From Muribaculaceae bacterium (GTDB taxonomy: Bacteria; Bacteroidota; Bacteroidia; Bacteroidales; Muribaculaceae), in the NCBI GenBank assembly GCA_029061255.1, contig JAIDSL010000102.1, forward strand, positions 1 through 64,000: a stretch of DNA of 64,000 nt, given 5' to 3'. How positions within the stretch are numbered: position 1 is the stretch's first letter; the number at the start of each line of letters is the position of its first letter. This document shows positions 1 to 64,000 of the stretch, one piece after another. Under the pieces are notes generated by a model. It was not told the origin of the DNA, did no database searches, and saw only the letters and a list, made by a program, of their open reading frames with translations. A program made the position numbers and the translations under genes.

Positions 1-1058
1 ACGCAGGGGGGCAACGACACCTCGATACCGGCATTGCTAGCCATCATGATGGCCTCCTTGTAGTCGGCAGCCACCTTGTCGCGCTTCCAGATATTGTGTA
101 TGTCTGCCCAGTCAGTCACGATCATACCGTCCCAGTTGAGCTGTTCCTTGAGCCAGACGGTAAGCATCTCATGGTTGGCATGGAATGGAATACCGTTGAC
201 AATGCCGGAGTTGACCATGATTGAGAGGGCACCTGCGCGGATTGCCATCTTATATGGTTGGAAGTATTTCTCGCGGAGGTCGATGGGGCTGATGGATGCC
301 GGGGTGCGGTCCTTGCCTGTGGTGGGGACACCATAAGCCATATAGTGCTTCAAGCAGGCAGCCACATTGTTAAGGCCCACGTGGTTGGGATCATCACCCT
401 GATAGCCTTTTACCATCTCCACTGCCATGGCTCCGTTGATATATGGGTCTTCACCGAAGCTTTCCCACATACGGCTCCATACCGGGTTGCGCCCGAGGTC
501 CATGACGGGATTGTAGACCCAAGGAATTGAAGCAGCACGAGATTCGTAAGCACAAATAGCAGCACCTTCGCGTACGAGGTCACGGTTGAACGAAGCAGCC
601 ATATTGATTTCCTGAGGGAAGAGTGTGCCTCCGGTGGTGTAGGTTGTGCCATGGTTCTGGTCAACGCCGTAGATGTCAGGCACACCGATATATTTCATCG
701 ATTCCTCTTGGATGGTACCGATCACATAGTGCCACGTTTCTACGCTCTGCGCCTCACCGAGTGGAGTGTTGAGGATGGAGCCGACACGGTATTTCTCGAA
801 TGCCTCCTGCATCTTGGCGGCGTCGAGAGTGAACTTTCCGTTCTCTCCCGTAGCTTTGTAGTCGGTAAGCTGTCCGATCTCGATTTCACACATCTGTCCG
901 ATCTTGTCTTCGAGCGTCATCTTGCCTACGATTTCCTTCACTCTCTTCTCGATGTCGTTGTCAGAGGGAATGGCAGCCTCTCCCGATCCGGAGCTGCCGT
1001 TCTGTCCGCATGCTGTCAGAATAAGTCCCGACAGCAGGGTGATGGTAAGTTTTTTCAT
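1..1058 (-). CDS. Glycoside hydrolase family 3 beta-glucosidase, lipoprotein (C-terminus outside window)
   Basis: Minus-strand frame open from ATG at 1058 to the window edge: MKKLTITLLSGLILTACGQNG... then ...MTLEDKIGQMCEIE..., PLGEAQSVETWHYVIGTIQEES, GVDQNHGTTYTTGGTLFPQEINMAASFNRDLV, GMIVTDWADIHNI, typical of GH3 N-terminal domains. Not in the ORF track because it has no stop in the window. Confidence 0.88.
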   Translation of the reverse strand, partial: MKKLTITLLSGLILTACGQNGSSGSGEAAIPSDNDIEKRVKEIVGKMTLEDKIGQMCEIEIGQLTDYKATGENGKFTLDAAKMQEAFEKYRVGSILNTPLGEAQSVETWHYVIGTIQEESMKYIGVPDIYGVDQNHGTTYTTGGTLFPQEINMAASFNRDLVREGAAICAYESRAASIPWVYNPVMDLGRNPVWSRMWESFGEDPYINGAMAVEMVKGYQGDDPNHVGLNNVAACLKHYMAYGVPTTGKDRTPASISPIDLREKYFQPYKMAIRAGALSIMVNSGIVNGIPFHANHEMLTVWLKEQLNWDGMIVTDWADIHNIWKRDKVAADYKEAIMMASNAGIEVSLPPC

Positions 1059-1181
1059 TGGTATATGTTTTTTTGTTGAAGAATCTAAACGCAAATTTAT
1101 AAAAAAAATCGCTAATATCACACGAAATTTGATAATAAGTAAAAATAAAGATAATAAAGTATATGTGAATGTGAGGATTAA

Positions 1182-1213
1182 TTTGTGGAATAGGGAAATT
1201 TATTTTAAATTTG
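1182..1213 (+). promoter_or_regulatory. Bacteroidetes-type promoter (TTTG-N20-TAAATTTG)
   Basis: TTTG 1182-1185, TAAATTTG 1206-1213, upstream of the metallopeptidase start. Confidence 0.6.
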
Positions 1214-1235
1214 CACTTTAAAATGATAACGAAAT

Positions 1236-2117
1236 ATGAGACTTGACGGAAGAAGACAGAGCGGCAATATCCAGGATCGCCGTGGCATGTCGGGAAAGGC
1301 GATTGGTATCGGAGGTGGTATCATTGGAGTGATAATTGCGGCAGTGATCACGCTGATGTCGGGCGGTGGTGTCGGAGATGTGGCGCAGTCAGTATTCAAT
1401 GCCATGCAGCAGCAGGGTGATGTGCAGACACAGCAGGCAGTCCAGCTCGATGCCGAGGATCAACGGCTGTACGATCTTTCGTCGAAAGTGCTTGCCGGCA
1501 CTGAAGATGTGTGGACCAAGATCTTCCGTGAGCAGGGATGGGGAGAATATAAGGCTCCGCAGATGGTGATCTACAGCGGCTCCATACAGACAGGTTGCGG
1601 TCAAGGCACAGCACAGACAGGTCCTTTCTACTGCTCGGCAGACGAGACCGTCTATATCGACCTTGATTTCTTCAAGTCGATGCAGAGCCAGATAGGAGCA
1701 TCAGGCGATTTTTGCTATGCCTATGTAATAGCACATGAAGTGGGCCACCATGTGCAGAATCTTCTCGGCACTTTGAATAAGGCACATTCCGCTATGGCTC
1801 GTCTTCCGGAAAAAGAAGCAAATAAGATAAGCGTATGCCTTGAGCTTCAAGCCGATTACTATGCCGGTGTATGGGGACATACCGACAATGAGATGTTCGG
1901 GTCGATAGAACCCGGCGACATAGAAAACGCCATAAATGCGGCTTCAAAGATCGGCGACGATTACATACAAAAGAAGGCTTATGGCTATGAGATACCTGAT
2001 GCCTTCAACCATGGGCGCAGCGAGTGGCGTGTACACTGGCTTTCGAAAGGTCTGAAGACCGGAGACGCGTCGATGTCGGCAGCAGATACATTCTCCGGCT
2101 CATATCCACCTATGTAA
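1236..2117 (+). CDS. YpfJ-family neutral zinc metallopeptidase
   Basis: 293 aa; N-terminal RLDGRRQSGNIQDRRG, a TM segment and HEVGHHVQ zinc motif. Confidence 0.93.
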   Translation: MRLDGRRQSGNIQDRRGMSGKAIGIGGGIIGVIIAAVITLMSGGGVGDVAQSVFNAMQQQGDVQTQQAVQLDAEDQRLYDLSSKVLAGTEDVWTKIFREQGWGEYKAPQMVIYSGSIQTGCGQGTAQTGPFYCSADETVYIDLDFFKSMQSQIGASGDFCYAYVIAHEVGHHVQNLLGTLNKAHSAMARLPEKEANKISVCLELQADYYAGVWGHTDNEMFGSIEPGDIENAINAASKIGDDYIQKKAYGYEIPDAFNHGRSEWRVHWLSKGLKTGDASMSAADTFSGSYPPM

Positions 2118-2131
2118 ACCATAATTTAGAA

Positions 2132-3430
2132 TTAGGGGTTTAGGGTGAAGCGGATACCGAGGTTCAGGTTGAAGTTCCAAGGATGATCCTTATAGATGGT
2201 GGATAGATTGGAGCCATCGTTGAAGTAGTAGCTGACTCCGGGCTCTGCGAATATGCCGATATTGGGCAGAGGCTTCAACTGTAGTCCGGGAGCGGCATTG
2301 ACCGACCATTGCATAGGTTTCTCTTTCTGAGAAGAATATTGCTCAAGTGATAGACCATCAGCTGCGGATTTAGTCTGGAACCGATTGCTCACGCATTTCT
2401 CTCCCATTACTCCGGCAGAGAGGTATAGGTCGACCGCTTTCCATGACCATACTGAAAGTTTGACGTTGAGAGGAATGCCTATGTAATGCATCTGTCGTTC
2501 TCCTGAAGATGCTTTATTGCCTTGGCTTACAGTGAAGTCAGAAGATAAAGATGTATACATGACTCCCGTCTCAATACCGACGCGATCCGTCAGGCTGTAT
2601 TGGAAGGTAATGCCTGCCTTTACAGGCTGATGATGGTGAGTTTCTGTGTTTATGGGGATTTCGTCAGGATCTTCATTAAATGGGGGATAATTCGAAGACC
2701 CAAAGTTAGGATCTCCGACTGAATTGCTGCCGGGATCAGAATTGACGAAATCATCGTCATAATTAGGATAATTGTTGCCCCATAGCGGACCGTTGCCAAT
2801 GTTTGTGCCGGGTCTCTGCCCCATACTTCCGGTTGCCTGTCCTATCCCGGAAGCGTAGGCTGCTACTGCGTACCTGCCATTCTGATTTATATGGTTTCTC
2901 CGTTTAGGAGCTATACCGGCATAAAGATGCTTTGTTTTCCCTGTATCGGTTTGTCTATAATCCCTTATCCCGGTGTCATCTTCTATATCCTTAAGTTCCT
3001 GAGAAATCGTGTCGGTGTATGAAGTGATATTCTCATCCTCGGATGTAGATGATGTGAATGTTTCCTCTTGTTTCCCATTGTTTGAAGAAACGGCTATCTT
3101 TGGGGATATAATTAAAGTTGCAGCCGGAGCCTGTTTGGTGGTTGTCGGAAGTGATTGCATGGGTTCGCCTCCGGTGTTTTCAGGGAGTGAAGAGTAAGCC
3201 GCAGCTCTTGTATCGCTGACTTCGAGTGTTTCCCCACGGCTGATCCATAAGAGAAAACTTCCTCCTATCGAAAGCAAAGCGAGTAGCGCTGCGGCTACCG
3301 CCGCCTTCCTTCTCCAAGAACTTTTGGGCGCGGGAGTTTCAACCCCAAGGCTTTCCCAGAGTCCTTCAGGCGCATCCATCTCAAAGTCTGAAAGGCCTTT
3401 GCGCAGATCTTCGATCCATTTCTCGTTCAT
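2132..3430 (-). CDS. Anti-sigma-like N-terminus + TM helix + outer-membrane beta-barrel domain protein
   Basis: 432 aa; short soluble N-terminus, TM (AAVAAALLALLSIGGSFLLWI), low-complexity linker, C-terminal porin-like strands ending GIRFTLNP; overlaps the sigma factor gene by 4 bp. Confidence 0.75.
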   Translation of the reverse strand: MNEKWIEDLRKGLSDFEMDAPEGLWESLGVETPAPKSSWRRKAAVAAALLALLSIGGSFLLWISRGETLEVSDTRAAAYSSLPENTGGEPMQSLPTTTKQAPAATLIISPKIAVSSNNGKQEETFTSSTSEDENITSYTDTISQELKDIEDDTGIRDYRQTDTGKTKHLYAGIAPKRRNHINQNGRYAVAAYASGIGQATGSMGQRPGTNIGNGPLWGNNYPNYDDDFVNSDPGSNSVGDPNFGSSNYPPFNEDPDEIPINTETHHHQPVKAGITFQYSLTDRVGIETGVMYTSLSSDFTVSQGNKASSGERQMHYIGIPLNVKLSVWSWKAVDLYLSAGVMGEKCVSNRFQTKSAADGLSLEQYSSQKEKPMQWSVNAAPGLQLKPLPNIGIFAEPGVSYYFNDGSNLSTIYKDHPWNFNLNLGIRFTLNP

Positions 3431-3993
3431 ATGTCGGGGTTGTTAGATTGATAATTCTTAATTCTTGCTGCCAATAGTGCTTTTGCCCTATGGAACTGGG
3501 AGGCTGATGATGCTTCCTTGATGTTGAGGATGGTGGCTATTTCCTTGTGAGACTTCTCTTCGAATACGTATAGGTTGAAGACTGTTCTGTAGCCTGGTGG
3601 CAGTTCCCTGATCAATTTGTGTAGGGTTTCCATTGATAGTCCTTCGAGTTGCGGAGGTTCGTCGTCTTCCGGTTCTTCTGCTTTCAACGAAAGATTCAGT
3701 ATTTCAGAACGATAGGTATGGCGTATAAATTGAAGTGATTCGTTGATTACAATCCTTGTAAGCCAGGCCTTAAGCGATCCTGGACCTCTATATTCAAAAG
3801 AGGTCATTGAAGCGAAGATGCGAATGAAACTGTCGTGGAGCACATCTTTCACGTCGTCAGGAACAGACAGATAGCGGGTACATACGCCGGTAAGGTAGTC
3901 GGCATATGTACAGTACAAGGCTTTCTTGGCTAAGGGATCATCCTTTCGCATCAACCTTGCGATTCCCTCTTCTCTGTCTTTATGGTCAGTCAA
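3427..3993 (-). CDS. ECF RNA polymerase sigma factor
   Basis: 188 aa; sigma70 region 2 (DVLHDSFIRIFASMTSFEYRGPGSLKAWLTRIVINESL) and region 4 (LPPGYRTVFNLYVFEEKSHKEIATILNI). Confidence 0.93.
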   Translation of the reverse strand: MTDHKDREEGIARLMRKDDPLAKKALYCTYADYLTGVCTRYLSVPDDVKDVLHDSFIRIFASMTSFEYRGPGSLKAWLTRIVINESLQFIRHTYRSEILNLSLKAEEPEDDEPPQLEGLSMETLHKLIRELPPGYRTVFNLYVFEEKSHKEIATILNIKEASSASQFHRAKALLAARIKNYQSNNPDI

Positions 3994-4006
3994 TTTTTCT
4001 ACGATA

Positions 4007-5263
4007 TCATAATGACGTCACAGTGCCGATAAATAGAATTGCGTCGGAGATAGTGTCGCGAATTATATAGACGAATGGACGGTCGAAAACCATTGATATC
4101 GGCTCGAAGCCAGGTCCGGCCGCATTGTCCATTCCGGCAAGACTTGCAGCTGCTCCCTCGGTGCCTTCTTCATCTACAATAATCTTTACAGCGTGGCGGA
4201 ATTGAGATAGAAATAGAGTTTCGTTAGCGGCTTGGTGGATACCACAGGTACATACCTTGTCGAAGCCAATCTGCTTCAGGTAGTCGATCATAGAAATGTT
4301 GATTTCTGTCTCGAATTTCGGCATTTTAAGTATTATTTCATGGTGGGATACTGAAGATTCAAGGTCCTTAAGTGTTTCGCTGTTCAATGAGTTAAGCATA
4401 TTTTCGAATCCTCTCTCATCTTCGGGCTGTAGAAGTGTCATGGTGTATCTGTCGCCGGAGTAAGGTAGACAGACACCTCTTATGCCATCTGCTTCGCAGT
4501 AGATGAGGTCATCGTTTAGATTCATAAATGTGGCCTCTGACCTTGAACCATCAATGTTGCAGAAGACACCCTTATGTGTCAGTTTTTTGTTAAATTCTGT
4601 CTTCCATTTCCCCTTGAAATATGTGGTGTTTAGAAATGCAAGTCTAACGTCCAAGGGGTTTGATAGGAATTCCGGTATCATTCCATTGGTATAATGGCTT
4701 ACGAATTTATTTAGCTTAGATTTTCCTGATTCATCTCCAAGATAAATGGGGAATAATGATCCTCCGAAAATCAATCGGATGTCTGATGCAAATTTAGGTA
4801 GCAGTTTTAGGTCAGGATGATGCCATATTGAGTTGGTGAAGCCGCATTGTGTGTCTCCGTTGAGCATGGGTACTTCTGTCATCAGGGCATTGCAGTATAT
4901 ATTGAGTTCGTGAAGCCCTCCGGGACCATTGCTATAACCCAGTATATCCAATATTTCGTCACGACTTTCCCCCTCGTCGCCATTTGCCATCATTGCGAAT
5001 GTGGAGAATACGCTTATAGGTGACACACAGACATTTCCTTTTTCTCCTTCATAGACTGTCTTAAAGAGTGATGAAGCGAAGCCATTTGATTTGTCAATGT
5101 TGGCAGATGCTATCTTCGCAAGTGGCTGGGCATCTTTCCAAGGTTCATCTCCAAATCCGGGGCAGATTACGAATTTGTTGTTCTCCTGGCTGTCGTCTAT
5201 GTCGGAGCATGCTCCGGAAAGAAGACTCAAGCATGCTATTCCTGCAAATATCAGTTTTTTCAT
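4007..5263 (-). CDS. Serpin-family lipoprotein with canonical inhibitory hinge
   Basis: 418 aa; lipobox LLSGACSD; NTTYFKGKW, VDEEGTEGAAAS hinge, FDRPFVYIIRD serpin signature. Confidence 0.93.
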   Translation of the reverse strand: MKKLIFAGIACLSLLSGACSDIDDSQENNKFVICPGFGDEPWKDAQPLAKIASANIDKSNGFASSLFKTVYEGEKGNVCVSPISVFSTFAMMANGDEGESRDEILDILGYSNGPGGLHELNIYCNALMTEVPMLNGDTQCGFTNSIWHHPDLKLLPKFASDIRLIFGGSLFPIYLGDESGKSKLNKFVSHYTNGMIPEFLSNPLDVRLAFLNTTYFKGKWKTEFNKKLTHKGVFCNIDGSRSEATFMNLNDDLIYCEADGIRGVCLPYSGDRYTMTLLQPEDERGFENMLNSLNSETLKDLESSVSHHEIILKMPKFETEINISMIDYLKQIGFDKVCTCGIHQAANETLFLSQFRHAVKIIVDEEGTEGAAASLAGMDNAAGPGFEPISMVFDRPFVYIIRDTISDAILFIGTVTSL

Positions 5264-5386
5264 AATTGAATAGGTTCTTATAAAATTAACAATATTCGAT
5301 CGAACGTCTATTCAATAAATAAGGAAATATGAAAACCTTGCATGCCGGTGTGAAAAAAAAATTATAGAGATTCACTACACCATTTT

Positions 5387-5474
5387 CACAAAGTATGTCC
5401 ATAAAATGTGGAGATTCTCACAAAATATGTCCATAAAATGTGAGAAACTACACAAAGTATGTACTTAAAATGTG
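5387..5474. repeat. Three 24-bp direct repeats at exact 32-bp period
   Basis: cacaaagtatgtccataaaatgtg (5387-5410), cacaaaatatgtccataaaatgtg (5419-5442), cacaaagtatgtacttaaaatgtg (5451-5474), separated by 8-bp spacers. Confidence 0.95.
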
Positions 5475-5483
5475 ATTGAGGTG

Positions 5484-5514
5484 TTGTGAATATGGAAAAT
5501 TGTATATAATTTTG
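5484..5514 (+). promoter_or_regulatory. Bacteroidetes-type promoter (TTG-N20-TAATTTTG)
   Basis: TTG 5484-5486, TAATTTTG 5507-5514, just downstream of the 32-bp repeat array. Confidence 0.6.
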
Positions 5515-5534
5515 CATACAAAACCATTAGATAC

Positions 5535-6818
5535 ATGAAAAGATTCGCGACAAAAGAGCTTGAGAAATGGAAGTCTTCCCCTCGACGTAAACCGCTCATT
5601 ATCGAAGGGGTGAGGCAGGTAGGCAAGACATGGCTTGTAAAGGAATTTGCCGCCACTCATTACAAGAACATGGTCTATGTAAATTTCGAGCAGCAGATCT
5701 ATCTAAGAGACCTTTTTAAGACAGATTTCGATACAGAGAGGATACTTACAGCGCTCAAAGCGGCTACTCATCAGGATATCATACCCGGAGAGACACTTAT
5801 ATTCCTTGATGAGATACAGGATGCTGAAAATGGATTGACATCATTGAAGTATTTCTGCGAGAACGCTCCCGAGCAGCATGTAGTGGCTGCCGGCAGTCTT
5901 CTCGGAATAGAACTGCATCGCAATTCATCTTTTCCCGTTGGTAAGGTAAGATTCCTGACATTGCGGCCTATGTCTTTCTGGGAGTTCCTGATTGCCGTTG
6001 GAGAGGAAGAACTGGAGAATTTGCTTGAAGCTGGCGATTGGAAAGGTATAAATATTTTCGTACCGAAACTGAAGGAACTCCTTAAAATGTATTATTTTGT
6101 AGGAGGTATGCCCGAGTCGGTACTTGCATTCAGTCTGCGCCGTGATTTCGATGAAGTCAGGGAAATACAAGAAGAAATACTCCATAGCTACGACTTTGAT
6201 TTTTCAAAGCATGCTCCTTCTGAGATTGTCCCACGCATAAGACAGCTTTGGAACTCCTTGCCTGCACAGCTTTCTAAGGAGAACCGTAAGTTTATTTATG
6301 GCCTCGTGAGGGAAGGAGCTCGGGCAAGGGAGTACGAGGCCGCTCTTCAATGGCTTATCGATGGTGGACTCATATATAAGATATGTAATGTCTCCGCGCC
6401 GAGAATTCCACTTAAGAGTTATGAAGAAGAGTCCATTTTTAAGCTCTTTTCCCTTGATGTGGGATTGCTGGGTGCGATGTCATCGCTCGACTCCGAAACA
6501 ATAGTTAAAGGAAACTGTATCTTTACAGAGTTTAAGGGAGCACTTACGGAGCAGTTTGCCCTGCAGGAACTTATATTGAATCATGAGCTTTTCTATTTCG
6601 CCAAGGCGAACTCCCAACTTGAGATAGATTTCCTGATTCAGCATAATGGGAATGTCATTCCTATAGAGGTTAAGGCTGAGGAAAATCTTAGGGCAAGAAG
6701 TCTCAGGCAGTTTGTAGCTGACAATAAGTCGCTTGAAGCCTATCGGCTCTCCATGTCCGACTATCGTAAGGAAACATGGATGACCAATTTGCCTCTGTAC
6801 GCCATAGAATCCCTTTAA
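5535..6818 (+). CDS. AAA ATPase with DUF4143 domain
   Basis: 427 aa; Walker A-like GVRQVGKTW, LIFLDEIQDAE, C-terminal EIDFLIQHNGNVIPIEVKAEEN. Confidence 0.93.
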   Translation: MKRFATKELEKWKSSPRRKPLIIEGVRQVGKTWLVKEFAATHYKNMVYVNFEQQIYLRDLFKTDFDTERILTALKAATHQDIIPGETLIFLDEIQDAENGLTSLKYFCENAPEQHVVAAGSLLGIELHRNSSFPVGKVRFLTLRPMSFWEFLIAVGEEELENLLEAGDWKGINIFVPKLKELLKMYYFVGGMPESVLAFSLRRDFDEVREIQEEILHSYDFDFSKHAPSEIVPRIRQLWNSLPAQLSKENRKFIYGLVREGARAREYEAALQWLIDGGLIYKICNVSAPRIPLKSYEEESIFKLFSLDVGLLGAMSSLDSETIVKGNCIFTEFKGALTEQFALQELILNHELFYFAKANSQLEIDFLIQHNGNVIPIEVKAEENLRARSLRQFVADNKSLEAYRLSMSDYRKETWMTNLPLYAIESL

Positions 6819-8035
6819 TCTTTGACGATGGGGAAGAGGCGGAGGTAGGTGAGGCAGCGCCAGATCCATTCGAAGGGTCCGAAGCGGAAGTAGCGTAGCC
6901 ATAGGGCACTGAAGCAAATCTGGAAGATGAATACGCACAACACGGTGAGTTCTACATAAATTAGGCCGGTGTCGGCACCGAATCCAAAACCGGTGCCGTA
7001 GTAAATGAGCATTCCAATCAGCGACTGCCCGATATAATTGGTCAGTGCCATGCGGCCGGGATAGGCGAGAATTCTCCAAAAGGATGCATTCCGATGGCGG
7101 AGATAAAGCAGACACAATGCTCCTATATATCCGAAAGCTGTAAGATAGACGCTAAGGAAGTATATAAGGCTGTGACCTCCGAGTCCGAACGGATGGCCGG
7201 ATAGGGAGTCCCATGCATATAGACAGGACAGGGGCAGACCGAGACATAGCCCCCACGCAGTAGCCTTGCGAAGAAGGCTTTTTTTTGTCTCGAGATCGGC
7301 ATAAAGGCGATGTCGGCCTATGTAGAGTCCGATCATAAATAGTCCCAATACCTTAAACCAACGGTGTCCGTCTACGAATTCCTGAATCCTTACTATGGCT
7401 CCCTGAATCAGAAAGTCAAATACCTTGCTGTAGCTGTCTGCATCACGCAGCCAGTAAGCGAAGTTATCCTCTGTGATACCGACCTTCGCGCATTCCCTCC
7501 ATTGCCAGTCTACAATGGGAGCCGACAGTGACACTCCTAAAGCTTCCAATATGAAATCAAGCACTACCGGGAGTAAGAGCAGGATCCCCGCTGTCCATAG
7601 CAGCGCTTTATCGGATACCTTCAGGAAGAGGGGAAGAATCATTCCCATCAATGCATACAGCATCAGAATGTCGCCGCTCCATATGTACATAAGGTGCAAA
7701 AAACCAATGATAAGGAGAACTGCCATTCTGCGGTAAAAGATAACGTAAGCGTTTCCTCCTCTTTTAGACACATTTGAGATTATTATAGAGAATCCGATAC
7801 CGAAAAGGAGGGAGAAGATAGTATAGAACTTTCCATCGACGAATATGCTGAGGAAATATTTAGTGATCAGGTCCCACCCGGAAGTCGGCATCATTGATGA
7901 AGCCTCTACGGGGAGAAAAGAATAGAGAGAAAATTCAGGGAAATTGGCCATGCAGATGCCAAGGAGGGCAAAGCCGCGGAGCGCGTCAAGTATGACGTGG
8001 CGCTTCGTGGCTTCGATTGGGGCTGGGGATGTCAT
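6815..8035 (-). CDS. DUF418 family membrane protein
   Basis: 406 aa; LDALRGFALLGICMANFPEF, multiple TMs, C-terminal ALWLRYFRFGPFEWIWRCLTY. Confidence 0.92.
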   Translation of the reverse strand: MTSPAPIEATKRHVILDALRGFALLGICMANFPEFSLYSFLPVEASSMMPTSGWDLITKYFLSIFVDGKFYTIFSLLFGIGFSIIISNVSKRGGNAYVIFYRRMAVLLIIGFLHLMYIWSGDILMLYALMGMILPLFLKVSDKALLWTAGILLLLPVVLDFILEALGVSLSAPIVDWQWRECAKVGITEDNFAYWLRDADSYSKVFDFLIQGAIVRIQEFVDGHRWFKVLGLFMIGLYIGRHRLYADLETKKSLLRKATAWGLCLGLPLSCLYAWDSLSGHPFGLGGHSLIYFLSVYLTAFGYIGALCLLYLRHRNASFWRILAYPGRMALTNYIGQSLIGMLIYYGTGFGFGADTGLIYVELTVLCVFIFQICFSALWLRYFRFGPFEWIWRCLTYLRLFPIVKD

Positions 8036-8065
8036 AGGGTTGTTGGGTTGGTTTTCGCAGAGTTC

Positions 8066-8089
8066 GGACGCACGGGCCGTGCGTCCCTA
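8066..8089. repeat. GGACGCACG palindrome, copy 1 (supplies aminotransferase stop codon)
   Basis: cggacgcacgggccgtgcgtcccta; the terminal 'cta' (8087-8089) is the stop codon of the minus-strand CDS. Confidence 0.9.
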
Positions 8090-9253
8090 CCGGTTTTGTG
8101 TAAAGGACAGGAATCTTTCAAGGCCGTCAGCAAGGACGGAGCGTGGGCAGGCTATATTCCAACGCATGTAGCCTTCGCCGTCCGTTGATCCATACATAGT
8201 GCCTGAATTAAGCCAAAGGCTTACATCTTCAATCAACTTTTCCTCGAGATTTTCAGATTTGAGTCCAAGCTTTGTGCAGTCCATCCATACGAGATAAGTG
8301 GCCTCAAGTCTGGCTATCGGGAAATCAGGAAGATTCTTCTCGCAGAAATCCTTCATATAATCGTAGTTCCTCTTTATATAGTCGAGAAGTTGAGACAGCC
8401 ATTCCTCTCCTTCATTGTATGCAGCTATTGTGGCGATTACTCCGAATGGATTGACATCGCATACTTCATTGATGTTGATGGCTTTGTCGATTCTTGCGCG
8501 AGTGTCCTCATCGGGTGCGATGATATTGGCAATTTGAAGCCCGGCGATATTGAAGGCCTTGCTTGGCGATACGCAGACCACGGCTCTGCATCCTGCCTCT
8601 TTCGCAACGGTGGCGAAAGGAGTGTAGTGGAGGCCGTCAAATACAAACTCACAGTGTATCTCGTCGGATATCACAGTGACCCCATTACGTGCGCATATTT
8701 CCGCTATGCGTTTCAGTTCCTCTCGGCTCCATACCCTGCCTGCAGGATTGTGAGGATTGCATAGCAGCATCATTGTGGTGTCCGGGTCGGCTGCATCCTT
8801 CTCCAATCGGTCGAAGTCTATGTCGTATGTGTCGCCCGCACGGAGAAGTGGACTCTCGAGGATCACGCAACAGTTGTTTCGGATCGACGAGAAGAAACAG
8901 TTGTAGACCGGAGTCTGCACTATCACGTTCTCCCCGGGCTTTGCGAGAGCCTTGATGATAGCCGAGATGGCAGGCACTACGCCCGAAGTGTAGATCATCA
9001 TGTTGCGGTCGATGGTCCAATCGTGTCGACGGCTGAACCATGATATCACTGCCTCATAATATTCATCGGGGACCCGTGTATATCCAAAGATGCCATTGTC
9101 TACTCTCTTATGAAGTGCCTCTATGATGGCAGGGGCTGTCTTGAAGTCCATGTCGGCTACCCACATCGGGAGGACACCCTCAGGGGCACTGTCCCACTTA
9201 TAGGAAAGCGTGCCCCTCCTCGGGGTCACGCTGTCGAAATCATATTTCATCAT
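8087..9253 (-). CDS. MalY/PatB-type PLP aminotransferase (cystathionine beta-lyase)
   Basis: MKYDFDSVTPRRGTLSYKW..., LPMWVADMDFKTAP, SPSKAFNIAGLQ PLP-lysine motif. ORF track start 9298; ATG at 9253/9250 preferred. Confidence 0.93.
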   Translation of the reverse strand: MMKYDFDSVTPRRGTLSYKWDSAPEGVLPMWVADMDFKTAPAIIEALHKRVDNGIFGYTRVPDEYYEAVISWFSRRHDWTIDRNMMIYTSGVVPAISAIIKALAKPGENVIVQTPVYNCFFSSIRNNCCVILESPLLRAGDTYDIDFDRLEKDAADPDTTMMLLCNPHNPAGRVWSREELKRIAEICARNGVTVISDEIHCEFVFDGLHYTPFATVAKEAGCRAVVCVSPSKAFNIAGLQIANIIAPDEDTRARIDKAININEVCDVNPFGVIATIAAYNEGEEWLSQLLDYIKRNYDYMKDFCEKNLPDFPIARLEATYLVWMDCTKLGLKSENLEEKLIEDVSLWLNSGTMYGSTDGEGYMRWNIACPRSVLADGLERFLSFTQNR

Positions 9254-10119
9254 TTTTCGAAGATTATTTCTCCGCCATTCCGAAGGCTGATTTTGCAATT
9301 GGCAGGAGCCTTGATATTTTTGTCAAGTGTCACTGTACCAATCTCATCCGCGACAATTTCGCCTGATGTCGGATTCTTGATATTCGTGATTTTTCCCGAA
9401 ATTAAGGCCTTGAGATTCGAATATTCGAAAGCGCGGTCGCAGTCCTGTCCAAATGTACAGTTCTCAAGCGTCAGATCATCGGCGTAGCAGAGTGGTTGCT
9501 CGCCTGTGATGTGGCAGTTGACGAGTCGCAGATTCTTGGAGTGCCAGCCGAGATATTCGCCGTTGAGTTCAGAGTCGTAGATGGTGACGTTCTCCACCTC
9601 CCAGAAAGCATCCTTGGTCGTGATCTTAGCATTGCGGATCACGACGTTTTTCACATATTGGAACACGTACTTGCTGTCTGATTCCAGTCCGTCGACCTCT
9701 ATGTTCTCGCTAAACATGAAGGGATATGTGCCGTCATGGAGCTTAAGGTTCTTTATCTTGATGTCTTTGCAGCGCCAGAATACTTCGTCGGCATCGTTCA
9801 TCACTACGTTCTCGATATCGAGGTCATACATCTCGCGAAACATTTTAGGAGCGTCTATCACGGTATCTTTCATCTTGAGATGATCGCTATACCAGAGTGC
9901 GGAGCGTCCTCCTACTGCAAAATAGCAATTATCGATTAGAAAACGGTGTACGTGCCAGAAGGGATAATTACCCTCAAACACACAGTTAAATGCTTCTATG
10001 TTGCTGCATTCCTTAATGGCAGACTCACCGGCACGGATCACGACATTTTCCAAACGCACATTATGAGTCTCGAAAAGAGGACGTTCTCCTCCGAATTCCT
10101 TATCTTTGATTATTTCCAT
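9250..10119 (-). CDS. DUF3737 right-handed beta-helix protein
   Basis: 289 aa with repeated short beta-helix rungs (CSNIEAFNCVFEG, DLDIENVVMND...); typical DUF3737. Confidence 0.9.
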   Translation of the reverse strand: MEIIKDKEFGGERPLFETHNVRLENVVIRAGESAIKECSNIEAFNCVFEGNYPFWHVHRFLIDNCYFAVGGRSALWYSDHLKMKDTVIDAPKMFREMYDLDIENVVMNDADEVFWRCKDIKIKNLKLHDGTYPFMFSENIEVDGLESDSKYVFQYVKNVVIRNAKITTKDAFWEVENVTIYDSELNGEYLGWHSKNLRLVNCHITGEQPLCYADDLTLENCTFGQDCDRAFEYSNLKALISGKITNIKNPTSGEIVADEIGTVTLDKNIKAPANCKISLRNGGEIIFEK

Positions 10120-10155
10120 AGACTGGTCTTGAGGTTTAGAAGGTTTAAGAGGTTT

Positions 10156-10187
10156 AAAGAGGCGGCTCAGTGTCAGAGCCGCCTCTT
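10156..10187. terminator. Strong hairpin, probable terminator
   Basis: aaagaggcggctc-agtgtca-gagccgcctcttt, downstream of the minus-strand pectate lyase. Confidence 0.65.
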
Positions 10188-10281
10188 TATTAACAATAAA
10201 TTCAAATCAGATGTTTCGAATCTTAGATTTTGGTAGGAATATACTAAATATGGGTATAAGGATAAGGTCTCCGACCTGAAT

Positions 10282-12114
10282 TTATTTCAATATTTTTTTA
10301 CCGTTCCTAATCACGATTCCGGTTGCGTCTTCCCCTACTTCAACACCTTGGAGGTTGAAAGTGCGGGTGTCAGTAGAGCCATTATTGATGATCTGGTCCA
10401 CGCTGTTGCTGCCGAATTCCTGCTTCCCTTCGAGGAGCACACCCCCTTCGTTGCCGCCTTCCACGATGTGGGCCACAAGGCCATTCATGTAGTTCTCAAG
10501 GTTGGTATAGCCGTTTTCAGCAGTTGCGGGTCCATCCTCCGGGTCGTTGGGATTCAGTCCGTTGGCTGTCTCCCATTCATCGGGCATACCATCCCCGTCG
10601 GTGTCTGTCTTGGCTTCCAATGAGTTGAGTTTTGGGAATCCTGTGCTTCCGTCGGCATAGGTGATATCATCTTGGCTATTTATAAGCCCCTTGCCGATAC
10701 CACTGACGATGCAACTTGCTGCTCCGTCGCGGGTGTCAGCTACCATCATTTCGTCATATTCGTCGCGGCTGAGCGAAGCTCCGGCATATTTAAGCACACG
10801 GTCATAGGCATCCTCTGCAGTGTGGGTGGTGACAGCTGCAAACTCCATAGGCACGAAGGCATGGAGTTCCTCTTCAGTGGCGTTGTGATAGTCTACCTTT
10901 GTGCCCTTGTCCACCTGATTGAAGAGACCTATGGTCCAGTTGTCGGCCGACACATCGGCGTATTTGGAGTTGACATTTCCTTCAATGTAGTAGCTGCCCC
11001 ACTTGTGGAGTGTCTTACCCCAGTCGTTTGTAGAGACCTTTACTTCCTGTCCGTCGACTGTAATACAAAGTTTTTCAATGTCGATCTCATATTTGTTGTC
11101 ATCGCCCTCGAATGTCAGATATCCTTTATCTTCTTTGTCTACAGTCAATTTACAAGTGGAAAGGTCTGTTCCTTTCACTTTGTTGTAGTTCTTGGCGGTG
11201 GCCTTGAGTTGGTCAGCCTTTATGCAATAGTCGAATGTGCGGATACCTGGCTTGGCCATGCGCTTTTGCTTCCCTTCGTTGATAGCATTTGTTGCGGGCC
11301 CCGGTTTGTAGTAGTTGTTGACGATATTCACGGTCATTGCCTCGCCTCCGTAGCATCCTTCGCCGGCATAGTTATACATTACATTATTGCGCAGGTCCAT
11401 ACGCTCGTCGAGCTGAGTGCCGGGACGAGGCCCGAGACGTGGCACTCGTGAGCCGTGGTGGGCGAGGAGGTTGTGGTGGTAGGAAGCTCCGGCTCCTCCC
11501 CAGTTGCCTCCGTAGCCGTGTGCGCCCTTGCTATGGCCTGAGTTTACGAGGCTTTGGGTGATCATGCTCCATTGGACAGTGATGTTTTTCGATCCGTAGA
11601 CGGATAGACACTCGTCGATACTCCAGCTTACTGAGCAGTGGTCGATCATTATCTTCTGTCCGTCCATGCCTCCAAGTCCGTCACCCTCATGAGCTTTATT
11701 ATTGATTTTCAATGCCTCGTTGCCGAGACGGAAACGCATGAAGCGTATGATTACATTGGGTGCGCTGATCACGAATGGATAATCGGCGATGCAGATGCCG
11801 TCGCCGGGAGCAGTCTGTCCGGCTATCGTCACATTGCCATTGCGGAGCTTGAGCTCTGACTTGAGCCTGATGGTGCCGCTTACATCAAATACGATTGTGC
11901 GTGCCCCGCTCTGTCCGCACGCCCAGCGGAAAGAGCCTTCCCCATCATCATCAAGGTTAGTCACATGGTAGACTTTGCCACCACGGCCTCCTGTAGTGAT
12001 CGCACCAAATCCTTCAGCACCTGGGAAGGAGGGGAGAAGTGCATCTTCAGCGAAAGTCGGGATGCTGACAGCGGCTACCATAGCCGCTGTCAGAAATATT
12101 TTCCTAATCTTCAT
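10282..12114 (-). CDS. Secreted pectate lyase-like protein with type-A C-terminal sorting tail
   Basis: 610 aa; signal peptide, FPGAEGFGAITTGGRGGKVYHVTNL, IVFDVSGTI, WSMITQSLVNSGHSKGAHGYGG; tail TFNLQGVEVGEDATGIVIRNGKKILK. Confidence 0.9.
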   Translation of the reverse strand: MKIRKIFLTAAMVAAVSIPTFAEDALLPSFPGAEGFGAITTGGRGGKVYHVTNLDDDGEGSFRWACGQSGARTIVFDVSGTIRLKSELKLRNGNVTIAGQTAPGDGICIADYPFVISAPNVIIRFMRFRLGNEALKINNKAHEGDGLGGMDGQKIMIDHCSVSWSIDECLSVYGSKNITVQWSMITQSLVNSGHSKGAHGYGGNWGGAGASYHHNLLAHHGSRVPRLGPRPGTQLDERMDLRNNVMYNYAGEGCYGGEAMTVNIVNNYYKPGPATNAINEGKQKRMAKPGIRTFDYCIKADQLKATAKNYNKVKGTDLSTCKLTVDKEDKGYLTFEGDDNKYEIDIEKLCITVDGQEVKVSTNDWGKTLHKWGSYYIEGNVNSKYADVSADNWTIGLFNQVDKGTKVDYHNATEEELHAFVPMEFAAVTTHTAEDAYDRVLKYAGASLSRDEYDEMMVADTRDGAASCIVSGIGKGLINSQDDITYADGSTGFPKLNSLEAKTDTDGDGMPDEWETANGLNPNDPEDGPATAENGYTNLENYMNGLVAHIVEGGNEGGVLLEGKQEFGSNSVDQIINNGSTDTRTFNLQGVEVGEDATGIVIRNGKKILK

Positions 12115-13907
12115 TTCTTAAGTACCTTATCTGTTTCGGAAGATCCGTTGGCAAATACGATGCGGCGGATGCTGATGCCCTGTGCCGGTTCGGCAAGACG
12201 CACACCATTGAGGTCATAATATTCCACTGCTATCACGTCACCCTTGGAAGTCTCAATGCTCTCTACTCCACTCATTCGGATGCATTCGGGATAATATTCA
12301 TCCACTGTGTCAATGGCATCGGCGTTGCCAGCCTTCATTATGTCCTCGACGAGTTGGTTGAGATATACTTCCACATTAGTGTATATTCCCTTGGTGTCGA
12401 CGGTATAAGCATTTGCATCTTCTGCATCGTCGGGATTGAGTCCGTTGGCGAGCTCCCATTCATCGGGCATGCCGTCGCGGTCGGTATCATAGCCGTCAGG
12501 GCGGCTCACACTCTTGAGCGCAGGGAAACTTGCCGTGTTAGGATTCTCTTCGCCATTAGGGTCGTTGATGAAGTCGAGGATACCTGCTGTGTTTGAGGTG
12601 GGGTACTGCTTGCCGTTCTTGTCTATGTATGGCTCTTTCCCGTAGTATGTAACTGTGCCTGTACGAGCTTCTTCCATATATCGGGCATCGACAGCATCGC
12701 GATAGAGTGATGCACCGCAATAGTTGAGCACCTTGTCGTAGACAGTCTGTGCGCTTTGTGTTGTCACGATGCCGGCATCGATCGGCTCGTCGAGCTTTAC
12801 ACGGAGGTAGCTGTAGCCGTCTATTTCCGTGTAATCTGCGTTCTCACCGAATTTGTGTTTGGTATCAGGCATGTATTTTTCTCCGTCTACTGTCTTGAGC
12901 CCGCTGTCGTATTTCACCCCTTTCCAGTCATAGTTCTCCGGTTCAGAGGCAGCAGTCACATAGTTGCCGTCGATGTAGTAGCGTGAGCAAAGGTTGCGCA
13001 GTGCCTCATTGGTTGAGTTGCCATCGTTGCCGACTGACACTTGAGTGACATTGGTCTTGTTTTTTGTGCCGGGACCAGCCTGGTAGTAGTTGTTGACAAT
13101 GTTGATGTAGCCGCCACCGGGGCCACCGTAGCTGCCGTTGCCATTGCCCCAATTGTAGAGCACGTTGTTGCGGAAGTCGACGCGTTCTGCATCTACTGTG
13201 TTCTCATACTTTTCCTTGTCCCAGCCGTCCCATTCGTATCGGGCACCATTGAATCGAGGTGCACGGTTCTGGATATGTGTCAGATAGTTATGGTGGAAAG
13301 AGGCTTCCTTTCCTCCCCATATGCCACCATAGCTGTGTGCTCCCTTGGAGTGGCCGGGGTTGGCGAGACCTTCTCCGATCGTACACCATTGCATGGTGAA
13401 GTTACGGTTATCGTAGAATGAAGCCACTTCATCGATACTCCATGAGAAGGAGCAGTGGTCGAGGATAATGTTCTTGCGGCGTCGACCCCATGTGGCGTCC
13501 GCTCCGTCGTTGACATCCTTGACTTGCGAGCGACGGCTGCGGATGAAGCGCACGATCACGTTGTCGCACTGGCCAAAATAGAGAGTATAGTAGCGAAGTG
13601 TGATGCCACCCTCAGGAGCAGTCTGTCCGGCAATGGTGGTGTTAGATGTCATGTTAAGCTGACTTTTGAGGTCGATATAGCCGCTTACGTCGAATACGAT
13701 GGTCTTCGGCCCCTCCTGGGCAATAGCCCAACGCAGGGAACCCTCCCCACTGTCGTTGAGATTGGTGACGTGGATGATTTTGCCGCCACGTCCGCCTGTA
13801 GTGAAACGTCCGTGGCCTTCGGCTCCGGGAAATGCCGGAATTGCTTCCTCAGCGAAAAGAGGCATGCAGAGCGCAAGAGCTCCTGCCATGAGTAAAGATT
13901 TCTTCAT
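12111..13907 (-). CDS. Secreted pectate lyase-like protein
   Basis: 598 aa; FPGAEGHGRFTTGGRGGKIIHVTNLNDSGEGSLRWA; paralogous to its downstream neighbour; 4-bp overlap. Confidence 0.9.
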   Translation of the reverse strand: MKKSLLMAGALALCMPLFAEEAIPAFPGAEGHGRFTTGGRGGKIIHVTNLNDSGEGSLRWAIAQEGPKTIVFDVSGYIDLKSQLNMTSNTTIAGQTAPEGGITLRYYTLYFGQCDNVIVRFIRSRRSQVKDVNDGADATWGRRRKNIILDHCSFSWSIDEVASFYDNRNFTMQWCTIGEGLANPGHSKGAHSYGGIWGGKEASFHHNYLTHIQNRAPRFNGARYEWDGWDKEKYENTVDAERVDFRNNVLYNWGNGNGSYGGPGGGYINIVNNYYQAGPGTKNKTNVTQVSVGNDGNSTNEALRNLCSRYYIDGNYVTAASEPENYDWKGVKYDSGLKTVDGEKYMPDTKHKFGENADYTEIDGYSYLRVKLDEPIDAGIVTTQSAQTVYDKVLNYCGASLYRDAVDARYMEEARTGTVTYYGKEPYIDKNGKQYPTSNTAGILDFINDPNGEENPNTASFPALKSVSRPDGYDTDRDGMPDEWELANGLNPDDAEDANAYTVDTKGIYTNVEVYLNQLVEDIMKAGNADAIDTVDEYYPECIRMSGVESIETSKGDVIAVEYYDLNGVRLAEPAQGISIRRIVFANGSSETDKVLKK

Positions 13908-13936
13908 GATGATATATAGTTTTTAGTTATCAGTTA

Positions 13937-14794
13937 TTAGTTATTGATTGTCAAGATTGTGAGATAATAGGTGTCTTTTGGAGTATAGTCATCATTTAAT
14001 AGATGTTTGACATCTTTCAGCGAGAAATTATGGTCTGACGCTATCGCCACATATTTTTCAGTGTCATTATCAGGTATGTATATGTATTCTTCTACTGCGG
14101 TGTCGCTTTTCGGAGATGCTATAGGATTGCGGCGGAAGAACAGACGCAATCCTTTTTCTTCGTCTTTGGCGACAATGTTGAAATACAGAGGTTGAGCCGT
14201 GGAATTGTGGAGCACGAAGTTGAATGCGCCGTCAGTGTTGTCGTCTTCCGTCTCAATCTGTCGGCATGCCAGGGAGATGAAGCTTTGGTGTGCGGAGTCA
14301 TCCTCAGTCGGATTAGCCAAAAGATATGTGAGATAACTCATGCTGTCAGGAATATTTATAAGAGTAGGCACTACGGCATCAGTCTCGTGGATTGCCATTC
14401 CCATAGCATCATATCCACTGCGTTTCTGTGTCGCATTGTCTGCCACTGCCGAGATCACCTTGCGGTTGATGTTGCGGGTTATGTTGGCAGCCTGCGATTC
14501 AGCCTTTTTCATAAGAGACTTTACGCTCATCTTCCCCGTTTGTGTAGAAGAATAGATGCGGTGTGTTTCAGAGTCAAGGATATCCACGCTCCCGTCTGCG
14601 GGAATTGTCAGCACATCGTCGGCTACCACTGTGGCGCGGCGTTGTGCCTTTACGGTCTTAGCGTTGCTTTTGACAGTGACCTCTCCCTTCACTTTATAGA
14701 TCTGAAGGGAAGCTGTAGCCTTTGGGGCGAGCAAGACTGCACATGCCGTTAGAAATACTGCTGCCAGCAGTTGTTTGATTCTAATAGTCCTCAT
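13937..14794 (-). CDS. Secreted protein with FecR-like N-terminal domain
   Basis: 285 aa; signal peptide then YKVKGEVTVKSNAKTVKAQRRATVVADDVLTIPADGSVDILDSETHRIYSS. Confidence 0.6.
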   Translation of the reverse strand: MRTIRIKQLLAAVFLTACAVLLAPKATASLQIYKVKGEVTVKSNAKTVKAQRRATVVADDVLTIPADGSVDILDSETHRIYSSTQTGKMSVKSLMKKAESQAANITRNINRKVISAVADNATQKRSGYDAMGMAIHETDAVVPTLINIPDSMSYLTYLLANPTEDDSAHQSFISLACRQIETEDDNTDGAFNFVLHNSTAQPLYFNIVAKDEEKGLRLFFRRNPIASPKSDTAVEEYIYIPDNDTEKYVAIASDHNFSLKDVKHLLNDDYTPKDTYYLTILTINN

Positions 14795-15957
14795 ATTCTG
14801 TCGTTGTTTGTTTTCTTAAATATATTTGCTATTCGGTCGCAGACACCGTTTTTAGTGAACAGTCCGATATAAATATCACAAGCAGCCACACCCAAAGATG
14901 TTGACAATATGGCGAATGCGAAGTTTAAGTCAATTCCATAATATATATATGCCATAGTCCCTCCTATAATCATGGCATATAGCATTGCAAACTGCACTAC
15001 CCTGACCACAAGAGGCCCTGCCGGGCTTTCCCAGAGGCGCATATTGATCAATACAATAAGGAAGCAAGTGATGGCTGCCACTGCATAGGATTCAAATGGC
15101 GTCAACTCCCTTATGAAGTCGCCCGATAGCATTGTGGCAGTGGTGTGGGCATGGATAAGCAGTCCGGGCATAAAGTTGTCGAGAGGTGTGACGTGAAGGT
15201 CACCGGCATTCTGCATCTTGCCTACCAACACAATCTTACCCTTGATAAGATCCGGATTATCGACAATCTCCTCAGGATCTATAATGTCAAATTTACGCGA
15301 AGCGAACTTAATGAACTCGTCATGTTCTGGTCTTTCAGCCAATTTTTCAGCTGCTTTCGGACGAGCCAGCTTGATCAGGGCAGAGGGGAGAGAGGCGACT
15401 ATTCCTTCTTCCGTCTTGAAACTTCTTGAGAATTCCCTGACAGTGGTTCGCTCTCCGGCATCCCCTTGTATGTTTACTGCGGCGAATCCCCCTTTAGGGA
15501 TCACGATATCGTCATAATAAGAAAGGTGTTGCGTGTGTATCCCATCATCGTCGCTTGATACTCGGACAGGCATCACGAGATTTTCGCAGCAGGCAAGGGA
15601 TTCCGCCAGAGGGTCATCATCGGGATCAGATGGCGGTGCGAAGGCAATGTCAAGACCTACTGCACCGGGCTCACAAAAGTCGATGTCGTCTATTGTTCTG
15701 GCAATATCACGGCGAGTATAGCCGTCTACGGGGACAATGACGATGTCTTCATCAAGTGTGGAAACGGCGCGGTCATCGGCTACGATTGTATAGAAATCGC
15801 TGAATCTGAAGTCGGAAGCCTTCTCCATGGGGGAGAAGAATGAGACCGACATCAGATCATAGACCACCACATGAGAGAAAAGCAGGGTCATGACCGTTAT
15901 CACCACCGATTTGATCGGCAGCGGCAGCGACGACATTGTTTCTGACAGTCTTTTCAT
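14791..15957 (-). CDS. CHASE2 domain membrane protein without an output domain
   Basis: 388 aa; N-terminal TM, DIVIVPVDGYTRRDIARTIDDIDFCEPGAVGLDIAFAPP, GKIVLVGKMQNAGDLHVTPLDNFMPGLLIHAHTTATMLSGDFIREL, C-terminal TMs. Confidence 0.87.
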   Translation of the reverse strand: MKRLSETMSSLPLPIKSVVITVMTLLFSHVVVYDLMSVSFFSPMEKASDFRFSDFYTIVADDRAVSTLDEDIVIVPVDGYTRRDIARTIDDIDFCEPGAVGLDIAFAPPSDPDDDPLAESLACCENLVMPVRVSSDDDGIHTQHLSYYDDIVIPKGGFAAVNIQGDAGERTTVREFSRSFKTEEGIVASLPSALIKLARPKAAEKLAERPEHDEFIKFASRKFDIIDPEEIVDNPDLIKGKIVLVGKMQNAGDLHVTPLDNFMPGLLIHAHTTATMLSGDFIRELTPFESYAVAAITCFLIVLINMRLWESPAGPLVVRVVQFAMLYAMIIGGTMAYIYYGIDLNFAFAILSTSLGVAACDIYIGLFTKNGVCDRIANIFKKTNNDRI

Positions 15958-16098
15958 CTCGTTTCGTTGGTCAGGTTAGTCGGAAAAATTCAAATATGTA
16001 AAGATAGTAAATTTCTTTCGAATAGCCGTGGACTGTCAGCCCTTTTTAACAAAATATAACTCTTCCCTTTGCTTCATACTGCGCTAAGCGCCGTTATC

Positions 16099-17247
16099 TC
16101 ATACTCCAATCCCCGATTCTCCTTCTTCTCGTTGAAGTTCATAGAATCCGATCTCCACCTCTTTGTTCGGGAACCGAAGCTCGTAGAGATTGGCATCCTC
16201 GTGGTAGTCAGCGATGGTCAGGTAGCCGGTCTGGAACATGAGAGGGAGGGGATTGCGGTCGTTGAGACCCACAGTCATCAGTTCCTTACGCGAACATGTC
16301 TTTCCGTTGATATTCGGCGGGAAGGTGCCGAGGGCACGGATACGCCTTACCAGGAAAGTAGGGGTGCCTGTGGCAAACCAATACGGGTCAATCCTCTCCA
16401 TGTCAAGGGCATTCAGGACGCTGAAGGGATTGTACAGACGTGAACCCTCTTCTGTGAACATATAGCCGTCGTAGTACTCCCTCATGGCGTGGAGTGTGTC
16501 CTCAAAACCTTCTTTCCGTTTTTTAGCGAGCATCTCGATGCCGGGATGGAAATTATCGACGAGTTCTTTCTCCGACCATCCACAGATGTCGGCGTATCTG
16601 TCCGACATCGATATGTCCTTGAGGTTGTTGAGGTCGCTGAAGATGCTTACCTTGCTGAAGCGTGCTACTCCCGTGATGAACGCGAACCGTATGTAGCGGT
16701 CCATGCTCTTGAGGTTGCCGAAGAAGCTCTTCAGTGTTCGCTGGTTTTTTTCAAACAGATCTTTGTTGTCCTCTATATCAAGCAACGGTTTGTCATACTC
16801 ATCAATCAGGATCGCCACCTGACGGCCAGTAGCTTCCACAACCCTTTCTATCAAAATCGAGAACCTGCCGGCAAGAGTATTATCCAACTCTGTCAGTCCG
16901 TATTTTTTCTCATAGTTTTTTAGTTGGCGGTTAAGCAGACTGGAGAGTCCGTGCTCCAGCGAATAGTTCTCCGCAGTAAAGTCGAATCTCAGGACGGGAT
17001 ACGGAGTCCAGTCAAGATTCATACTGTCGGCTGCGAGTCCCTTGAAGAGCTCCCTCCTTCCTTCGAAATATGCCTCCAATGTCGACAGCATCAGGCTCTT
17101 CCCGAACCGTCGCGGACGGCTCAGGAATATGAACTGCCCCTGGCTAAGAAGGGGCTTAATATATGAGGTCTTGTCTACATAGGCATATCCTTCCTTGATG
17201 ATCTTAGAGAAGGTCTGTATGCCGATCGGGTATCTCAATTCGTCCAT
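16099..17247 (-). CDS. AAA-ATPase-like domain protein lacking C-terminal PD-(D/E)XK region
   Basis: YPIGIQTFSKIIKEGYAYVDKTSYI, FLSRPRRFGKSLMLSTLEAYFEGRRELF, VAILIDEYDKPLL; ends shortly after RFPNKEVEIGFYELQ. Start 17247 preferred over ORF start 17295. Confidence 0.88.
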   Translation of the reverse strand: MDELRYPIGIQTFSKIIKEGYAYVDKTSYIKPLLSQGQFIFLSRPRRFGKSLMLSTLEAYFEGRRELFKGLAADSMNLDWTPYPVLRFDFTAENYSLEHGLSSLLNRQLKNYEKKYGLTELDNTLAGRFSILIERVVEATGRQVAILIDEYDKPLLDIEDNKDLFEKNQRTLKSFFGNLKSMDRYIRFAFITGVARFSKVSIFSDLNNLKDISMSDRYADICGWSEKELVDNFHPGIEMLAKKRKEGFEDTLHAMREYYDGYMFTEEGSRLYNPFSVLNALDMERIDPYWFATGTPTFLVRRIRALGTFPPNINGKTCSRKELMTVGLNDRNPLPLMFQTGYLTIADYHEDANLYELRFPNKEVEIGFYELQREEGESGIGV

Positions 17248-17401
17248 AATCCTCAAACTTTTCGCAAATATAGCGAAAAAAACTCTAATACGCAAATGTG
17301 GTGAGCTGTCAGTTGAGTGCTGTCAGTTCGCCCAACGCGATACGCACTTCGCGTAACGCATATGTTAAAATTAAAAATTTTTAAAAAAAGTAGGATAATT
17401 T

Positions 17402-17433
17402 TTTGGAAATATTGTGAAGATTCCTTAATTTTG
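17402..17433 (+). promoter_or_regulatory. Bacteroidetes-type promoter (TTTG-N20-TAATTTTG)
   Basis: TTTG 17402-17405; TAATTTTG 17426-17433, upstream of SusC-like gene. Confidence 0.6.
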
Positions 17434-17560
17434 CGTGCTAAACCTATCGAAATAAGTTTAAAATTAGTAATTAACCTATTAAAAATCGTAACTTCACAAG
17501 AGTTCCGGCTTGGAATCAAAAAGAGTGAAATTATTGAAAATAAACATCATAAAATGTATT

Positions 17561-20500
17561 ATGACCAAAATTAAACTAACATCGAAACGAGAAAAGGGTG
17601 GGAGCTTCCTTTGGAAGACATTCCTGACCTTGATCGCCATCTTGATGGCGGTTCCTGCGTTCGCTCAGAATGTCGACGTATCCGGTACGGTACTCGACGA
17701 CCAGGGCGAACCACTCATCGGCGTTACCGTTATGGTGGAAGGGACATCCAACGGTACGGCAACCGATTTTGACGGCAATTATTCATTAAAGAACGTGCCT
17801 TCCAAGGGCAAACTGGTGTTCTCCTACATCGGTTATTCTCAGCAGACCATCGACGTTAAGGGTCGCACTCAGATCGACGTGAAGATGAGTGAAGACTCCA
17901 AAGCACTCGACGAGCTCGTCGTAGTCGGCTATGGCCAGATCAAGAAGGCCGACCTCACCGGTTCAGTGTCAGTCGTTGATGCAGGTCAGATCACAGCAAA
18001 AGGCTCTGCATCAGTGCTTGAGGCTATGCAGGGTACAGTTCCGGGTGTAAGCATTACTAAGGCAACCGGTCGTACTAATGGCACTATTGATATTGAAATA
18101 CGTGGTAAGTCTTCGATTAACTCTGATACAAAACCTCTTTATGTAGTTGATGGTATTCAGACAAGCGATATCTCGTTCCTTAATCCTCAGGATATTGAAC
18201 GTATTGACATCCTAAAAGATGCTTCTTCTACCGCAATTTATGGTTCGCGCGCTACTGCCGGTGTAGTAATGATTACTACTAAGAGCGGGGCGAATGTCAA
18301 TAAGGGTACAAAGGCTACAATTTCTTATGATGGTTATTACGGTGTCAGCAAGATTGTCCGCATGCCCCAGTTCATGGATGGCGACCAGTGGTATCGTTAT
18401 CGTTTCATGAAGTTTACCCAGCCGACAGGTGGTGTGACTGCTTGGGAACCTCAGACTACTTTCGGTGCGCTCCCATCCGCTATGGGTATTGGTCAGGCTC
18501 TTCTTCAGCAAGCTCAGGGAGATATTGCATCCCCTTATATCATGAAGGAAATGCTGGCCAATGACGCTACTTATTACTGGCCTGGCCTCGTGACTCAGGA
18601 CGGTCACCAGCAGAACCACTATGTGTCGGTTTCCGGTGCCGGTGAGAAAGTTAACTATCATTTCGGCCTCGGTTACGAGAATGTCGAGGGTACATATAAA
18701 GGTGATGGCAAGTCTACTTATTCGTTCAAGGGAAGTGTTGACGCGACTTTGAATAAGGTAATCAGTGCCGGATTTAATTTCAATCTCGCACAGATCAACA
18801 ATGACTATGCTGACAGCGACGCAATAGCTCAGGCGTATCGTGTGAATCCTTATATGATTCCTTTCGATGAAGAAGGTAATACCGTGCATTTCCCTGGCAA
18901 CAAGGCAACCCTCGGCACCGATGCCAATCAGTTCTCCGACTTCATCAATCCTCTTGATAGGATGAAGAACTCTGAGGAAAAGCGCAAGACTTATCGTTTG
19001 CTTGGCAATATTTATGCTCAGTTTAATATAATTCCGGGTCTTAGTTTCAAGACGACCATATCGCCTACTTACACTTCTTACCGCAACGGTAAATATGTTG
19101 GTTTCACTAATCCTCAGACAGGTAAGACTTGGGTCGACAACGACACGAGGACTGCTACTGTAAAGAATTATACAAGCTATGGTTGGACTTGGGATAATGT
19201 CTTGAGCTACATCCGAAGCTTTGGCGACCACAGCATTAATGCGATGGCTCTGTATTCGGCGAGAAAAGATAACTCGGAGACTTATGAGGAGACTGCCATC
19301 AATCCGATCGAACAGACTAAATGGTGGAATCTCGGCACCGGCACTAAGGGTGAGGCTTCCGTAAGTTCGGCTTTCGCTGAGGAGTCTATGGAATCAATTG
19401 CTATCCGTGCCAACTATTCATGGAAAAGCAGGTATATGGTCACAGCAACTGTTCGTTGGGACGGTTCTTCCAAGTTCGCTCCCGGTTATCGTTGGGGTTG
19501 TTTCCCCTCTGTCGCTCTTGGTTGGAACATCGCAGAGGAAAGTTTCCTCCAGAAGTGGTGGCTCAACAATCTTAAGCTTCGTCTCAGCTACGGTGTGACT
19601 GGTAACAATACAGGCGTAGGTAAGTATGAAACTATCGTTGGCGTTTCTTCCTCAAGCTTCTATCCATTCGGAGGTAAATATGTAGATGGCTTCTATCCTT
19701 CCGGAATTGTTGATAAGGAAATACAATGGGAGTCTTCTCATGAGTATAATGTAGGTTTAGATTATGGCTTCCTCAATAATAGGATCACCGGTAGCATCGA
19801 GTGGTATCACAAGACTTCCAAGGAGTTGCTTTATCACATGCCTCTTCCAATGGAGACTGGTTATGATAAAGTCTATACTAATATAGGTTCTGTCAGAAAT
19901 ACCGGTGTGGAATTCAGTATTACTACGACGAATATCGACACTAATGATTGGACGTGGACTACAACACTCAATCTCTCACATAATGACAACAAAGTACTTC
20001 AAATCAACGGCATATCTGATCAAGTAATCAATGGTCCAGGCGGTACCCTCTTTGTTGGACAACCTATAAACAATACTTTTTCCTATGCGTGGGACGGTAT
20101 TGTGTCGGATAGAAACATGACTGTGCCAAACCACCAGATTGCTATCGATAAAGGTTTTACCCCCGGACAGACTGTAAGGGAATGTGACTATTACTATGCT
20201 TGCTACGGTCAGTCTGAAGGTCAGCCTATTATCAGAGATGTTAATGGCGACGGTAAGTGGGATGAAAACGACCGTGTGGTTATGAATGGCAATCCGAAGC
20301 TTACAGGTGCTATTATTTCCAATCTTTCTTACCGCCTTCCTAAGAAGGGTGGCTCTATTGATTTCGGTTTCTCGATATATACCAAAATGGGCTTTAAGTG
20401 CGTATCTCCCTTCATGGCCGGCGACTGGTTTGACTGGCATGATCGTGGCCGAGGAAAAGTCATGATGGATAACTATATCCCTGCAGGTATGCTGCTGGAT

Positions 20501-20896
20501 TGCGATGGTGTGCGTGCTGACGGTACTCTTATTAATCCGGTTTATCAGACCGAGACCTATTATGGCACATGGCCTCTTGTGAACGCAGGTGGTAATGACG
20601 GTCTGGGCCCGGCAGCTTCCTATTTTGGTTATAACAACAATGACAATAGTTATAATGCGAAGCAGGTGATTGATGGGTCTTTCTGGAAAGTTCAGCATAT
20701 TTCACTTGGTTATGATTTCTCTCGTGAGATCACCCAGAAGTTCGGTTGTAGCAAGCTTAGGCTTTATGTTAATGTGACAAACCCGTTCGTCTGGTCTAAG
20801 TATAAAGGCTTTGATCCTGAATGGGCCACTGCCTCCAACAAGAATGATGGTCCCAGCACTGTCACATACGAGTTCGGTGCAAACATTACTTTCTAA
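17561..20896 (+). CDS. SusC/RagA-family TonB-linked outer membrane protein
   Basis: CarboxypepD_reg-like domain, VVVGYGQIKKADLTGSVSVV, ILKDASSTAIYGSRATAGVVMITTK, C-terminal beta-barrel. ATG at 17561 preferred. Confidence 0.97.
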   Translation: MTKIKLTSKREKGGSFLWKTFLTLIAILMAVPAFAQNVDVSGTVLDDQGEPLIGVTVMVEGTSNGTATDFDGNYSLKNVPSKGKLVFSYIGYSQQTIDVKGRTQIDVKMSEDSKALDELVVVGYGQIKKADLTGSVSVVDAGQITAKGSASVLEAMQGTVPGVSITKATGRTNGTIDIEIRGKSSINSDTKPLYVVDGIQTSDISFLNPQDIERIDILKDASSTAIYGSRATAGVVMITTKSGANVNKGTKATISYDGYYGVSKIVRMPQFMDGDQWYRYRFMKFTQPTGGVTAWEPQTTFGALPSAMGIGQALLQQAQGDIASPYIMKEMLANDATYYWPGLVTQDGHQQNHYVSVSGAGEKVNYHFGLGYENVEGTYKGDGKSTYSFKGSVDATLNKVISAGFNFNLAQINNDYADSDAIAQAYRVNPYMIPFDEEGNTVHFPGNKATLGTDANQFSDFINPLDRMKNSEEKRKTYRLLGNIYAQFNIIPGLSFKTTISPTYTSYRNGKYVGFTNPQTGKTWVDNDTRTATVKNYTSYGWTWDNVLSYIRSFGDHSINAMALYSARKDNSETYEETAINPIEQTKWWNLGTGTKGEASVSSAFAEESMESIAIRANYSWKSRYMVTATVRWDGSSKFAPGYRWGCFPSVALGWNIAEESFLQKWWLNNLKLRLSYGVTGNNTGVGKYETIVGVSSSSFYPFGGKYVDGFYPSGIVDKEIQWESSHEYNVGLDYGFLNNRITGSIEWYHKTSKELLYHMPLPMETGYDKVYTNIGSVRNTGVEFSITTTNIDTNDWTWTTTLNLSHNDNKVLQINGISDQVINGPGGTLFVGQPINNTFSYAWDGIVSDRNMTVPNHQIAIDKGFTPGQTVRECDYYYACYGQSEGQPIIRDVNGDGKWDENDRVVMNGNPKLTGAIISNLSYRLPKKGGSIDFGFSIYTKMGFKCVSPFMAGDWFDWHDRGRGKVMMDNYIPAGMLLDCDGVRADGTLINPVYQTETYYGTWPLVNAGGNDGLGPAASYFGYNNNDNSYNAKQVIDGSFWKVQHISLGYDFSREITQKFGCSKLRLYVNVTNPFVWSKYKGFDPEWATASNKNDGPSTVTYEFGANITF

Positions 20897-20914
20897 CTAT
20901 AGGAAATACTTATT

Positions 20915-22771
20915 ATGAAAAGATTTAAATATTATATGCTCGGATTGGGCGGCGCATTCCTCCTGTCTGGACTCACAGGTTGCTCGGATTTCCTTGATGC
21001 GAGAAACCTCTCCAATGCAGAAGATGCAGATGTGTATTTCCCTGAGCATCCTGACCAGATTCGTCCGGTCGTGTATGACAAAGTAAGATATATCGCTACT
21101 CATATCGATATGCTTGATCAGGCAGGCGACCTCTTTATAAATCCTCGAAGTGCGGACGACGGCACTTTCTCGATGTTCACGGTCACTCCTGATAATTCTA
21201 CAGTCAAATCATATTATCAGAGTGTGATGTATATGATCAACCGTGCTAACTGTCTCATTCACTATGCCGGTGATAATGCTCAGTTGGCAGCTGAGGGTAG
21301 ATTCATTCGTGTATTGGGTTTCTATTATCTCACTCAGCAGTTCGGTGGAGTACCCTATGTTACAGAATATGTTCAGACTGCGCAGAATGAATTCCCGAGA
21401 ACTCCTCTTGAGGAATGCTATGCTAACATGTTGGCTGAATGCGAGGACCTCTATAACAATTCTCCTCTCGAACAGCAAAGTCATACCGGTGTCGCAAGCA
21501 AGCAGGCAGTTGCAGCTATAGCTGCAAAGATCGCCCTTGCCGCCGGATGGGATCTTGACACCTCCCTTGGAAACGCTGTAGCCGGAACTTATACAGTCAA
21601 CGATACCAAGTATTTCAAGAAAGCTGTGGAATGGGCTGATAAAGCGATAATGGGAATTCAGCTCACCATGCCTTTTGCCGAAAAGTGGGCTTGGAACAAC
21701 GAAGGTAATGAAGAGGAGATTTTCTCAGCTCAGTATGACAAGGACGGCTACCCTGGTAATAAGGCTACCAACGGACATTCGTTAATGAACAACTATATGG
21801 CGTATTATAGCAACTGTGTCCAGACTGGTCAGAAAGGTACAGGTGGCGGTGGCACTAACTGCTGCTCTCAGAAGGCTGCTTCTCTCTTCGAGAAAGGTGA
21901 CACCCGTTTCGAAGGTACTTTCATGACTTTCTTCTATAATGCTCCTATCAATCCTGAAACTAAGAATGCGGAGTGGGGAACACAGGGATATATGGCGTGG
22001 TATAACTGTACGCCTGAAGAGCAACATGATCTTCCAATCGCCATGAGGATCTATCCCCCGGCAACTACTGTGGCAGAGGCAGAGGCTGATATTCGTCAGA
22101 TGATAGCTGATGGAAGAATTCTGAAGAAATTCGCTAATAACACTTATGGCGTTAATGAGCCGTTTGCTGCTATTATCACTGGTGAGACTGTCACAAAATG
22201 GGAGTTCAACAGCAATGGCACGATGCCATCGAAGAAGACTGTTCAGTACACCGATTTTATTCGTGAATCTGCGAACAACGGTACTTGTGTGACTAAATAT
22301 GATGATCCCAGAAGTGAGGCAGTGACTGGAAATCAGGATTACCGTGATGTGCCTATCCTCCATGTAAGTGAGATGTATCTTGTTGCCGCAGAAGCTTATC
22401 TTCTTGCCGGTGATCAGGCTAACTCTCTCAAGTACATCAATGCAGTCCGTAAGCGTGCTGGCGCTCCTGAGTTAGCTTCTTTTGGCGCTTATGAGGCTCC
22501 ATATGTAACGAGTGCCAACTTTACTTTCGTTCCTCTCGACCTTATCCTTGATGAACGTGCACGGGAATGCTATGCAGAAAGAACTCGCTATTTCGATCTT
22601 CGTCGTACAAAGCAACTTGTTCGCTACAATCTTGAATTTAGCCGTTTCATTAAGGACGTAAGCGCGATGAGCAACGCAGCTGGAGAAATCAAATGGTATA
22701 GACCGATACCTCAGGACGAAATAGACAGCAATAAGGCAATTTCTTCTGCTGATCAGAATCCCGGATATTAA
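20915..22771 (+). CDS. SusD/RagB-family lipoprotein
   Basis: 618 aa; lipobox LTGCSDFLD; VSEMYLVAAEAYLLAGD; ECYAERTRYFDLRRT; ends DQNPGY. Confidence 0.97.
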   Translation: MKRFKYYMLGLGGAFLLSGLTGCSDFLDARNLSNAEDADVYFPEHPDQIRPVVYDKVRYIATHIDMLDQAGDLFINPRSADDGTFSMFTVTPDNSTVKSYYQSVMYMINRANCLIHYAGDNAQLAAEGRFIRVLGFYYLTQQFGGVPYVTEYVQTAQNEFPRTPLEECYANMLAECEDLYNNSPLEQQSHTGVASKQAVAAIAAKIALAAGWDLDTSLGNAVAGTYTVNDTKYFKKAVEWADKAIMGIQLTMPFAEKWAWNNEGNEEEIFSAQYDKDGYPGNKATNGHSLMNNYMAYYSNCVQTGQKGTGGGGTNCCSQKAASLFEKGDTRFEGTFMTFFYNAPINPETKNAEWGTQGYMAWYNCTPEEQHDLPIAMRIYPPATTVAEAEADIRQMIADGRILKKFANNTYGVNEPFAAIITGETVTKWEFNSNGTMPSKKTVQYTDFIRESANNGTCVTKYDDPRSEAVTGNQDYRDVPILHVSEMYLVAAEAYLLAGDQANSLKYINAVRKRAGAPELASFGAYEAPYVTSANFTFVPLDLILDERARECYAERTRYFDLRRTKQLVRYNLEFSRFIKDVSAMSNAAGEIKWYRPIPQDEIDSNKAISSADQNPGY

Positions 22772-22782
22772 TTCCCCTAAGA

Positions 22783-23283
22783 ATGAGAAAAATGAAAGCT
22801 TTATATAAATCGATTTTTTTTAGCATTATATTGATACTTGGGCTTTCTGCTTGCAGTGGAAAGAACGAAGAGATGCCACCTACTGGTGGTCTGGACAATG
22901 CGGAGAAGCTCATCGCAGGTACATATCTTGGTACATGGACGAGTACGAATACTGTTACAGGAGATGTGACATCAGCAACAGGGTCGTTGACTTTCTCTAA
23001 CAGTGAAGAACTTGGTAATAATGTTGCAAATGTGTCAATTGTCTCTGATGATCCGAAAGCTGTGAATCTCGGAGCAAAGGCAGAAACTTCAGCATGCAAC
23101 GTATCTAAGCTCAGTTCGAATGTCCTTTCATTCTGGAATGTGTATGCGTTGAATCCATTTGGATTCACTTTTACAGGTAAAGTGACTCCGGAAGGAGACG
23201 TGAATTTCAATTATAGTGTAGCTGTTGTTGTAAAGCATAAGGAGACTATCTATAATTTTGAATTTATAGGCCACAGACAATAA
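22783..23283 (+). CDS. Hypothetical lipoprotein in the SusC/D locus
   Basis: 166 aa; lipobox LGLSACSG; follows susD by 12 bp. Confidence 0.8.
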   Translation: MRKMKALYKSIFFSIILILGLSACSGKNEEMPPTGGLDNAEKLIAGTYLGTWTSTNTVTGDVTSATGSLTFSNSEELGNNVANVSIVSDDPKAVNLGAKAETSACNVSKLSSNVLSFWNVYALNPFGFTFTGKVTPEGDVNFNYSVAVVVKHKETIYNFEFIGHRQ

Positions 23284-23287
23284 TTAG

Positions 23288-23314
23288 AGGAAGGGGCGGA
23301 GTATCCGCCCCTCC
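23288..23314 (+). terminator. Hairpin between lipoprotein gene and downstream secreted protein gene
   Basis: aggaaggggcgga-gtat-ccgcccctcc; little U-tract, may be an attenuator or processing site. Confidence 0.5.
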
Positions 23315-23350
23315 AATCGAAACATCATACTAACTTTTAATTAATCTAAG

Positions 23351-24397
23351 ATGAAAAAATCATTACTTCTTCTCGCCGTTGCTGCATTCGCAGGTATGGC
23401 TAACGCACAGGTTGTAGTCGGTTTGGCTTCAAACGAAGAGCTTGAGGCAGCAGGCCTTTCCGGAACAAAGACTGATTTGCCCGCAATGACCATCCTTGAA
23501 AATGAGGCTGGATCCTTCGGTCTTGCTTATTCAGACAGCTGGGGAACTACTACTACTTACAAGACTTATCGTAATGTAACTGTCAATGGCGAGGCAATTC
23601 AGCTTGGCAGTGGTGCTGTAGGAAATGCGAATCCTACATTTGTTAGCTTTGAGGCAGGCGTAATGTCTGCTGGTGCTGTATTCAAATTTACAGCAGAAAA
23701 GGATGGCTACATGACTGTCTTCACTAAGTTGAATCCTAAGAAGCAGTATCTCGTATTTGAAGGTACTACTGGTGCTATTGTATATAGCCTTGGTTATTCA
23801 AATGGTACGGATAAGATCTACTATGCAATGCCCGACGATGGCGATGGCTACATCGATTTCAGTGCTCCTGACGCATCGAAGTATCTCATTCCTGCAACTA
23901 AGCAGTCTGTAGATGCTAATGGTGTCAAACTTTGGCAAGATGCTGAAGGCAATATCGTAGCTTCTGATACCAAGCCTGAGGGAGGAAAACCAGTAAATGA
24001 AGATATTCCCGGTCAGACCAAGCCCGCTTTTCCTTGGCAAGCTGCAGGCTATGAAAAAGAAGCGGATGCTCCGGGTGAATCAACAGGCTTCCTTTCATTC
24101 CCTGTATATGAAGGTGCTGACTACTATTTCTCAGCTCTCGGCTCAAAGGCAGCTTGCGGTGGCTTCGTTTACACTGCAGAGGCTCCATCCGTTGTATTTG
24201 AGGAAGTTGTAGCAGAAGACGGTTCTGTTACAGCTCCACGTGTAGAATTCCCCGAAATTCTCGCTTCTGGTGTCGAGGCTGTAGCTGTTGACAACAACAA
24301 TGCTGACGCTCCTATCTACAATATGATGGGTGTACGCGTTAACGCTGATGCTAAGGGTATTCTTATCCAGAACGGCAAGAAGTTCATCCGCAAGTAA
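23351..24397 (+). CDS. Secreted hypothetical protein with type-A C-terminal sorting tail
   Basis: 348 aa; signal peptide; tail PIYNMMGVRVNADAKGILIQNGKKFIRK. Confidence 0.85.
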   Translation: MKKSLLLLAVAAFAGMANAQVVVGLASNEELEAAGLSGTKTDLPAMTILENEAGSFGLAYSDSWGTTTTYKTYRNVTVNGEAIQLGSGAVGNANPTFVSFEAGVMSAGAVFKFTAEKDGYMTVFTKLNPKKQYLVFEGTTGAIVYSLGYSNGTDKIYYAMPDDGDGYIDFSAPDASKYLIPATKQSVDANGVKLWQDAEGNIVASDTKPEGGKPVNEDIPGQTKPAFPWQAAGYEKEADAPGESTGFLSFPVYEGADYYFSALGSKAACGGFVYTAEAPSVVFEEVVAEDGSVTAPRVEFPEILASGVEAVAVDNNNADAPIYNMMGVRVNADAKGILIQNGKKFIRK

Positions 24398-24447
24398 TAA
24401 GATAACTAATAAATCGTACTACTTGAGTGGTATGATTTAGATAAATT

Positions 24448-24476
24448 GTAGGCTCTTCCATACTGGAGGAGCCTAC
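24448..24476. terminator. Hairpin between convergent genes
   Basis: gtaggctcttcc-ata-ctggaggagcctac. Confidence 0.6.
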
Positions 24477-24509
24477 ACTATATTTTGTGGGAAGAAATGA
24501 TGAACTTTT

Positions 24510-25079
24510 CTATTGAAATTCAATTCCAATTCTGCAAGCCAGTAAAGGATAGTAATTGATTTCCGTGTTGATTAACCCCGGATTATTGCCAGTGTGAGCG
24601 TAGTTGTGCTTTGTGAAGGACTTCAATGTCATTCCTATGCCAAAATTAAAGTTAAGGTTTCGTGAAGTACGGAAGGTATGTCCTATGGTAGGCGACAAGT
24701 ATAGCCCTCCTTCAGATAGACCGTCAAAATAATAACCGGCACGTAAATCTACAAATGGAGTGAGCTTTCCTAACTTAGTGTCGTATCTCGCTTCTACGAA
24801 ACCAGGAATAAACTTATCATTCTTGGGAAACCCGCAAGAGATCATTGCTCCGGCTCCGAGAAACCAATGCTCGTTGAATTGATAGCCATGGGATGAGGAA
24901 ATACCAAGAAACCATATTGTCCCATTACCATACTGTCCTACACCTTTCTTTCGATAGTCGGTATTCCCTATCGCATTGTCCCATTCCACAAATCCTCTGT
25001 AGCCCCGATGCAAATCATGTGCGATACCCAAAGAAGCGCACACTATGCAGAGCATAGACAGAATTAATCTTAGTTTCAT
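24510..25079 (-). CDS. Outer-membrane beta-barrel-like hypothetical protein
   Basis: 189 aa; signal peptide; alternating strands (HWFLGAGAMISCG, LTPFVDLRAGYYFD, LNFNFGIGMTLKSF). Confidence 0.7.
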   Translation of the reverse strand: MKLRLILSMLCIVCASLGIAHDLHRGYRGFVEWDNAIGNTDYRKKGVGQYGNGTIWFLGISSSHGYQFNEHWFLGAGAMISCGFPKNDKFIPGFVEARYDTKLGKLTPFVDLRAGYYFDGLSEGGLYLSPTIGHTFRTSRNLNFNFGIGMTLKSFTKHNYAHTGNNPGLINTEINYYPLLACRIGIEFQ

Positions 25080-25196
25080 AATATAAATGTTTAGATAAAA
25101 ACTATTTCTATTACTGTTCAGCGTATTTGGAGCACATCCATATTGTTTCTCTGCGTACTCCGCTTACGCACTATCGGCATTCTTTCATTGCTATAC

Positions 25197-26501
25197 TCAA
25201 TAAAAATTAGTAAGCGCCCCTATTAACAAGATGGAGCCTGAAAGGGTATCTTGAATCATATATACAAATGGCGAGTTGACTGATAGAATTTCTGTAGCAT
25301 CTTCGCTGCTTCTTGATGTTTCTTGGATACCATTGCCGTTTCCCTTGGTATTCAGATCATCAACATTTATAGTTATGGCGTGCGGAAATTTACGAAGTAC
25401 GATTACCTCATCGCCTATCTTGCTGAATCCTTGGGTACGGACATAATAGAATCCCATACTTATCAGTGTAGGCAAGATGTCCTTATTGAAGGCAATTTTG
25501 AATTTAGGTATCCACAGTCGTAAAGATTCTTTGTGTAATGATGATTCATAGCTGGAGAGTGTATCATTGTCAAGCACTTGCAGCAGGTCTTCAAATGCTC
25601 TTATTGTAAATGGAATCGGCTGTATGATGGTCATGCTATAATTTCCATCGCTATACGGCAGCCGAATAATATGTAAACGTCGATTATAGCCTCCTAAGTC
25701 ATCGTTTGAAGGGAAGTTTATTTCAGTTGATTCAATCTCACAAGCCGATGTTGACAAGAAAGAAGTCCAGGTGTATGCCCCGTAGTAATTATTGAATTGT
25801 TTTTTCTCGCCTGATTCGTTGGAGAATGGAATCTTCCAGCTACCTATGAAGTAAGGCGTGTTTACAAAAGTAAGGTTTGTGAGATCAGTTTTGTTTAGAA
25901 ATGTATTGGTCATCCCGCGGGTCTGAGTATATACGAAGGCATTGAGTGCAGTTCGTCCGGTTTCGTCTCCAAGCCATATGGGGTGTATCATTGCTCCGTA
26001 GATGTCTTCGATATCAGTGCTGAACTTAGGAAATAGACTTATGGAAGGTCTGTGCCATATGGAATTGGTGAATCCAAACTGCGTCTCTCCTTCAAATTGG
26101 GTTGCATCTCTCAGTAAAGCATTGGCAAATATATTCAGTTCTTGGAGCCCTTCTTCTCCTTTGGGGTAACCCAGTATGTCAAGTATCTCGTCGCGGGACC
26201 TCCCGTCATCTCCATTTGCCATCATGCCCAATGTATAAAACACGCTCGCTGGTGAGATGCAGAGATTCTCAACATTGTTCTCGAATTCTTTTTTGAAGAG
26301 ATTGATTGCAAAATTGTTAATTCGTTCCACATTTTTTTGCGCTACCTCCTCCAATGGACGAGACTCACTCCAATTGTATGAGGGCATTACAAACTTTCCC
26401 GGTTCATCAGGAAATGGATGTTTTGGAGTGTCCTCGTGATCTGTACAGCTTATCAATAAAAGACATACTCCAATCATTATAAAGTAGATATATTTATTCA
26501 T
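25197..26501 (-). CDS. Serpin-family lipoprotein with diverged reactive-centre hinge
   Basis: 434 aa; lipobox LLISCTDHED; NTPYFIGSWKIPF; SVNSPFVYMIQD; hinge NTKGNGNGIQETS instead of GTEAAAAT-like. Confidence 0.9.
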   Translation of the reverse strand: MNKYIYFIMIGVCLLLISCTDHEDTPKHPFPDEPGKFVMPSYNWSESRPLEEVAQKNVERINNFAINLFKKEFENNVENLCISPASVFYTLGMMANGDDGRSRDEILDILGYPKGEEGLQELNIFANALLRDATQFEGETQFGFTNSIWHRPSISLFPKFSTDIEDIYGAMIHPIWLGDETGRTALNAFVYTQTRGMTNTFLNKTDLTNLTFVNTPYFIGSWKIPFSNESGEKKQFNNYYGAYTWTSFLSTSACEIESTEINFPSNDDLGGYNRRLHIIRLPYSDGNYSMTIIQPIPFTIRAFEDLLQVLDNDTLSSYESSLHKESLRLWIPKFKIAFNKDILPTLISMGFYYVRTQGFSKIGDEVIVLRKFPHAITINVDDLNTKGNGNGIQETSRSSEDATEILSVNSPFVYMIQDTLSGSILLIGALTNFY

Positions 26502-26795
26502 GATGTCGAATTAGAAATTAAAAAACGGATTAAGCAGAATCCTTTGCTACTCAAGTATTTTTTAACTCAGATACTATTTTGTAGTAACGCATATGTTACA
26601 TAGCAGAGGCAGGAATGATGTCACAGCGCAGCACTCTCATTCCCGGCAGCATCACGAAATTTGAGTTATAAAAGGGACGTCTTTTCATAATTAAAAAGTG
26701 TTTGATTCACAAATTTAACCAAAATAATCGATATATACAATACTCTTCATTATGTTTACGTATGTTTTTCCAGTATTCTAATAAATATAAGCATA

Positions 26796-26886
26796 AAACT
26801 CCTATCTACAACATGATGGTTGTTTGCGTGAACGCTGACGCTAAGGGTATCCTCATTCAGAACGGCAAGAAGTTCATCCGCAAGTA
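26796..26886 (+). pseudogene. Detached duplicate of the 23351-24397 C-terminal sorting tail
   Basis: cctatctacaacatgatggttgtttgcgtgaacgctgacgctaagggtatcctcattcagaacggcaagaagttcatccgcaagtaa, near-identical to 24308-24397. Confidence 0.85.
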
Positions 26887-26969
26887 ATTTGATCAACGCA
26901 TAATGCTTAATGCATAATTAGCTGCGCTCAAGCTGAAGCAAGTCATAATTGCATTGAGATGGCAGTAAG

Positions 26970-27003
26970 AAGAGGCGGCTCCAATTCTGGGGTCGCCTTT
27001 TTG
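26970..27003 (+). terminator. Hairpin with T-tract after tail copy 2
   Basis: agaggcggctccaattctggggtcgcctttttg. Confidence 0.65.
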
Positions 27004-27046
27004 CATTTCGTCAGCATATTATTGAATGATATGAGAATGCAGTATG

Positions 27047-27335
27047 ATTACTATGGGATATTATTATCGATACGAGAAAGCAACTCATCTGCACTCATCT
27101 CTTCCAACCGAGAGAAGGCGAATAGCTTTTTCTTATTCTTATCTGAGGTATATACAACTGCAGAGACTCCATCAGACCGTTTGTCAAGCTGCAACCATCA
27201 CTGGCAGTGAGTAAGGATTCCTTACATACTGAATTTTCATCCAATTCACCTTCTTTAAAGATATTACGAATATGAAGCGTGATATTATTACGAGTTGTTT
27301 GAAACAACTCTGTCATTTTTTGTGGTTGAGTGCAA
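27047..27335 (-). pseudogene. Frameshifted remnant; N-terminal part RhuM (virulence RhuM)-like
   Basis: Minus strand: QKMTELFQTTRNNITLHIRNIFKEGELDENSVCKESLLTASDG matches the RhuM N-terminal pattern; then a second frame reads WLQLDKRSDGVSAVVYTSDKNKKKLFAFSRLEEMSADELLSRIDNNIP*. Confidence 0.65.
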
Positions 27336-27370
27336 TAATATGGGCTGATTGAAGAATTTTAAATTAAATA

Positions 27371-27402
27371 TTTGGATTATTATCACTAATTGATTATATT
27401 TG
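27371..27402 (+). promoter_or_regulatory. Bacteroidetes-type promoter (TTTG-N20-TATATTTG) of the TA operon
   Basis: TTTG 27371-27374, TATATTTG 27395-27402; ATG at 27407 leaves a very short leader. Confidence 0.6.
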
Positions 27403-27406
27403 CAGC

Positions 27407-27775
27407 ATGAAAGCTATAGAAGATCAACATGAAGATGAAGTAAGGCAGATAATTCTCACTCCTGAGTTTGATGAGTTTTATTTCAGTCAGCCTGAAAAGG
27501 TGCAAAAAAAGTTTGATTACGTCATCAATGTGATGGCAACTGTCTATAACGTGTCAACAAAATTTGTCAAGCATCTTAAAAATTCAGATTTATACGAAAT
27601 GAGAGTTTCTATAGGCTCAAATGAGTATCGTACCATACTATTTTCTACGGATAATCCGAATTTCATTGAAGCTACTCAAATTATTCTACTGAATGGGTTT
27701 CTTAAGAAGTCAGAAAAAGATTATAAAAAACAAATAGATATAGCACATAAAATTATTGATAGATTAAAGTTATGA
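27407..27775 (+). CDS. HigB/RelE (Gp49-like) toxin
   Basis: 122 aa; FVKHLKNSDLYEMRVSIGSNEYRTILFSTD..FIEATQIILLNGFLKKSEKDYKKQIDIA. Confidence 0.88.
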   Translation: MKAIEDQHEDEVRQIILTPEFDEFYFSQPEKVQKKFDYVINVMATVYNVSTKFVKHLKNSDLYEMRVSIGSNEYRTILFSTDNPNFIEATQIILLNGFLKKSEKDYKKQIDIAHKIIDRLKL

Positions 27776-28086
27776 TAAAGTTAGATCCAAAAAAAATAGC
27801 TGCATTACCAACATTCAATCAACGACTGGATGATAAGTATGGTAAACAAGGGACACCTGAAAGAAATAAATTAAATGAGGAGTCCATAGCTTGGTTTTAT
27901 GGAAATATGCTGAAAGAACGCAGGAAGGAACTGAAACTGACTCAGAAGCAATTAGCTGAACGTCTTGGACGGGAACAAAGCTATATTGCCAGGGTAGAGA
28001 ATGGAAAGGCAGATATCCAGCTTTCAAGCTTTTTTAGAATTGCGTCAATCCTTGGTATACAATTTGTCCCTACTTTCCTTAACTGA
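27772..28086 (+). CDS. HigA-like HTH (XRE) antitoxin
   Basis: 104 aa; RKELKLTQKQLAERLGREQSYIARVENGKADIQLSSFFRIASILGI; 4-bp overlap with the toxin gene. Confidence 0.92.
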   Translation: MIKLDPKKIAALPTFNQRLDDKYGKQGTPERNKLNEESIAWFYGNMLKERRKELKLTQKQLAERLGREQSYIARVENGKADIQLSSFFRIASILGIQFVPTFLN

Positions 28087-28109
28087 TCCACCATTTTTAG
28101 TGTTAGCGT

Positions 28110-28192
28110 AAAACGCTGACGCTAAGGGTATCCTTATCCAGAACGGCAAGAAGTTCATTAGAGGCGGCTCCGATTTCGGAGTCGCCTTTTTC
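28110..28192 (+). pseudogene. Third copy of the sorting-tail sequence fused to the terminator hairpin
   Basis: aacgctgacgctaagggtatccttatccagaacggcaagaagttcattagaggcggctccgatttcggagtcgccttttt. Confidence 0.85.
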
Positions 28193-28270
28193 ATTGTGTA
28201 GGCATTAAGATTGATTTGGATGTTTGCGCTATATTTCGTAATTTTGCAGATGCCGGGCCGAAGGCCCGTA

Positions 28271-28357
28271 CACCTAAACAAAACGAGCCGACGTTCGCTT
28301 TAATACATTAGGACAAAACGAGCCGACGTTTGGGTTAAGGAGTGGTTTGTTTAGGTG
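28271..28357. repeat. Inverted repeat flanking two direct repeats
   Basis: cacctaaacaaa (28271-28282) / tttgtttaggtg (28346-28357); internal acaaaacgagccgacgtt at about 28278-28295 and 28313-28330. Confidence 0.9.
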
Positions 28358-28393
28358 ACATAGCCTTTGGCTTTGCTCCCCTTAATTCAAAAT

Positions 28394-29854
28394 ATGATAA
28401 TGAAATCAAAATTATTCTCAATAATCTTACTCCTTTTGCTTTCACTCCCGCTGCAGGCGGCTGAGAAGCCGTGGAGCCATGGGAGGCTTCAGGTGGCTGA
28501 CAATGGACTATATCTGCAGCATGAGGATGGGATGCCGTTTTTCTGGCTGGGTGACACGGGGTGGCTGCTGCCGCAGCGCCTTGACCGCGATGAGGCTCAG
28601 CACTATCTTGAGCAATCGGCTCGCGAAGGATTCAATGTGGTGCAGATTCAGGTGATCAACGGTGTGCCCTCATTCAACCGCTACGGCAAGATGTCGCACC
28701 CCGATGGATGGAACCTAAGCGAGGCTTCAAAACCGGGAGAATACGGCTACTGGGAACACCTGGACCATATTGTAGACACGGCAGAACGCAACGGCATCTA
28801 CATAGGCATGGTGTGCATATGGGGAGGGCTCGTGAAAGGGGGCTTGATGGACGAGGCGCAGGCTGAGGAATACGGAAAATTCCTTACCGATCGATACAAA
28901 AATAAGAAAAATATCATCTGGATTATCGGAGGCGATATCCAAGGAGATGTAAAGACCGGGGTATGGGATGCACTTGCACGGACTATCAAGGCGAATGATC
29001 CTGAACACCTGATGACTTTCCATCCACGTGGACGCACTACCTCGGCCCGATGGTTTGCCGACCGTGACTGGCTGGACTTCCATATGTTTCAGAGCGGTCA
29101 TCGCCGTTACAATCAGAGGATGGGAAACAAGGATTATCCCATTCCTGATGGGACTGAGGAAGACTCATGGATGTATGTCGACTCTGTGCGCAAGCACACA
29201 CCCATAAAACCGGTGCTCGACGGAGAACCAAGCTACGAGAATATCCCGCAGGGATTGCATGGCGCGGATGAACCCGTATGGACGGATAAGGATGTGCGCC
29301 GTTATGCTTACTGGTCGGTATTCGCAGGCTCGTGCGGCCACACTTATGGCCACAACAACATCATGCAGTTTATACGTCCCGGCCTTCCGGGAGCATATTT
29401 CGCCGACGGAATAGAGAAACCTTGGTATGTTGCCATAGATGATCCCGGAAGGCTCCAGATGAAGTATCTGAAGCGACTGATGCTGGCATTTCCTTTCTTC
29501 GACAGAGTTGCAGACCAAGAGATCGCCGTAGACAATGGGGAGAAGTATGACCGTATCATCGCCACTCGCGGCAATGACTATATACTGGCATATAACCATA
29601 CCGGACGACCGATGACCCTCGACCTCAGTCGAATCTCCGGCAGGGAGAAGAATATCTGGACAATGGATCCTACTGACGGCAGCCTGGTGTATATAGGTAA
29701 GACAGATGAGAGACATTATAAGCTTATCCCGACTCCGGGCAAAGACCTTGTAGTGATAGCTGTTGACTCGGATAGAAGATACCTTACTCCAGACATGAAG
29801 GAAATCCCGGAAGCAGGAATCCCGTTATCGGATGCCAAGGACCTTACCGAATAA
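28394..29854 (+). CDS. DUF4038-type glycoside hydrolase (GH140 / apiosidase-like)
   Basis: Signal peptide; LQHEDGMPFFWLGDTGWLLPQRLDRDEAQHYLEQSAREGFNVVQIQV, IIWIIGGDIQGD, PVLDGEPSYENIP. ORF start 28367; ATG 28394/28400 preferred. Confidence 0.87.
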   Translation: MIMKSKLFSIILLLLLSLPLQAAEKPWSHGRLQVADNGLYLQHEDGMPFFWLGDTGWLLPQRLDRDEAQHYLEQSAREGFNVVQIQVINGVPSFNRYGKMSHPDGWNLSEASKPGEYGYWEHLDHIVDTAERNGIYIGMVCIWGGLVKGGLMDEAQAEEYGKFLTDRYKNKKNIIWIIGGDIQGDVKTGVWDALARTIKANDPEHLMTFHPRGRTTSARWFADRDWLDFHMFQSGHRRYNQRMGNKDYPIPDGTEEDSWMYVDSVRKHTPIKPVLDGEPSYENIPQGLHGADEPVWTDKDVRRYAYWSVFAGSCGHTYGHNNIMQFIRPGLPGAYFADGIEKPWYVAIDDPGRLQMKYLKRLMLAFPFFDRVADQEIAVDNGEKYDRIIATRGNDYILAYNHTGRPMTLDLSRISGREKNIWTMDPTDGSLVYIGKTDERHYKLIPTPGKDLVVIAVDSDRRYLTPDMKEIPEAGIPLSDAKDLTE

Positions 29855-29860
29855 AAGCAG

Positions 29861-29885
29861 TAGGGACGCACGGCTCGTGCGTCCG
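29861..29885. repeat. GGACGCACG palindrome, copy 2
   Basis: tagggacgcacggctcgtgcgtccg. Confidence 0.95.
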
Positions 29886-29922
29886 CATTATACGAAATGA
29901 AAATTAATTGTACATTGTTAAA

Positions 29923-29947
29923 CGGACGCACGAGCCGTGCGTCCCTA
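29923..29947. repeat. GGACGCACG palindrome, copy 3 (inverted relative to copy 2)
   Basis: cggacgcacgagccgtgcgtcccta. Confidence 0.95.
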
Positions 29948-29963
29948 CCAATATGATTGGATT

Positions 29964-30737
29964 ATGAAAATACTGATCCTTGGAGCCGGAAAGATGGGCT
30001 CATTCTTTTGTGATCTTCTTAGTTTTGAACATGAAGTGGCTATCTATGATCCGGACCCGGAGCATTTGAAGTTCACTTTCAATGTGCAGCGTTTTATGAA
30101 GCCGGAGGAGGCAGCCGGATTCGAGCCTGATTTGGTGATAAATGCCGCAACGGTGAAATACACCATCGAGGCTTTCGAAAAGATATTGCCATATATTCCT
30201 AAGACAACTATCATAAGCGATATTGCCAGTGTGAAGACAGGCCTGCCGGAGTTTTATGCTGAGAAAGGATACAGGTTTGTGTCTACACACCCGATGTTTG
30301 GCCCTACCTTTGCTTCGCTCAGCAACCTTGCAAATGAAAACGCCATCATCATCAAGGAGGGCGACGAGGAGGGCCGGGAATTTTTCCGCAATCTCTATAA
30401 GAAACTGCGCCTGCATATCGAAGACTATACTTTTGCAGAGCATGACGAGACAATCGCGTATTCGCTATCAATTCCATTCACTTCCACTCTTGTGTTTGGA
30501 AGCGTGATGAAGCATCAGGATGCCCCGGGCACCACGTTCAAGCGCCATATGGCCATTGCCCATGGACTGATGGGGGAAGATGATTTCTTGCTGACGGAGA
30601 TTCTATTCAATCCGCATACTTCGGGTCAGTTGGATCGGATTCAAGAGAATCTTACAGAACTGAAGGGAATCATCGAACGGCGTGACTCCGCTGCCATGAA
30701 GGTGTTTTTGGATAAAGTGAGGGAAAATTTGAAGTAA
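29964..30737 (+). CDS. tyrA: Prephenate dehydrogenase
   Basis: MKILILGAGKMGSFFCDLL; DIASVKTGLPEFY; RFVSTHPMFGPTFASL. ATG at 29964 preferred over 29937. Confidence 0.85.
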   Translation: MKILILGAGKMGSFFCDLLSFEHEVAIYDPDPEHLKFTFNVQRFMKPEEAAGFEPDLVINAATVKYTIEAFEKILPYIPKTTIISDIASVKTGLPEFYAEKGYRFVSTHPMFGPTFASLSNLANENAIIIKEGDEEGREFFRNLYKKLRLHIEDYTFAEHDETIAYSLSIPFTSTLVFGSVMKHQDAPGTTFKRHMAIAHGLMGEDDFLLTEILFNPHTSGQLDRIQENLTELKGIIERRDSAAMKVFLDKVRENLK

Positions 30738-30748
30738 TTCCGGCAGTC

Positions 30749-30900
30749 GAGGGTGTTGCAAAATGGGCCAATATTCTGATGTAGGGACGCACGGCTCGTG
30801 CGTCCTTTATGCAATTAAATTGGTAATCAACAATATAAAAACGGACGCACGAGCCGTGCGTCCCTACAAGATGCGGAGAATATAGTTCTGCAACACCCTC
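30749..30900. repeat. Nested inverted-repeat element between convergent genes containing two GGACGCACG palindromes
   Basis: Outer arms gagggtgttgca (30749-30760) / tgcaacaccctc (30889-30900); inner palindromes 30782-30804 and 30842-30867. Confidence 0.9.
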
Positions 30901-33672
30901 CTACAAGACAGTCCAGTTAATTTCGAGGGGATTGTCGGTCATAGAGAGAATCAGAGGGAGGTCGGGATTGTCGAGGATGGTCATCTTGGCGCCTTCTTCC
31001 GGGTCTTCTACTATGATGGCTTTGCCGAGTGGGGAGTCTATGTCGCCGGTCTTCTGCCAAAGCACTCCATTATAGTGGAATTGACCATTCTGTTTCAACT
31101 CATTCAGTGCGGATTGAGAGATGATTCCGAAAGTCTCATTTGATGGGAGAGTTATGTGGTTTCCATCTTCAGGCATTATGTAGCTTTGAGTGTTGCCGTG
31201 TTTTACTGCTTCGGGGGTCATAGTGTAAGTGCCGGTCCAGAGTTTGAGATTGCGGACGATGCTCCAATGGAGGGTAATACCTCCGTCTTTTGTCGGTTCG
31301 TATGTGAATTTGAAGCGGCGGGTTTGGCCGTGGAGTTTGTAGGCGATATTCAAGGTATCGAGGAGGACGCACGAGCCGTGCGTCCCTACCAGGACATTGG
31401 ATGCTTTGTCGATAGCCGGGAGGATGCAAGAGGCGTGCGTACCTGCAAGGCCGGAGTCGGATTTCATCACCAGTCTTAATTCCCCTCCTGCTGCAAGGTC
31501 GGAATGCTTTAGGAAGAAGGAGTCGTATGGCTTGCCGTTCAAATAAATCTCAGATATGTATCGATTCTCAGGTGAGAGCCCTTCGGCTGTGATTGTAAAT
31601 GTTTTCCCATCCTGAAGATTGAACGTGGTAGATTTCAACACAGGTGTGTGGATGAGATAATAGTCATGGCCGGCATTGGGGTAGATACCCGCCATATTGA
31701 AGATAAGCCATGATGACATAGCTCCGGAATCGTCATTACCCGGCAGACCGGCAGGAGAATCACTGTAGTTTTTCTCAATGATTCCGAGAATAGTGTCGCT
31801 TGACTTGTCGGGTCGCCCTATCCAATGATATAGGCAAGGGGATAGGAAGGAAGGCTCGTTGTTGACATTGAAGTAATCTTTCTCAAAGAACTTGTCAAGT
31901 CTCTTTTCAAATGCCTCCGGACCGCCGCATTTCTCAATCAGACCCGGCACATCATGGGGGATGCTGAGCGAGTATTCCCATGAGGAAGCCTCATAGAAGA
32001 ACATATCCCACCATGGCTTATACCACGGACCTTCGAAAGTAAGTGGAGTGTACTTGAATTCAGGATGTTGATACTTGGAGTGACCGAACGGGATTGAATC
32101 GAGCCAGTTGCCATCTGCATCGCGAGGCATAATGAATCCCCACGTGCCGTCATGCTCATAGTCCGGACACCAGAGGTTTTTCCACGATTCAGACTGCTTC
32201 ATATACCGCTCGGCTACATCTTCTTTGCCAAGGCACTTTGCCACTTGGGCTATAGCGAAGTCGCATAGCGAATACTCTATCGTGCGGTTTCCGGCGCGTG
32301 CTATTCCGTGCGGAATGTATCCGAGGGAAAGATATTCCCGAAGCCCACCGCGTCCTTCCGCCTCCTCATTGCCACCGGGAGGAACCGTAGCGTCGTGAAT
32401 CATTGCCTGCAGGGCAGCCTCATAGTCTATTCCGGGGATACCTTTGACACAAGCGTCGGCAATCACCACGTCGGCATTTGATCCCCCTTGGGTGCGACCG
32501 TTGGCATTTCCGCTGCGTGCGTCAGGCATGAACCCGTCGCGCTTGCCAATGTTGACGAGTGAGTTGACCATGTCGGCGAGCCGCTTTGGCTCTATTATGG
32601 CGAAAAGGGGCATAGAGGTGCGGTAGGTGTCCCAGAGTGCGTAGAAATCATCATAGTATGGCACCGGGTCGGTCCAAAGAGGATTCTCACCCGTACGGTC
32701 AGATGGCATAAGCATCGTATGGTAGAGGGCTGTGTAGAGCATTCTCTTCAGGTTGTCGGGAGTATCGGGATGCACCTCGATCTTTTGCATCGCGCTTTCC
32801 CATTTATCGAGAGATTCATTCCTGATGTCATCGAAGCTTTTTCCATAAGACTCCGACTCATAGTTGTGCCTTGCCTTGAGAGGGCTTATGAATGAGATGC
32901 CTATGCGAAAGTTGACGGTATCGGTCTGTTCAGGAAAAGACACGAGAACCCCCGTCTTCTCTCCTGAATCAAACTGCGACGGTGAGGAACTGATGTTGTC
33001 TCGTTTCCAGGTCCTTATGTCGGAGAACGGTACGTCTGATTTCGCGTAGAAATAGACTGTATAGGCGCGCCCGTTGTTCCAGCCTCCGCGAATGCGGCTA
33101 TAGCCGCTCACTTCAGTGTCGGAGAGCACCTGGACCTCGGAGCCCACAAACTGCTGCGCCTCGCGCGCGTCAGGGACAGGAGACTCTCCCAAGAAGAATC
33201 CGGCATCGATCTTAAGCCCTTTCTCCCCGTTCTCCGGATAAATGAGCCGGTAGGCAGATGTCCGGTCAGTAGCCGTTATCTCGGTCTTGATTCCGCTCTC
33301 GGTGAATGTGGTGGAGTAATACGCTGGAAGTATCGTCTCTGATTCCCGAAAGGCATAGATGTTCGTATTGTCCGGGCTCCCGGAAAACGGTTGGACCAGT
33401 ATGTTGCCATATTTCGGGCCTCCCCCCGTGCCGCTGACGTGGACCTGTGCGAAACCATCGACTCGCTCCGGCATCGGGAGCCAGCCGCTGTTTGGAGAAG
33501 GTGTGCAGTCGGGAGAGGGGCGCACCATCCCGAAAGGAGTGCAAGGCCCGATGAAGACCCTGCCGAGTCCTTCCGAGCCAATGCGGGGATCTATATAGTC
33601 GGTCAGTCTGGCTGCCGATGTGTGGAAGCAAATAAGCAGGGATAAGATCAAAAGAGGGAAGGTAAACTTCAT
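30901..33672 (-). CDS. GH92 alpha-mannosidase-family protein
   Basis: 923 aa; signal peptide; YIDPRIGSEGLGRVFIGPCTPFGMVRPSPDC, LWDTYRTSMPLFAIIEPKRLADMVNSLV, GNDDSGAMSSWLIFNMAGIYPNAGHDYYLIHTP. Confidence 0.95.
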   Translation of the reverse strand: MKFTFPLLILSLLICFHTSAARLTDYIDPRIGSEGLGRVFIGPCTPFGMVRPSPDCTPSPNSGWLPMPERVDGFAQVHVSGTGGGPKYGNILVQPFSGSPDNTNIYAFRESETILPAYYSTTFTESGIKTEITATDRTSAYRLIYPENGEKGLKIDAGFFLGESPVPDAREAQQFVGSEVQVLSDTEVSGYSRIRGGWNNGRAYTVYFYAKSDVPFSDIRTWKRDNISSSPSQFDSGEKTGVLVSFPEQTDTVNFRIGISFISPLKARHNYESESYGKSFDDIRNESLDKWESAMQKIEVHPDTPDNLKRMLYTALYHTMLMPSDRTGENPLWTDPVPYYDDFYALWDTYRTSMPLFAIIEPKRLADMVNSLVNIGKRDGFMPDARSGNANGRTQGGSNADVVIADACVKGIPGIDYEAALQAMIHDATVPPGGNEEAEGRGGLREYLSLGYIPHGIARAGNRTIEYSLCDFAIAQVAKCLGKEDVAERYMKQSESWKNLWCPDYEHDGTWGFIMPRDADGNWLDSIPFGHSKYQHPEFKYTPLTFEGPWYKPWWDMFFYEASSWEYSLSIPHDVPGLIEKCGGPEAFEKRLDKFFEKDYFNVNNEPSFLSPCLYHWIGRPDKSSDTILGIIEKNYSDSPAGLPGNDDSGAMSSWLIFNMAGIYPNAGHDYYLIHTPVLKSTTFNLQDGKTFTITAEGLSPENRYISEIYLNGKPYDSFFLKHSDLAAGGELRLVMKSDSGLAGTHASCILPAIDKASNVLVGTHGSCVLLDTLNIAYKLHGQTRRFKFTYEPTKDGGITLHWSIVRNLKLWTGTYTMTPEAVKHGNTQSYIMPEDGNHITLPSNETFGIISQSALNELKQNGQFHYNGVLWQKTGDIDSPLGKAIIVEDPEEGAKMTILDNPDLPLILSMTDNPLEINWTVL
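31365..31388. repeat. GGACGCACG palindrome inside GH92 CDS
   Basis: ggacgcacgagccgtgcgtcccta; encodes LVGTHGSCVLL on the minus strand. Confidence 0.95.
31421..31444. repeat. Degenerate GGACGCACG-type palindrome inside GH92 CDS
   Basis: aggatgcaagaggcgtgcgtacct; encodes LAGTHASCIL on the minus strand. Confidence 0.8.
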
Positions 33673-33753
33673 GATGCGGGCGTTATTTTTGATTACGACT
33701 TCAGACTGCGTCCTCAGTACAGTGTTGACAAATGCAAAGTTAACATAATATTC

Positions 33754-33784
33754 TTGATTATTGAAAGAATAATTATTAAATTTG
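33754..33784 (+). promoter_or_regulatory. Bacteroidetes-type promoter (TTG-N20-TAAATTTG)
   Basis: TTG 33754-33756; TAAATTTG 33777-33784. Confidence 0.55.
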
Positions 33785-33805
33785 CAGAAAGAATCGTAAG
33801 TGACT

Positions 33806-34378
33806 ATGATGATCGGAATCTGCGGGGGTATAGGAAGTGGAAAATCGGTTGTGAGCCGGATTTTGCGTCTTCGAGGGGAGGCGGTATATGACTGTGATCT
33901 GGAGGCTAAGCGTATTATGGATGGCTCTATGGAGGTGCTCAGTGCGCTTAATAGTCGTTATGGGGAGGATGTTTGTCCGAAAACGGGGCCTATTTGTCGC
34001 CCTGAGCTTGCACGGCGTGTCTTCAGCAACGATGAAGAGAGGATCTGGCTCAATACGCTCGTGCACAGGCTTGTGCGTGAGGACGTAGCAAGATGGCACG
34101 CGGTAAAGCTATCAGAGGGGAAGGAAAGGTGTTTCGTAGAGTCAGCTATACTCGCCACTTCAGGATTGGCGCAGATGTGCGAAGAGATCTGGCTTGTGAC
34201 AGCGTCGGAGGAAGTGCGTATAGAGCGCATCAAGATACGCGACTTTCTCGATGAAGATGCTATAAAGAAGAGAATTCAAAGCCAGAAAGAGGAAGAAAGA
34301 CTCATTGCTACTTTCGGAATCCCTGTCAAGACCATTGACAACTCCGGCTACCTGTCCATACTCGACCAAATAAGCTGA
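33806..34378 (+). CDS. coaE: Dephospho-CoA kinase
   Basis: MIGICGGIGSGKSVVSRILRLRGEAVYDCDLEAKRIM; lid region; ORF-track start is GTG at 33800. Confidence 0.92.
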   Translation: MMIGICGGIGSGKSVVSRILRLRGEAVYDCDLEAKRIMDGSMEVLSALNSRYGEDVCPKTGPICRPELARRVFSNDEERIWLNTLVHRLVREDVARWHAVKLSEGKERCFVESAILATSGLAQMCEEIWLVTASEEVRIERIKIRDFLDEDAIKKRIQSQKEEERLIATFGIPVKTIDNSGYLSILDQIS

Positions 34379-34414
34379 AGAGTTTTTCGAACGTTATACA
34401 TTAACCCGGATGAA

Positions 34415-34438
34415 GCAGCCATAGGGGCTGCTTTTTTT
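34415..34438 (+). terminator. Rho-independent terminator
   Basis: gcagccataggggctgc followed by TTTTTTT. Confidence 0.85.
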
Positions 34439-34501
34439 GTGGATATTGTAGTTTTTGTGGGTAATGATGCGTCTAAATGTCAGAAACGAAATCATAAAAC
34501 A

Positions 34502-34972
34502 ATGGAAAAGAATCAGACCTTGGACTTCGAGCGCCTCGTGATGGAGCATAAAAGCACCATCTATTCGGTCTGCTACATGTTTACCGAGACAAAACCGGAG
34601 GCTGACGATCTATTCCAGGAAGTGCTTATAAGCCTCTGGCAAGGAAAAGACTCATTTCGTGGCGATGCGAGCATCCGCTCGTGGGTCTACCGTGTGAGTA
34701 TGAACACCTGCATTTCATACAAGAGGAAAAAGCGGGTGAAAACGGTGCCGCTTGAGTTTTCTGCCGAATCCACAGTCCCGGACTCACCGGGCAACAAACA
34801 AGCACGTATGCTTCACGAACGCATATCGCGTCTCGAACCATTTGACCGCGCCATAGTGCTGCTCTGGCTTGAGGACATGTCGTATGACGAGATTGCTGCC
34901 ATTGTGGGCATCTCAGCAAAGGCCGTAGGCGTGCGCCTCGTGAGAATAAAGGAAAAACTGAAATCCCTATAA
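34502..34972 (+). CDS. ECF RNA polymerase sigma factor
   Basis: IYSVCYMFTETKPEADDLFQEVLISLWQGKDSFRGDASIRSWVYRVSMNTCIS...; region 4 LEDMSYDEIAAIVGISAKAVGVRLVRIKEKL. ATG at 34502 preferred. Confidence 0.93.
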   Translation: MEKNQTLDFERLVMEHKSTIYSVCYMFTETKPEADDLFQEVLISLWQGKDSFRGDASIRSWVYRVSMNTCISYKRKKRVKTVPLEFSAESTVPDSPGNKQARMLHERISRLEPFDRAIVLLWLEDMSYDEIAAIVGISAKAVGVRLVRIKEKLKSL

Positions 34973-34984
34973 ACTGACTTCAAA

Positions 34985-35566
34985 ATGGACGAACTCGATA
35001 TTTTAAAAGAAGAAATGGTGGCGCTTAAGCGTAGCCTTGACAAAGAACAGATCGTAAACGACAGACTTTTGCGTACCGTGATGCGGCAGAAGGCCTCATG
35101 GCTCAATAAATTTGTGATATCGGAATTCATCATGCTTCCCATCCTCTATCTGATGTTTGTGGGCATATGTGCATTTTTCCATGTCTCTCAGTGGTATGCA
35201 TTCTCGCTGCTTGTCCTCTCCCTGATTGACGTGCTGGTAGACATACGCACATTCCGTATCTCGCCGAAAGTGTTCAGCACTTGTACTATGCTTGAGGTGC
35301 GCCGCTTGCTCGTAAGGCAGAAGAAGGAGCGCTTCATCCATGTCTGCATAGCCCTTCCCCTTGCGATAGCTTGGCTTATACTCATGCTCTGCGCCATAGC
35401 GAATGCAACCGATCCTATGGCTACAGACCATATGCTCAACTACTCCGGAGTCGTAGGCGGCATTATCGGAGGAATCATCGGCGGCATAGTGGTAATGATA
35501 ATCTACCGCAAGGCTCAGAAGACAAACGATTTCATCATCAATGACATCCCTCAGGATAATGCATAA
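34985..35566 (+). CDS. Membrane protein encoded with the ECF sigma factor (candidate anti-sigma)
   Basis: 193 aa; soluble N-terminus then several TMs incl. glycine-rich GVVGGIIGGIIGGIVVMII; 12 bp after the sigma gene. Confidence 0.7.
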   Translation: MDELDILKEEMVALKRSLDKEQIVNDRLLRTVMRQKASWLNKFVISEFIMLPILYLMFVGICAFFHVSQWYAFSLLVLSLIDVLVDIRTFRISPKVFSTCTMLEVRRLLVRQKKERFIHVCIALPLAIAWLILMLCAIANATDPMATDHMLNYSGVVGGIIGGIIGGIVVMIIYRKAQKTNDFIINDIPQDNA

Positions 35567-35634
35567 TTCATAATTCACAATGCATAATCCCTGCGGGCTC
35601 AATTGTGCATTATGAATTATGCATTATGAATTGA
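35562..35634. repeat. AT-rich inverted repeats (ATAATGCATAATTCATAAT type)
   Basis: aatgcataattcataattcacaatgcataat ... attgtgcattatgaattatgcattatgaatt between convergent genes. Confidence 0.85.
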
Positions 35635-35636
35635 TA

Positions 35637-37052
35637 TCATAGCCCTTTCTTCAGCCATGCCCCTGAGATGAGCCTCCAGAGGAAGATGGCTCCGCGGAAG
35701 CAAAGCTCGATGCACATGGCAAGCCACACTCCGGCAAGCCCCATCGTAGGGGCGAGCCATGCTGCGAGGGGAACCCTGACGAGCCAGATGCTGCTGAAGT
35801 TCATAATTGCAGGGAGCACGGTGTCGCCAACTCCGATCATCACACCATATGCCACAATTGAGGCAGCAAACATCGGCTCGGCAAAGGCCTCGATGCGGAG
35901 AGCCTCCGCTCCAAGGTCGATGATATCCTTCACCGGACTCATCAGTGCCATCACATCGGCGGCGAATATATACATTACGATTCCCATGATGCTCATTGTC
36001 AGCATTCCCATACCGGTAGTGATGTATCCAAAGCGTTTGGCAAGGTCCTTGCGTTTTGCCCCGTAGCTTTGCCCGACGAGAGTGGTGGCAGCTTCTGAAA
36101 TGCCATAGCCCGGCATATAGCAGAGGCTCTCTGCAGTCACAGCAAATGCGTTGGCAGCTATCGCCATCACTCCTAATGGAGCCACGATCACTGTAACGGC
36201 TATCTGTGCCCCACAGATCACAACGTGTTCGAGTGTCATAGGGGCTGATACCTTCAAAGCCTTGCGCAGGACCTCCCATTCAGGCCGGAAACTGTCTTTC
36301 TCCTTCACTTTTGCAATGGCAAGACCATCCTGACGGAAGCAAAGGAAATACATCATGAGCCCGGCAGTGATGATTTCGGCAGCCGCAGTGCCAAGGGCTG
36401 CTCCCAACACACCGAGCCCGGCACCCGGCATTGTAAGTGAAATGCCTGCTATGTCGATATTTCGGGTAGGGAAAATGAGCATGAAATTGAAGATGACATC
36501 AAGCACACACATCAAGACGTTGAGGCATCCGGGCACTTTCATGTTTCCACTGCATCGCAGCATCCCGCCCCCAAGATAGTTCATAGTGAAAAGCGGAAGG
36601 GCAAGCACGAACACAAGGAAGTAGATTGAGGCATCAGGGCAGATGCTTTCCTTGCCCCCAAGCCAGTGGGGGAGGGGCCATGCTATGGCGGCTCCTACTG
36701 CAGCCACCACAAGGCTAAACATCAAGCATGCAATGATGCTCTGCCGCAGTATCCGGCGCCCACGGGTATGGTCGGAAGCCCCTATGCTGTGGGCTACCTG
36801 CACGGAGAACCCCATCGTGACTGCTGAACATATGCCCCAGAAAAGCCAGAGAGATGTGGATACAAGTCCGACTGCCGCTGAAGGATCGGCACCGAGGTGT
36901 CCTACCATTGCAGCGTCGATATATTGCATCATCATGCTTGAGAGCTGAGCCATCATAGCCGGCCATGACAATTGTGCGGTCAGCTTAAGTTGCTGCCCGA
37001 AACTCAGACGCTCTCCGGATCTAATCTTGTCTATCAGCATTTCTTGATTCAA
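35637..37052 (-). CDS. MATE-family efflux transporter
   Basis: 471 aa; LSWPAMMAQLSSMMMQYIDAAMVGHLG; 12-TM pattern. Confidence 0.93.
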   Translation of the reverse strand: MNQEMLIDKIRSGERLSFGQQLKLTAQLSWPAMMAQLSSMMMQYIDAAMVGHLGADPSAAVGLVSTSLWLFWGICSAVTMGFSVQVAHSIGASDHTRGRRILRQSIIACLMFSLVVAAVGAAIAWPLPHWLGGKESICPDASIYFLVFVLALPLFTMNYLGGGMLRCSGNMKVPGCLNVLMCVLDVIFNFMLIFPTRNIDIAGISLTMPGAGLGVLGAALGTAAAEIITAGLMMYFLCFRQDGLAIAKVKEKDSFRPEWEVLRKALKVSAPMTLEHVVICGAQIAVTVIVAPLGVMAIAANAFAVTAESLCYMPGYGISEAATTLVGQSYGAKRKDLAKRFGYITTGMGMLTMSIMGIVMYIFAADVMALMSPVKDIIDLGAEALRIEAFAEPMFAASIVAYGVMIGVGDTVLPAIMNFSSIWLVRVPLAAWLAPTMGLAGVWLAMCIELCFRGAIFLWRLISGAWLKKGL

Positions 37053-37333
37053 TTTTCGCGGGTGAAAATTGAGGTTATTTGGTTATGAGGTTAAGGGGTG
37101 GATATGTTTATTTTTTATGCAAAGTTAGTCCTTTTTTCTCATACTTGCAAATGTTAACAAAAGTTAAATTCGGACTTTGTGGGAAAAATTTATTGAAATT
37201 AGTATCATTTTTGTTAAAATTTGTATTAATTTTGAAGCTTGGCAGGGGTAATAGAGTAAAAACTCATTGACCTACCTTAATTAACCTGAATCTGAGATCA
37301 ATTAAATAAATGTAGTACCAAAAAACAACCTGC

Positions 37334-40300
37334 ATGAAAAACGTTTGTTTTACACTCAGCCGGAAAGTGCTGATGGCGATAGCGTTGCTATTGACATTCT
37401 CACTTCCCGCCCTGGCCCAGAAGATCGAGGTCCACGGCTACGTGGATGATGCGACGGGCGAACCCCTAATTGGTGCCACCGTGATGGAAAAAGGCACATC
37501 AAACGGCACAGCGACCGACTTTGACGGTAACTTCACCCTCAATGTCGCTCCGAATGCCACTCTCGTGATCAGCTACATCGGTTATGACACCCAGGAAGTT
37601 GCAGTCAACGGAAAAACAGACATCCGCGTGACCCTTCAGGACAACGCCACGATGCTTGCCGAGACTGTCGTGATCGGTTACGGCTCCGTGAAGAAATCGG
37701 ATGCGACCGGATCTGTGGCACTCGTAACTCCTGATGAAGTCGAGGCAGGCATTTCTACTTCTGCACAGGATCTTCTTGTAGGCGCAAGCCCCGGTGTGGT
37801 AGTTACAACCAACGGCGGTAGCCCTCAGGGTGGCGGTACAATCCGTATCCGTGGCGGTGCTTCACTGAATGCGTCGAACGACCCTCTTATAGTGCTTGAC
37901 GGTGTGCCTCTCGTGACGGGCGACGTGGAAGGCATGAACAACCCTCTTGCGATGATCGCTCCTGATAACATCGAGAGCATGACAATCCTCAAGGACGCAT
38001 CTGCTACTGCAATCTACGGTAGCCGCGCGTCGAACGGTGTCATCATCATCACTACAAAGAAAGGAAAGAAGGGACGTCCACAAATCAACTTCTCTGCAAG
38101 CTGGAAAGTTGAGACCGCTCGTAAAAAATGGGATGTCATGGATGCAACCCAATTCAGCGAGGCAATCCGAAATTATTGGGGAGCTGACTCCGAGGCAGCA
38201 GCTGCTCTCGGCACAGCAAATACCGATTGGCAGAAAGAAGTGCTCCGCACCACCATCTCTCAGGACTACAACCTTAGTGTCGGTGGTACAGCCGGTTTCC
38301 TCCCTTACCGCGTAAGTGCGTCCTATACCGATAACAAGGGTATCATGAAGAATACCGACATGAAGCGTGTGTCTGCCGGATTCAATCTCAATCCTAAGTT
38401 CTTCAATGGACTCCTCTCTATTAATGCCAACGCAAAAGGGTATTATATCCGCAACCGCTGGGGTAATGACGGAGCTATCGGTTCAGCTGTTTCGTTCAAC
38501 CCGACTCTTCCCGTCTACTCCAATATACCGACCGGCAACAGTGAATTCCCGTATTTCTATAATGGATACACCACTATTGCAGGCAATAACCAGGCCTTCA
38601 ATGTGAATGCATCGCTCAACCCTGTCGCAATGCTCTACGACTATGACAACTACAGCGATGTGTGGCGTTCAAATGGTAATCTCCAGATTGATTACGCACT
38701 TCATTTCCTCCCCGAGCTTCACCTTAACCTGAATCTCGGTTACGACGTAACAAAGTCTGAGAACCATAATACCCTTACCCAGAACTCTCCTTCCGCATGG
38801 AAGAATTCTCCTGATAAGAATGGTGCGGGCACGTATTATGAGAACTGGCATCTCTACCGCAATACCCTTCTTGACTTCTATATGAACTACAAGAAGGAGT
38901 TCGAGGCTATCCAGTCAAATCTTGATGCCATGGTAGGTTACTCCTGGCAGCGTTTCGACAATATGAACCACAACAATGGTACAGTCTATACTACCATGGG
39001 CTTCAAGGCTCCCGAGAACAACGGCGGTAAGCTCGAGATCGACCCGGCTTCTGCTGATAAGATCGGACATGCTTCCGGCAGCGTATTCCCCTACTACAGC
39101 GGTAACCTTATGCTCGTATCTTTCTTCGGACGTATCAACTATTCTTTAAAGGACACATACCTTCTCACATTCACCCTTCGTGATGACGGTACCTCCCGAT
39201 TCTCAAAAGACAACCGCTGGGGTCTCTTCCCATCAGTTGCTCTCGGATGGAAGATCAATAATATGCCTTTCTTCGAGGAGGCTGCACAGACAATGAACGA
39301 CTTCAAGCTCCGACTCGGTTGGGGTCAGACAGGTCAGCAGTCTGTAGGCGGATATTTCCCCTATATGCCACTTTATATCCAGAGCACTGACGGATCATAT
39401 TATCCCAATATGTGGACAGGTACTTATATCGATGGCGGAAAGCTGGTCGGCAACACCTACTATCCCAATGGCTACAATGCAAACCTGAAGTGGGAGACCA
39501 CTACCACTTGGAACGTTGGTTTCGACATGGGATGGCACAACAACAAGTACACCCTTGCCCTTGACTGGTATCTTCGCGATTCCAAGGACCTTCTCGCTTT
39601 CGTGACAGCTACTCCCGGTGCCTTCACGACCAATATGCTCGACCAGAACATCGGTTCGCTCCGCAACATCGGTCTTGAGGCTACTCTTGGTATGCGTGCT
39701 ATCGATACCGAAGACTTCACTTGGAACACAAGCCTCAATGTCGCTTGGAACAAGAACGAGATCACCAAGCTCAACAATGAGGGAACCTATGTGACAACAG
39801 GTGGTATCGCCGGTGGTAACGGTAATACCGTTCAGGTTCATCAGGTAGGTTATCCCGCATTCTCCTATCTTCTCTACGAGCAGATCTACGACCAGAACGG
39901 CAAGCCAATTGAAGGCGCATATGTGGACCAAGACGGCAACGGACAGATTGACTCCAACGACCTCGTGATCAAGCACTCGAGAGACCCGAAGGTGACAATG
40001 TCGTGGAACAATAATTTCTCATATAAAAACTGGGACCTCAGTTTCCAGCTCCGTGCATCCATCGGCAACTATGTCTACAACAATGCACTTGCCGGCAACT
40101 CCACTCTCAGCGAGACCTACCGCAACGGTCTTTCCAACCTGCTCGTGACAGATTATTACTTCCAGGGCGGCCAGACCACCAATACCTATTTGAGCGACTA
40201 CTGGCTTGAGAACGCTGGCTTCGTACGCTGCGACAATATAACACTGGGATATACATGGCCTGATCTCATCGACCATAACCTCCGTCTCCGTGTCTATGGT

Positions 40301-40426
40301 GCAGTACAGAATCCTTTCGTAATCACCAAATATCGCGGTCTTGACCCGGAAGTATTCTCCGGTATTGACAATAGCGTTTATCCGCGTCCCGTATCTTTCA
40401 ACCTCGGTGTGATCGCTACTTTCTAA
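37334..40426 (+). CDS. SusC/RagA-family TonB-linked outer membrane protein
   Basis: 1030 aa; CarboxypepD_reg-like domain, VVIGYGSVKKSDATGSVALV, ILKDASATAIYGSRASNGVIIITTKKG. Confidence 0.97.
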   Translation: MKNVCFTLSRKVLMAIALLLTFSLPALAQKIEVHGYVDDATGEPLIGATVMEKGTSNGTATDFDGNFTLNVAPNATLVISYIGYDTQEVAVNGKTDIRVTLQDNATMLAETVVIGYGSVKKSDATGSVALVTPDEVEAGISTSAQDLLVGASPGVVVTTNGGSPQGGGTIRIRGGASLNASNDPLIVLDGVPLVTGDVEGMNNPLAMIAPDNIESMTILKDASATAIYGSRASNGVIIITTKKGKKGRPQINFSASWKVETARKKWDVMDATQFSEAIRNYWGADSEAAAALGTANTDWQKEVLRTTISQDYNLSVGGTAGFLPYRVSASYTDNKGIMKNTDMKRVSAGFNLNPKFFNGLLSINANAKGYYIRNRWGNDGAIGSAVSFNPTLPVYSNIPTGNSEFPYFYNGYTTIAGNNQAFNVNASLNPVAMLYDYDNYSDVWRSNGNLQIDYALHFLPELHLNLNLGYDVTKSENHNTLTQNSPSAWKNSPDKNGAGTYYENWHLYRNTLLDFYMNYKKEFEAIQSNLDAMVGYSWQRFDNMNHNNGTVYTTMGFKAPENNGGKLEIDPASADKIGHASGSVFPYYSGNLMLVSFFGRINYSLKDTYLLTFTLRDDGTSRFSKDNRWGLFPSVALGWKINNMPFFEEAAQTMNDFKLRLGWGQTGQQSVGGYFPYMPLYIQSTDGSYYPNMWTGTYIDGGKLVGNTYYPNGYNANLKWETTTTWNVGFDMGWHNNKYTLALDWYLRDSKDLLAFVTATPGAFTTNMLDQNIGSLRNIGLEATLGMRAIDTEDFTWNTSLNVAWNKNEITKLNNEGTYVTTGGIAGGNGNTVQVHQVGYPAFSYLLYEQIYDQNGKPIEGAYVDQDGNGQIDSNDLVIKHSRDPKVTMSWNNNFSYKNWDLSFQLRASIGNYVYNNALAGNSTLSETYRNGLSNLLVTDYYFQGGQTTNTYLSDYWLENAGFVRCDNITLGYTWPDLIDHNLRLRVYGAVQNPFVITKYRGLDPEVFSGIDNSVYPRPVSFNLGVIATF

Positions 40427-40449
40427 TCTTCTCCAATTAATATCCACTT

Positions 40450-42228
40450 ATGAAATCATATATCAATAAATATCTTTTGGGATCTATGGCGGTGGCTGCA
40501 CTCGGACTCTCTTCCTGCGTCGGCGACCTTGACCAGTTCCCTAAAAACCCCACGGACCTTACTCCGGACCAGTTCGCTTCTAATCCGAAGGAGTATATCG
40601 GTGGTGCACTTGGAAAATGCTACAGTGGAATCGCCATTTCCGGTCAGGGTGGTTCAGGTTCGTCTGATATCTCGGGCCTTGACAATGGCCGCAGCTGCTG
40701 GAGCCGTGCGATATTCATGCTCAATGAGTTTACTACTGATGAGTGCCTTTGGATCTGGAAAGACTCCGGAGTGTTCGACCTCTGCACAAGCACATGGAGC
40801 TCCAACAACGAGAACGTATTCGGTACATACTCGCGTCTTTATACCCACATAGCGGTTTGCAACGACTTCATACGTCTTTCCCGCAATATTGGTGACTACG
40901 GTATATCTACCGGTGATGGTGCAAATCAGATTTCTCAGGCAGACCTCGACCAGTTTGTGCTTGAGGCTCGTGCTCTTCGTGGCTTGAGCTACTACTATGT
41001 GATTGACCTTTTCGGCAATGCCGCCGACGCATGGGACAACCAGCTTACCGGCGAAGAACCCCCCTACATCACCCGCAAGGATCTTTTCGACAAGGTGACA
41101 GCAGATCTCGAGGACGTGCTCGCAAACTTCAAGGAGTCAGGTATATATGGCCGTATCGGCAAAGATGCGGTAGAGGCTCTTCTCGCTAAGTTCTATCTTA
41201 ATGCAGAAGTATGGACAGGCACTGCACGCTGGCAAGAATGCTGGGCACACTGCCAGAACATCATCAACAACCACAAGGGTGGAGGTTTCGAAGGATCCGG
41301 CCTTGCTATGGATTATCTTTCTGTATTCTGTGCTAATAATGATATGTTTGCCCATGGTGGCAGCCTTAAGGCACAGAATGAAATTCTATGGAACATTCCA
41401 TATGCATATCAGGGCAACATCACCAATGCTAACGGTGAGCAGCAGAACGTATGGCTTACCCAAAGTTATGGCGGCACATCATTCCTGATCCTTTCTGCAC
41501 TTAGCGATCAGAACACTGCTACACCGGGATGGTTCGGTATCAACGGACAGTGGACATGTATGCACGCTCGTCCTGAGTTCTGCGAGAAATTCAACTTCAG
41601 CAATGGTGTGAGCCAGGATGGCAGAACATGGCTGTGGTTTACAGAGAATGATGGCTTCACTATGGCCAACACAGATTTCTCGACCTATAAGAATGGCTAT
41701 GTGCCCAACAAGTTCACAAATGTCTACTGTAATGCAGACGGCACAATGCCACGTTGGCAGGATCCGGAGACCGGTCTTCCCCGTGCAGGCGTTCATGACC
41801 TCAGCAATCCCGAAAACTACGGAATCGCTACCTATGCCACTTTCGCTGAGACCGATTATCCTGTGATCCGCCTGGCAGAAATCTACCTTACAGCAGCCGA
41901 GGCTCACGTAAGAGGCAATGTAGGCTCCCAGTCAGAAGCTCTTGAGTATGTAAATATCGTACGCCGCCGTGCAGGAGTAGGCAACTGGAACGCTGCAGAA
42001 CTCACAGCCAACAACCTTCTTGACGAACGTGCACGTGAGCTTTACTGGGAAAACAATCGCCGTACGGACCTTGTACGTGCCGGAATGTTTACATCTCGCT
42101 ACAATTGGAGCTGGAAGAACAATGTGGAAAGTGGAGCTGCCATTTCCGATCATATGAATGTCTTCCCTATACCTACTTCTGTCATCAATTCCTACGCTTC
42201 TGAGTATCCTCAGAATCCCGGATATTGA
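40450..42228 (+). CDS. SusD/RagB-family lipoprotein
   Basis: 592 aa; lipobox LGLSSCVGD; PVIRLAEIYLTAAEAH; LLDERARELYWENNRRTDLVR; ends YPQNPGY. Confidence 0.97.
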   Translation: MKSYINKYLLGSMAVAALGLSSCVGDLDQFPKNPTDLTPDQFASNPKEYIGGALGKCYSGIAISGQGGSGSSDISGLDNGRSCWSRAIFMLNEFTTDECLWIWKDSGVFDLCTSTWSSNNENVFGTYSRLYTHIAVCNDFIRLSRNIGDYGISTGDGANQISQADLDQFVLEARALRGLSYYYVIDLFGNAADAWDNQLTGEEPPYITRKDLFDKVTADLEDVLANFKESGIYGRIGKDAVEALLAKFYLNAEVWTGTARWQECWAHCQNIINNHKGGGFEGSGLAMDYLSVFCANNDMFAHGGSLKAQNEILWNIPYAYQGNITNANGEQQNVWLTQSYGGTSFLILSALSDQNTATPGWFGINGQWTCMHARPEFCEKFNFSNGVSQDGRTWLWFTENDGFTMANTDFSTYKNGYVPNKFTNVYCNADGTMPRWQDPETGLPRAGVHDLSNPENYGIATYATFAETDYPVIRLAEIYLTAAEAHVRGNVGSQSEALEYVNIVRRRAGVGNWNAAELTANNLLDERARELYWENNRRTDLVRAGMFTSRYNWSWKNNVESGAAISDHMNVFPIPTSVINSYASEYPQNPGY

Positions 42229-42268
42229 TCTGAACCTTGTATGGATTAATCTAAAAGAAAACTAAGAA

Positions 42269-43147
42269 ATGAAAAAGATATCATTGATGATGACGCTCCT
42301 GTTCATTCTTGGAGCTGCATTCACTTCCTGCAAGGAAGACACACAACCGCGGCTTGAGAAGCCGACAGAGTTTGTGCTCAATACTCCGCCGATGGCAAAT
42401 GAGACTTATGTGCTTGAGGAATATGACGGAGTGGCTACCCAGATATATCTGACCGTCAGCCAGCCCAATTATGGACTCGGCACTGTGACAAGCTATGAGG
42501 TACAGCTCAGTAAGACTGAGGATTTCGCAACTTATCAAAGTCTCCTTACTGTCAATACACAGGCTAAGATTCAGTGTGACGGCTATGAGTGGTCAGTGGC
42601 CATGAACGCGCTGAACGGCATCACTACTGAAGAAGATGCAGATAAGTTTACCGGCGATGCAGAGGAAATATATGTCCGCGTTCGGGCGTTCATTCCCAAC
42701 GCTGATTACAGCTCTATCTGCTCCAACGTAATTAAGCTCAATGTGCAGCCCTACTTTGCTGTTCGCGCTCCCGGAAAGATTTACGTTATCGGTAACGTTA
42801 ACGGCTGGGACATCAACAACGGCTCTATCTATCTCAGCGAACCTGACAACGGCATTGGCAGCCACATCTATTCCGGTGAGTTTGAAATCACAGCCGAGCA
42901 GGCAAGCAGCGGCTTCCGCTTCTATACCGAACTCGGTAACTGGGGTAGCGATGGTGCTCTTCCGTCGATCGGTGCCAACGCCAACGACGGTGATAATGCT
43001 AATGTTGCTCTTGATGATGACAGCTACTATGCCGGCCCGTGTGTATACGGTAAGGGTAACTGGAACATCACTAATTGGGAAGGCGGCAAGATGAAGATGA
43101 CCGTCGACCTTAACGAGATGAAGGTTTATTTCCAGAAAGCTAATTAA
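42269..43147 (+). CDS. SusE-like surface glycan-binding lipoprotein
   Basis: 292 aa; lipobox AAFTSCKED; repeated sheet domain, YVIGNVNGWDINNG. Confidence 0.8.
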   Translation: MKKISLMMTLLFILGAAFTSCKEDTQPRLEKPTEFVLNTPPMANETYVLEEYDGVATQIYLTVSQPNYGLGTVTSYEVQLSKTEDFATYQSLLTVNTQAKIQCDGYEWSVAMNALNGITTEEDADKFTGDAEEIYVRVRAFIPNADYSSICSNVIKLNVQPYFAVRAPGKIYVIGNVNGWDINNGSIYLSEPDNGIGSHIYSGEFEITAEQASSGFRFYTELGNWGSDGALPSIGANANDGDNANVALDDDSYYAGPCVYGKGNWNITNWEGGKMKMTVDLNEMKVYFQKAN

Positions 43148-43162
43148 TTGATAAGTGGTATC

Positions 43163-43195
43163 TGTCCGGGACTCCCGGAATGTGAATCCCGGACA
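43163..43195 (+). terminator. Hairpin between SusE-like and SusF-like genes
   Basis: tgtccgggactcccggaatgtgaatcccggaca; possible attenuator. Confidence 0.5.
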
Positions 43196-43222
43196 GAGGC
43201 CTCATCTAACATTTAAATCAAT

Positions 43223-44653
43223 ATGAAGAAATCATTAATATATTTTTCCGCTCTGTTGGCATTCGGATTGGCTTCCTGCGATGATACGAGTGATCTCGGT
43301 GTGATGCAGACCAACCCGCAGGAGACAGTGATGGTGAAAGACGGTGTTGGTGTCAATCTGGTAGCGCCAGTCAGCGGCAGTTCGCTCAATCTTGCATCCC
43401 AGGCAGAAGTTATTCCTGTCATAAGCTATACAGTAGACCAGACGATTCCCCAGAACGCAACCATGGATTTCGTAATGGAGCTTGCAAAAGATGATTCTTA
43501 TGCCGGTGCCATAGAGATTCCCATGGAGAAGGTGGAGGGAACAGATAATACATATGGTGTAAGGGCTTCTTATTGGGATGATGCCTTCCGTCATCTTCTT
43601 GGTAAGGCTCCATTTGCAAAGGATAACTACATTCGCGTGGCAGCCTTCGTTTGCGTAGATTCACAACGCAGCCGTATAGGCGGTGCTGACAGCTGGTATG
43701 CACAGAAGTCACTTTCCGTAACTCCAGTTGACCTAAATATTCAGGTGGAGGAGGCTTACTATCTCGTAGGCTCTCTCAACGATTGGCAGATACCTACTGC
43801 AATCAAGTTTAGTCATTCAGATCTCAGCCCGTTTGATGATCCTGTATTCACTCTTGCCATTGACGTGCCCGCCGAGCTCGAGACAGCAGGTTGCTGGTGG
43901 AAGATCGTTCCTGAGTCCGCTTATCAAGCTGGTTCTTGGGATGGGCTATTCGGCACGGCTGTTGATGGTGATACCTCGCTGGAAGGTCTTCTTGTAGAGA
44001 ATGGCCAGGCAGGCTGTCTGAAGATAGCCGGTCAGTATCTATTCACAATCAATATGCTTGACGGATCATATAAGGTTAGCCAGGCTATCCCGATGCTCTA
44101 CACTCCGGGTAATGGAAATGGCTGGAATTTTGAGACAGGTATGCTTGACACTTGGAACTACGCTGACTATTTCGGTTTCACCCACATGAACGGTGGCTTC
44201 AAGGTTACAGATCGACCCGCATGGGGCGGTATGGAATGGGGTGCCGGTGACGATCCCGGTACACTCAAGCTTGGTGGCGGTGATATCAATGGTCCTGAAA
44301 ACGGCCTCTACTGGATGACAGTCAACATTGGTTCGCTCACATACGAGTTCCTTAAAGTCGAGACTATCGGTATGATTGGTGGTTTCTCTGACGACAACAA
44401 CTGGTCTTCAGATTATGCCGTACTCACTCCGACGGATGATCTTCTGGTATTGACTGCAGATGTAGAATTTACAAATGCCAATACGGAATGGAAGTTCCGT
44501 GTCAACAGTGATTGGGCAGTCAACCTCGGTGCCGGTGAAGAAGGTGTATTGAGCCTTGATGGTGCAAACCTGACCGCTCCGGGCGTAGGTACTTACACCA
44601 TCACCCTCGATCTCCGTACAGTTCCTTACTCCTACACCGCAGTAAAGAAATAA
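43223..44653 (+). CDS. SusF/SusE-like surface glycan-binding lipoprotein
   Basis: 476 aa; lipobox FGLASCDD; YYLVGSLNDWQIPTAIKFSHS, IGMIGGFSDDNNWSSDYAVLT. Confidence 0.82.
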   Translation: MKKSLIYFSALLAFGLASCDDTSDLGVMQTNPQETVMVKDGVGVNLVAPVSGSSLNLASQAEVIPVISYTVDQTIPQNATMDFVMELAKDDSYAGAIEIPMEKVEGTDNTYGVRASYWDDAFRHLLGKAPFAKDNYIRVAAFVCVDSQRSRIGGADSWYAQKSLSVTPVDLNIQVEEAYYLVGSLNDWQIPTAIKFSHSDLSPFDDPVFTLAIDVPAELETAGCWWKIVPESAYQAGSWDGLFGTAVDGDTSLEGLLVENGQAGCLKIAGQYLFTINMLDGSYKVSQAIPMLYTPGNGNGWNFETGMLDTWNYADYFGFTHMNGGFKVTDRPAWGGMEWGAGDDPGTLKLGGGDINGPENGLYWMTVNIGSLTYEFLKVETIGMIGGFSDDNNWSSDYAVLTPTDDLLVLTADVEFTNANTEWKFRVNSDWAVNLGAGEEGVLSLDGANLTAPGVGTYTITLDLRTVPYSYTAVKK

Positions 44654-44674
44654 TCCCCATCCTCTATATCCACA

Positions 44675-44707
44675 AAGCCCGCCCCGGTCTCTCCGGAGCG
44701 GGCTTTT
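44675..44707 (+). terminator. Rho-independent terminator
   Basis: aagcccgccccggtctctccggagcgggctttt. Confidence 0.8.
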
Positions 44708-45034
44708 CTTATGGACTGTCAAACGCAGTTATCTCAATCTCTCCGGCACCATTCAGACGGGCTGAGAGCAAATATCCGGCAAGTGCAGTTTAGTCAGTTC
44801 GGCCGAGTACGCAGTGAAGATGAGTGTAGGTCTCCCCCGTAAAAAAAGTTGGTAAAAATTTTTATTAAGGATTTCGAGGGATTCTTATTTTGCTTTGCAT
44901 GCACATAGCAGACTACTATATATGAGTACAGGTTGCTATATCTTTACGTTAAAAGTTCTAAATTTTTACTTTGATAGCAAAAAATACACTAACTTTGTAA
45001 AATATACTACATCTAACGACTTAACCTTTCAATC

Positions 45035-46960
45035 ATGAAAAGAATTCGACTGTTCTTGCTCAGTCTTGCCGGCATAGCAGCCCTCAACGCTGCCAATACG
45101 AAAGCACTCATCCCGGAAGCTCCAATCATAGGCGCTGACGTGTCGTGGCTGCAGATGCAGGAAAACAAGGGTATGAAATTCTCACAAATGGGAGAAGTCC
45201 ATGATCCTTTGAGAATACTTAGGGCAAATGGCTTTAATTGGGTGAGGCTGCGCCTGTTTGTGGATCCGGAGACCGAGGGTGGATATTCACCTGACGGATA
45301 TTGTGGCCTTGATTCAACGCTCGCGATGGCGGATAAAGTCAAAAAAGCCGGAATGCAGCTGTTGCTTGACTTCCACTATAGCGACAACTGGGCTGACCCT
45401 CAGAAGCAATATGTGCCTGCCCGATGGAAAGGACTGGGACGTGACTCCCTCGCGCAAGCGATACATGATTATACAAAGAACACGATGCAGGCTTTCATCG
45501 ACCGTGGTGTCTGTCCGGACATGGTTCAGACCGGCAACGAACTCAACAACGGGATGTGCTGGCCCGTTGGAGACATTAAGAATGGATATGGAGACTTTTC
45601 GAAACTTCTTGCTGCAGGAATCCAGGGTGTCAGGGATGTGGCTCCTGAAGTGCCCGTGATGTTGCATCTGGCACGCGGCGGAAACTATAAGGGATCTGTG
45701 GAATTCTTTGATTCCATAATGTCTAACGGAGTGGAATTCGATATAATCGGACAGTCATATTATCCCGAGCACCACGGCACCCTCGAAGAACTTAAGGAGA
45801 ATTTGATAGGACTGGCGGAACGCTATGGAAAACCTATTTCCGTAGTAGAGTACCGTGACCACAGAAAAGAGGTAAACGAAATTGTAGCCGAACTTCCCGA
45901 TGGTCTCGGTCTGGGCACTTTCATCTGGGAGGCTACATCGCCGATGTGGGGAAATCTGTTCGGAAAGGATGGTGCAACTACAGAGGAGATGAAGATCTAT
46001 CCAGAGCTTCGCCGTACGCTTCCAGTACGTTCGGAAAATCTGCCGATGCACGACCCTGTCATGGCATTCGACAAGGGTCGCTACTATATATTCTCAACAG
46101 GAATGGGCATAGATGCGCATTCTTCGGAAGACATGAAGACCTGGCGGCGCGAACCTTCACTTCTCATTCCTTTTCCGGAGTGGCCAAAGGAATACGTTCC
46201 ATCCTATAGAGGGCATACATGGGCTCCCGATATAGTGAAGCATGATGGGAAATGGTATCTTTATTACTCCTGTTCAACCTTTGGAAAGAATATATCTGCT
46301 ATTGGCGTTGCTGTAAACAAGACCCTTGATCCAAACGATCCGGAATATAAATGGGAGGATCTCGGACTGGTGATAAAGTCAAGTCCCGGTGAAAACAACT
46401 GGAACGCCATTGATCCCGCTGTCTCGTTTGACAGTAATGGAAAGCCATGGATGACGTTCGGATCGTTCTGGGACGGCATACAGCTCGTTCCTCTCGCCGA
46501 TGACATGAAGACGCCTCTTTCCGAACCAGTGACCGTAGCACGTCGCGGTGTGCCCGATGACTCGGATCCTGAACTCGGCAATGAAGATGGCGTGGAGGCA
46601 GGACCAAACGCTATAGAAGCCCCCTTCATAGTGCATAAGGATGGATGGTATTATCTTATCGCAAGCCATGACTACTGCTGCCGTGGGCTTAAGAGCAACT
46701 ATAATACCGTAGTAGGCCGATCTCGCGACATACAAGGTCCCTACGTGGATTCCAAAGGCATCGATATGCGTGACGGAGGTGGGGAAATACTTGCTGCCAG
46801 AGACGACGACTATGCCGGAGTTGGGCATTGCGGCTTATATGAGTTCGATGGCAAATGGTGGTTTGTGGCCCATGGCTATGACAGAAAACGAAACGGTGCC
46901 TCCCGCCTTTACCTGAAGCCCGTAGTCTGGACAGACGGCTTCCCCTCAGTATTTAAATAA
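45035..46960 (+). CDS. Bifunctional GH53 endo-beta-1,4-galactanase - GH43 arabinanase-like fusion
   Basis: 641 aa; N-half GADVSWLQMQENKGMKF, NWVRLRLFVDPE, LLLDFHYSDNWADPQKQ, QTGNELNNGM (GH53); C-half HDPVMAFDKGRYYIFSTGMGI, HTWAPDIVKHDGKWYLYYSCSTFGKNISAIGVA, NAIDPAVSFDSNGKPWMTFGSFWDGI, NAIEAPFIVHKDGWYYLIAS (GH43). Confidence 0.93.
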   Translation: MKRIRLFLLSLAGIAALNAANTKALIPEAPIIGADVSWLQMQENKGMKFSQMGEVHDPLRILRANGFNWVRLRLFVDPETEGGYSPDGYCGLDSTLAMADKVKKAGMQLLLDFHYSDNWADPQKQYVPARWKGLGRDSLAQAIHDYTKNTMQAFIDRGVCPDMVQTGNELNNGMCWPVGDIKNGYGDFSKLLAAGIQGVRDVAPEVPVMLHLARGGNYKGSVEFFDSIMSNGVEFDIIGQSYYPEHHGTLEELKENLIGLAERYGKPISVVEYRDHRKEVNEIVAELPDGLGLGTFIWEATSPMWGNLFGKDGATTEEMKIYPELRRTLPVRSENLPMHDPVMAFDKGRYYIFSTGMGIDAHSSEDMKTWRREPSLLIPFPEWPKEYVPSYRGHTWAPDIVKHDGKWYLYYSCSTFGKNISAIGVAVNKTLDPNDPEYKWEDLGLVIKSSPGENNWNAIDPAVSFDSNGKPWMTFGSFWDGIQLVPLADDMKTPLSEPVTVARRGVPDDSDPELGNEDGVEAGPNAIEAPFIVHKDGWYYLIASHDYCCRGLKSNYNTVVGRSRDIQGPYVDSKGIDMRDGGGEILAARDDDYAGVGHCGLYEFDGKWWFVAHGYDRKRNGASRLYLKPVVWTDGFPSVFK

Positions 46961-46977
46961 ACAATTTGTCAGCTTAT

Positions 46978-47985
46978 ATGAAATTTAAATCAGTATTATT
47001 ATTTTCCTTTTTTCTCTCAAGCCTTACAGGAATAGCAGGATCTACGAAATCCGGATTCGCCAAAGGTGCCGACGTAGGTTGGCTATCACAGTTAGAGGCT
47101 GAAGGACATAAGTTCTATACTCCGGATGAAGAGCATAAGGAGATGGAATGCATGCAGCTTCTTCGCGACTATTGCGGAGTCAACTCCATACGCCTTCGCG
47201 TCTGGGTAAATCCTAAGAATGGATGGAATTCCATCCCTGACGTGATGGCGAAAGCCAAACGCGCTGCTGATCTTGGGCTTCGCACAATGATAGATTTCCA
47301 TTTCTCCGACCATTGGGCTGACCCAGGACAGCAGGAGATGCCGGAAGCTTGGAAAGGACTGTCGTTTGAGGAGCAGAAGAAAGCCTTAGCTGATCATGTG
47401 ACAGAAACGCTTACAGCCCTTAAGAATATAGGGGTGACTCCCGAATGGGTACAGATAGGAAACGAGACAACTCCGGGAATGATGCTGCCGGTAGGATCTC
47501 TCGATAATCCGGAGCAACTGACCGCCCTTAACAATGCCGGCTACGATGCCGTGAAGGCTGTATTGCCTGACGCAAAGGTCATCGTGCATCTCGACAATGG
47601 TTATGATCGCGAACGATTTGACCGTATGTTTGGGATGTTTGAGAAGCAAGGTGGCAAGTATGATATGATCGGTATGTCGATCTATCCCTATTGGGCTGCC
47701 CAGAACGGATATAGCGGAGGCTGGGAAGGAGTGACGGCAGATGCTATCGCCAACATCGACTATCTGAAGCAGCGATACGGACGACCGGTGATGATCTGCG
47801 AGATCGGTATGCCATACGATCAAGGGGAGCTATGTGCGGAATTCGTGAAGAAGCTCATGCAGGCTGACTCGGAAGGTATCTTCTATTGGGAACCGGAAGC
47901 CCCCGAAGGATACAATGGAGGATACAATTTAGGCTGCTTTGAAAAAGGCACTCCAACAAAAGCATTGACTCCATTCAAAGATTAA
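46978..47985 (+). CDS. GH53 endo-beta-1,4-galactanase
   Basis: GFAKGADVGWLSQLEAEGHKFY, NSIRLRVWVNPKNGW, MIDFHFSDHWADPGQQ, VQIGNETTPGMM. ATG at 46978 preferred over TTG at 46966. Confidence 0.95.
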   Translation: MKFKSVLLFSFFLSSLTGIAGSTKSGFAKGADVGWLSQLEAEGHKFYTPDEEHKEMECMQLLRDYCGVNSIRLRVWVNPKNGWNSIPDVMAKAKRAADLGLRTMIDFHFSDHWADPGQQEMPEAWKGLSFEEQKKALADHVTETLTALKNIGVTPEWVQIGNETTPGMMLPVGSLDNPEQLTALNNAGYDAVKAVLPDAKVIVHLDNGYDRERFDRMFGMFEKQGGKYDMIGMSIYPYWAAQNGYSGGWEGVTADAIANIDYLKQRYGRPVMICEIGMPYDQGELCAEFVKKLMQADSEGIFYWEPEAPEGYNGGYNLGCFEKGTPTKALTPFKD

Positions 47986-48012
47986 ATTTTTGATATGATA
48001 AATTAAATCGAT

Positions 48013-50778
48013 ATGATGAAAACTTACTTGATGTCGCTGCTGATGATGGCAGTGACTGTGCTGGGCCTCAGTGCCCAGGTCACTTCCGATCCTACTCCTC
48101 TGCAGGAGGATTCGAAGGATGTGAAGATTCTTTTCCATGCCGACCAAGGCAACAAAGGGCTCATGGGGCTACCTGCGACAGCTAAGGTCTATGCACACAC
48201 CGGCGCATGTCTCAGTAATGGCAATAACTGGGTGAATGCCCCTGCGTGGGGAAACAATGCCGACAAATATCAGCTTACATATGTCAGCGAAAACCTTTGG
48301 CAACTTTATATCGGTGATATCCGTGAATATTACGGCATCACGGACCCCTCTGTCAATGTGACACGCTTGGCATTCGTGTTCCGTACCGGCGACAATTCGA
48401 AAGAAGGTAAGGGTGATGGCAATTCCGATATCTTTATCGATGTGCTTGATTCCGGTCTGCAGGTGGCGATACAATCCGGATTGAGCGGCTCAATAGTGAC
48501 TCCTTCTACAGCTTCGGTGACCTTTAAAGTAGGCACTACAAAGACAGCCGATATCACGCTGTCGGTAAACGATAAGGAAATCGGCTCAGTGAAAGGTTCT
48601 ACACTCTTGACCGTTGACTACACATTCCCCGGAGCCGGGAGCTATGAGGTGAAGGCTACCGCCACAGCGGATGGTGAGACTGTGACTGATGTGAAAAACT
48701 ATACTTATATCGAGGAGTCAAAGGCGGAGAATTATCCCGGTGGAACTCCTAAGATGGGACCTGTCAAGAATGCTGATGGAAGTGTCACATTCTGCTTGGG
48801 AGCCCCCGGAAAGAGCAGTGTGATGCTTATCGGCGCATGGAACGACTATACTGCCGACAACAAATATATGATGAAATATCAGGATGTCGCCGGCATGCGT
48901 TATTTCTGGGTCACAGTAGACGACCTTGACAATACAAAACAATACGGATACTATTTCCTTGTAGATGGTTCTCAGCGTGTAAGTGATCCATACGCCCGTC
49001 TGGTGCTCGACCCCTGGAACGACAAGTATCTGACCACTGACGTATATCCTGATCTTCCCGCTTATCCTTTCGACAAGATCGAAGGTGTGCCGCTGGCAGT
49101 GTATCAGGGCAACATCAATGATTATGATTGGCAAGTGAAGAATTTCAAGGGAGTTGCCCCTTCCGACCTTATCATTTATGAGTTGCTTTTCCGCGACTTT
49201 ACCGGAACTGAGGGTAAGGCAGACGGAAATGGCACCGTGCGTAAGGCAATCGAGAAGATCCCTTATTTGAAGACTCTCGGGGTGAATGCCATTGAGCTTC
49301 TTCCGATAATGGAGTTTAACGGCAATATATCCTGGGGTTATAATCCCAACTTCTATTTCGCACCTGACAAGGCATACGGTACTCCCGACGACTATAAGGA
49401 GTTTATCGACATATGCCACCAGAACGGCATGGCAGTGATACTTGATATGGTGTTTAACCAGAGCGACGGACTTCATCCTTGGTACCAGATGTATACCCCG
49501 TTAGAAAATCCTTTCTACAATGTCAATGCGCCGCATGCCTATAGCGTCCTTAACGACTGGAACCAGGGTTTCCCGATGGTGCAGGAGCAATGGAAGGATG
49601 TGCTCGAGTATTGGATGAGAGAATATAAGTTTGACGGATTCCGTTTTGACCTTGTAAAAGGCTTAGGCAACAATGACTCCTATGCCAATTCAGGCGATGC
49701 CGCTACTAATGCCTTCAATCAGTCGCGCATTGACCGTATGCGTGAACTTCAGAAAGTGGTAGAGGCAGTGAATCCCAACGGATATTTCATCAACGAGAAT
49801 CTTGCTACGGCACAAGAAGAAAATGCTATGGCAGAGACCGGTCAGCTAAACTGGGCAAATCTCAATGAGGCAGGTTGCCAGTTTGCAATGGGATATCAAA
49901 GCGACAGCAACCTAAGTAGGTTTTATGCGCCAAAAGACGGCAACCGTCTGTGGGGTTCTACCGTATCTTATCTTGAGAGCCATGATGAGCAGCGGCTCGC
50001 ATATAAGCAGAATCAATGGGGCGAAACCGGAGTGAAGGGAAATATCACCAACTCAATGCATCGTTTGGGATCGGCAGCTGCTCAGATGATCCTTGCACCG
50101 GGAGCGCATATGATATGGCAATTCTCGGAGCTTGGAAACTATGACAATACGAAGAACAATGATGGAGGTAATAACACCGATCCCAAGACAGTGCGTTGGA
50201 ATCTTCTGGATAATGTAGATAGAAAAGGCTTGTATGACAACTATTCCGAACTGATTGCAATCCGCAATGGAAATACTGATCTATTTGCCGAGACTGCATC
50301 TTTTGAGAATAATTGTTACCAAATAAATTGGGCTAACGGACGCACACTGATTTCAATCGCAGGGGAGAAAGAACTCATTACTGTGGTCAACCCAAATATC
50401 GACAAGGAGATTACCGTCACTATAAACTTCAGCAAGAAAGACGATTCTGCATATCAGATATTGTCAAAGTCATACAACTCCAATCCTTCATTCAGTGCCT
50501 CAGGCAGCACCGTCACTGTGCCCGCCAACTGCTATGTCTCTATCGGCAGCATGGAAGTGGCAGCTGTAGAAAATGTATGGAGTGAAGCAGGTGCTTCTGC
50601 ATTGAGAGTGCATCGTGAGGGTAATAGCATTGTGGTGGATAATGCAGCAGCTCCGGTTGTGATTTTCACTGTAGATGGCCGTAAGGTTGCCTCTCTCCAG
50701 AATGCCGGCAGTGTAGAGGTTGGCTCAGGAGTCTATGTGGTGACAAGCGGCAATGAAACCTTCAAGATTGTAATGTAA
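48013..50778 (+). CDS. GH13 alpha-amylase-family protein with N-terminal accessory/CBM48-like domains and C-terminal sorting tail
   Basis: 921 aa; GAWNDYTADN..KQYGYYFLVDG (CBM48-like), IYELLFRDF, GVNAIELLPIMEFNGNISWGYNPNFYFAPDKAYGTPDDYKEFID, DGFRFDLVKG; tail FTVDGRKVASLQNAGSVEVGSGVYVV. Confidence 0.93.
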   Translation: MMKTYLMSLLMMAVTVLGLSAQVTSDPTPLQEDSKDVKILFHADQGNKGLMGLPATAKVYAHTGACLSNGNNWVNAPAWGNNADKYQLTYVSENLWQLYIGDIREYYGITDPSVNVTRLAFVFRTGDNSKEGKGDGNSDIFIDVLDSGLQVAIQSGLSGSIVTPSTASVTFKVGTTKTADITLSVNDKEIGSVKGSTLLTVDYTFPGAGSYEVKATATADGETVTDVKNYTYIEESKAENYPGGTPKMGPVKNADGSVTFCLGAPGKSSVMLIGAWNDYTADNKYMMKYQDVAGMRYFWVTVDDLDNTKQYGYYFLVDGSQRVSDPYARLVLDPWNDKYLTTDVYPDLPAYPFDKIEGVPLAVYQGNINDYDWQVKNFKGVAPSDLIIYELLFRDFTGTEGKADGNGTVRKAIEKIPYLKTLGVNAIELLPIMEFNGNISWGYNPNFYFAPDKAYGTPDDYKEFIDICHQNGMAVILDMVFNQSDGLHPWYQMYTPLENPFYNVNAPHAYSVLNDWNQGFPMVQEQWKDVLEYWMREYKFDGFRFDLVKGLGNNDSYANSGDAATNAFNQSRIDRMRELQKVVEAVNPNGYFINENLATAQEENAMAETGQLNWANLNEAGCQFAMGYQSDSNLSRFYAPKDGNRLWGSTVSYLESHDEQRLAYKQNQWGETGVKGNITNSMHRLGSAAAQMILAPGAHMIWQFSELGNYDNTKNNDGGNNTDPKTVRWNLLDNVDRKGLYDNYSELIAIRNGNTDLFAETASFENNCYQINWANGRTLISIAGEKELITVVNPNIDKEITVTINFSKKDDSAYQILSKSYNSNPSFSASGSTVTVPANCYVSIGSMEVAAVENVWSEAGASALRVHREGNSIVVDNAAAPVVIFTVDGRKVASLQNAGSVEVGSGVYVVTSGNETFKIVM

Positions 50779-50802
50779 ACCACTTCTATCCATATTATAA
50801 AT

Positions 50803-50828
50803 AAAGCCTGCTGATTCAGCAGGCTTTA
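50803..50828 (+). terminator. Rho-independent terminator
   Basis: aaagcctgctgattcagcaggcttt. Confidence 0.8.
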
Positions 50829-50841
50829 TTTATATAATACA

Positions 50842-50897
50842 CGCACTACGCACTACGCACTACGCACTACGCGAAACGCACTACGCATCACGCACCA
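50842..50897. repeat. Heptamer tandem array (CGCACTA)n
   Basis: Eight 7-bp units (cgcacta x4, cgcgaaa, cgcacta, cgcatca, cgcacca) running across the miaB stop codon. Confidence 0.9.
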
Positions 50898-52287
50898 CTT
50901 CGCCGCGGAGAGTAGCGGAAGAGGCGTCGGTGACGCGCACTCTGAGGAAGTCGCCGGGCTTGCTGTTGCCCCGTGGGAATACTACTACCTTATTCTGCGA
51001 TGTGCGACCGAATAACTCGTCGGCACTGCGCTTTGAGACTCCTTCGACGAGCACTTCAAACTCCTTGCCTACATCACGGCGGTTTGATTCAAGGCTTAAT
51101 TCGTTCTGGAGGGCAATCATGCGGTTAAGACGCTCCACTTTCACGTCTTCCGGTACATTGTCTGGTAGATGCTTCGATGCGAAAGTGCCGGGACGTTCAG
51201 AATATTTGAACATGAATGCGCTGTCGAATCCGGCTTCACGCATGAGTGAGAGGGTCTGCTGGAAGTCTTCTTCAGACTCATTGTGGAAGCCTGTGAACAT
51301 ATCGGTGGAGATACCTGCCTCTGGAAGGATGCGGCGTATGGCTGCAATGCGGTCGAGATACCATTCGCGGGTGTATTTGCGGTTCATGTCCTTAAGCACG
51401 CTGTTGCTTCCGCTCTGCACCGGGAGATGGATGTGGCGTGCTATATTGGGATGAGCCGCCATCACTTCAAGCGTCTCGTCACTCATGTCTTTGGGATGTG
51501 AAGTGGTGAAGCGGATGCGCATATCGGGGGCTGCTTCCGCCACCATGCTAAGCAGTGCTGGAAAGTCTACCTTGGTAGGGACGCACGGCTCGTGCGTCCG
51601 TGTGTCGTCAGCTGCAGCCTCGAACGAGTATGAGTTGACGTTCTGTCCGAGCAGCGTCACCTCCTTGAAGCCACGCTCGCGTAGATCAGCAAGCTCGCGC
51701 AGGATGCTCTCCGGCTCGCGTGAGCGTTCCCTCCCTCGGGTATAAGGCACAATGCAGTATGAGCAGAAATTGTTGCAGCCGCGCATGATGGATATGAACC
51801 CGCTTACTCCGGCACTTCCTATGCGGCGTGGAAGCACGTCGCGGTAGGTCTCGGTAAGGCTCAGGTCGATGTCGATTGCCTTTTCCCCGGCTTCGGCAGC
51901 CGCGAATAGCTCCGGCAGTTGGAGATAGCTGTCGGGGCCTGCCACGACATCCACTCCGTAATCCTCTATAAGGGTTTTCTTAAGGCGTTCTGCCATGCAG
52001 CCGATGACAGCGATTATGATCTTCCTCCCGGTCTTGCGGCGGTAGGCTTTCCAGTGGCTTATGCGCTGATAGATCTTTTGCTCTGCATTCTCCCGGATGG
52101 AGCAAGTGTTGAATATGATGGCGGAGGCATCCGAATCCTCTTCCGTGAGCTCATATCCTGCCATGCCCAAAACCGACGCCACGACCTCGGAATCTGCCAC
52201 GTTCATCTGGCATCCATAGGTCTCTATGCGCACTTTTCGTGATAAAGTGCAATTTTTATCGTCTACAAGTCGAAAAACAGGGTTCAT
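50881..52287 (-). CDS. miaB: tRNA-2-methylthio-N6-dimethylallyladenosine synthase
   Basis: 468 aa; ETYGCQMNVADSE, MRGCNNFCSYCIVPYTRGRERSR (radical SAM CxxxCxxC), LPVQSGSNSVLKDMNRKYTR, C-terminal TRAM domain. Confidence 0.96.
   Translation of the reverse strand: MNPVFRLVDDKNCTLSRKVRIETYGCQMNVADSEVVASVLGMAGYELTEEDSDASAIIFNTCSIRENAEQKIYQRISHWKAYRRKTGRKIIIAVIGCMAERLKKTLIEDYGVDVVAGPDSYLQLPELFAAAEAGEKAIDIDLSLTETYRDVLPRRIGSAGVSGFISIMRGCNNFCSYCIVPYTRGRERSREPESILRELADLRERGFKEVTLLGQNVNSYSFEAAADDTRTHEPCVPTKVDFPALLSMVAEAAPDMRIRFTTSHPKDMSDETLEVMAAHPNIARHIHLPVQSGSNSVLKDMNRKYTREWYLDRIAAIRRILPEAGISTDMFTGFHNESEEDFQQTLSLMREAGFDSAFMFKYSERPGTFASKHLPDNVPEDVKVERLNRMIALQNELSLESNRRDVGKEFEVLVEGVSKRSADELFGRTSQNKVVVFPRGNSKPGDFLRVRVTDASSATLRGEVVRDA
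51576..51600. repeat. GGACGCACG palindrome inside miaB CDS
   Basis: tagggacgcacggctcgtgcgtccg; encodes TRTHEPCVPT on the minus strand. Confidence 0.95.
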
Positions 52288-52291
52288 ACTA

Positions 52292-52322
52292 TTTGATATT
52301 TGAAAGATATTTCCTAAATTTG
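52292..52322 (+). promoter_or_regulatory. Bacteroidetes-type promoter (TTTG-N19-TAAATTTG)
   Basis: TTTG 52292-52295; TAAATTTG 52315-52322. Confidence 0.6.
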
Positions 52323-52375
52323 TACCAAAATATTAAATCGTCTACAAAATTACACAATAAATCTATTTGTTACAA

Positions 52376-53878
52376 ATGAGCATCCCTTTTATTTCGGCCG
52401 AAGAGGCTGCTTCCTACATCAAAAACGGTGATAATGTAGGTTTATCGGGCTTCACAGCGTCCGGTACGCCTAAAGTTGTAACAGTTGCCTTGGCCAAGCG
52501 TGCCAAGGAACTCCATGAAAAAGGACTTCCTTTCAAGATCAATCTTTTCACAGGCGCATCCACCAACGACCACGTGGATGGAGAGCTCTCACGCGCTGAT
52601 GCAATCGCCATCCGCACCCCCTATCAAGGCCACAGCGACTCGCGTAAGGCAATCAATGCCCAGTCGATCAATTATTTTGACGGCCACCTCAGCATGATGG
52701 CGCAGGATCTCCGCTACGGATTTTTCGGCGACATTGACGTGGCAATCATTGAGGTGACTGAGATGAGCCCTAACGGTGATGTCATACTCGGTGCCGGTCT
52801 TGGCATGACTCCGACTCTCGCTAAGATGGCTAAGAAGATCATCTTGGAATACTCAAGCTATTATAAGACTTCCTTCCGTGGATTCCACGACAACTATGTG
52901 CCCCTGGATCCTCCTCACCGTCGTGAGATACCTATCTATAAACCATCAGACCGCATTGGTTCCACCGTGCTCCATCTTGATCCGAAGAAGATCATCGGTG
53001 TCGTTCCTTCCAATGCCTCTGAAGGTGTGAAGCCGTTCACTCCGTCGGATGAAGTGACACATATGATCGGTGAGAATGTCTGCAACTTCCTTGTGCAGCA
53101 GCTTCGCTCAGGAATGCTCCCCAAAGAGTTCCTTCCCATCCAGTCAGGTGTGGGCAACGTGGCAAATTCAGTGCTTTACGGTCTTGGAGAGAATCCTGAG
53201 ATCCCGCCATTTGAGATGTACACAGAGGTGATCCAGGATGCCGTTATGTCGCTTATGGAGCAGGGTCACTGCAAGTTTGCGTCTACATGCGCCATGACAT
53301 TCTCTGACGATGCCATGCTCCACTTTATGGAGAACATCGACTTCTTCCGCGATAAGATCCTTCTTCGTTCAGGTGAGATATCCAATAGCCCGGAAGTAGT
53401 GCGTCGACTTGGTGTCATCACTATGAACACAGCTCTTGAGGCTGACATATATGGCAACGTCAACTCTACCCACGTGCTCGGCACAAAGATGATGAATGGT
53501 ATCGGCGGTTCGGGCGACTTCACCCGCAACGGTTACCTCTCAATCTTCTCCTGTCCCTCTATCCAGAAGGGTGGCAAGATCTCGGCTATCGTGCCAATGT
53601 GCTCTCACATCGACCACTCCGAGCATTCTGTCAATGTCCTCATCACTGAGCAGGGTGTGGCTGACCTCCGTGGCAAGGACCCGCGCCAGCGTGCCACTAC
53701 CATCATCGAAAACTGCGTTCACCCGATGTATAAGGAAATCATGTGGGACTACCTGAAGCTCGCCAACAAGGGAGTCAAGGCTCACACTCCGCATCATCTT
53801 CACGCAGCATTCGCTCTGCACGAGACATTCATCGACTGCGGCGATATGTCGAAGGTAGACTTCGCTAAATACTATTAA
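52376..53878 (+). CDS. Acetyl-CoA hydrolase/transferase family (succinate CoA-transferase-like)
   Basis: YIKNGDNVGLSGFTASGTPKVVTVALAKRAKE; IQSGVGNVANSVLYGL; MYTEVIQDAVMSLMEQG; ITEQGVADLRGKDPRQRATTIIENCVHP. Confidence 0.93.
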   Translation: MSIPFISAEEAASYIKNGDNVGLSGFTASGTPKVVTVALAKRAKELHEKGLPFKINLFTGASTNDHVDGELSRADAIAIRTPYQGHSDSRKAINAQSINYFDGHLSMMAQDLRYGFFGDIDVAIIEVTEMSPNGDVILGAGLGMTPTLAKMAKKIILEYSSYYKTSFRGFHDNYVPLDPPHRREIPIYKPSDRIGSTVLHLDPKKIIGVVPSNASEGVKPFTPSDEVTHMIGENVCNFLVQQLRSGMLPKEFLPIQSGVGNVANSVLYGLGENPEIPPFEMYTEVIQDAVMSLMEQGHCKFASTCAMTFSDDAMLHFMENIDFFRDKILLRSGEISNSPEVVRRLGVITMNTALEADIYGNVNSTHVLGTKMMNGIGGSGDFTRNGYLSIFSCPSIQKGGKISAIVPMCSHIDHSEHSVNVLITEQGVADLRGKDPRQRATTIIENCVHPMYKEIMWDYLKLANKGVKAHTPHHLHAAFALHETFIDCGDMSKVDFAKYY

Positions 53879-53944
53879 TTCTTAGTAAGGAGCTTAAGGT
53901 CTTTAAAGTCCTTAAAGTCAAGGAACCCTTACTGTTGATAAATT

Positions 53945-53979
53945 AAGAGGCAAGGCCGTCAGTGGGCTTGCCTCTTTTT
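53945..53979. terminator. Hairpin terminator between convergent genes
   Basis: aagaggcaaggccgtcagtgggcttgcctcttttt. Confidence 0.75.
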
Positions 53980-55428
53980 CTTTATATATTCAAAGGCTTC
54001 GGGGAGTTCCGGGACCCTGAGAATTGCGAGTATTGTTAGAGTGGCGGCTAATCCTGCCACTGTCTGGATGCAAAGGGCGGCAAGGGATGTCAAATTGAGC
54101 CAATGTGAGATATTGCCATGGGGTGTGGGAACAAACCATATGGCAAGAGCCCCAATGAAGGCAGCGGCTATGAAAGGTAGCATATCGCCGGTAAGTTGGC
54201 GCAGGCGATAGCCCGTAGAGCGGGAGGCTATGACTCCGGCTATCATCCATGTGGCAGCCGTGGCAACCAATTGTCCCCACACTATGGTCTGGAGATTCAT
54301 TGTAAAGACTGTGGCAAGGAGGGCGATGGCAGTGGCTGCATCTTTCACGACTTCTACTATCACTATTTGCCGTCCATGTCCGAGGGCCATCATGAAGTTG
54401 CTGTAGAGCGAGATGAAGACCGTCCCAATGCCTCGGATGCAGAGAATCTGGAATAGCGGAATGGCGGCATCCCATTTAGTGCCGAAAAGGAAGTGGAAGA
54501 TACTTCCTCCGCAGGCTGCAATAATTGTGAGCGCAGGGAATGCGAGAAGGGCTGTGAAGCGGTCGATTCGCTGCATATAGCGGTGATATGTGGATATATC
54601 ATCCTGTACGCGCGCCAATAGCGGCACAAACGACGACGTGAGTATCTGGGAGAGCGACGCGCTTCCCATCTTGCTCCATTTGTCGGCCTGGTTGTAGTTG
54701 GCAAGCTGCGGCAGGGAATACCACTTGCCGATCACGAACTGGTAGATGTTGAGGAATAGTGTGTTGAAAAATTGCGAGATGAATACGCTGACCCCAATGT
54801 GGCGTATGTCGCGGAGCGAGCGCCTGGAGAAAACGGCTTTCGGTGTCCAGTTTCCTGTAGCCCATAGCCAACCGCTCTTGAGGGCTGCCAGGGCAACTGA
54901 CTGCCATACTATAGCCCAGGCTCCGAAGCCGGCTATTGCCAATGCAATGCCGAGGCAAGCAGAAACTGAAAGTGCGAAGAGGTCGGCTATGGCTATCTGC
55001 TTCACATCCATTCGCTTCATAAGGCGGTTGGTCTGCACAATGCCGAGTCCGGTGAGCACGAATGTGAGAAACATCACCCGGCTCATCTCCTTTAGCGGTG
55101 GGGCGTTGAAGAAATCAGCTATCAGGGGGGCGCATAAATATAAGATTGCATACACCGCTATGCTCACTCCGAGATTAAACCAGAATACTGTGCTGTAGTC
55201 ATCGTTGTCCGGATCTTTCTTTTGGAGGAGGGCTGAGCCAAATCCGGAGTCAACGAAGAGTATTGCAAAGGCTTGAAATACGCCGAGTACTCCGACAAGG
55301 CCGAAGTCTTCCTTGCTGACGAGAATAGCAAGCACGATGCCACTGAGCCCGTAGAGCACCTGGGTGGCTACACGGTCGATAGTGTTCCATTTCAGCGTGT
55401 TTGCCGTGCGCGATTTCAGTTCGCTCAT
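53959..55428 (-). CDS. Lipopolysaccharide/oligosaccharide flippase (Wzx-like)
   Basis: 489 aa; LKWNTIDRVATQVLYGLSGIVLAILVSKEDFGLVGVLGVFQAFAILFVDSGFGSALLQKKD; multiple TMs. Confidence 0.9.
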   Translation of the reverse strand: MSELKSRTANTLKWNTIDRVATQVLYGLSGIVLAILVSKEDFGLVGVLGVFQAFAILFVDSGFGSALLQKKDPDNDDYSTVFWFNLGVSIAVYAILYLCAPLIADFFNAPPLKEMSRVMFLTFVLTGLGIVQTNRLMKRMDVKQIAIADLFALSVSACLGIALAIAGFGAWAIVWQSVALAALKSGWLWATGNWTPKAVFSRRSLRDIRHIGVSVFISQFFNTLFLNIYQFVIGKWYSLPQLANYNQADKWSKMGSASLSQILTSSFVPLLARVQDDISTYHRYMQRIDRFTALLAFPALTIIAACGGSIFHFLFGTKWDAAIPLFQILCIRGIGTVFISLYSNFMMALGHGRQIVIVEVVKDAATAIALLATVFTMNLQTIVWGQLVATAATWMIAGVIASRSTGYRLRQLTGDMLPFIAAAFIGALAIWFVPTPHGNISHWLNLTSLAALCIQTVAGLAATLTILAILRVPELPEAFEYIKKKRQAH

Positions 55429-55434
55429 CAGTAG

Positions 55435-56121
55435 TCACTCAAGAGGGAACAGTTTTGCACCCCCTTTTTTGTTGATCTTTGGAGATCCTTTATAGTAGAT
55501 TTTGGTATTGCCGATGCCGAGGGTCTTAAGCTCGTCTACAGCCCAGCATCCAATCGAACCGTTGCCGAGCATCTTGCATGTGACGTCGGTGGCCTCAAGC
55601 CTGTCGGCTTGTATGGTCCCGTTGCCCAGCATTGAGAAATTGGCTTGCTGGCAGTGGCCGGAGATGGAGATGGTTCCGTTGCCTGATTTGATGGCAGCTC
55701 CTATTTTTGTAGCGCGAATATTCTCGGCGGTGATCGTCCCGTTGCCCATTACAGAAAGATCGAGCTTGCTTCCGGGAGCCACTGATTTTAGTGTAAGATT
55801 CGACTCGGATGCAAGGGATGCACTTTCAAGGAAATCTGAATACACGTAGAGGGTCGGGAGCTCTGGATCATCTACATAGAGAGTCTCCACCTGAATGCGG
55901 AGCTTGTTGCCTTTTTGTGTGATGATAAAGGCTTTTGCGTATTTTTGATCCCCATCATATGCTACGCGGCTGGGACTTCCGTCGGCTCCGACATAGACTA
56001 CATTGACATTATCGTCGACGCTGATCTTGCTGAATTGTCCGACGGGGAGTTTAAACTGTTTGGCGTTCATCTGCAGGCAGCCCATGAGGACGGCCAGGAT
56101 AATAAGTATACGACTCTTCAT
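55435..56121 (-). CDS. GIN/DUF2807 domain (auto-transporter adhesin head-like) secreted protein
   Basis: 228 aa; FSKISVDDNVNVVYVGADGSPS; repeated LDLSVMGNGTITAENI / FSMLGNGTIQADRL / CKMLGNGSIG. Confidence 0.85.
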   Translation of the reverse strand: MKSRILIILAVLMGCLQMNAKQFKLPVGQFSKISVDDNVNVVYVGADGSPSRVAYDGDQKYAKAFIITQKGNKLRIQVETLYVDDPELPTLYVYSDFLESASLASESNLTLKSVAPGSKLDLSVMGNGTITAENIRATKIGAAIKSGNGTISISGHCQQANFSMLGNGTIQADRLEATDVTCKMLGNGSIGCWAVDELKTLGIGNTKIYYKGSPKINKKGGAKLFPLE

Positions 56122-56198
56122 ATTATTTAATTCACAACTAATTCAAAACTAATACCATAAATCGCCTCTCCGAGGCTACTGATCTTTTGTGATTGATG

Positions 56199-56249
56199 CC
56201 CCAGACTGAAGTCTGGGGTTTCCATATAATCATCAGGTCTCCGACCTGA
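56199..56249. repeat. Two adjacent short palindromes downstream of dus
   Basis: ccccagactgaagtctgggg (56199-56218) and tcaggtctccgacctga (56233-56249); the latter recurs as aggtctccgacct at 10265-10277. Confidence 0.85.
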
Positions 56250-56252
56250 CTT

Positions 56253-57242
56253 TTAGAAAAATCTCTCTTCTATTTCTAATAACAAATTTTCGAGCTCTTC
56301 TTCCGTTTCAGCTCTCAAAAGGCGGATACGGGTCTCACGGAAGTCGGGGATTCCCTTCAGGAGTGGGGTGGCAGCGAGATGGCGGCGCACGTGGAGGATG
56401 CCCCGGTATTCATCAATACGGTCGATTGACTCCCGTATCTGCCGGCGCAGCAACGCAAACTTCTCTGCAGTGGTGATTTCGGGGAGAACGCCTGTGGCCA
56501 GATATTCCTTCACCTCGCGGAATATCCAGGGGGCACCGAAGCTTGCGCGCCCTATCATCACTCCGTCCACACCATACGTGTCGAAGGCATTTTTCGCTTG
56601 CTCTGCAGTCTTGATGTCGCCGTTGCCGATGATTGGGATCTCTATCCGTGGGTCGGCTTTCACTTCTCCAATGAGGGTCCAGTCGGCATCGCCCGTATAC
56701 ATTTGGGAGCGGGTGCGTCCGTGGATGGTCAGAGCCTTGATGCCGCAGTCTTGAAGGCGTGGGGCGAGGTCTGTGATGATCTTGTTTTCGCAGTCCCAGC
56801 CAAGGCGGGTCTTGACAGTCACCGGGATGTCGACGGCATCTACCACAGCCTTGGTGATGGCAAGCATCTTCTCCGGATTGCGGAGCATGCCAGCTCCAGC
56901 TCCTTTGGCAGCCACTTTCTTCACCGGACAACCGAAATTGATGTCGAGGATATCGGGCCGGGCTTGCTCCACAATCTTGGCAGCCTCAACCATAGCTTCC
57001 GGTTCGCGACCGTAGATCTGGATAGCCACGGGACGTTCACGGTCATCAATAGTCAGTTTGCGGGTGGTGGAATTGATATTGCGCACAAGAGCCTCTGCCG
57101 ACACAAATTCAGTGTAGACCATAGCAGCTCCCTGTTCGCGGCAAATGAGTCGGAATGATGGGTCAGTGACGTCTTCCATCGGCGCGAGCATCACCGGGCG
57201 CTCGCCGATATTTATCTTATCAATGCATAATTCATAATTCAT
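56253..57242 (-). CDS. tRNA-dihydrouridine synthase (Dus family)
   Basis: 329 aa; VMLAPMEDVTDPSFRLICREQGAAMVYTEF, DINFGCPVKKVAAKGAGAGML, ALTIHGRTRSQMYTGDADW, IIGNGDI. Confidence 0.95.
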   Translation of the reverse strand: MNYELCIDKINIGERPVMLAPMEDVTDPSFRLICREQGAAMVYTEFVSAEALVRNINSTTRKLTIDDRERPVAIQIYGREPEAMVEAAKIVEQARPDILDINFGCPVKKVAAKGAGAGMLRNPEKMLAITKAVVDAVDIPVTVKTRLGWDCENKIITDLAPRLQDCGIKALTIHGRTRSQMYTGDADWTLIGEVKADPRIEIPIIGNGDIKTAEQAKNAFDTYGVDGVMIGRASFGAPWIFREVKEYLATGVLPEITTAEKFALLRRQIRESIDRIDEYRGILHVRRHLAATPLLKGIPDFRETRIRLLRAETEEELENLLLEIEERFF

Positions 57243-57346
57243 AATGCATAATCTTTAATAATTTCATAATTCATAATGCATAATTCCTTGTCGATGATAT
57301 GAATCCGCTAATTCATTATGAATTGTGCATTATGAATTATGCATTC
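57228..57346. repeat. AT-rich inverted repeats (ATAATGCATAATTCATAAT type), overlapping the annotated start of dus
   Basis: aatgcataattcataattcataatgcataat... and ...ttcattatgaattgtgcattatgaattatgcatt; same family as 35562-35634. Confidence 0.85.
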
Positions 57347-58562
57347 ATAGGAGGGTAAGTCGGGAGCAGCGTGACGGGGCAAGGAGCTCTGCGACCTCAC
57401 GCAACTGTGATGCCGTGACTTCCCGGATGCGCTCTGCAGTGTGTGAAGTGTCGTAGATTGCATCGCGGAAGAGGAGGCTCTTGCCCATGTTGATTGCCAT
57501 GTTCTCGCGGTTGTCGGTGCTGACGAGGAGCTGCCCGCAATATTGTGTCTTTATTTTCTCGAGCATCCGGTCGGTCATCGTGTTCTGTGCCAGACGGTCG
57601 AGCTCGCGGCGCACGATTGAGAGGCACTTCTTCACGTTGCTTTTGTCGCATCCGATGTAGACGCTCCATAGTCCCGTATCGCTGAACATGGAGTTGAAAC
57701 TGTCCACGGCATATACAAGACCACGTTTCTCGCGCAGCTCACTGTTCAGGCGGCTGCTCATGCAGGGACCGCCGATGTAGTTGTTGAGCAGATAGAGTGC
57801 GAATCGGCGCGGGTCGTTGCGGCTGAATGTGCGGGTCCCGAAGATGGTATGGGCTTGGAATCCGTCGTTGTCGATCACCTCATCGAAAGGTGGCAGATCG
57901 GCAGGTATTACTCGCGCAGGGCGGCGGAACGGGAAATTGAGGAGCCCGAAATGCTTTTCCACGCGTTTTATAAGTTTTTCGGGATCATCAGGCGATGAGA
58001 TGTAGACCACCATATTCCCCGGGGTATAGTTGAGGTCGAGAAATTGCCGGCATTCGCGTCCGGACAGAGAGCGTACGCTTTCGGGAGTGCCGAGAATATT
58101 GTGGGCAAGTGCGTTGCCCTTGAATATACGTTCTTCGTATTCATCGTAGACGTTTTCTGACGGAGTGTCGAGGTATGACTTTATTTCCTCCACCACCACA
58201 TCACGTTCTGTCTCTATCTCGTGCTGGGGAAAGAGGGAATTGGCGATGATGTCGGCAAGCAGCTCGATGGCCCTGTCGGCGTAGCCGGCGGGGGCTGTTG
58301 TGTAGATTATGGTGTTTTCTTTTGATGTGCTTGCGTTCAGTTCCCCTCCGATGCTTTCCATGCGGTCGGAGATAGCTGAGGAGCGGCGTTTCCAGGTGCC
58401 CTTGAAGATGGTGTGCTCCACGAAGTGGGCAAGACCATGGCGATCGGGCGATTCATCGCGGCTTCCGCTGCCTACTACCACTCCGATATAGGCAACTTTG
58501 GCATCCGTCCGGCACATCGCGACGCGAAGGCCATTGTGTAATGTATGCGTAACGTAATTCAT
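57345..58562 (-). CDS. M16-family zinc peptidase
   Basis: 405 aa; GLAHFVEHTIFKGT (HxxEH), ERDVVVEEIKSYLDTPSENVYDEYEERIF. Confidence 0.95.
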   Translation of the reverse strand: MNYVTHTLHNGLRVAMCRTDAKVAYIGVVVGSGSRDESPDRHGLAHFVEHTIFKGTWKRRSSAISDRMESIGGELNASTSKENTIIYTTAPAGYADRAIELLADIIANSLFPQHEIETERDVVVEEIKSYLDTPSENVYDEYEERIFKGNALAHNILGTPESVRSLSGRECRQFLDLNYTPGNMVVYISSPDDPEKLIKRVEKHFGLLNFPFRRPARVIPADLPPFDEVIDNDGFQAHTIFGTRTFSRNDPRRFALYLLNNYIGGPCMSSRLNSELREKRGLVYAVDSFNSMFSDTGLWSVYIGCDKSNVKKCLSIVRRELDRLAQNTMTDRMLEKIKTQYCGQLLVSTDNRENMAINMGKSLLFRDAIYDTSHTAERIREVTASQLREVAELLAPSRCSRLTLL

Positions 58563-58644
58563 GGTGCAAATTTACTCAAAATCCATAAAATCTCCAAATT
58601 TATGACAACTGATGCCTAAAACCTGAAACCTGAAGCCTGACCCC

Positions 58645-60528
58645 TCACTCAAGGAGATAGCCATGGGAGGCACAGATGGCGGTGAAGCGGTCCATTTTGT
58701 GAGTTTTGACGAGTGCCAGCATAGGGCCTGCCATGATGGTCATCTCACGGAGCTCCTTGTCGCTTAGCAGGAGTTCGCGGAGCCCTGGGAGGTTGCTCCG
58801 GAGCTTGAGCAGCGTGTATCCTCCGCTGTGCTGCGCGCAGTCGGTGTGCGTCAGCGCTTCGTCGATTATCTTCTTGAGCGATGTCTCCTTTTCAGGGTCG
58901 ATGATGGTCCGGAGATTGGATATGCGCTGTTCCAATTCAGCTTTTTTCTTGCATCCGGAGAGTAATGTCTCCTCAGAGATACGGAAGCGCGTGGGGCTTA
59001 TTCTTTTCGCCACTGTGGAGAGGAACATCTGGAAGGGTGAAGTCTCGTCGACTGTAATAATCCCATTTTTCCCGTCAAATTCCACGTTGCTTGCCCCCCG
59101 GGCGGATTTCGGTGTGTATTCGGTGTCGATGTCGAGGGCATATCTTCCTAATGCAGTGAGTCTTGCGTAGCGCATACCCTCCATCGGGTCATTCCCGCTG
59201 TTCTCCGTGTCGGTATCCATGGCTATCTCCACCATCCCGAGCGCGCAGAGATACTTCACCCAATGCAAGGCAAACTTGAATCCGACCTCCTCAAACCAGT
59301 CGATCGGCTCGATCCTGTCGATTCCCCGCTCCTTGTCTGTTTTGCTTACGAGGTTTGCCTTTCGGAGGCCTTCTTCATTGAATAGATTGAGATGTATGTA
59401 GTTGCGATTCCCCTCTATGGTGGAGCACAGGAGCTGCATCTTAAAGTTGCTCATATCCATCCATTCATCTTTTGCTGCAGTGAGGATATACTGCACGATT
59501 CCGGTCACATTGTCAGCATACGAACCGATGGTCCAGGATTTTGTGAAGCCCTGCATGCCAGGGATGAAGGAGTTGAACATCGGGCCGATGATAAGCCTCG
59601 GCATATATTCTACTGCAAACTTCGCCAACTGCTTGATGTCGATATCCTTTTTGCCATCGGCTCCCTTTTTGTCGCGGATTGTGAAGTAGGTGAGGCATAG
59701 CATTTCCACCCTGTCGAGTGGCCATGGGCTGCATTCGTGCTTGAAATTGCCGATAGGGGTCTGGCTCTTTACCCTTTTCAGTGCTGAAGTCGATATTGAG
59801 CCGTTGGCTGCCAGCATCGAGCCGTTGAGCGCCACTCCTTCGAGTGTCATGAGGTCTGAGACGATGGCCTGCTCGAAATCCTCGGTCTTGAGATGAGCGT
59901 CGGCTGGTAGTTGGGCGCTCAGGTGTGGAAGTCTATAATCCTTGCCGAAGAATAAGTCGGAAAGGGCTATGCGTGTGCTGACATCCATACTCAGCAATCC
60001 GTGGCGACGATAATCTCTATAATCACGCGAATATGTCTCCCACACGGATGTCACTGTCAGGGGGGCGAAGAGCAATTCGGCAAAATAGCTGTAGTGCCAG
60101 CTGTAGCCTGAGGCTACCGTTACCTCTCGCCCTAATTGCTGCTTGAGCGAGGGAGATTCAACTTCCAAGCTGGTGATGAGCCTTTTCCATGCATCTTCAT
60201 ATCTCTTGTCGGCCTTCGCTACTGCGAGCACATTTTCAAGCGACGCTCCGAATGAGTTGTAGACCTGCGTGAGCGCTGCCTCAGAGAGGGTATCGAGTCC
60301 TCCGTTGCGAAGATCGCGTAGGATACCTTTCATCTTCATCGCCGACAGTGGGGAAGCGCTGAGTTGGTCGTCCCGAACCATTTCCGCAAATGGAGCTATC
60401 AGTCCGCGTCGTTCCCTATGGTAGACAGATGATAGGCTACGCCCCGCATCCTTTACGCTTACGTTGTGGAGTGTCAGTATTCCGGCCTGGACTTTCCGGG
60501 CATTGTCTGCCTGAGTATTGTTTTTCAT
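58645..60528 (-). CDS. Uncharacterised 627-aa protein encoded with the SNF2 helicase
   Basis: Long uninterrupted ORF 6 bp downstream of the helicase gene on the same strand; no catalytic motif recognised; C-terminus (PTRFRISEETLLSGCKKKAELEQRISNLRTIID) weakly reminiscent of helicase-associated XPB N-terminal-like modules. Confidence 0.85.
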   Translation of the reverse strand: MKNNTQADNARKVQAGILTLHNVSVKDAGRSLSSVYHRERRGLIAPFAEMVRDDQLSASPLSAMKMKGILRDLRNGGLDTLSEAALTQVYNSFGASLENVLAVAKADKRYEDAWKRLITSLEVESPSLKQQLGREVTVASGYSWHYSYFAELLFAPLTVTSVWETYSRDYRDYRRHGLLSMDVSTRIALSDLFFGKDYRLPHLSAQLPADAHLKTEDFEQAIVSDLMTLEGVALNGSMLAANGSISTSALKRVKSQTPIGNFKHECSPWPLDRVEMLCLTYFTIRDKKGADGKKDIDIKQLAKFAVEYMPRLIIGPMFNSFIPGMQGFTKSWTIGSYADNVTGIVQYILTAAKDEWMDMSNFKMQLLCSTIEGNRNYIHLNLFNEEGLRKANLVSKTDKERGIDRIEPIDWFEEVGFKFALHWVKYLCALGMVEIAMDTDTENSGNDPMEGMRYARLTALGRYALDIDTEYTPKSARGASNVEFDGKNGIITVDETSPFQMFLSTVAKRISPTRFRISEETLLSGCKKKAELEQRISNLRTIIDPEKETSLKKIIDEALTHTDCAQHSGGYTLLKLRSNLPGLRELLLSDKELREMTIMAGPMLALVKTHKMDRFTAICASHGYLLE

Positions 60529-60534
60529 ATCTTA

Positions 60535-63327
60535 TTACGAGAGGATAAAATCGATGTCTTTCTCAGTTAGATGCTTGCTTGTTGCGGTGTCGGCGCTTAT
60601 GAGCTCATCAAAGAGCTCGCTCTTCTGCGATTGCAGCTGCAGCATCTTCTCCTCGATAGTCCCGACGGTGATGAGGGAATAGGAAGTCACCGTCTTCTTC
60701 TGCCCGATGCGATGCAGGCGGTTGATGGCCTGCTCCTCAGCAGCCTTGTTCCACCATGGCTCGAATATGTAGACAGTGTCGGCGGCAGTCAGGTTGAGCC
60801 CGACTCCTCCCACCTTCAGGGTCAGGAGCATCACCATGCATTCAGGGTCTCCTTGGAAACGCTCCACGCTTTTCTTGCGGGCTGTGGCAGACGAAGAGCC
60901 GGTCATGGTCTCAAACTGTATGCCCAATCTTTCGAGCTTGGATGCCACTATTTCCATACCGGCTAAGAAATTGAAGAAGACCACTGCCTTATGTCCGTTG
61001 CTGACCGAGGAGGTCAGGGAATCAATCAGTTCATCGATCTTCGGTGAAGATACCCTTGAGTCTGATGCGCTCTCGGGCACCGATGCAATTCTCCGCAACT
61101 CACTGAGTGCTTGGAACATCAGGAACTGCGACTTCTGCACGCCGTCGCGTGCGATAGCCTCGTCGATTTGCTTCTTATAGCTCAGGCGACGCTGGTCGTA
61201 GAGACGTTTCTGATTCTCTGACATCTCTACATAAAGAGTCTGGTCGATACGGTCGGGAAGATCGTCGAGCACATCTTTCTTGAGCCTTCTCAGAATGAAG
61301 GGGAAAATCTTGCGTCGCAGGCTCTCAGATGCATCTTTGTCGCCATATTTCTGTATGGGGGTTGTGTATGAGGCGTTGAAGTCGTCGAGCGAGCCAAACA
61401 TGGTTGGGTTGAGGAAGCGGAAGAGAGAGTATAGCTCGGTCAGGTTGTTTTCCATCGGGGTTCCGCTTAGGGCGAAGCGATGGCGGGCATCGAGCACCAT
61501 CACGGCAGCTGTGGTCTGTGCGGCGGTGTTCTTGATGTTCTGCGACTCGTCGAGCACCACGCATTCCCATTGGTGACGTCGGAACTCCTCGATGTCGTTT
61601 CTCACAAGCGCGTAGGTGGTCAGGACCACGTTGTGCGTCATAGCTTTCTCCATGTCGCGCTCCTGGGCATAGTAAGTGTAGTGGGTCAGCTGTGGGGCAA
61701 ACTTGTCGAGCTCCTTCTCCCAGTTGAAGAGGAGGCTTCTGGGCATGACGATGAGTGTCGGGGCTTGCGCGTTAGGATAGACGTTGGAGAGCAAGGCGAT
61801 GGTCTGCAGGGTCTTTCCGAGACCCATGTCGTCGGCGAGGCATCCCCCTAAGTCGTTCTTGTAGAGATAGTCGAGCCATTTCACACCCTCCTTCTGGTAG
61901 GGACGCAGGGTTGCCTCTACCTTGTATTCCGGGGCCTTGACTTTCTTGAGGTTGTTGAATCCTTCGAGCACTTCACGGCTACGGGCTACGAATGGCCCGG
62001 TCACTTTCTTCTGTATGAGCTCCTCCACATCAGGAAGGTCGAATATTGTCACCCGTATGTGTCCATCCTTGTCGCGCCGGCGGAAGAGGCGCTGCAGCCT
62101 TTGTATGTAGTTTTCGTCGATTATCCCTCTGTTGCCGTCGCTCAGTTGGACATATCGTTTGGAGGCATATTGCTTCAGGATATCGCCTATCGAGAAAGAT
62201 TCTCCGGCTATCTCCACGTCGCCGTCCCCTTCGAGGAAGTCGATGCCGGATGAGAACTTGAAGTTTACTTTCGGGATTGCCGCCACCACTTTGTATTCTT
62301 TCAGTTTCTCACTTCCCACGAGGCGGAAATCCTCGAGCACCTGCGGCAGCTGCCTTAGCAGGAATGGCCCGGCTGTCTCTTCCGGCACTATGAAGAAGTA
62401 TCCGTCGCGGTAGACCTCCTTTTTAGCATTGCGGCTCGGTGCACTCTGCAGGATTAGCGATTCAAGACGGGCAGCGCGCTCCTCAATGTCGCAATCCTCC
62501 ACCTTTCGGATGGAGATACGGCGGTCTTGCCCGATGCTTACGGCTACGGTGGGCGTCACTCCTGAGGGAAGGGAGGACCCAAGTGACTCAACAGTAGACC
62601 CAACCCTCAGGTAGAGTGCTTTGTCGGGTGCCACTTTTTCCAGGAAGAGTGTCGGCTGCGCATGCTCCGTATGAGATGAATAGCGTGGCCGAATCCCGTT
62701 GATCTCAGGAGTCACGTTGCTTACATAGGTGAGGAAAAGAGTCAGATATGACTCCAGCAGGTCTTTTTCTACAGGCGTAATAAGATGCATCACACTTCGG
62801 TAGTTGTCTCCCACGCTCTGAAGGGTGTAGACAGTTGAGTCGCATAATATATGGGTGTCGTCAAGTAGCACACCTGCTTGATATTCCTGGTCGGAAGCGA
62901 GGATTACGAGTTCCATGTCGGTAGTCTTTGACTCTTCGCTTTCCGAGATACGGAGTATGGCATAAGCCGGGTCATCGCTGAAGGAAATGCGTGTTGCATC
63001 GGGAGCAGCCACACGGCAATCAGCGGTCATGAAGCTCAGCAGGTGTGGATTCTCCCAGATGGAAGCGTAGATGCCCTCACTGTCATTGGCATCGAAGAGG
63101 CCTACGGCGGTATATTCCGCTATTCGGTTGAGTTCCCTTTTCAGGCGTTTTTCAGCGGGAGAGAGGAGAGTGCCGGAATCCTGCGACAGCAAAAAAGGCT
63201 CCCCGTCGCGCAGTGCGATTCGGAAAGCGCACTTCTCCTTGCCGGAAGCAGAAGTGTGTCTGTTTTCATTGCTTATCGGCCTCAACGAGGCGAACATACT
63301 CTCGAAGGCTTCTCTCTCCTCCATCAT
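60535..63327 (-). CDS. SNF2/RapA-family DEAD-like helicase
   Basis: GVKWLDYLYKNDLGGCLADDMGLGKTLQTIALL, VVLDESQNIKN, LSGTPMENNLTELYSLFRFL, LTLKVGGVGLNLTAADTVYIFEPWWNKAAEEQAINRLHRIGQKKTVTSYSLI. ATG 63327 preferred over 63393. Confidence 0.95.
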   Translation of the reverse strand: MMEEREAFESMFASLRPISNENRHTSASGKEKCAFRIALRDGEPFLLSQDSGTLLSPAEKRLKRELNRIAEYTAVGLFDANDSEGIYASIWENPHLLSFMTADCRVAAPDATRISFSDDPAYAILRISESEESKTTDMELVILASDQEYQAGVLLDDTHILCDSTVYTLQSVGDNYRSVMHLITPVEKDLLESYLTLFLTYVSNVTPEINGIRPRYSSHTEHAQPTLFLEKVAPDKALYLRVGSTVESLGSSLPSGVTPTVAVSIGQDRRISIRKVEDCDIEERAARLESLILQSAPSRNAKKEVYRDGYFFIVPEETAGPFLLRQLPQVLEDFRLVGSEKLKEYKVVAAIPKVNFKFSSGIDFLEGDGDVEIAGESFSIGDILKQYASKRYVQLSDGNRGIIDENYIQRLQRLFRRRDKDGHIRVTIFDLPDVEELIQKKVTGPFVARSREVLEGFNNLKKVKAPEYKVEATLRPYQKEGVKWLDYLYKNDLGGCLADDMGLGKTLQTIALLSNVYPNAQAPTLIVMPRSLLFNWEKELDKFAPQLTHYTYYAQERDMEKAMTHNVVLTTYALVRNDIEEFRRHQWECVVLDESQNIKNTAAQTTAAVMVLDARHRFALSGTPMENNLTELYSLFRFLNPTMFGSLDDFNASYTTPIQKYGDKDASESLRRKIFPFILRRLKKDVLDDLPDRIDQTLYVEMSENQKRLYDQRRLSYKKQIDEAIARDGVQKSQFLMFQALSELRRIASVPESASDSRVSSPKIDELIDSLTSSVSNGHKAVVFFNFLAGMEIVASKLERLGIQFETMTGSSSATARKKSVERFQGDPECMVMLLTLKVGGVGLNLTAADTVYIFEPWWNKAAEEQAINRLHRIGQKKTVTSYSLITVGTIEEKMLQLQSQKSELFDELISADTATSKHLTEKDIDFILS

Positions 63328-63362
63328 ACTTAGTGATTTATATGAAATGCTTAATGTTTTTG

Positions 63363-63394
63363 CAAATATAGCGAAATATTGGTTGAAAACCAAA
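63363..63394 (-). promoter_or_regulatory. Bacteroidetes-type promoter for the SNF2 operon
   Basis: Plus-strand CAAATATA 63363-63370 (TATATTTG on minus) and CAAA 63391-63394, 20-bp spacing. Confidence 0.6.
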
Positions 63395-63422
63395 TATTGT
63401 TAAAAACTTAAGGTGGCAATTT

Positions 63423-63452
63423 TTTGTTTATGGGAATTTTTTCGTATATTTG
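63423..63452 (+). promoter_or_regulatory. Bacteroidetes-type promoter for the right-edge Cas6-like gene
   Basis: TTTG 63423-63426; TATATTTG 63445-63452. Confidence 0.55.
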
Positions 63453-63554
63453 TGCTTTGATTCAATCGAAAACTGTAAATTGAGTCTATCTAATGAAAAA
63501 GTGGAATCTGTTTCCTGCAAAAAATTTCAAACCGACCAAAAAGTATCTGACATC

Positions 63555-64000
63555 ATGGAGAATATCGATCCTGAGGAAATGACAGAAATACAAAAAAATG
63601 ATTCGACCCGGTCAATCCATATGGCAATGGCTGTGTTCGAAGACTTGATCTCTCCTGAAGAGTTGCGCTTTTTCAGAGGAGTGGTAATAAATCTTTCTGA
63701 TAATACCCCGCTGTTTCACAATCATGTCGATACCGGATACCGCTATAGCTATCCCAAGGTGCAGTATAAATTGCTCGACGGACATCCTGCCGTCCTCGGC
63801 ATAGGCGAGGGAGCCGACGCGGTCACGGATCTCTTCGCAGGGATAGATTCACTGTACTGCCGTCTCGGGCACTACAATCGTCAACTGCGTCTTACTTCGC
63901 TCGCAGACTGGCATGATGAAATAGGGATAACCGGGAATCAATACACCTATTGCATTGAGAACTGGCTTCCACTGAATTCCCGAAATCTTAAGGAATATAG
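63555..64000 (+). CDS. Cas6b-like CRISPR-associated endonuclease, N-terminal part (truncated by window end)
   Basis: Frame open to edge: MENIDPEEMTEIQKNDSTRSIHMAMAVFEDLISPEELRFFRGVVINLSDNTPLFHNHVDTGYRYSYPKVQYKLLDGHPAVLGIGEGADAVTDLFAGIDSLYCRLGHYNRQLRL...; the FRG..I...FHNH...YRYPxVQYK...xxGIGEG pattern fits Cas6b N-terminal domains. Frame stays open upstream to TTG 63480, so the start is uncertain. Confidence 0.65.
   Translation, partial: MENIDPEEMTEIQKNDSTRSIHMAMAVFEDLISPEELRFFRGVVINLSDNTPLFHNHVDTGYRYSYPKVQYKLLDGHPAVLGIGEGADAVTDLFAGIDSLYCRLGHYNRQLRLTSLADWHDEIGITGNQYTYCIENWLPLNSRNLKEY

Follow-up and report, generated by a model that had tools for sequence, protein, structure and literature searches.

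The window analysed here (the whole stretch of 64,000 nucleotides, bases 1-64000 of the 72123-bp contig C5) ends inside an open reading frame whose translation recalls the CRISPR RNA-processing enzyme Cas6b. The question raised by this locus is whether the truncated gene does encode Cas6b and, if so, whether it opens a CRISPR-Cas locus or represents an orphan RNase. The source genome, placed in Bacteroidales on the basis of its relatives, is a draft of 3.66 Mb in 228 contigs (86.6% complete). Sequence beyond the window was considered both on C5 and on a second contig, C118. Feature coordinates are collected in Table 1 (C5 coordinates correspond to those of locus L003 + 62000).

The motifs FRG, LFHNH, YRYSYPKVQYK and GIGEG, on which an earlier note had based its reading, were found on the plus strand at the place it had indicated, and its assignment to the Cas6b N-terminal domain was borne out by the Pfam profile Cas6b_N, matched by the truncated 148 amino acids (3.7e-21, 75.6 bits for a cut-off of 25). 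A profile search with the full reading frame had been set beforehand as the refuting test; the 237-aa protein matched both Cas6b_N (1.1e-20, 74.1 bits, cut-off 25) and Cas6b_C (3e-26, 92.3 bits, cut-off 39.4), as well as the PADLOC profiles Cas6 (1.5e-42) and Cas6b (3e-39). NCBIfam profiles gave no match to this protein. In an alignment of 36 sequences, FRG, L-HNH, RY-YP--QYK and a C-terminal lP--iGlGK were kept, and the motifs first quoted were among the most conserved positions. Cas6b from Methanococcus maripaludis (PDB 4z7k/4z7l) likewise possesses both the N- and C-terminal domains, its HNH and Y-YP--Q-K motifs aligning in register, but the relationship is distant (2.2e-17 with 4z7k) and the gene described here, from Bacteroidales, is part of a type III-D operon. 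The histidines of the LFHNH region are presumably catalytic, in keeping with work on the Methanococcus enzyme. Judged by its sequence, the window-edge gene is cas6b, encoding a predicted CRISPR RNA-processing enzyme; the genome contains one Cas6 and one Cas10.

The feature had been given a start at position 63480. The frame is indeed found there, but this position falls in what appears to be an untranslated leader: the start codon is likely the ATG at 63555, a start near there being supported by the relatives. Translation from the point where the frame opens (63450) is disfavoured, because that position lies inside a promoter-like site.

A CRISPR-Cas locus had been suspected just outside the window, and a complete type III-D effector operon does start within 7 bp of the end of cas6b. 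Inspection of the downstream sequence, which had been proposed for cas genes and arrays alike, thus yielded cas10 and further cas genes, but neither a CRISPR array nor cas1 was found on C5. The seven genes are all on one strand, with intergenic gaps below 30 bp or negative, and all are uninterrupted with conserved motifs. An array at the end of C5 was considered and rejected: directly 3' of the operon lies a terminator-like hairpin (a G+C-rich inverted repeat followed by a T-rich stretch), and C5 extends no more than 87 bp past the last operon gene. An Rfam search of contigs C5 and C118 returned nothing.

Besides the PADLOC matches listed in Table 1, the NCBIfam models TIGR04423 and TIGR03986 scored above cut-off in the operon. 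The csx10 call rests on PADLOC, because the score with NCBIfam's Csx10 model was 12.4 bits for a cut-off of 177. In Cas10, Cas10-Cmr2_palm2 was above cut-off, and the palm type was the sole type of Pfam model matched; the motifs HADGNGLG and SGDD are present, HADGNGLG being conserved and so, in 45 aligned sequences, being GDD. Among solved structures, Cas10 of the Synechocystis III-Dv complex comes closest (8s9t, 1.7e-39). ADvDaLV is conserved in the alignment of the Csm3-like protein. The presence of csx10 and csx19 marks subtype III-D, in which separate subunits characterise III-D1 and fused ones III-Dv, and Csx19 is a structural subunit between Cas5 and Cas10 in the III-Dv complex (PMC11026444). 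The operon resembles III-D1 as described there in having a Cas10 without an HD match, a Csm3-like Cas7, Csx10, a double Cas7, Csx19 and a TIGR03986 Cas7, all unfused; it differs in that the array, Csx1/Csx20 and an adaptation remnant are on another contig, and in the variable TIGR03986 tail among relatives. With the Synechocystis III-Dv complex it shares, besides Cas10, the double Cas7, Csx19 and the TIGR03986-family Cas7. That complex has a Cas7-Cas5-Cas11 fusion, which is absent here, the Csm3-like cas7, csx10, double cas7 and TIGR03986 cas7 being separate frames. We consider it very probable, as part of the model developed below, that cas6b is gene 1 of an apparently intact seven-gene type III-D1 effector operon. 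As a separate observation, the C-terminal tail of the TIGR03986 Cas7 (L003:9700-10036, about 110 aa) is perhaps OB-like here, while some relatives have a long coiled-coil-like stretch and another domain in its place and others nearly lack it; the structure model of this protein was too poor for use (pLDDT 34).

The expected position of the locus just outside the window therefore held for the effector operon, whereas the array, the CARF effector and the adaptation remnant are found on C118. The repeat TTCCATTAGAACAAGGATTAAGAC occurs as 17 intact repeat cores on this contig only, and the same repeat type is also found beside the cas operon in relatives. The arrays form five leader-plus-mini-array units (L079:147-7114) of two to eight repeats each, with 16 readable spacers; each unit opens with a conserved stretch of 300 nt that comprises the leader and the first repeat, terminal repeats are degenerate, and filler sequence is repeated between units. 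The arrays were apparently multiplied during or before the loss of the adaptation genes. A spacer-repeat unit perfectly duplicated beside a run of N (L079:5456-5591) is perhaps an assembly artefact. The repeat RNA forms no stable hairpin, and recognition by Cas6b would therefore be of an unstructured repeat. Directly after a repeat of one unit lies a truncated reverse-transcriptase frame, left over from an RT-Cas1 gene of which 70 codons, with a stop, can still be aligned; over 70 residues it shares 52% identity with the N-terminal part of the intact RT-Cas1 fusion of a relative (L008:16590-18797). Searches for cas1 and cas2 in the 86.6% complete genome found none, positive controls being detected; the genome being incomplete, this absence may be a mere gap. 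The spacers had no match in a phage collection, nor did four of them in an exact scan of IMG/VR, which says little because few phages of such bacteria have been sequenced.

About 16.7 kb beyond the arrays, C118 carries a cassette of three uninterrupted genes: csx1, csx20 and, between them, a gene whose product is a membrane protein with two predicted helices. Csx1 contains the R-X5-H motif (RRNHLNH). Csx20 is strong in PADLOC but scored only 20.9 bits with NCBIfam, far below the cut-off of 70. A search of the source genome for Can2/Card1, run without a positive control, found none. Csx1 and Csx20 are strongly associated, and Csx20 and the Csx1 family are linked to cA4 (PMC12409355). The present cassette is like the pairs described in that work in combining a CARF-HEPN Csx1 bearing R-X5-H with Csx20, and unlike them in the membrane-protein gene lying in between.

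Related loci were collected by Cas10, which gave 46 loci from named genomes, all labelled as Bacteroidota. The six genes that follow cas6 are in identical order in 38 of these and directly preceded by cas6 in 33; arrays of one repeat type (TTCCATTARAACAAGGATTAAGAC) adjoin many of the operons. Cas6 itself is patchy (14/150 related genomes), some of the 46 loci apparently coming from genomes of this same set, so that the two surveys are not independent. A CARF-HEPN Csx1, recognised by similarity to that of C118, is present in 26 of the 46 loci, Csx20 in 21, RT-Cas1 or Cas1-like proteins in 8, and a Can2/Card1-like protein (defined by clustering, its identity read from sequence) in 13. At L011, a CARF-adenosine deaminase gene (L011:13949-15988), followed by a Nudix-like gene, likely encodes the effector of that related III-D locus.

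Table 1. Coordinates of the features discussed (window positions equal C5 positions up to 64000; L079 and L083 denote loci on C118).
Feature	Location	Strand	Size, evidence or remark
SNF2-family helicase gene with unannotated 627-aa gene	window 58645-63393		
SNF2 promoter-like site, TTTG-N20-TATATTTG	window 63363-63394	-	pattern search; outside CRISPR system
cas operon promoter-like site, TTTG-N18-TATATTTG	window 63423-63452	+	pattern search; putative function
cas6b, 5' part	window 63555-64000	+	Cas6b_N and Cas6b_C above cut-off; PADLOC Cas6; PDB 4z7k
Cas6b core motif, LFHNH...YRYSYPKVQYK	window 63705-63770	+	retained in an alignment of 36 sequences; in register with HNH of 4z7k
cas6b in full	C5 63555-64268	+	237 aa; 3' part beyond window
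cas10d	C5 64275-65918	+	PADLOC Cas10d 3.3e-157
Csm3-like cas7	C5 65915-66532	+	PADLOC Cas7_IIId 4.8e-67
csx10 (Cas5)	C5 66537-68030	+	PADLOC Cas5_IIId/Csx10 1.2e-151
double cas7	C5 68057-69517	+	PADLOC Cas7_IIId 1.7e-147
csx19	C5 69501-69953	+	PADLOC Csx19 8.5e-36
TIGR03986-family cas7	C5 69940-72036	+	PADLOC Cas7_IIId 1.5e-136
RT-Cas1 remnant	L079:5023-5229	-	truncated reverse-transcriptase frame after CRISPR repeat
csx1	C118 23773-25170		465 aa; CARF-HEPN 1.4e-76
two-helix membrane-protein gene	C118 25184-25747 (L083:5184-5747)		187 aa
csx20	C118 25744-26130		Csx20 1.7e-35 (PADLOC)

We propose with high confidence that the C5 operon, the C118 arrays and Csx1/Csx20 constitute one type III-D1 system signalling through cyclic oligoadenylate. 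The model is built on observed gene identities, operon order, intact frames, conserved active-site motifs and the presence of both an array and an effector in the same genome; from these we infer that the C5 operon works together with the arrays and effector on C118, which signal molecule is made, and all of the activities involved. Cas6b would most likely cut the repeats of the C118 pre-crRNA in trans, and the resulting crRNA would be held by a backbone of the Csm3-like, double and TIGR03986 Cas7 proteins together with Csx10, Csx19 and Cas10. On binding of a complementary phage RNA, the Cas7 subunits would cut the bound RNA, and the palm domain of Cas10 would be switched on for synthesis of a cyclic oligoadenylate, probably cA4 because of the cA4 link of Csx20 and the Csx1 family (PMC12409355). 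This signal would activate the CARF-HEPN RNase Csx1 for RNA cleavage, and Csx20 would degrade it, resetting the system. In a survey of type III systems, an HD domain was found in just 3% of III-D Cas10 proteins and the conclusion was drawn that III-D acts mainly via cyclic oligoadenylate (PMC11229360), a view which fits the Cas10 described here, with its palm-type Pfam match alone and its HADGNGLG and SGDD motifs kept. Counted against the model are the location of the effector operon on C5 and of the arrays and Csx1/Csx20 on C118, the short and broken-up arrays, the failure of the spacers to match, and the lack of cas1/cas2 in the genome as assembled.

A rival reading is that the locus is decaying, its operon still intact while spacer acquisition is lost and a few old spacers provide at most residual defence. 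The reduction of RT-Cas1 to a short remnant with a stop, the failure to find a full cas1 or cas2 and the degenerate repeats that close the mini-arrays all speak for it, whereas the uninterrupted state of the seven operon genes, of csx1, of the membrane-protein gene and of csx20, the conserved operon motifs and the possibility that cas1/cas2 are simply missing from an incomplete genome speak against it; many type III loci, moreover, have no cas1 of their own. We judge such decay to be unlikely, though deserving of serious consideration, and retain the signalling system as the preferred model.

The 187-aa membrane protein of the cassette has two strongly hydrophobic N-terminal stretches, predicted to be membrane helices, and no match at a meaningful score was obtained with Pfam, NCBIfam or PADLOC. 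Homologues were found in 3 of the 297 genomes searched, namely the source genome and two others; in both of the latter the homologue adjoins a CARF gene, in one of them also csx20 and an array, and both carry a III-D cas6. The chance that all three have cas6, when drawn from 150 genomes of which 14 are cas6-positive, is about 0.0007, a figure to be read with the small number and relatedness of the genomes in mind. At the C-terminus, a unit that ends in IY-QWY occurs once in the protein described here and twice in each of the two relatives. Among the 46 loci, a profile search detected only a weaker relative, in L009, upstream of a Can2-like gene. The structure model (pLDDT 43) was too poor for fold comparison. 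Csx23 and Cap1 are membrane effectors gated by cA4 (PMC11014256, PMC12642688); the 187-aa protein resembles them in its two predicted N-terminal membrane helices, its soluble part and the adjoining type III genes, but matches no profile in the libraries searched, the likeness seen being one of architecture. By this analogy, we tentatively suggest that it may be an undescribed III-D effector or accessory protein responding to cyclic oligoadenylate at the membrane, a proposal for which the odds remain somewhat unfavourable.

The upstream side of cas6b was also considered. The earlier note had credited the gene with its own promoter and with divergence from an SNF2 operon, and promoter-like sites were found in back-to-back orientation in the intergenic region. 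Both sites follow TTTG-N17-21-TANNTTTG, which we take to be the Bacteroidetes promoter consensus; 12 such sites occur in the window, for 0.65 expected in shuffled sequences. The divergent arrangement and the mere 28 bp between the two promoter-like sites might suggest that the SNF2 helicase and the adjoining 627-aa gene are working parts of the CRISPR system. Both genes are missing, however, from the fetched flanks of related cas loci (0/46), and a genome of the same genus without cas6b (G012) has the same pair, with 82% identity for SNF2, and different genes at this position. A role in the system is accordingly very improbable, and the SNF2 gene is an unrelated neighbour. One of the genes that G012 has at the site holding cas here is TIR-like by eye; as a guess from this one comparison, the site may be one at which defence genes are gained and lost.

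The other option initially offered, an orphan RNase that processes RNA outside CRISPR, could draw on the lack of a CRISPR array on C5, but is ruled out for practical purposes by the six type III-D genes directly downstream, by dozens of relatives whose genes are arranged likewise and by a matching array elsewhere in the genome. The choice between CRISPR operon and orphan RNase is thereby settled for the CRISPR operon. The operon is an ordinary type III-D1 one, and the only element that is possibly new is the small membrane protein, with two predicted helices, encoded between csx1 and csx20. The locus adds a well-supported Bacteroidales case of III-D1, with effector operon on one contig and arrays and signalling genes on another, and flags a small membrane protein as a candidate type III effector worth testing.
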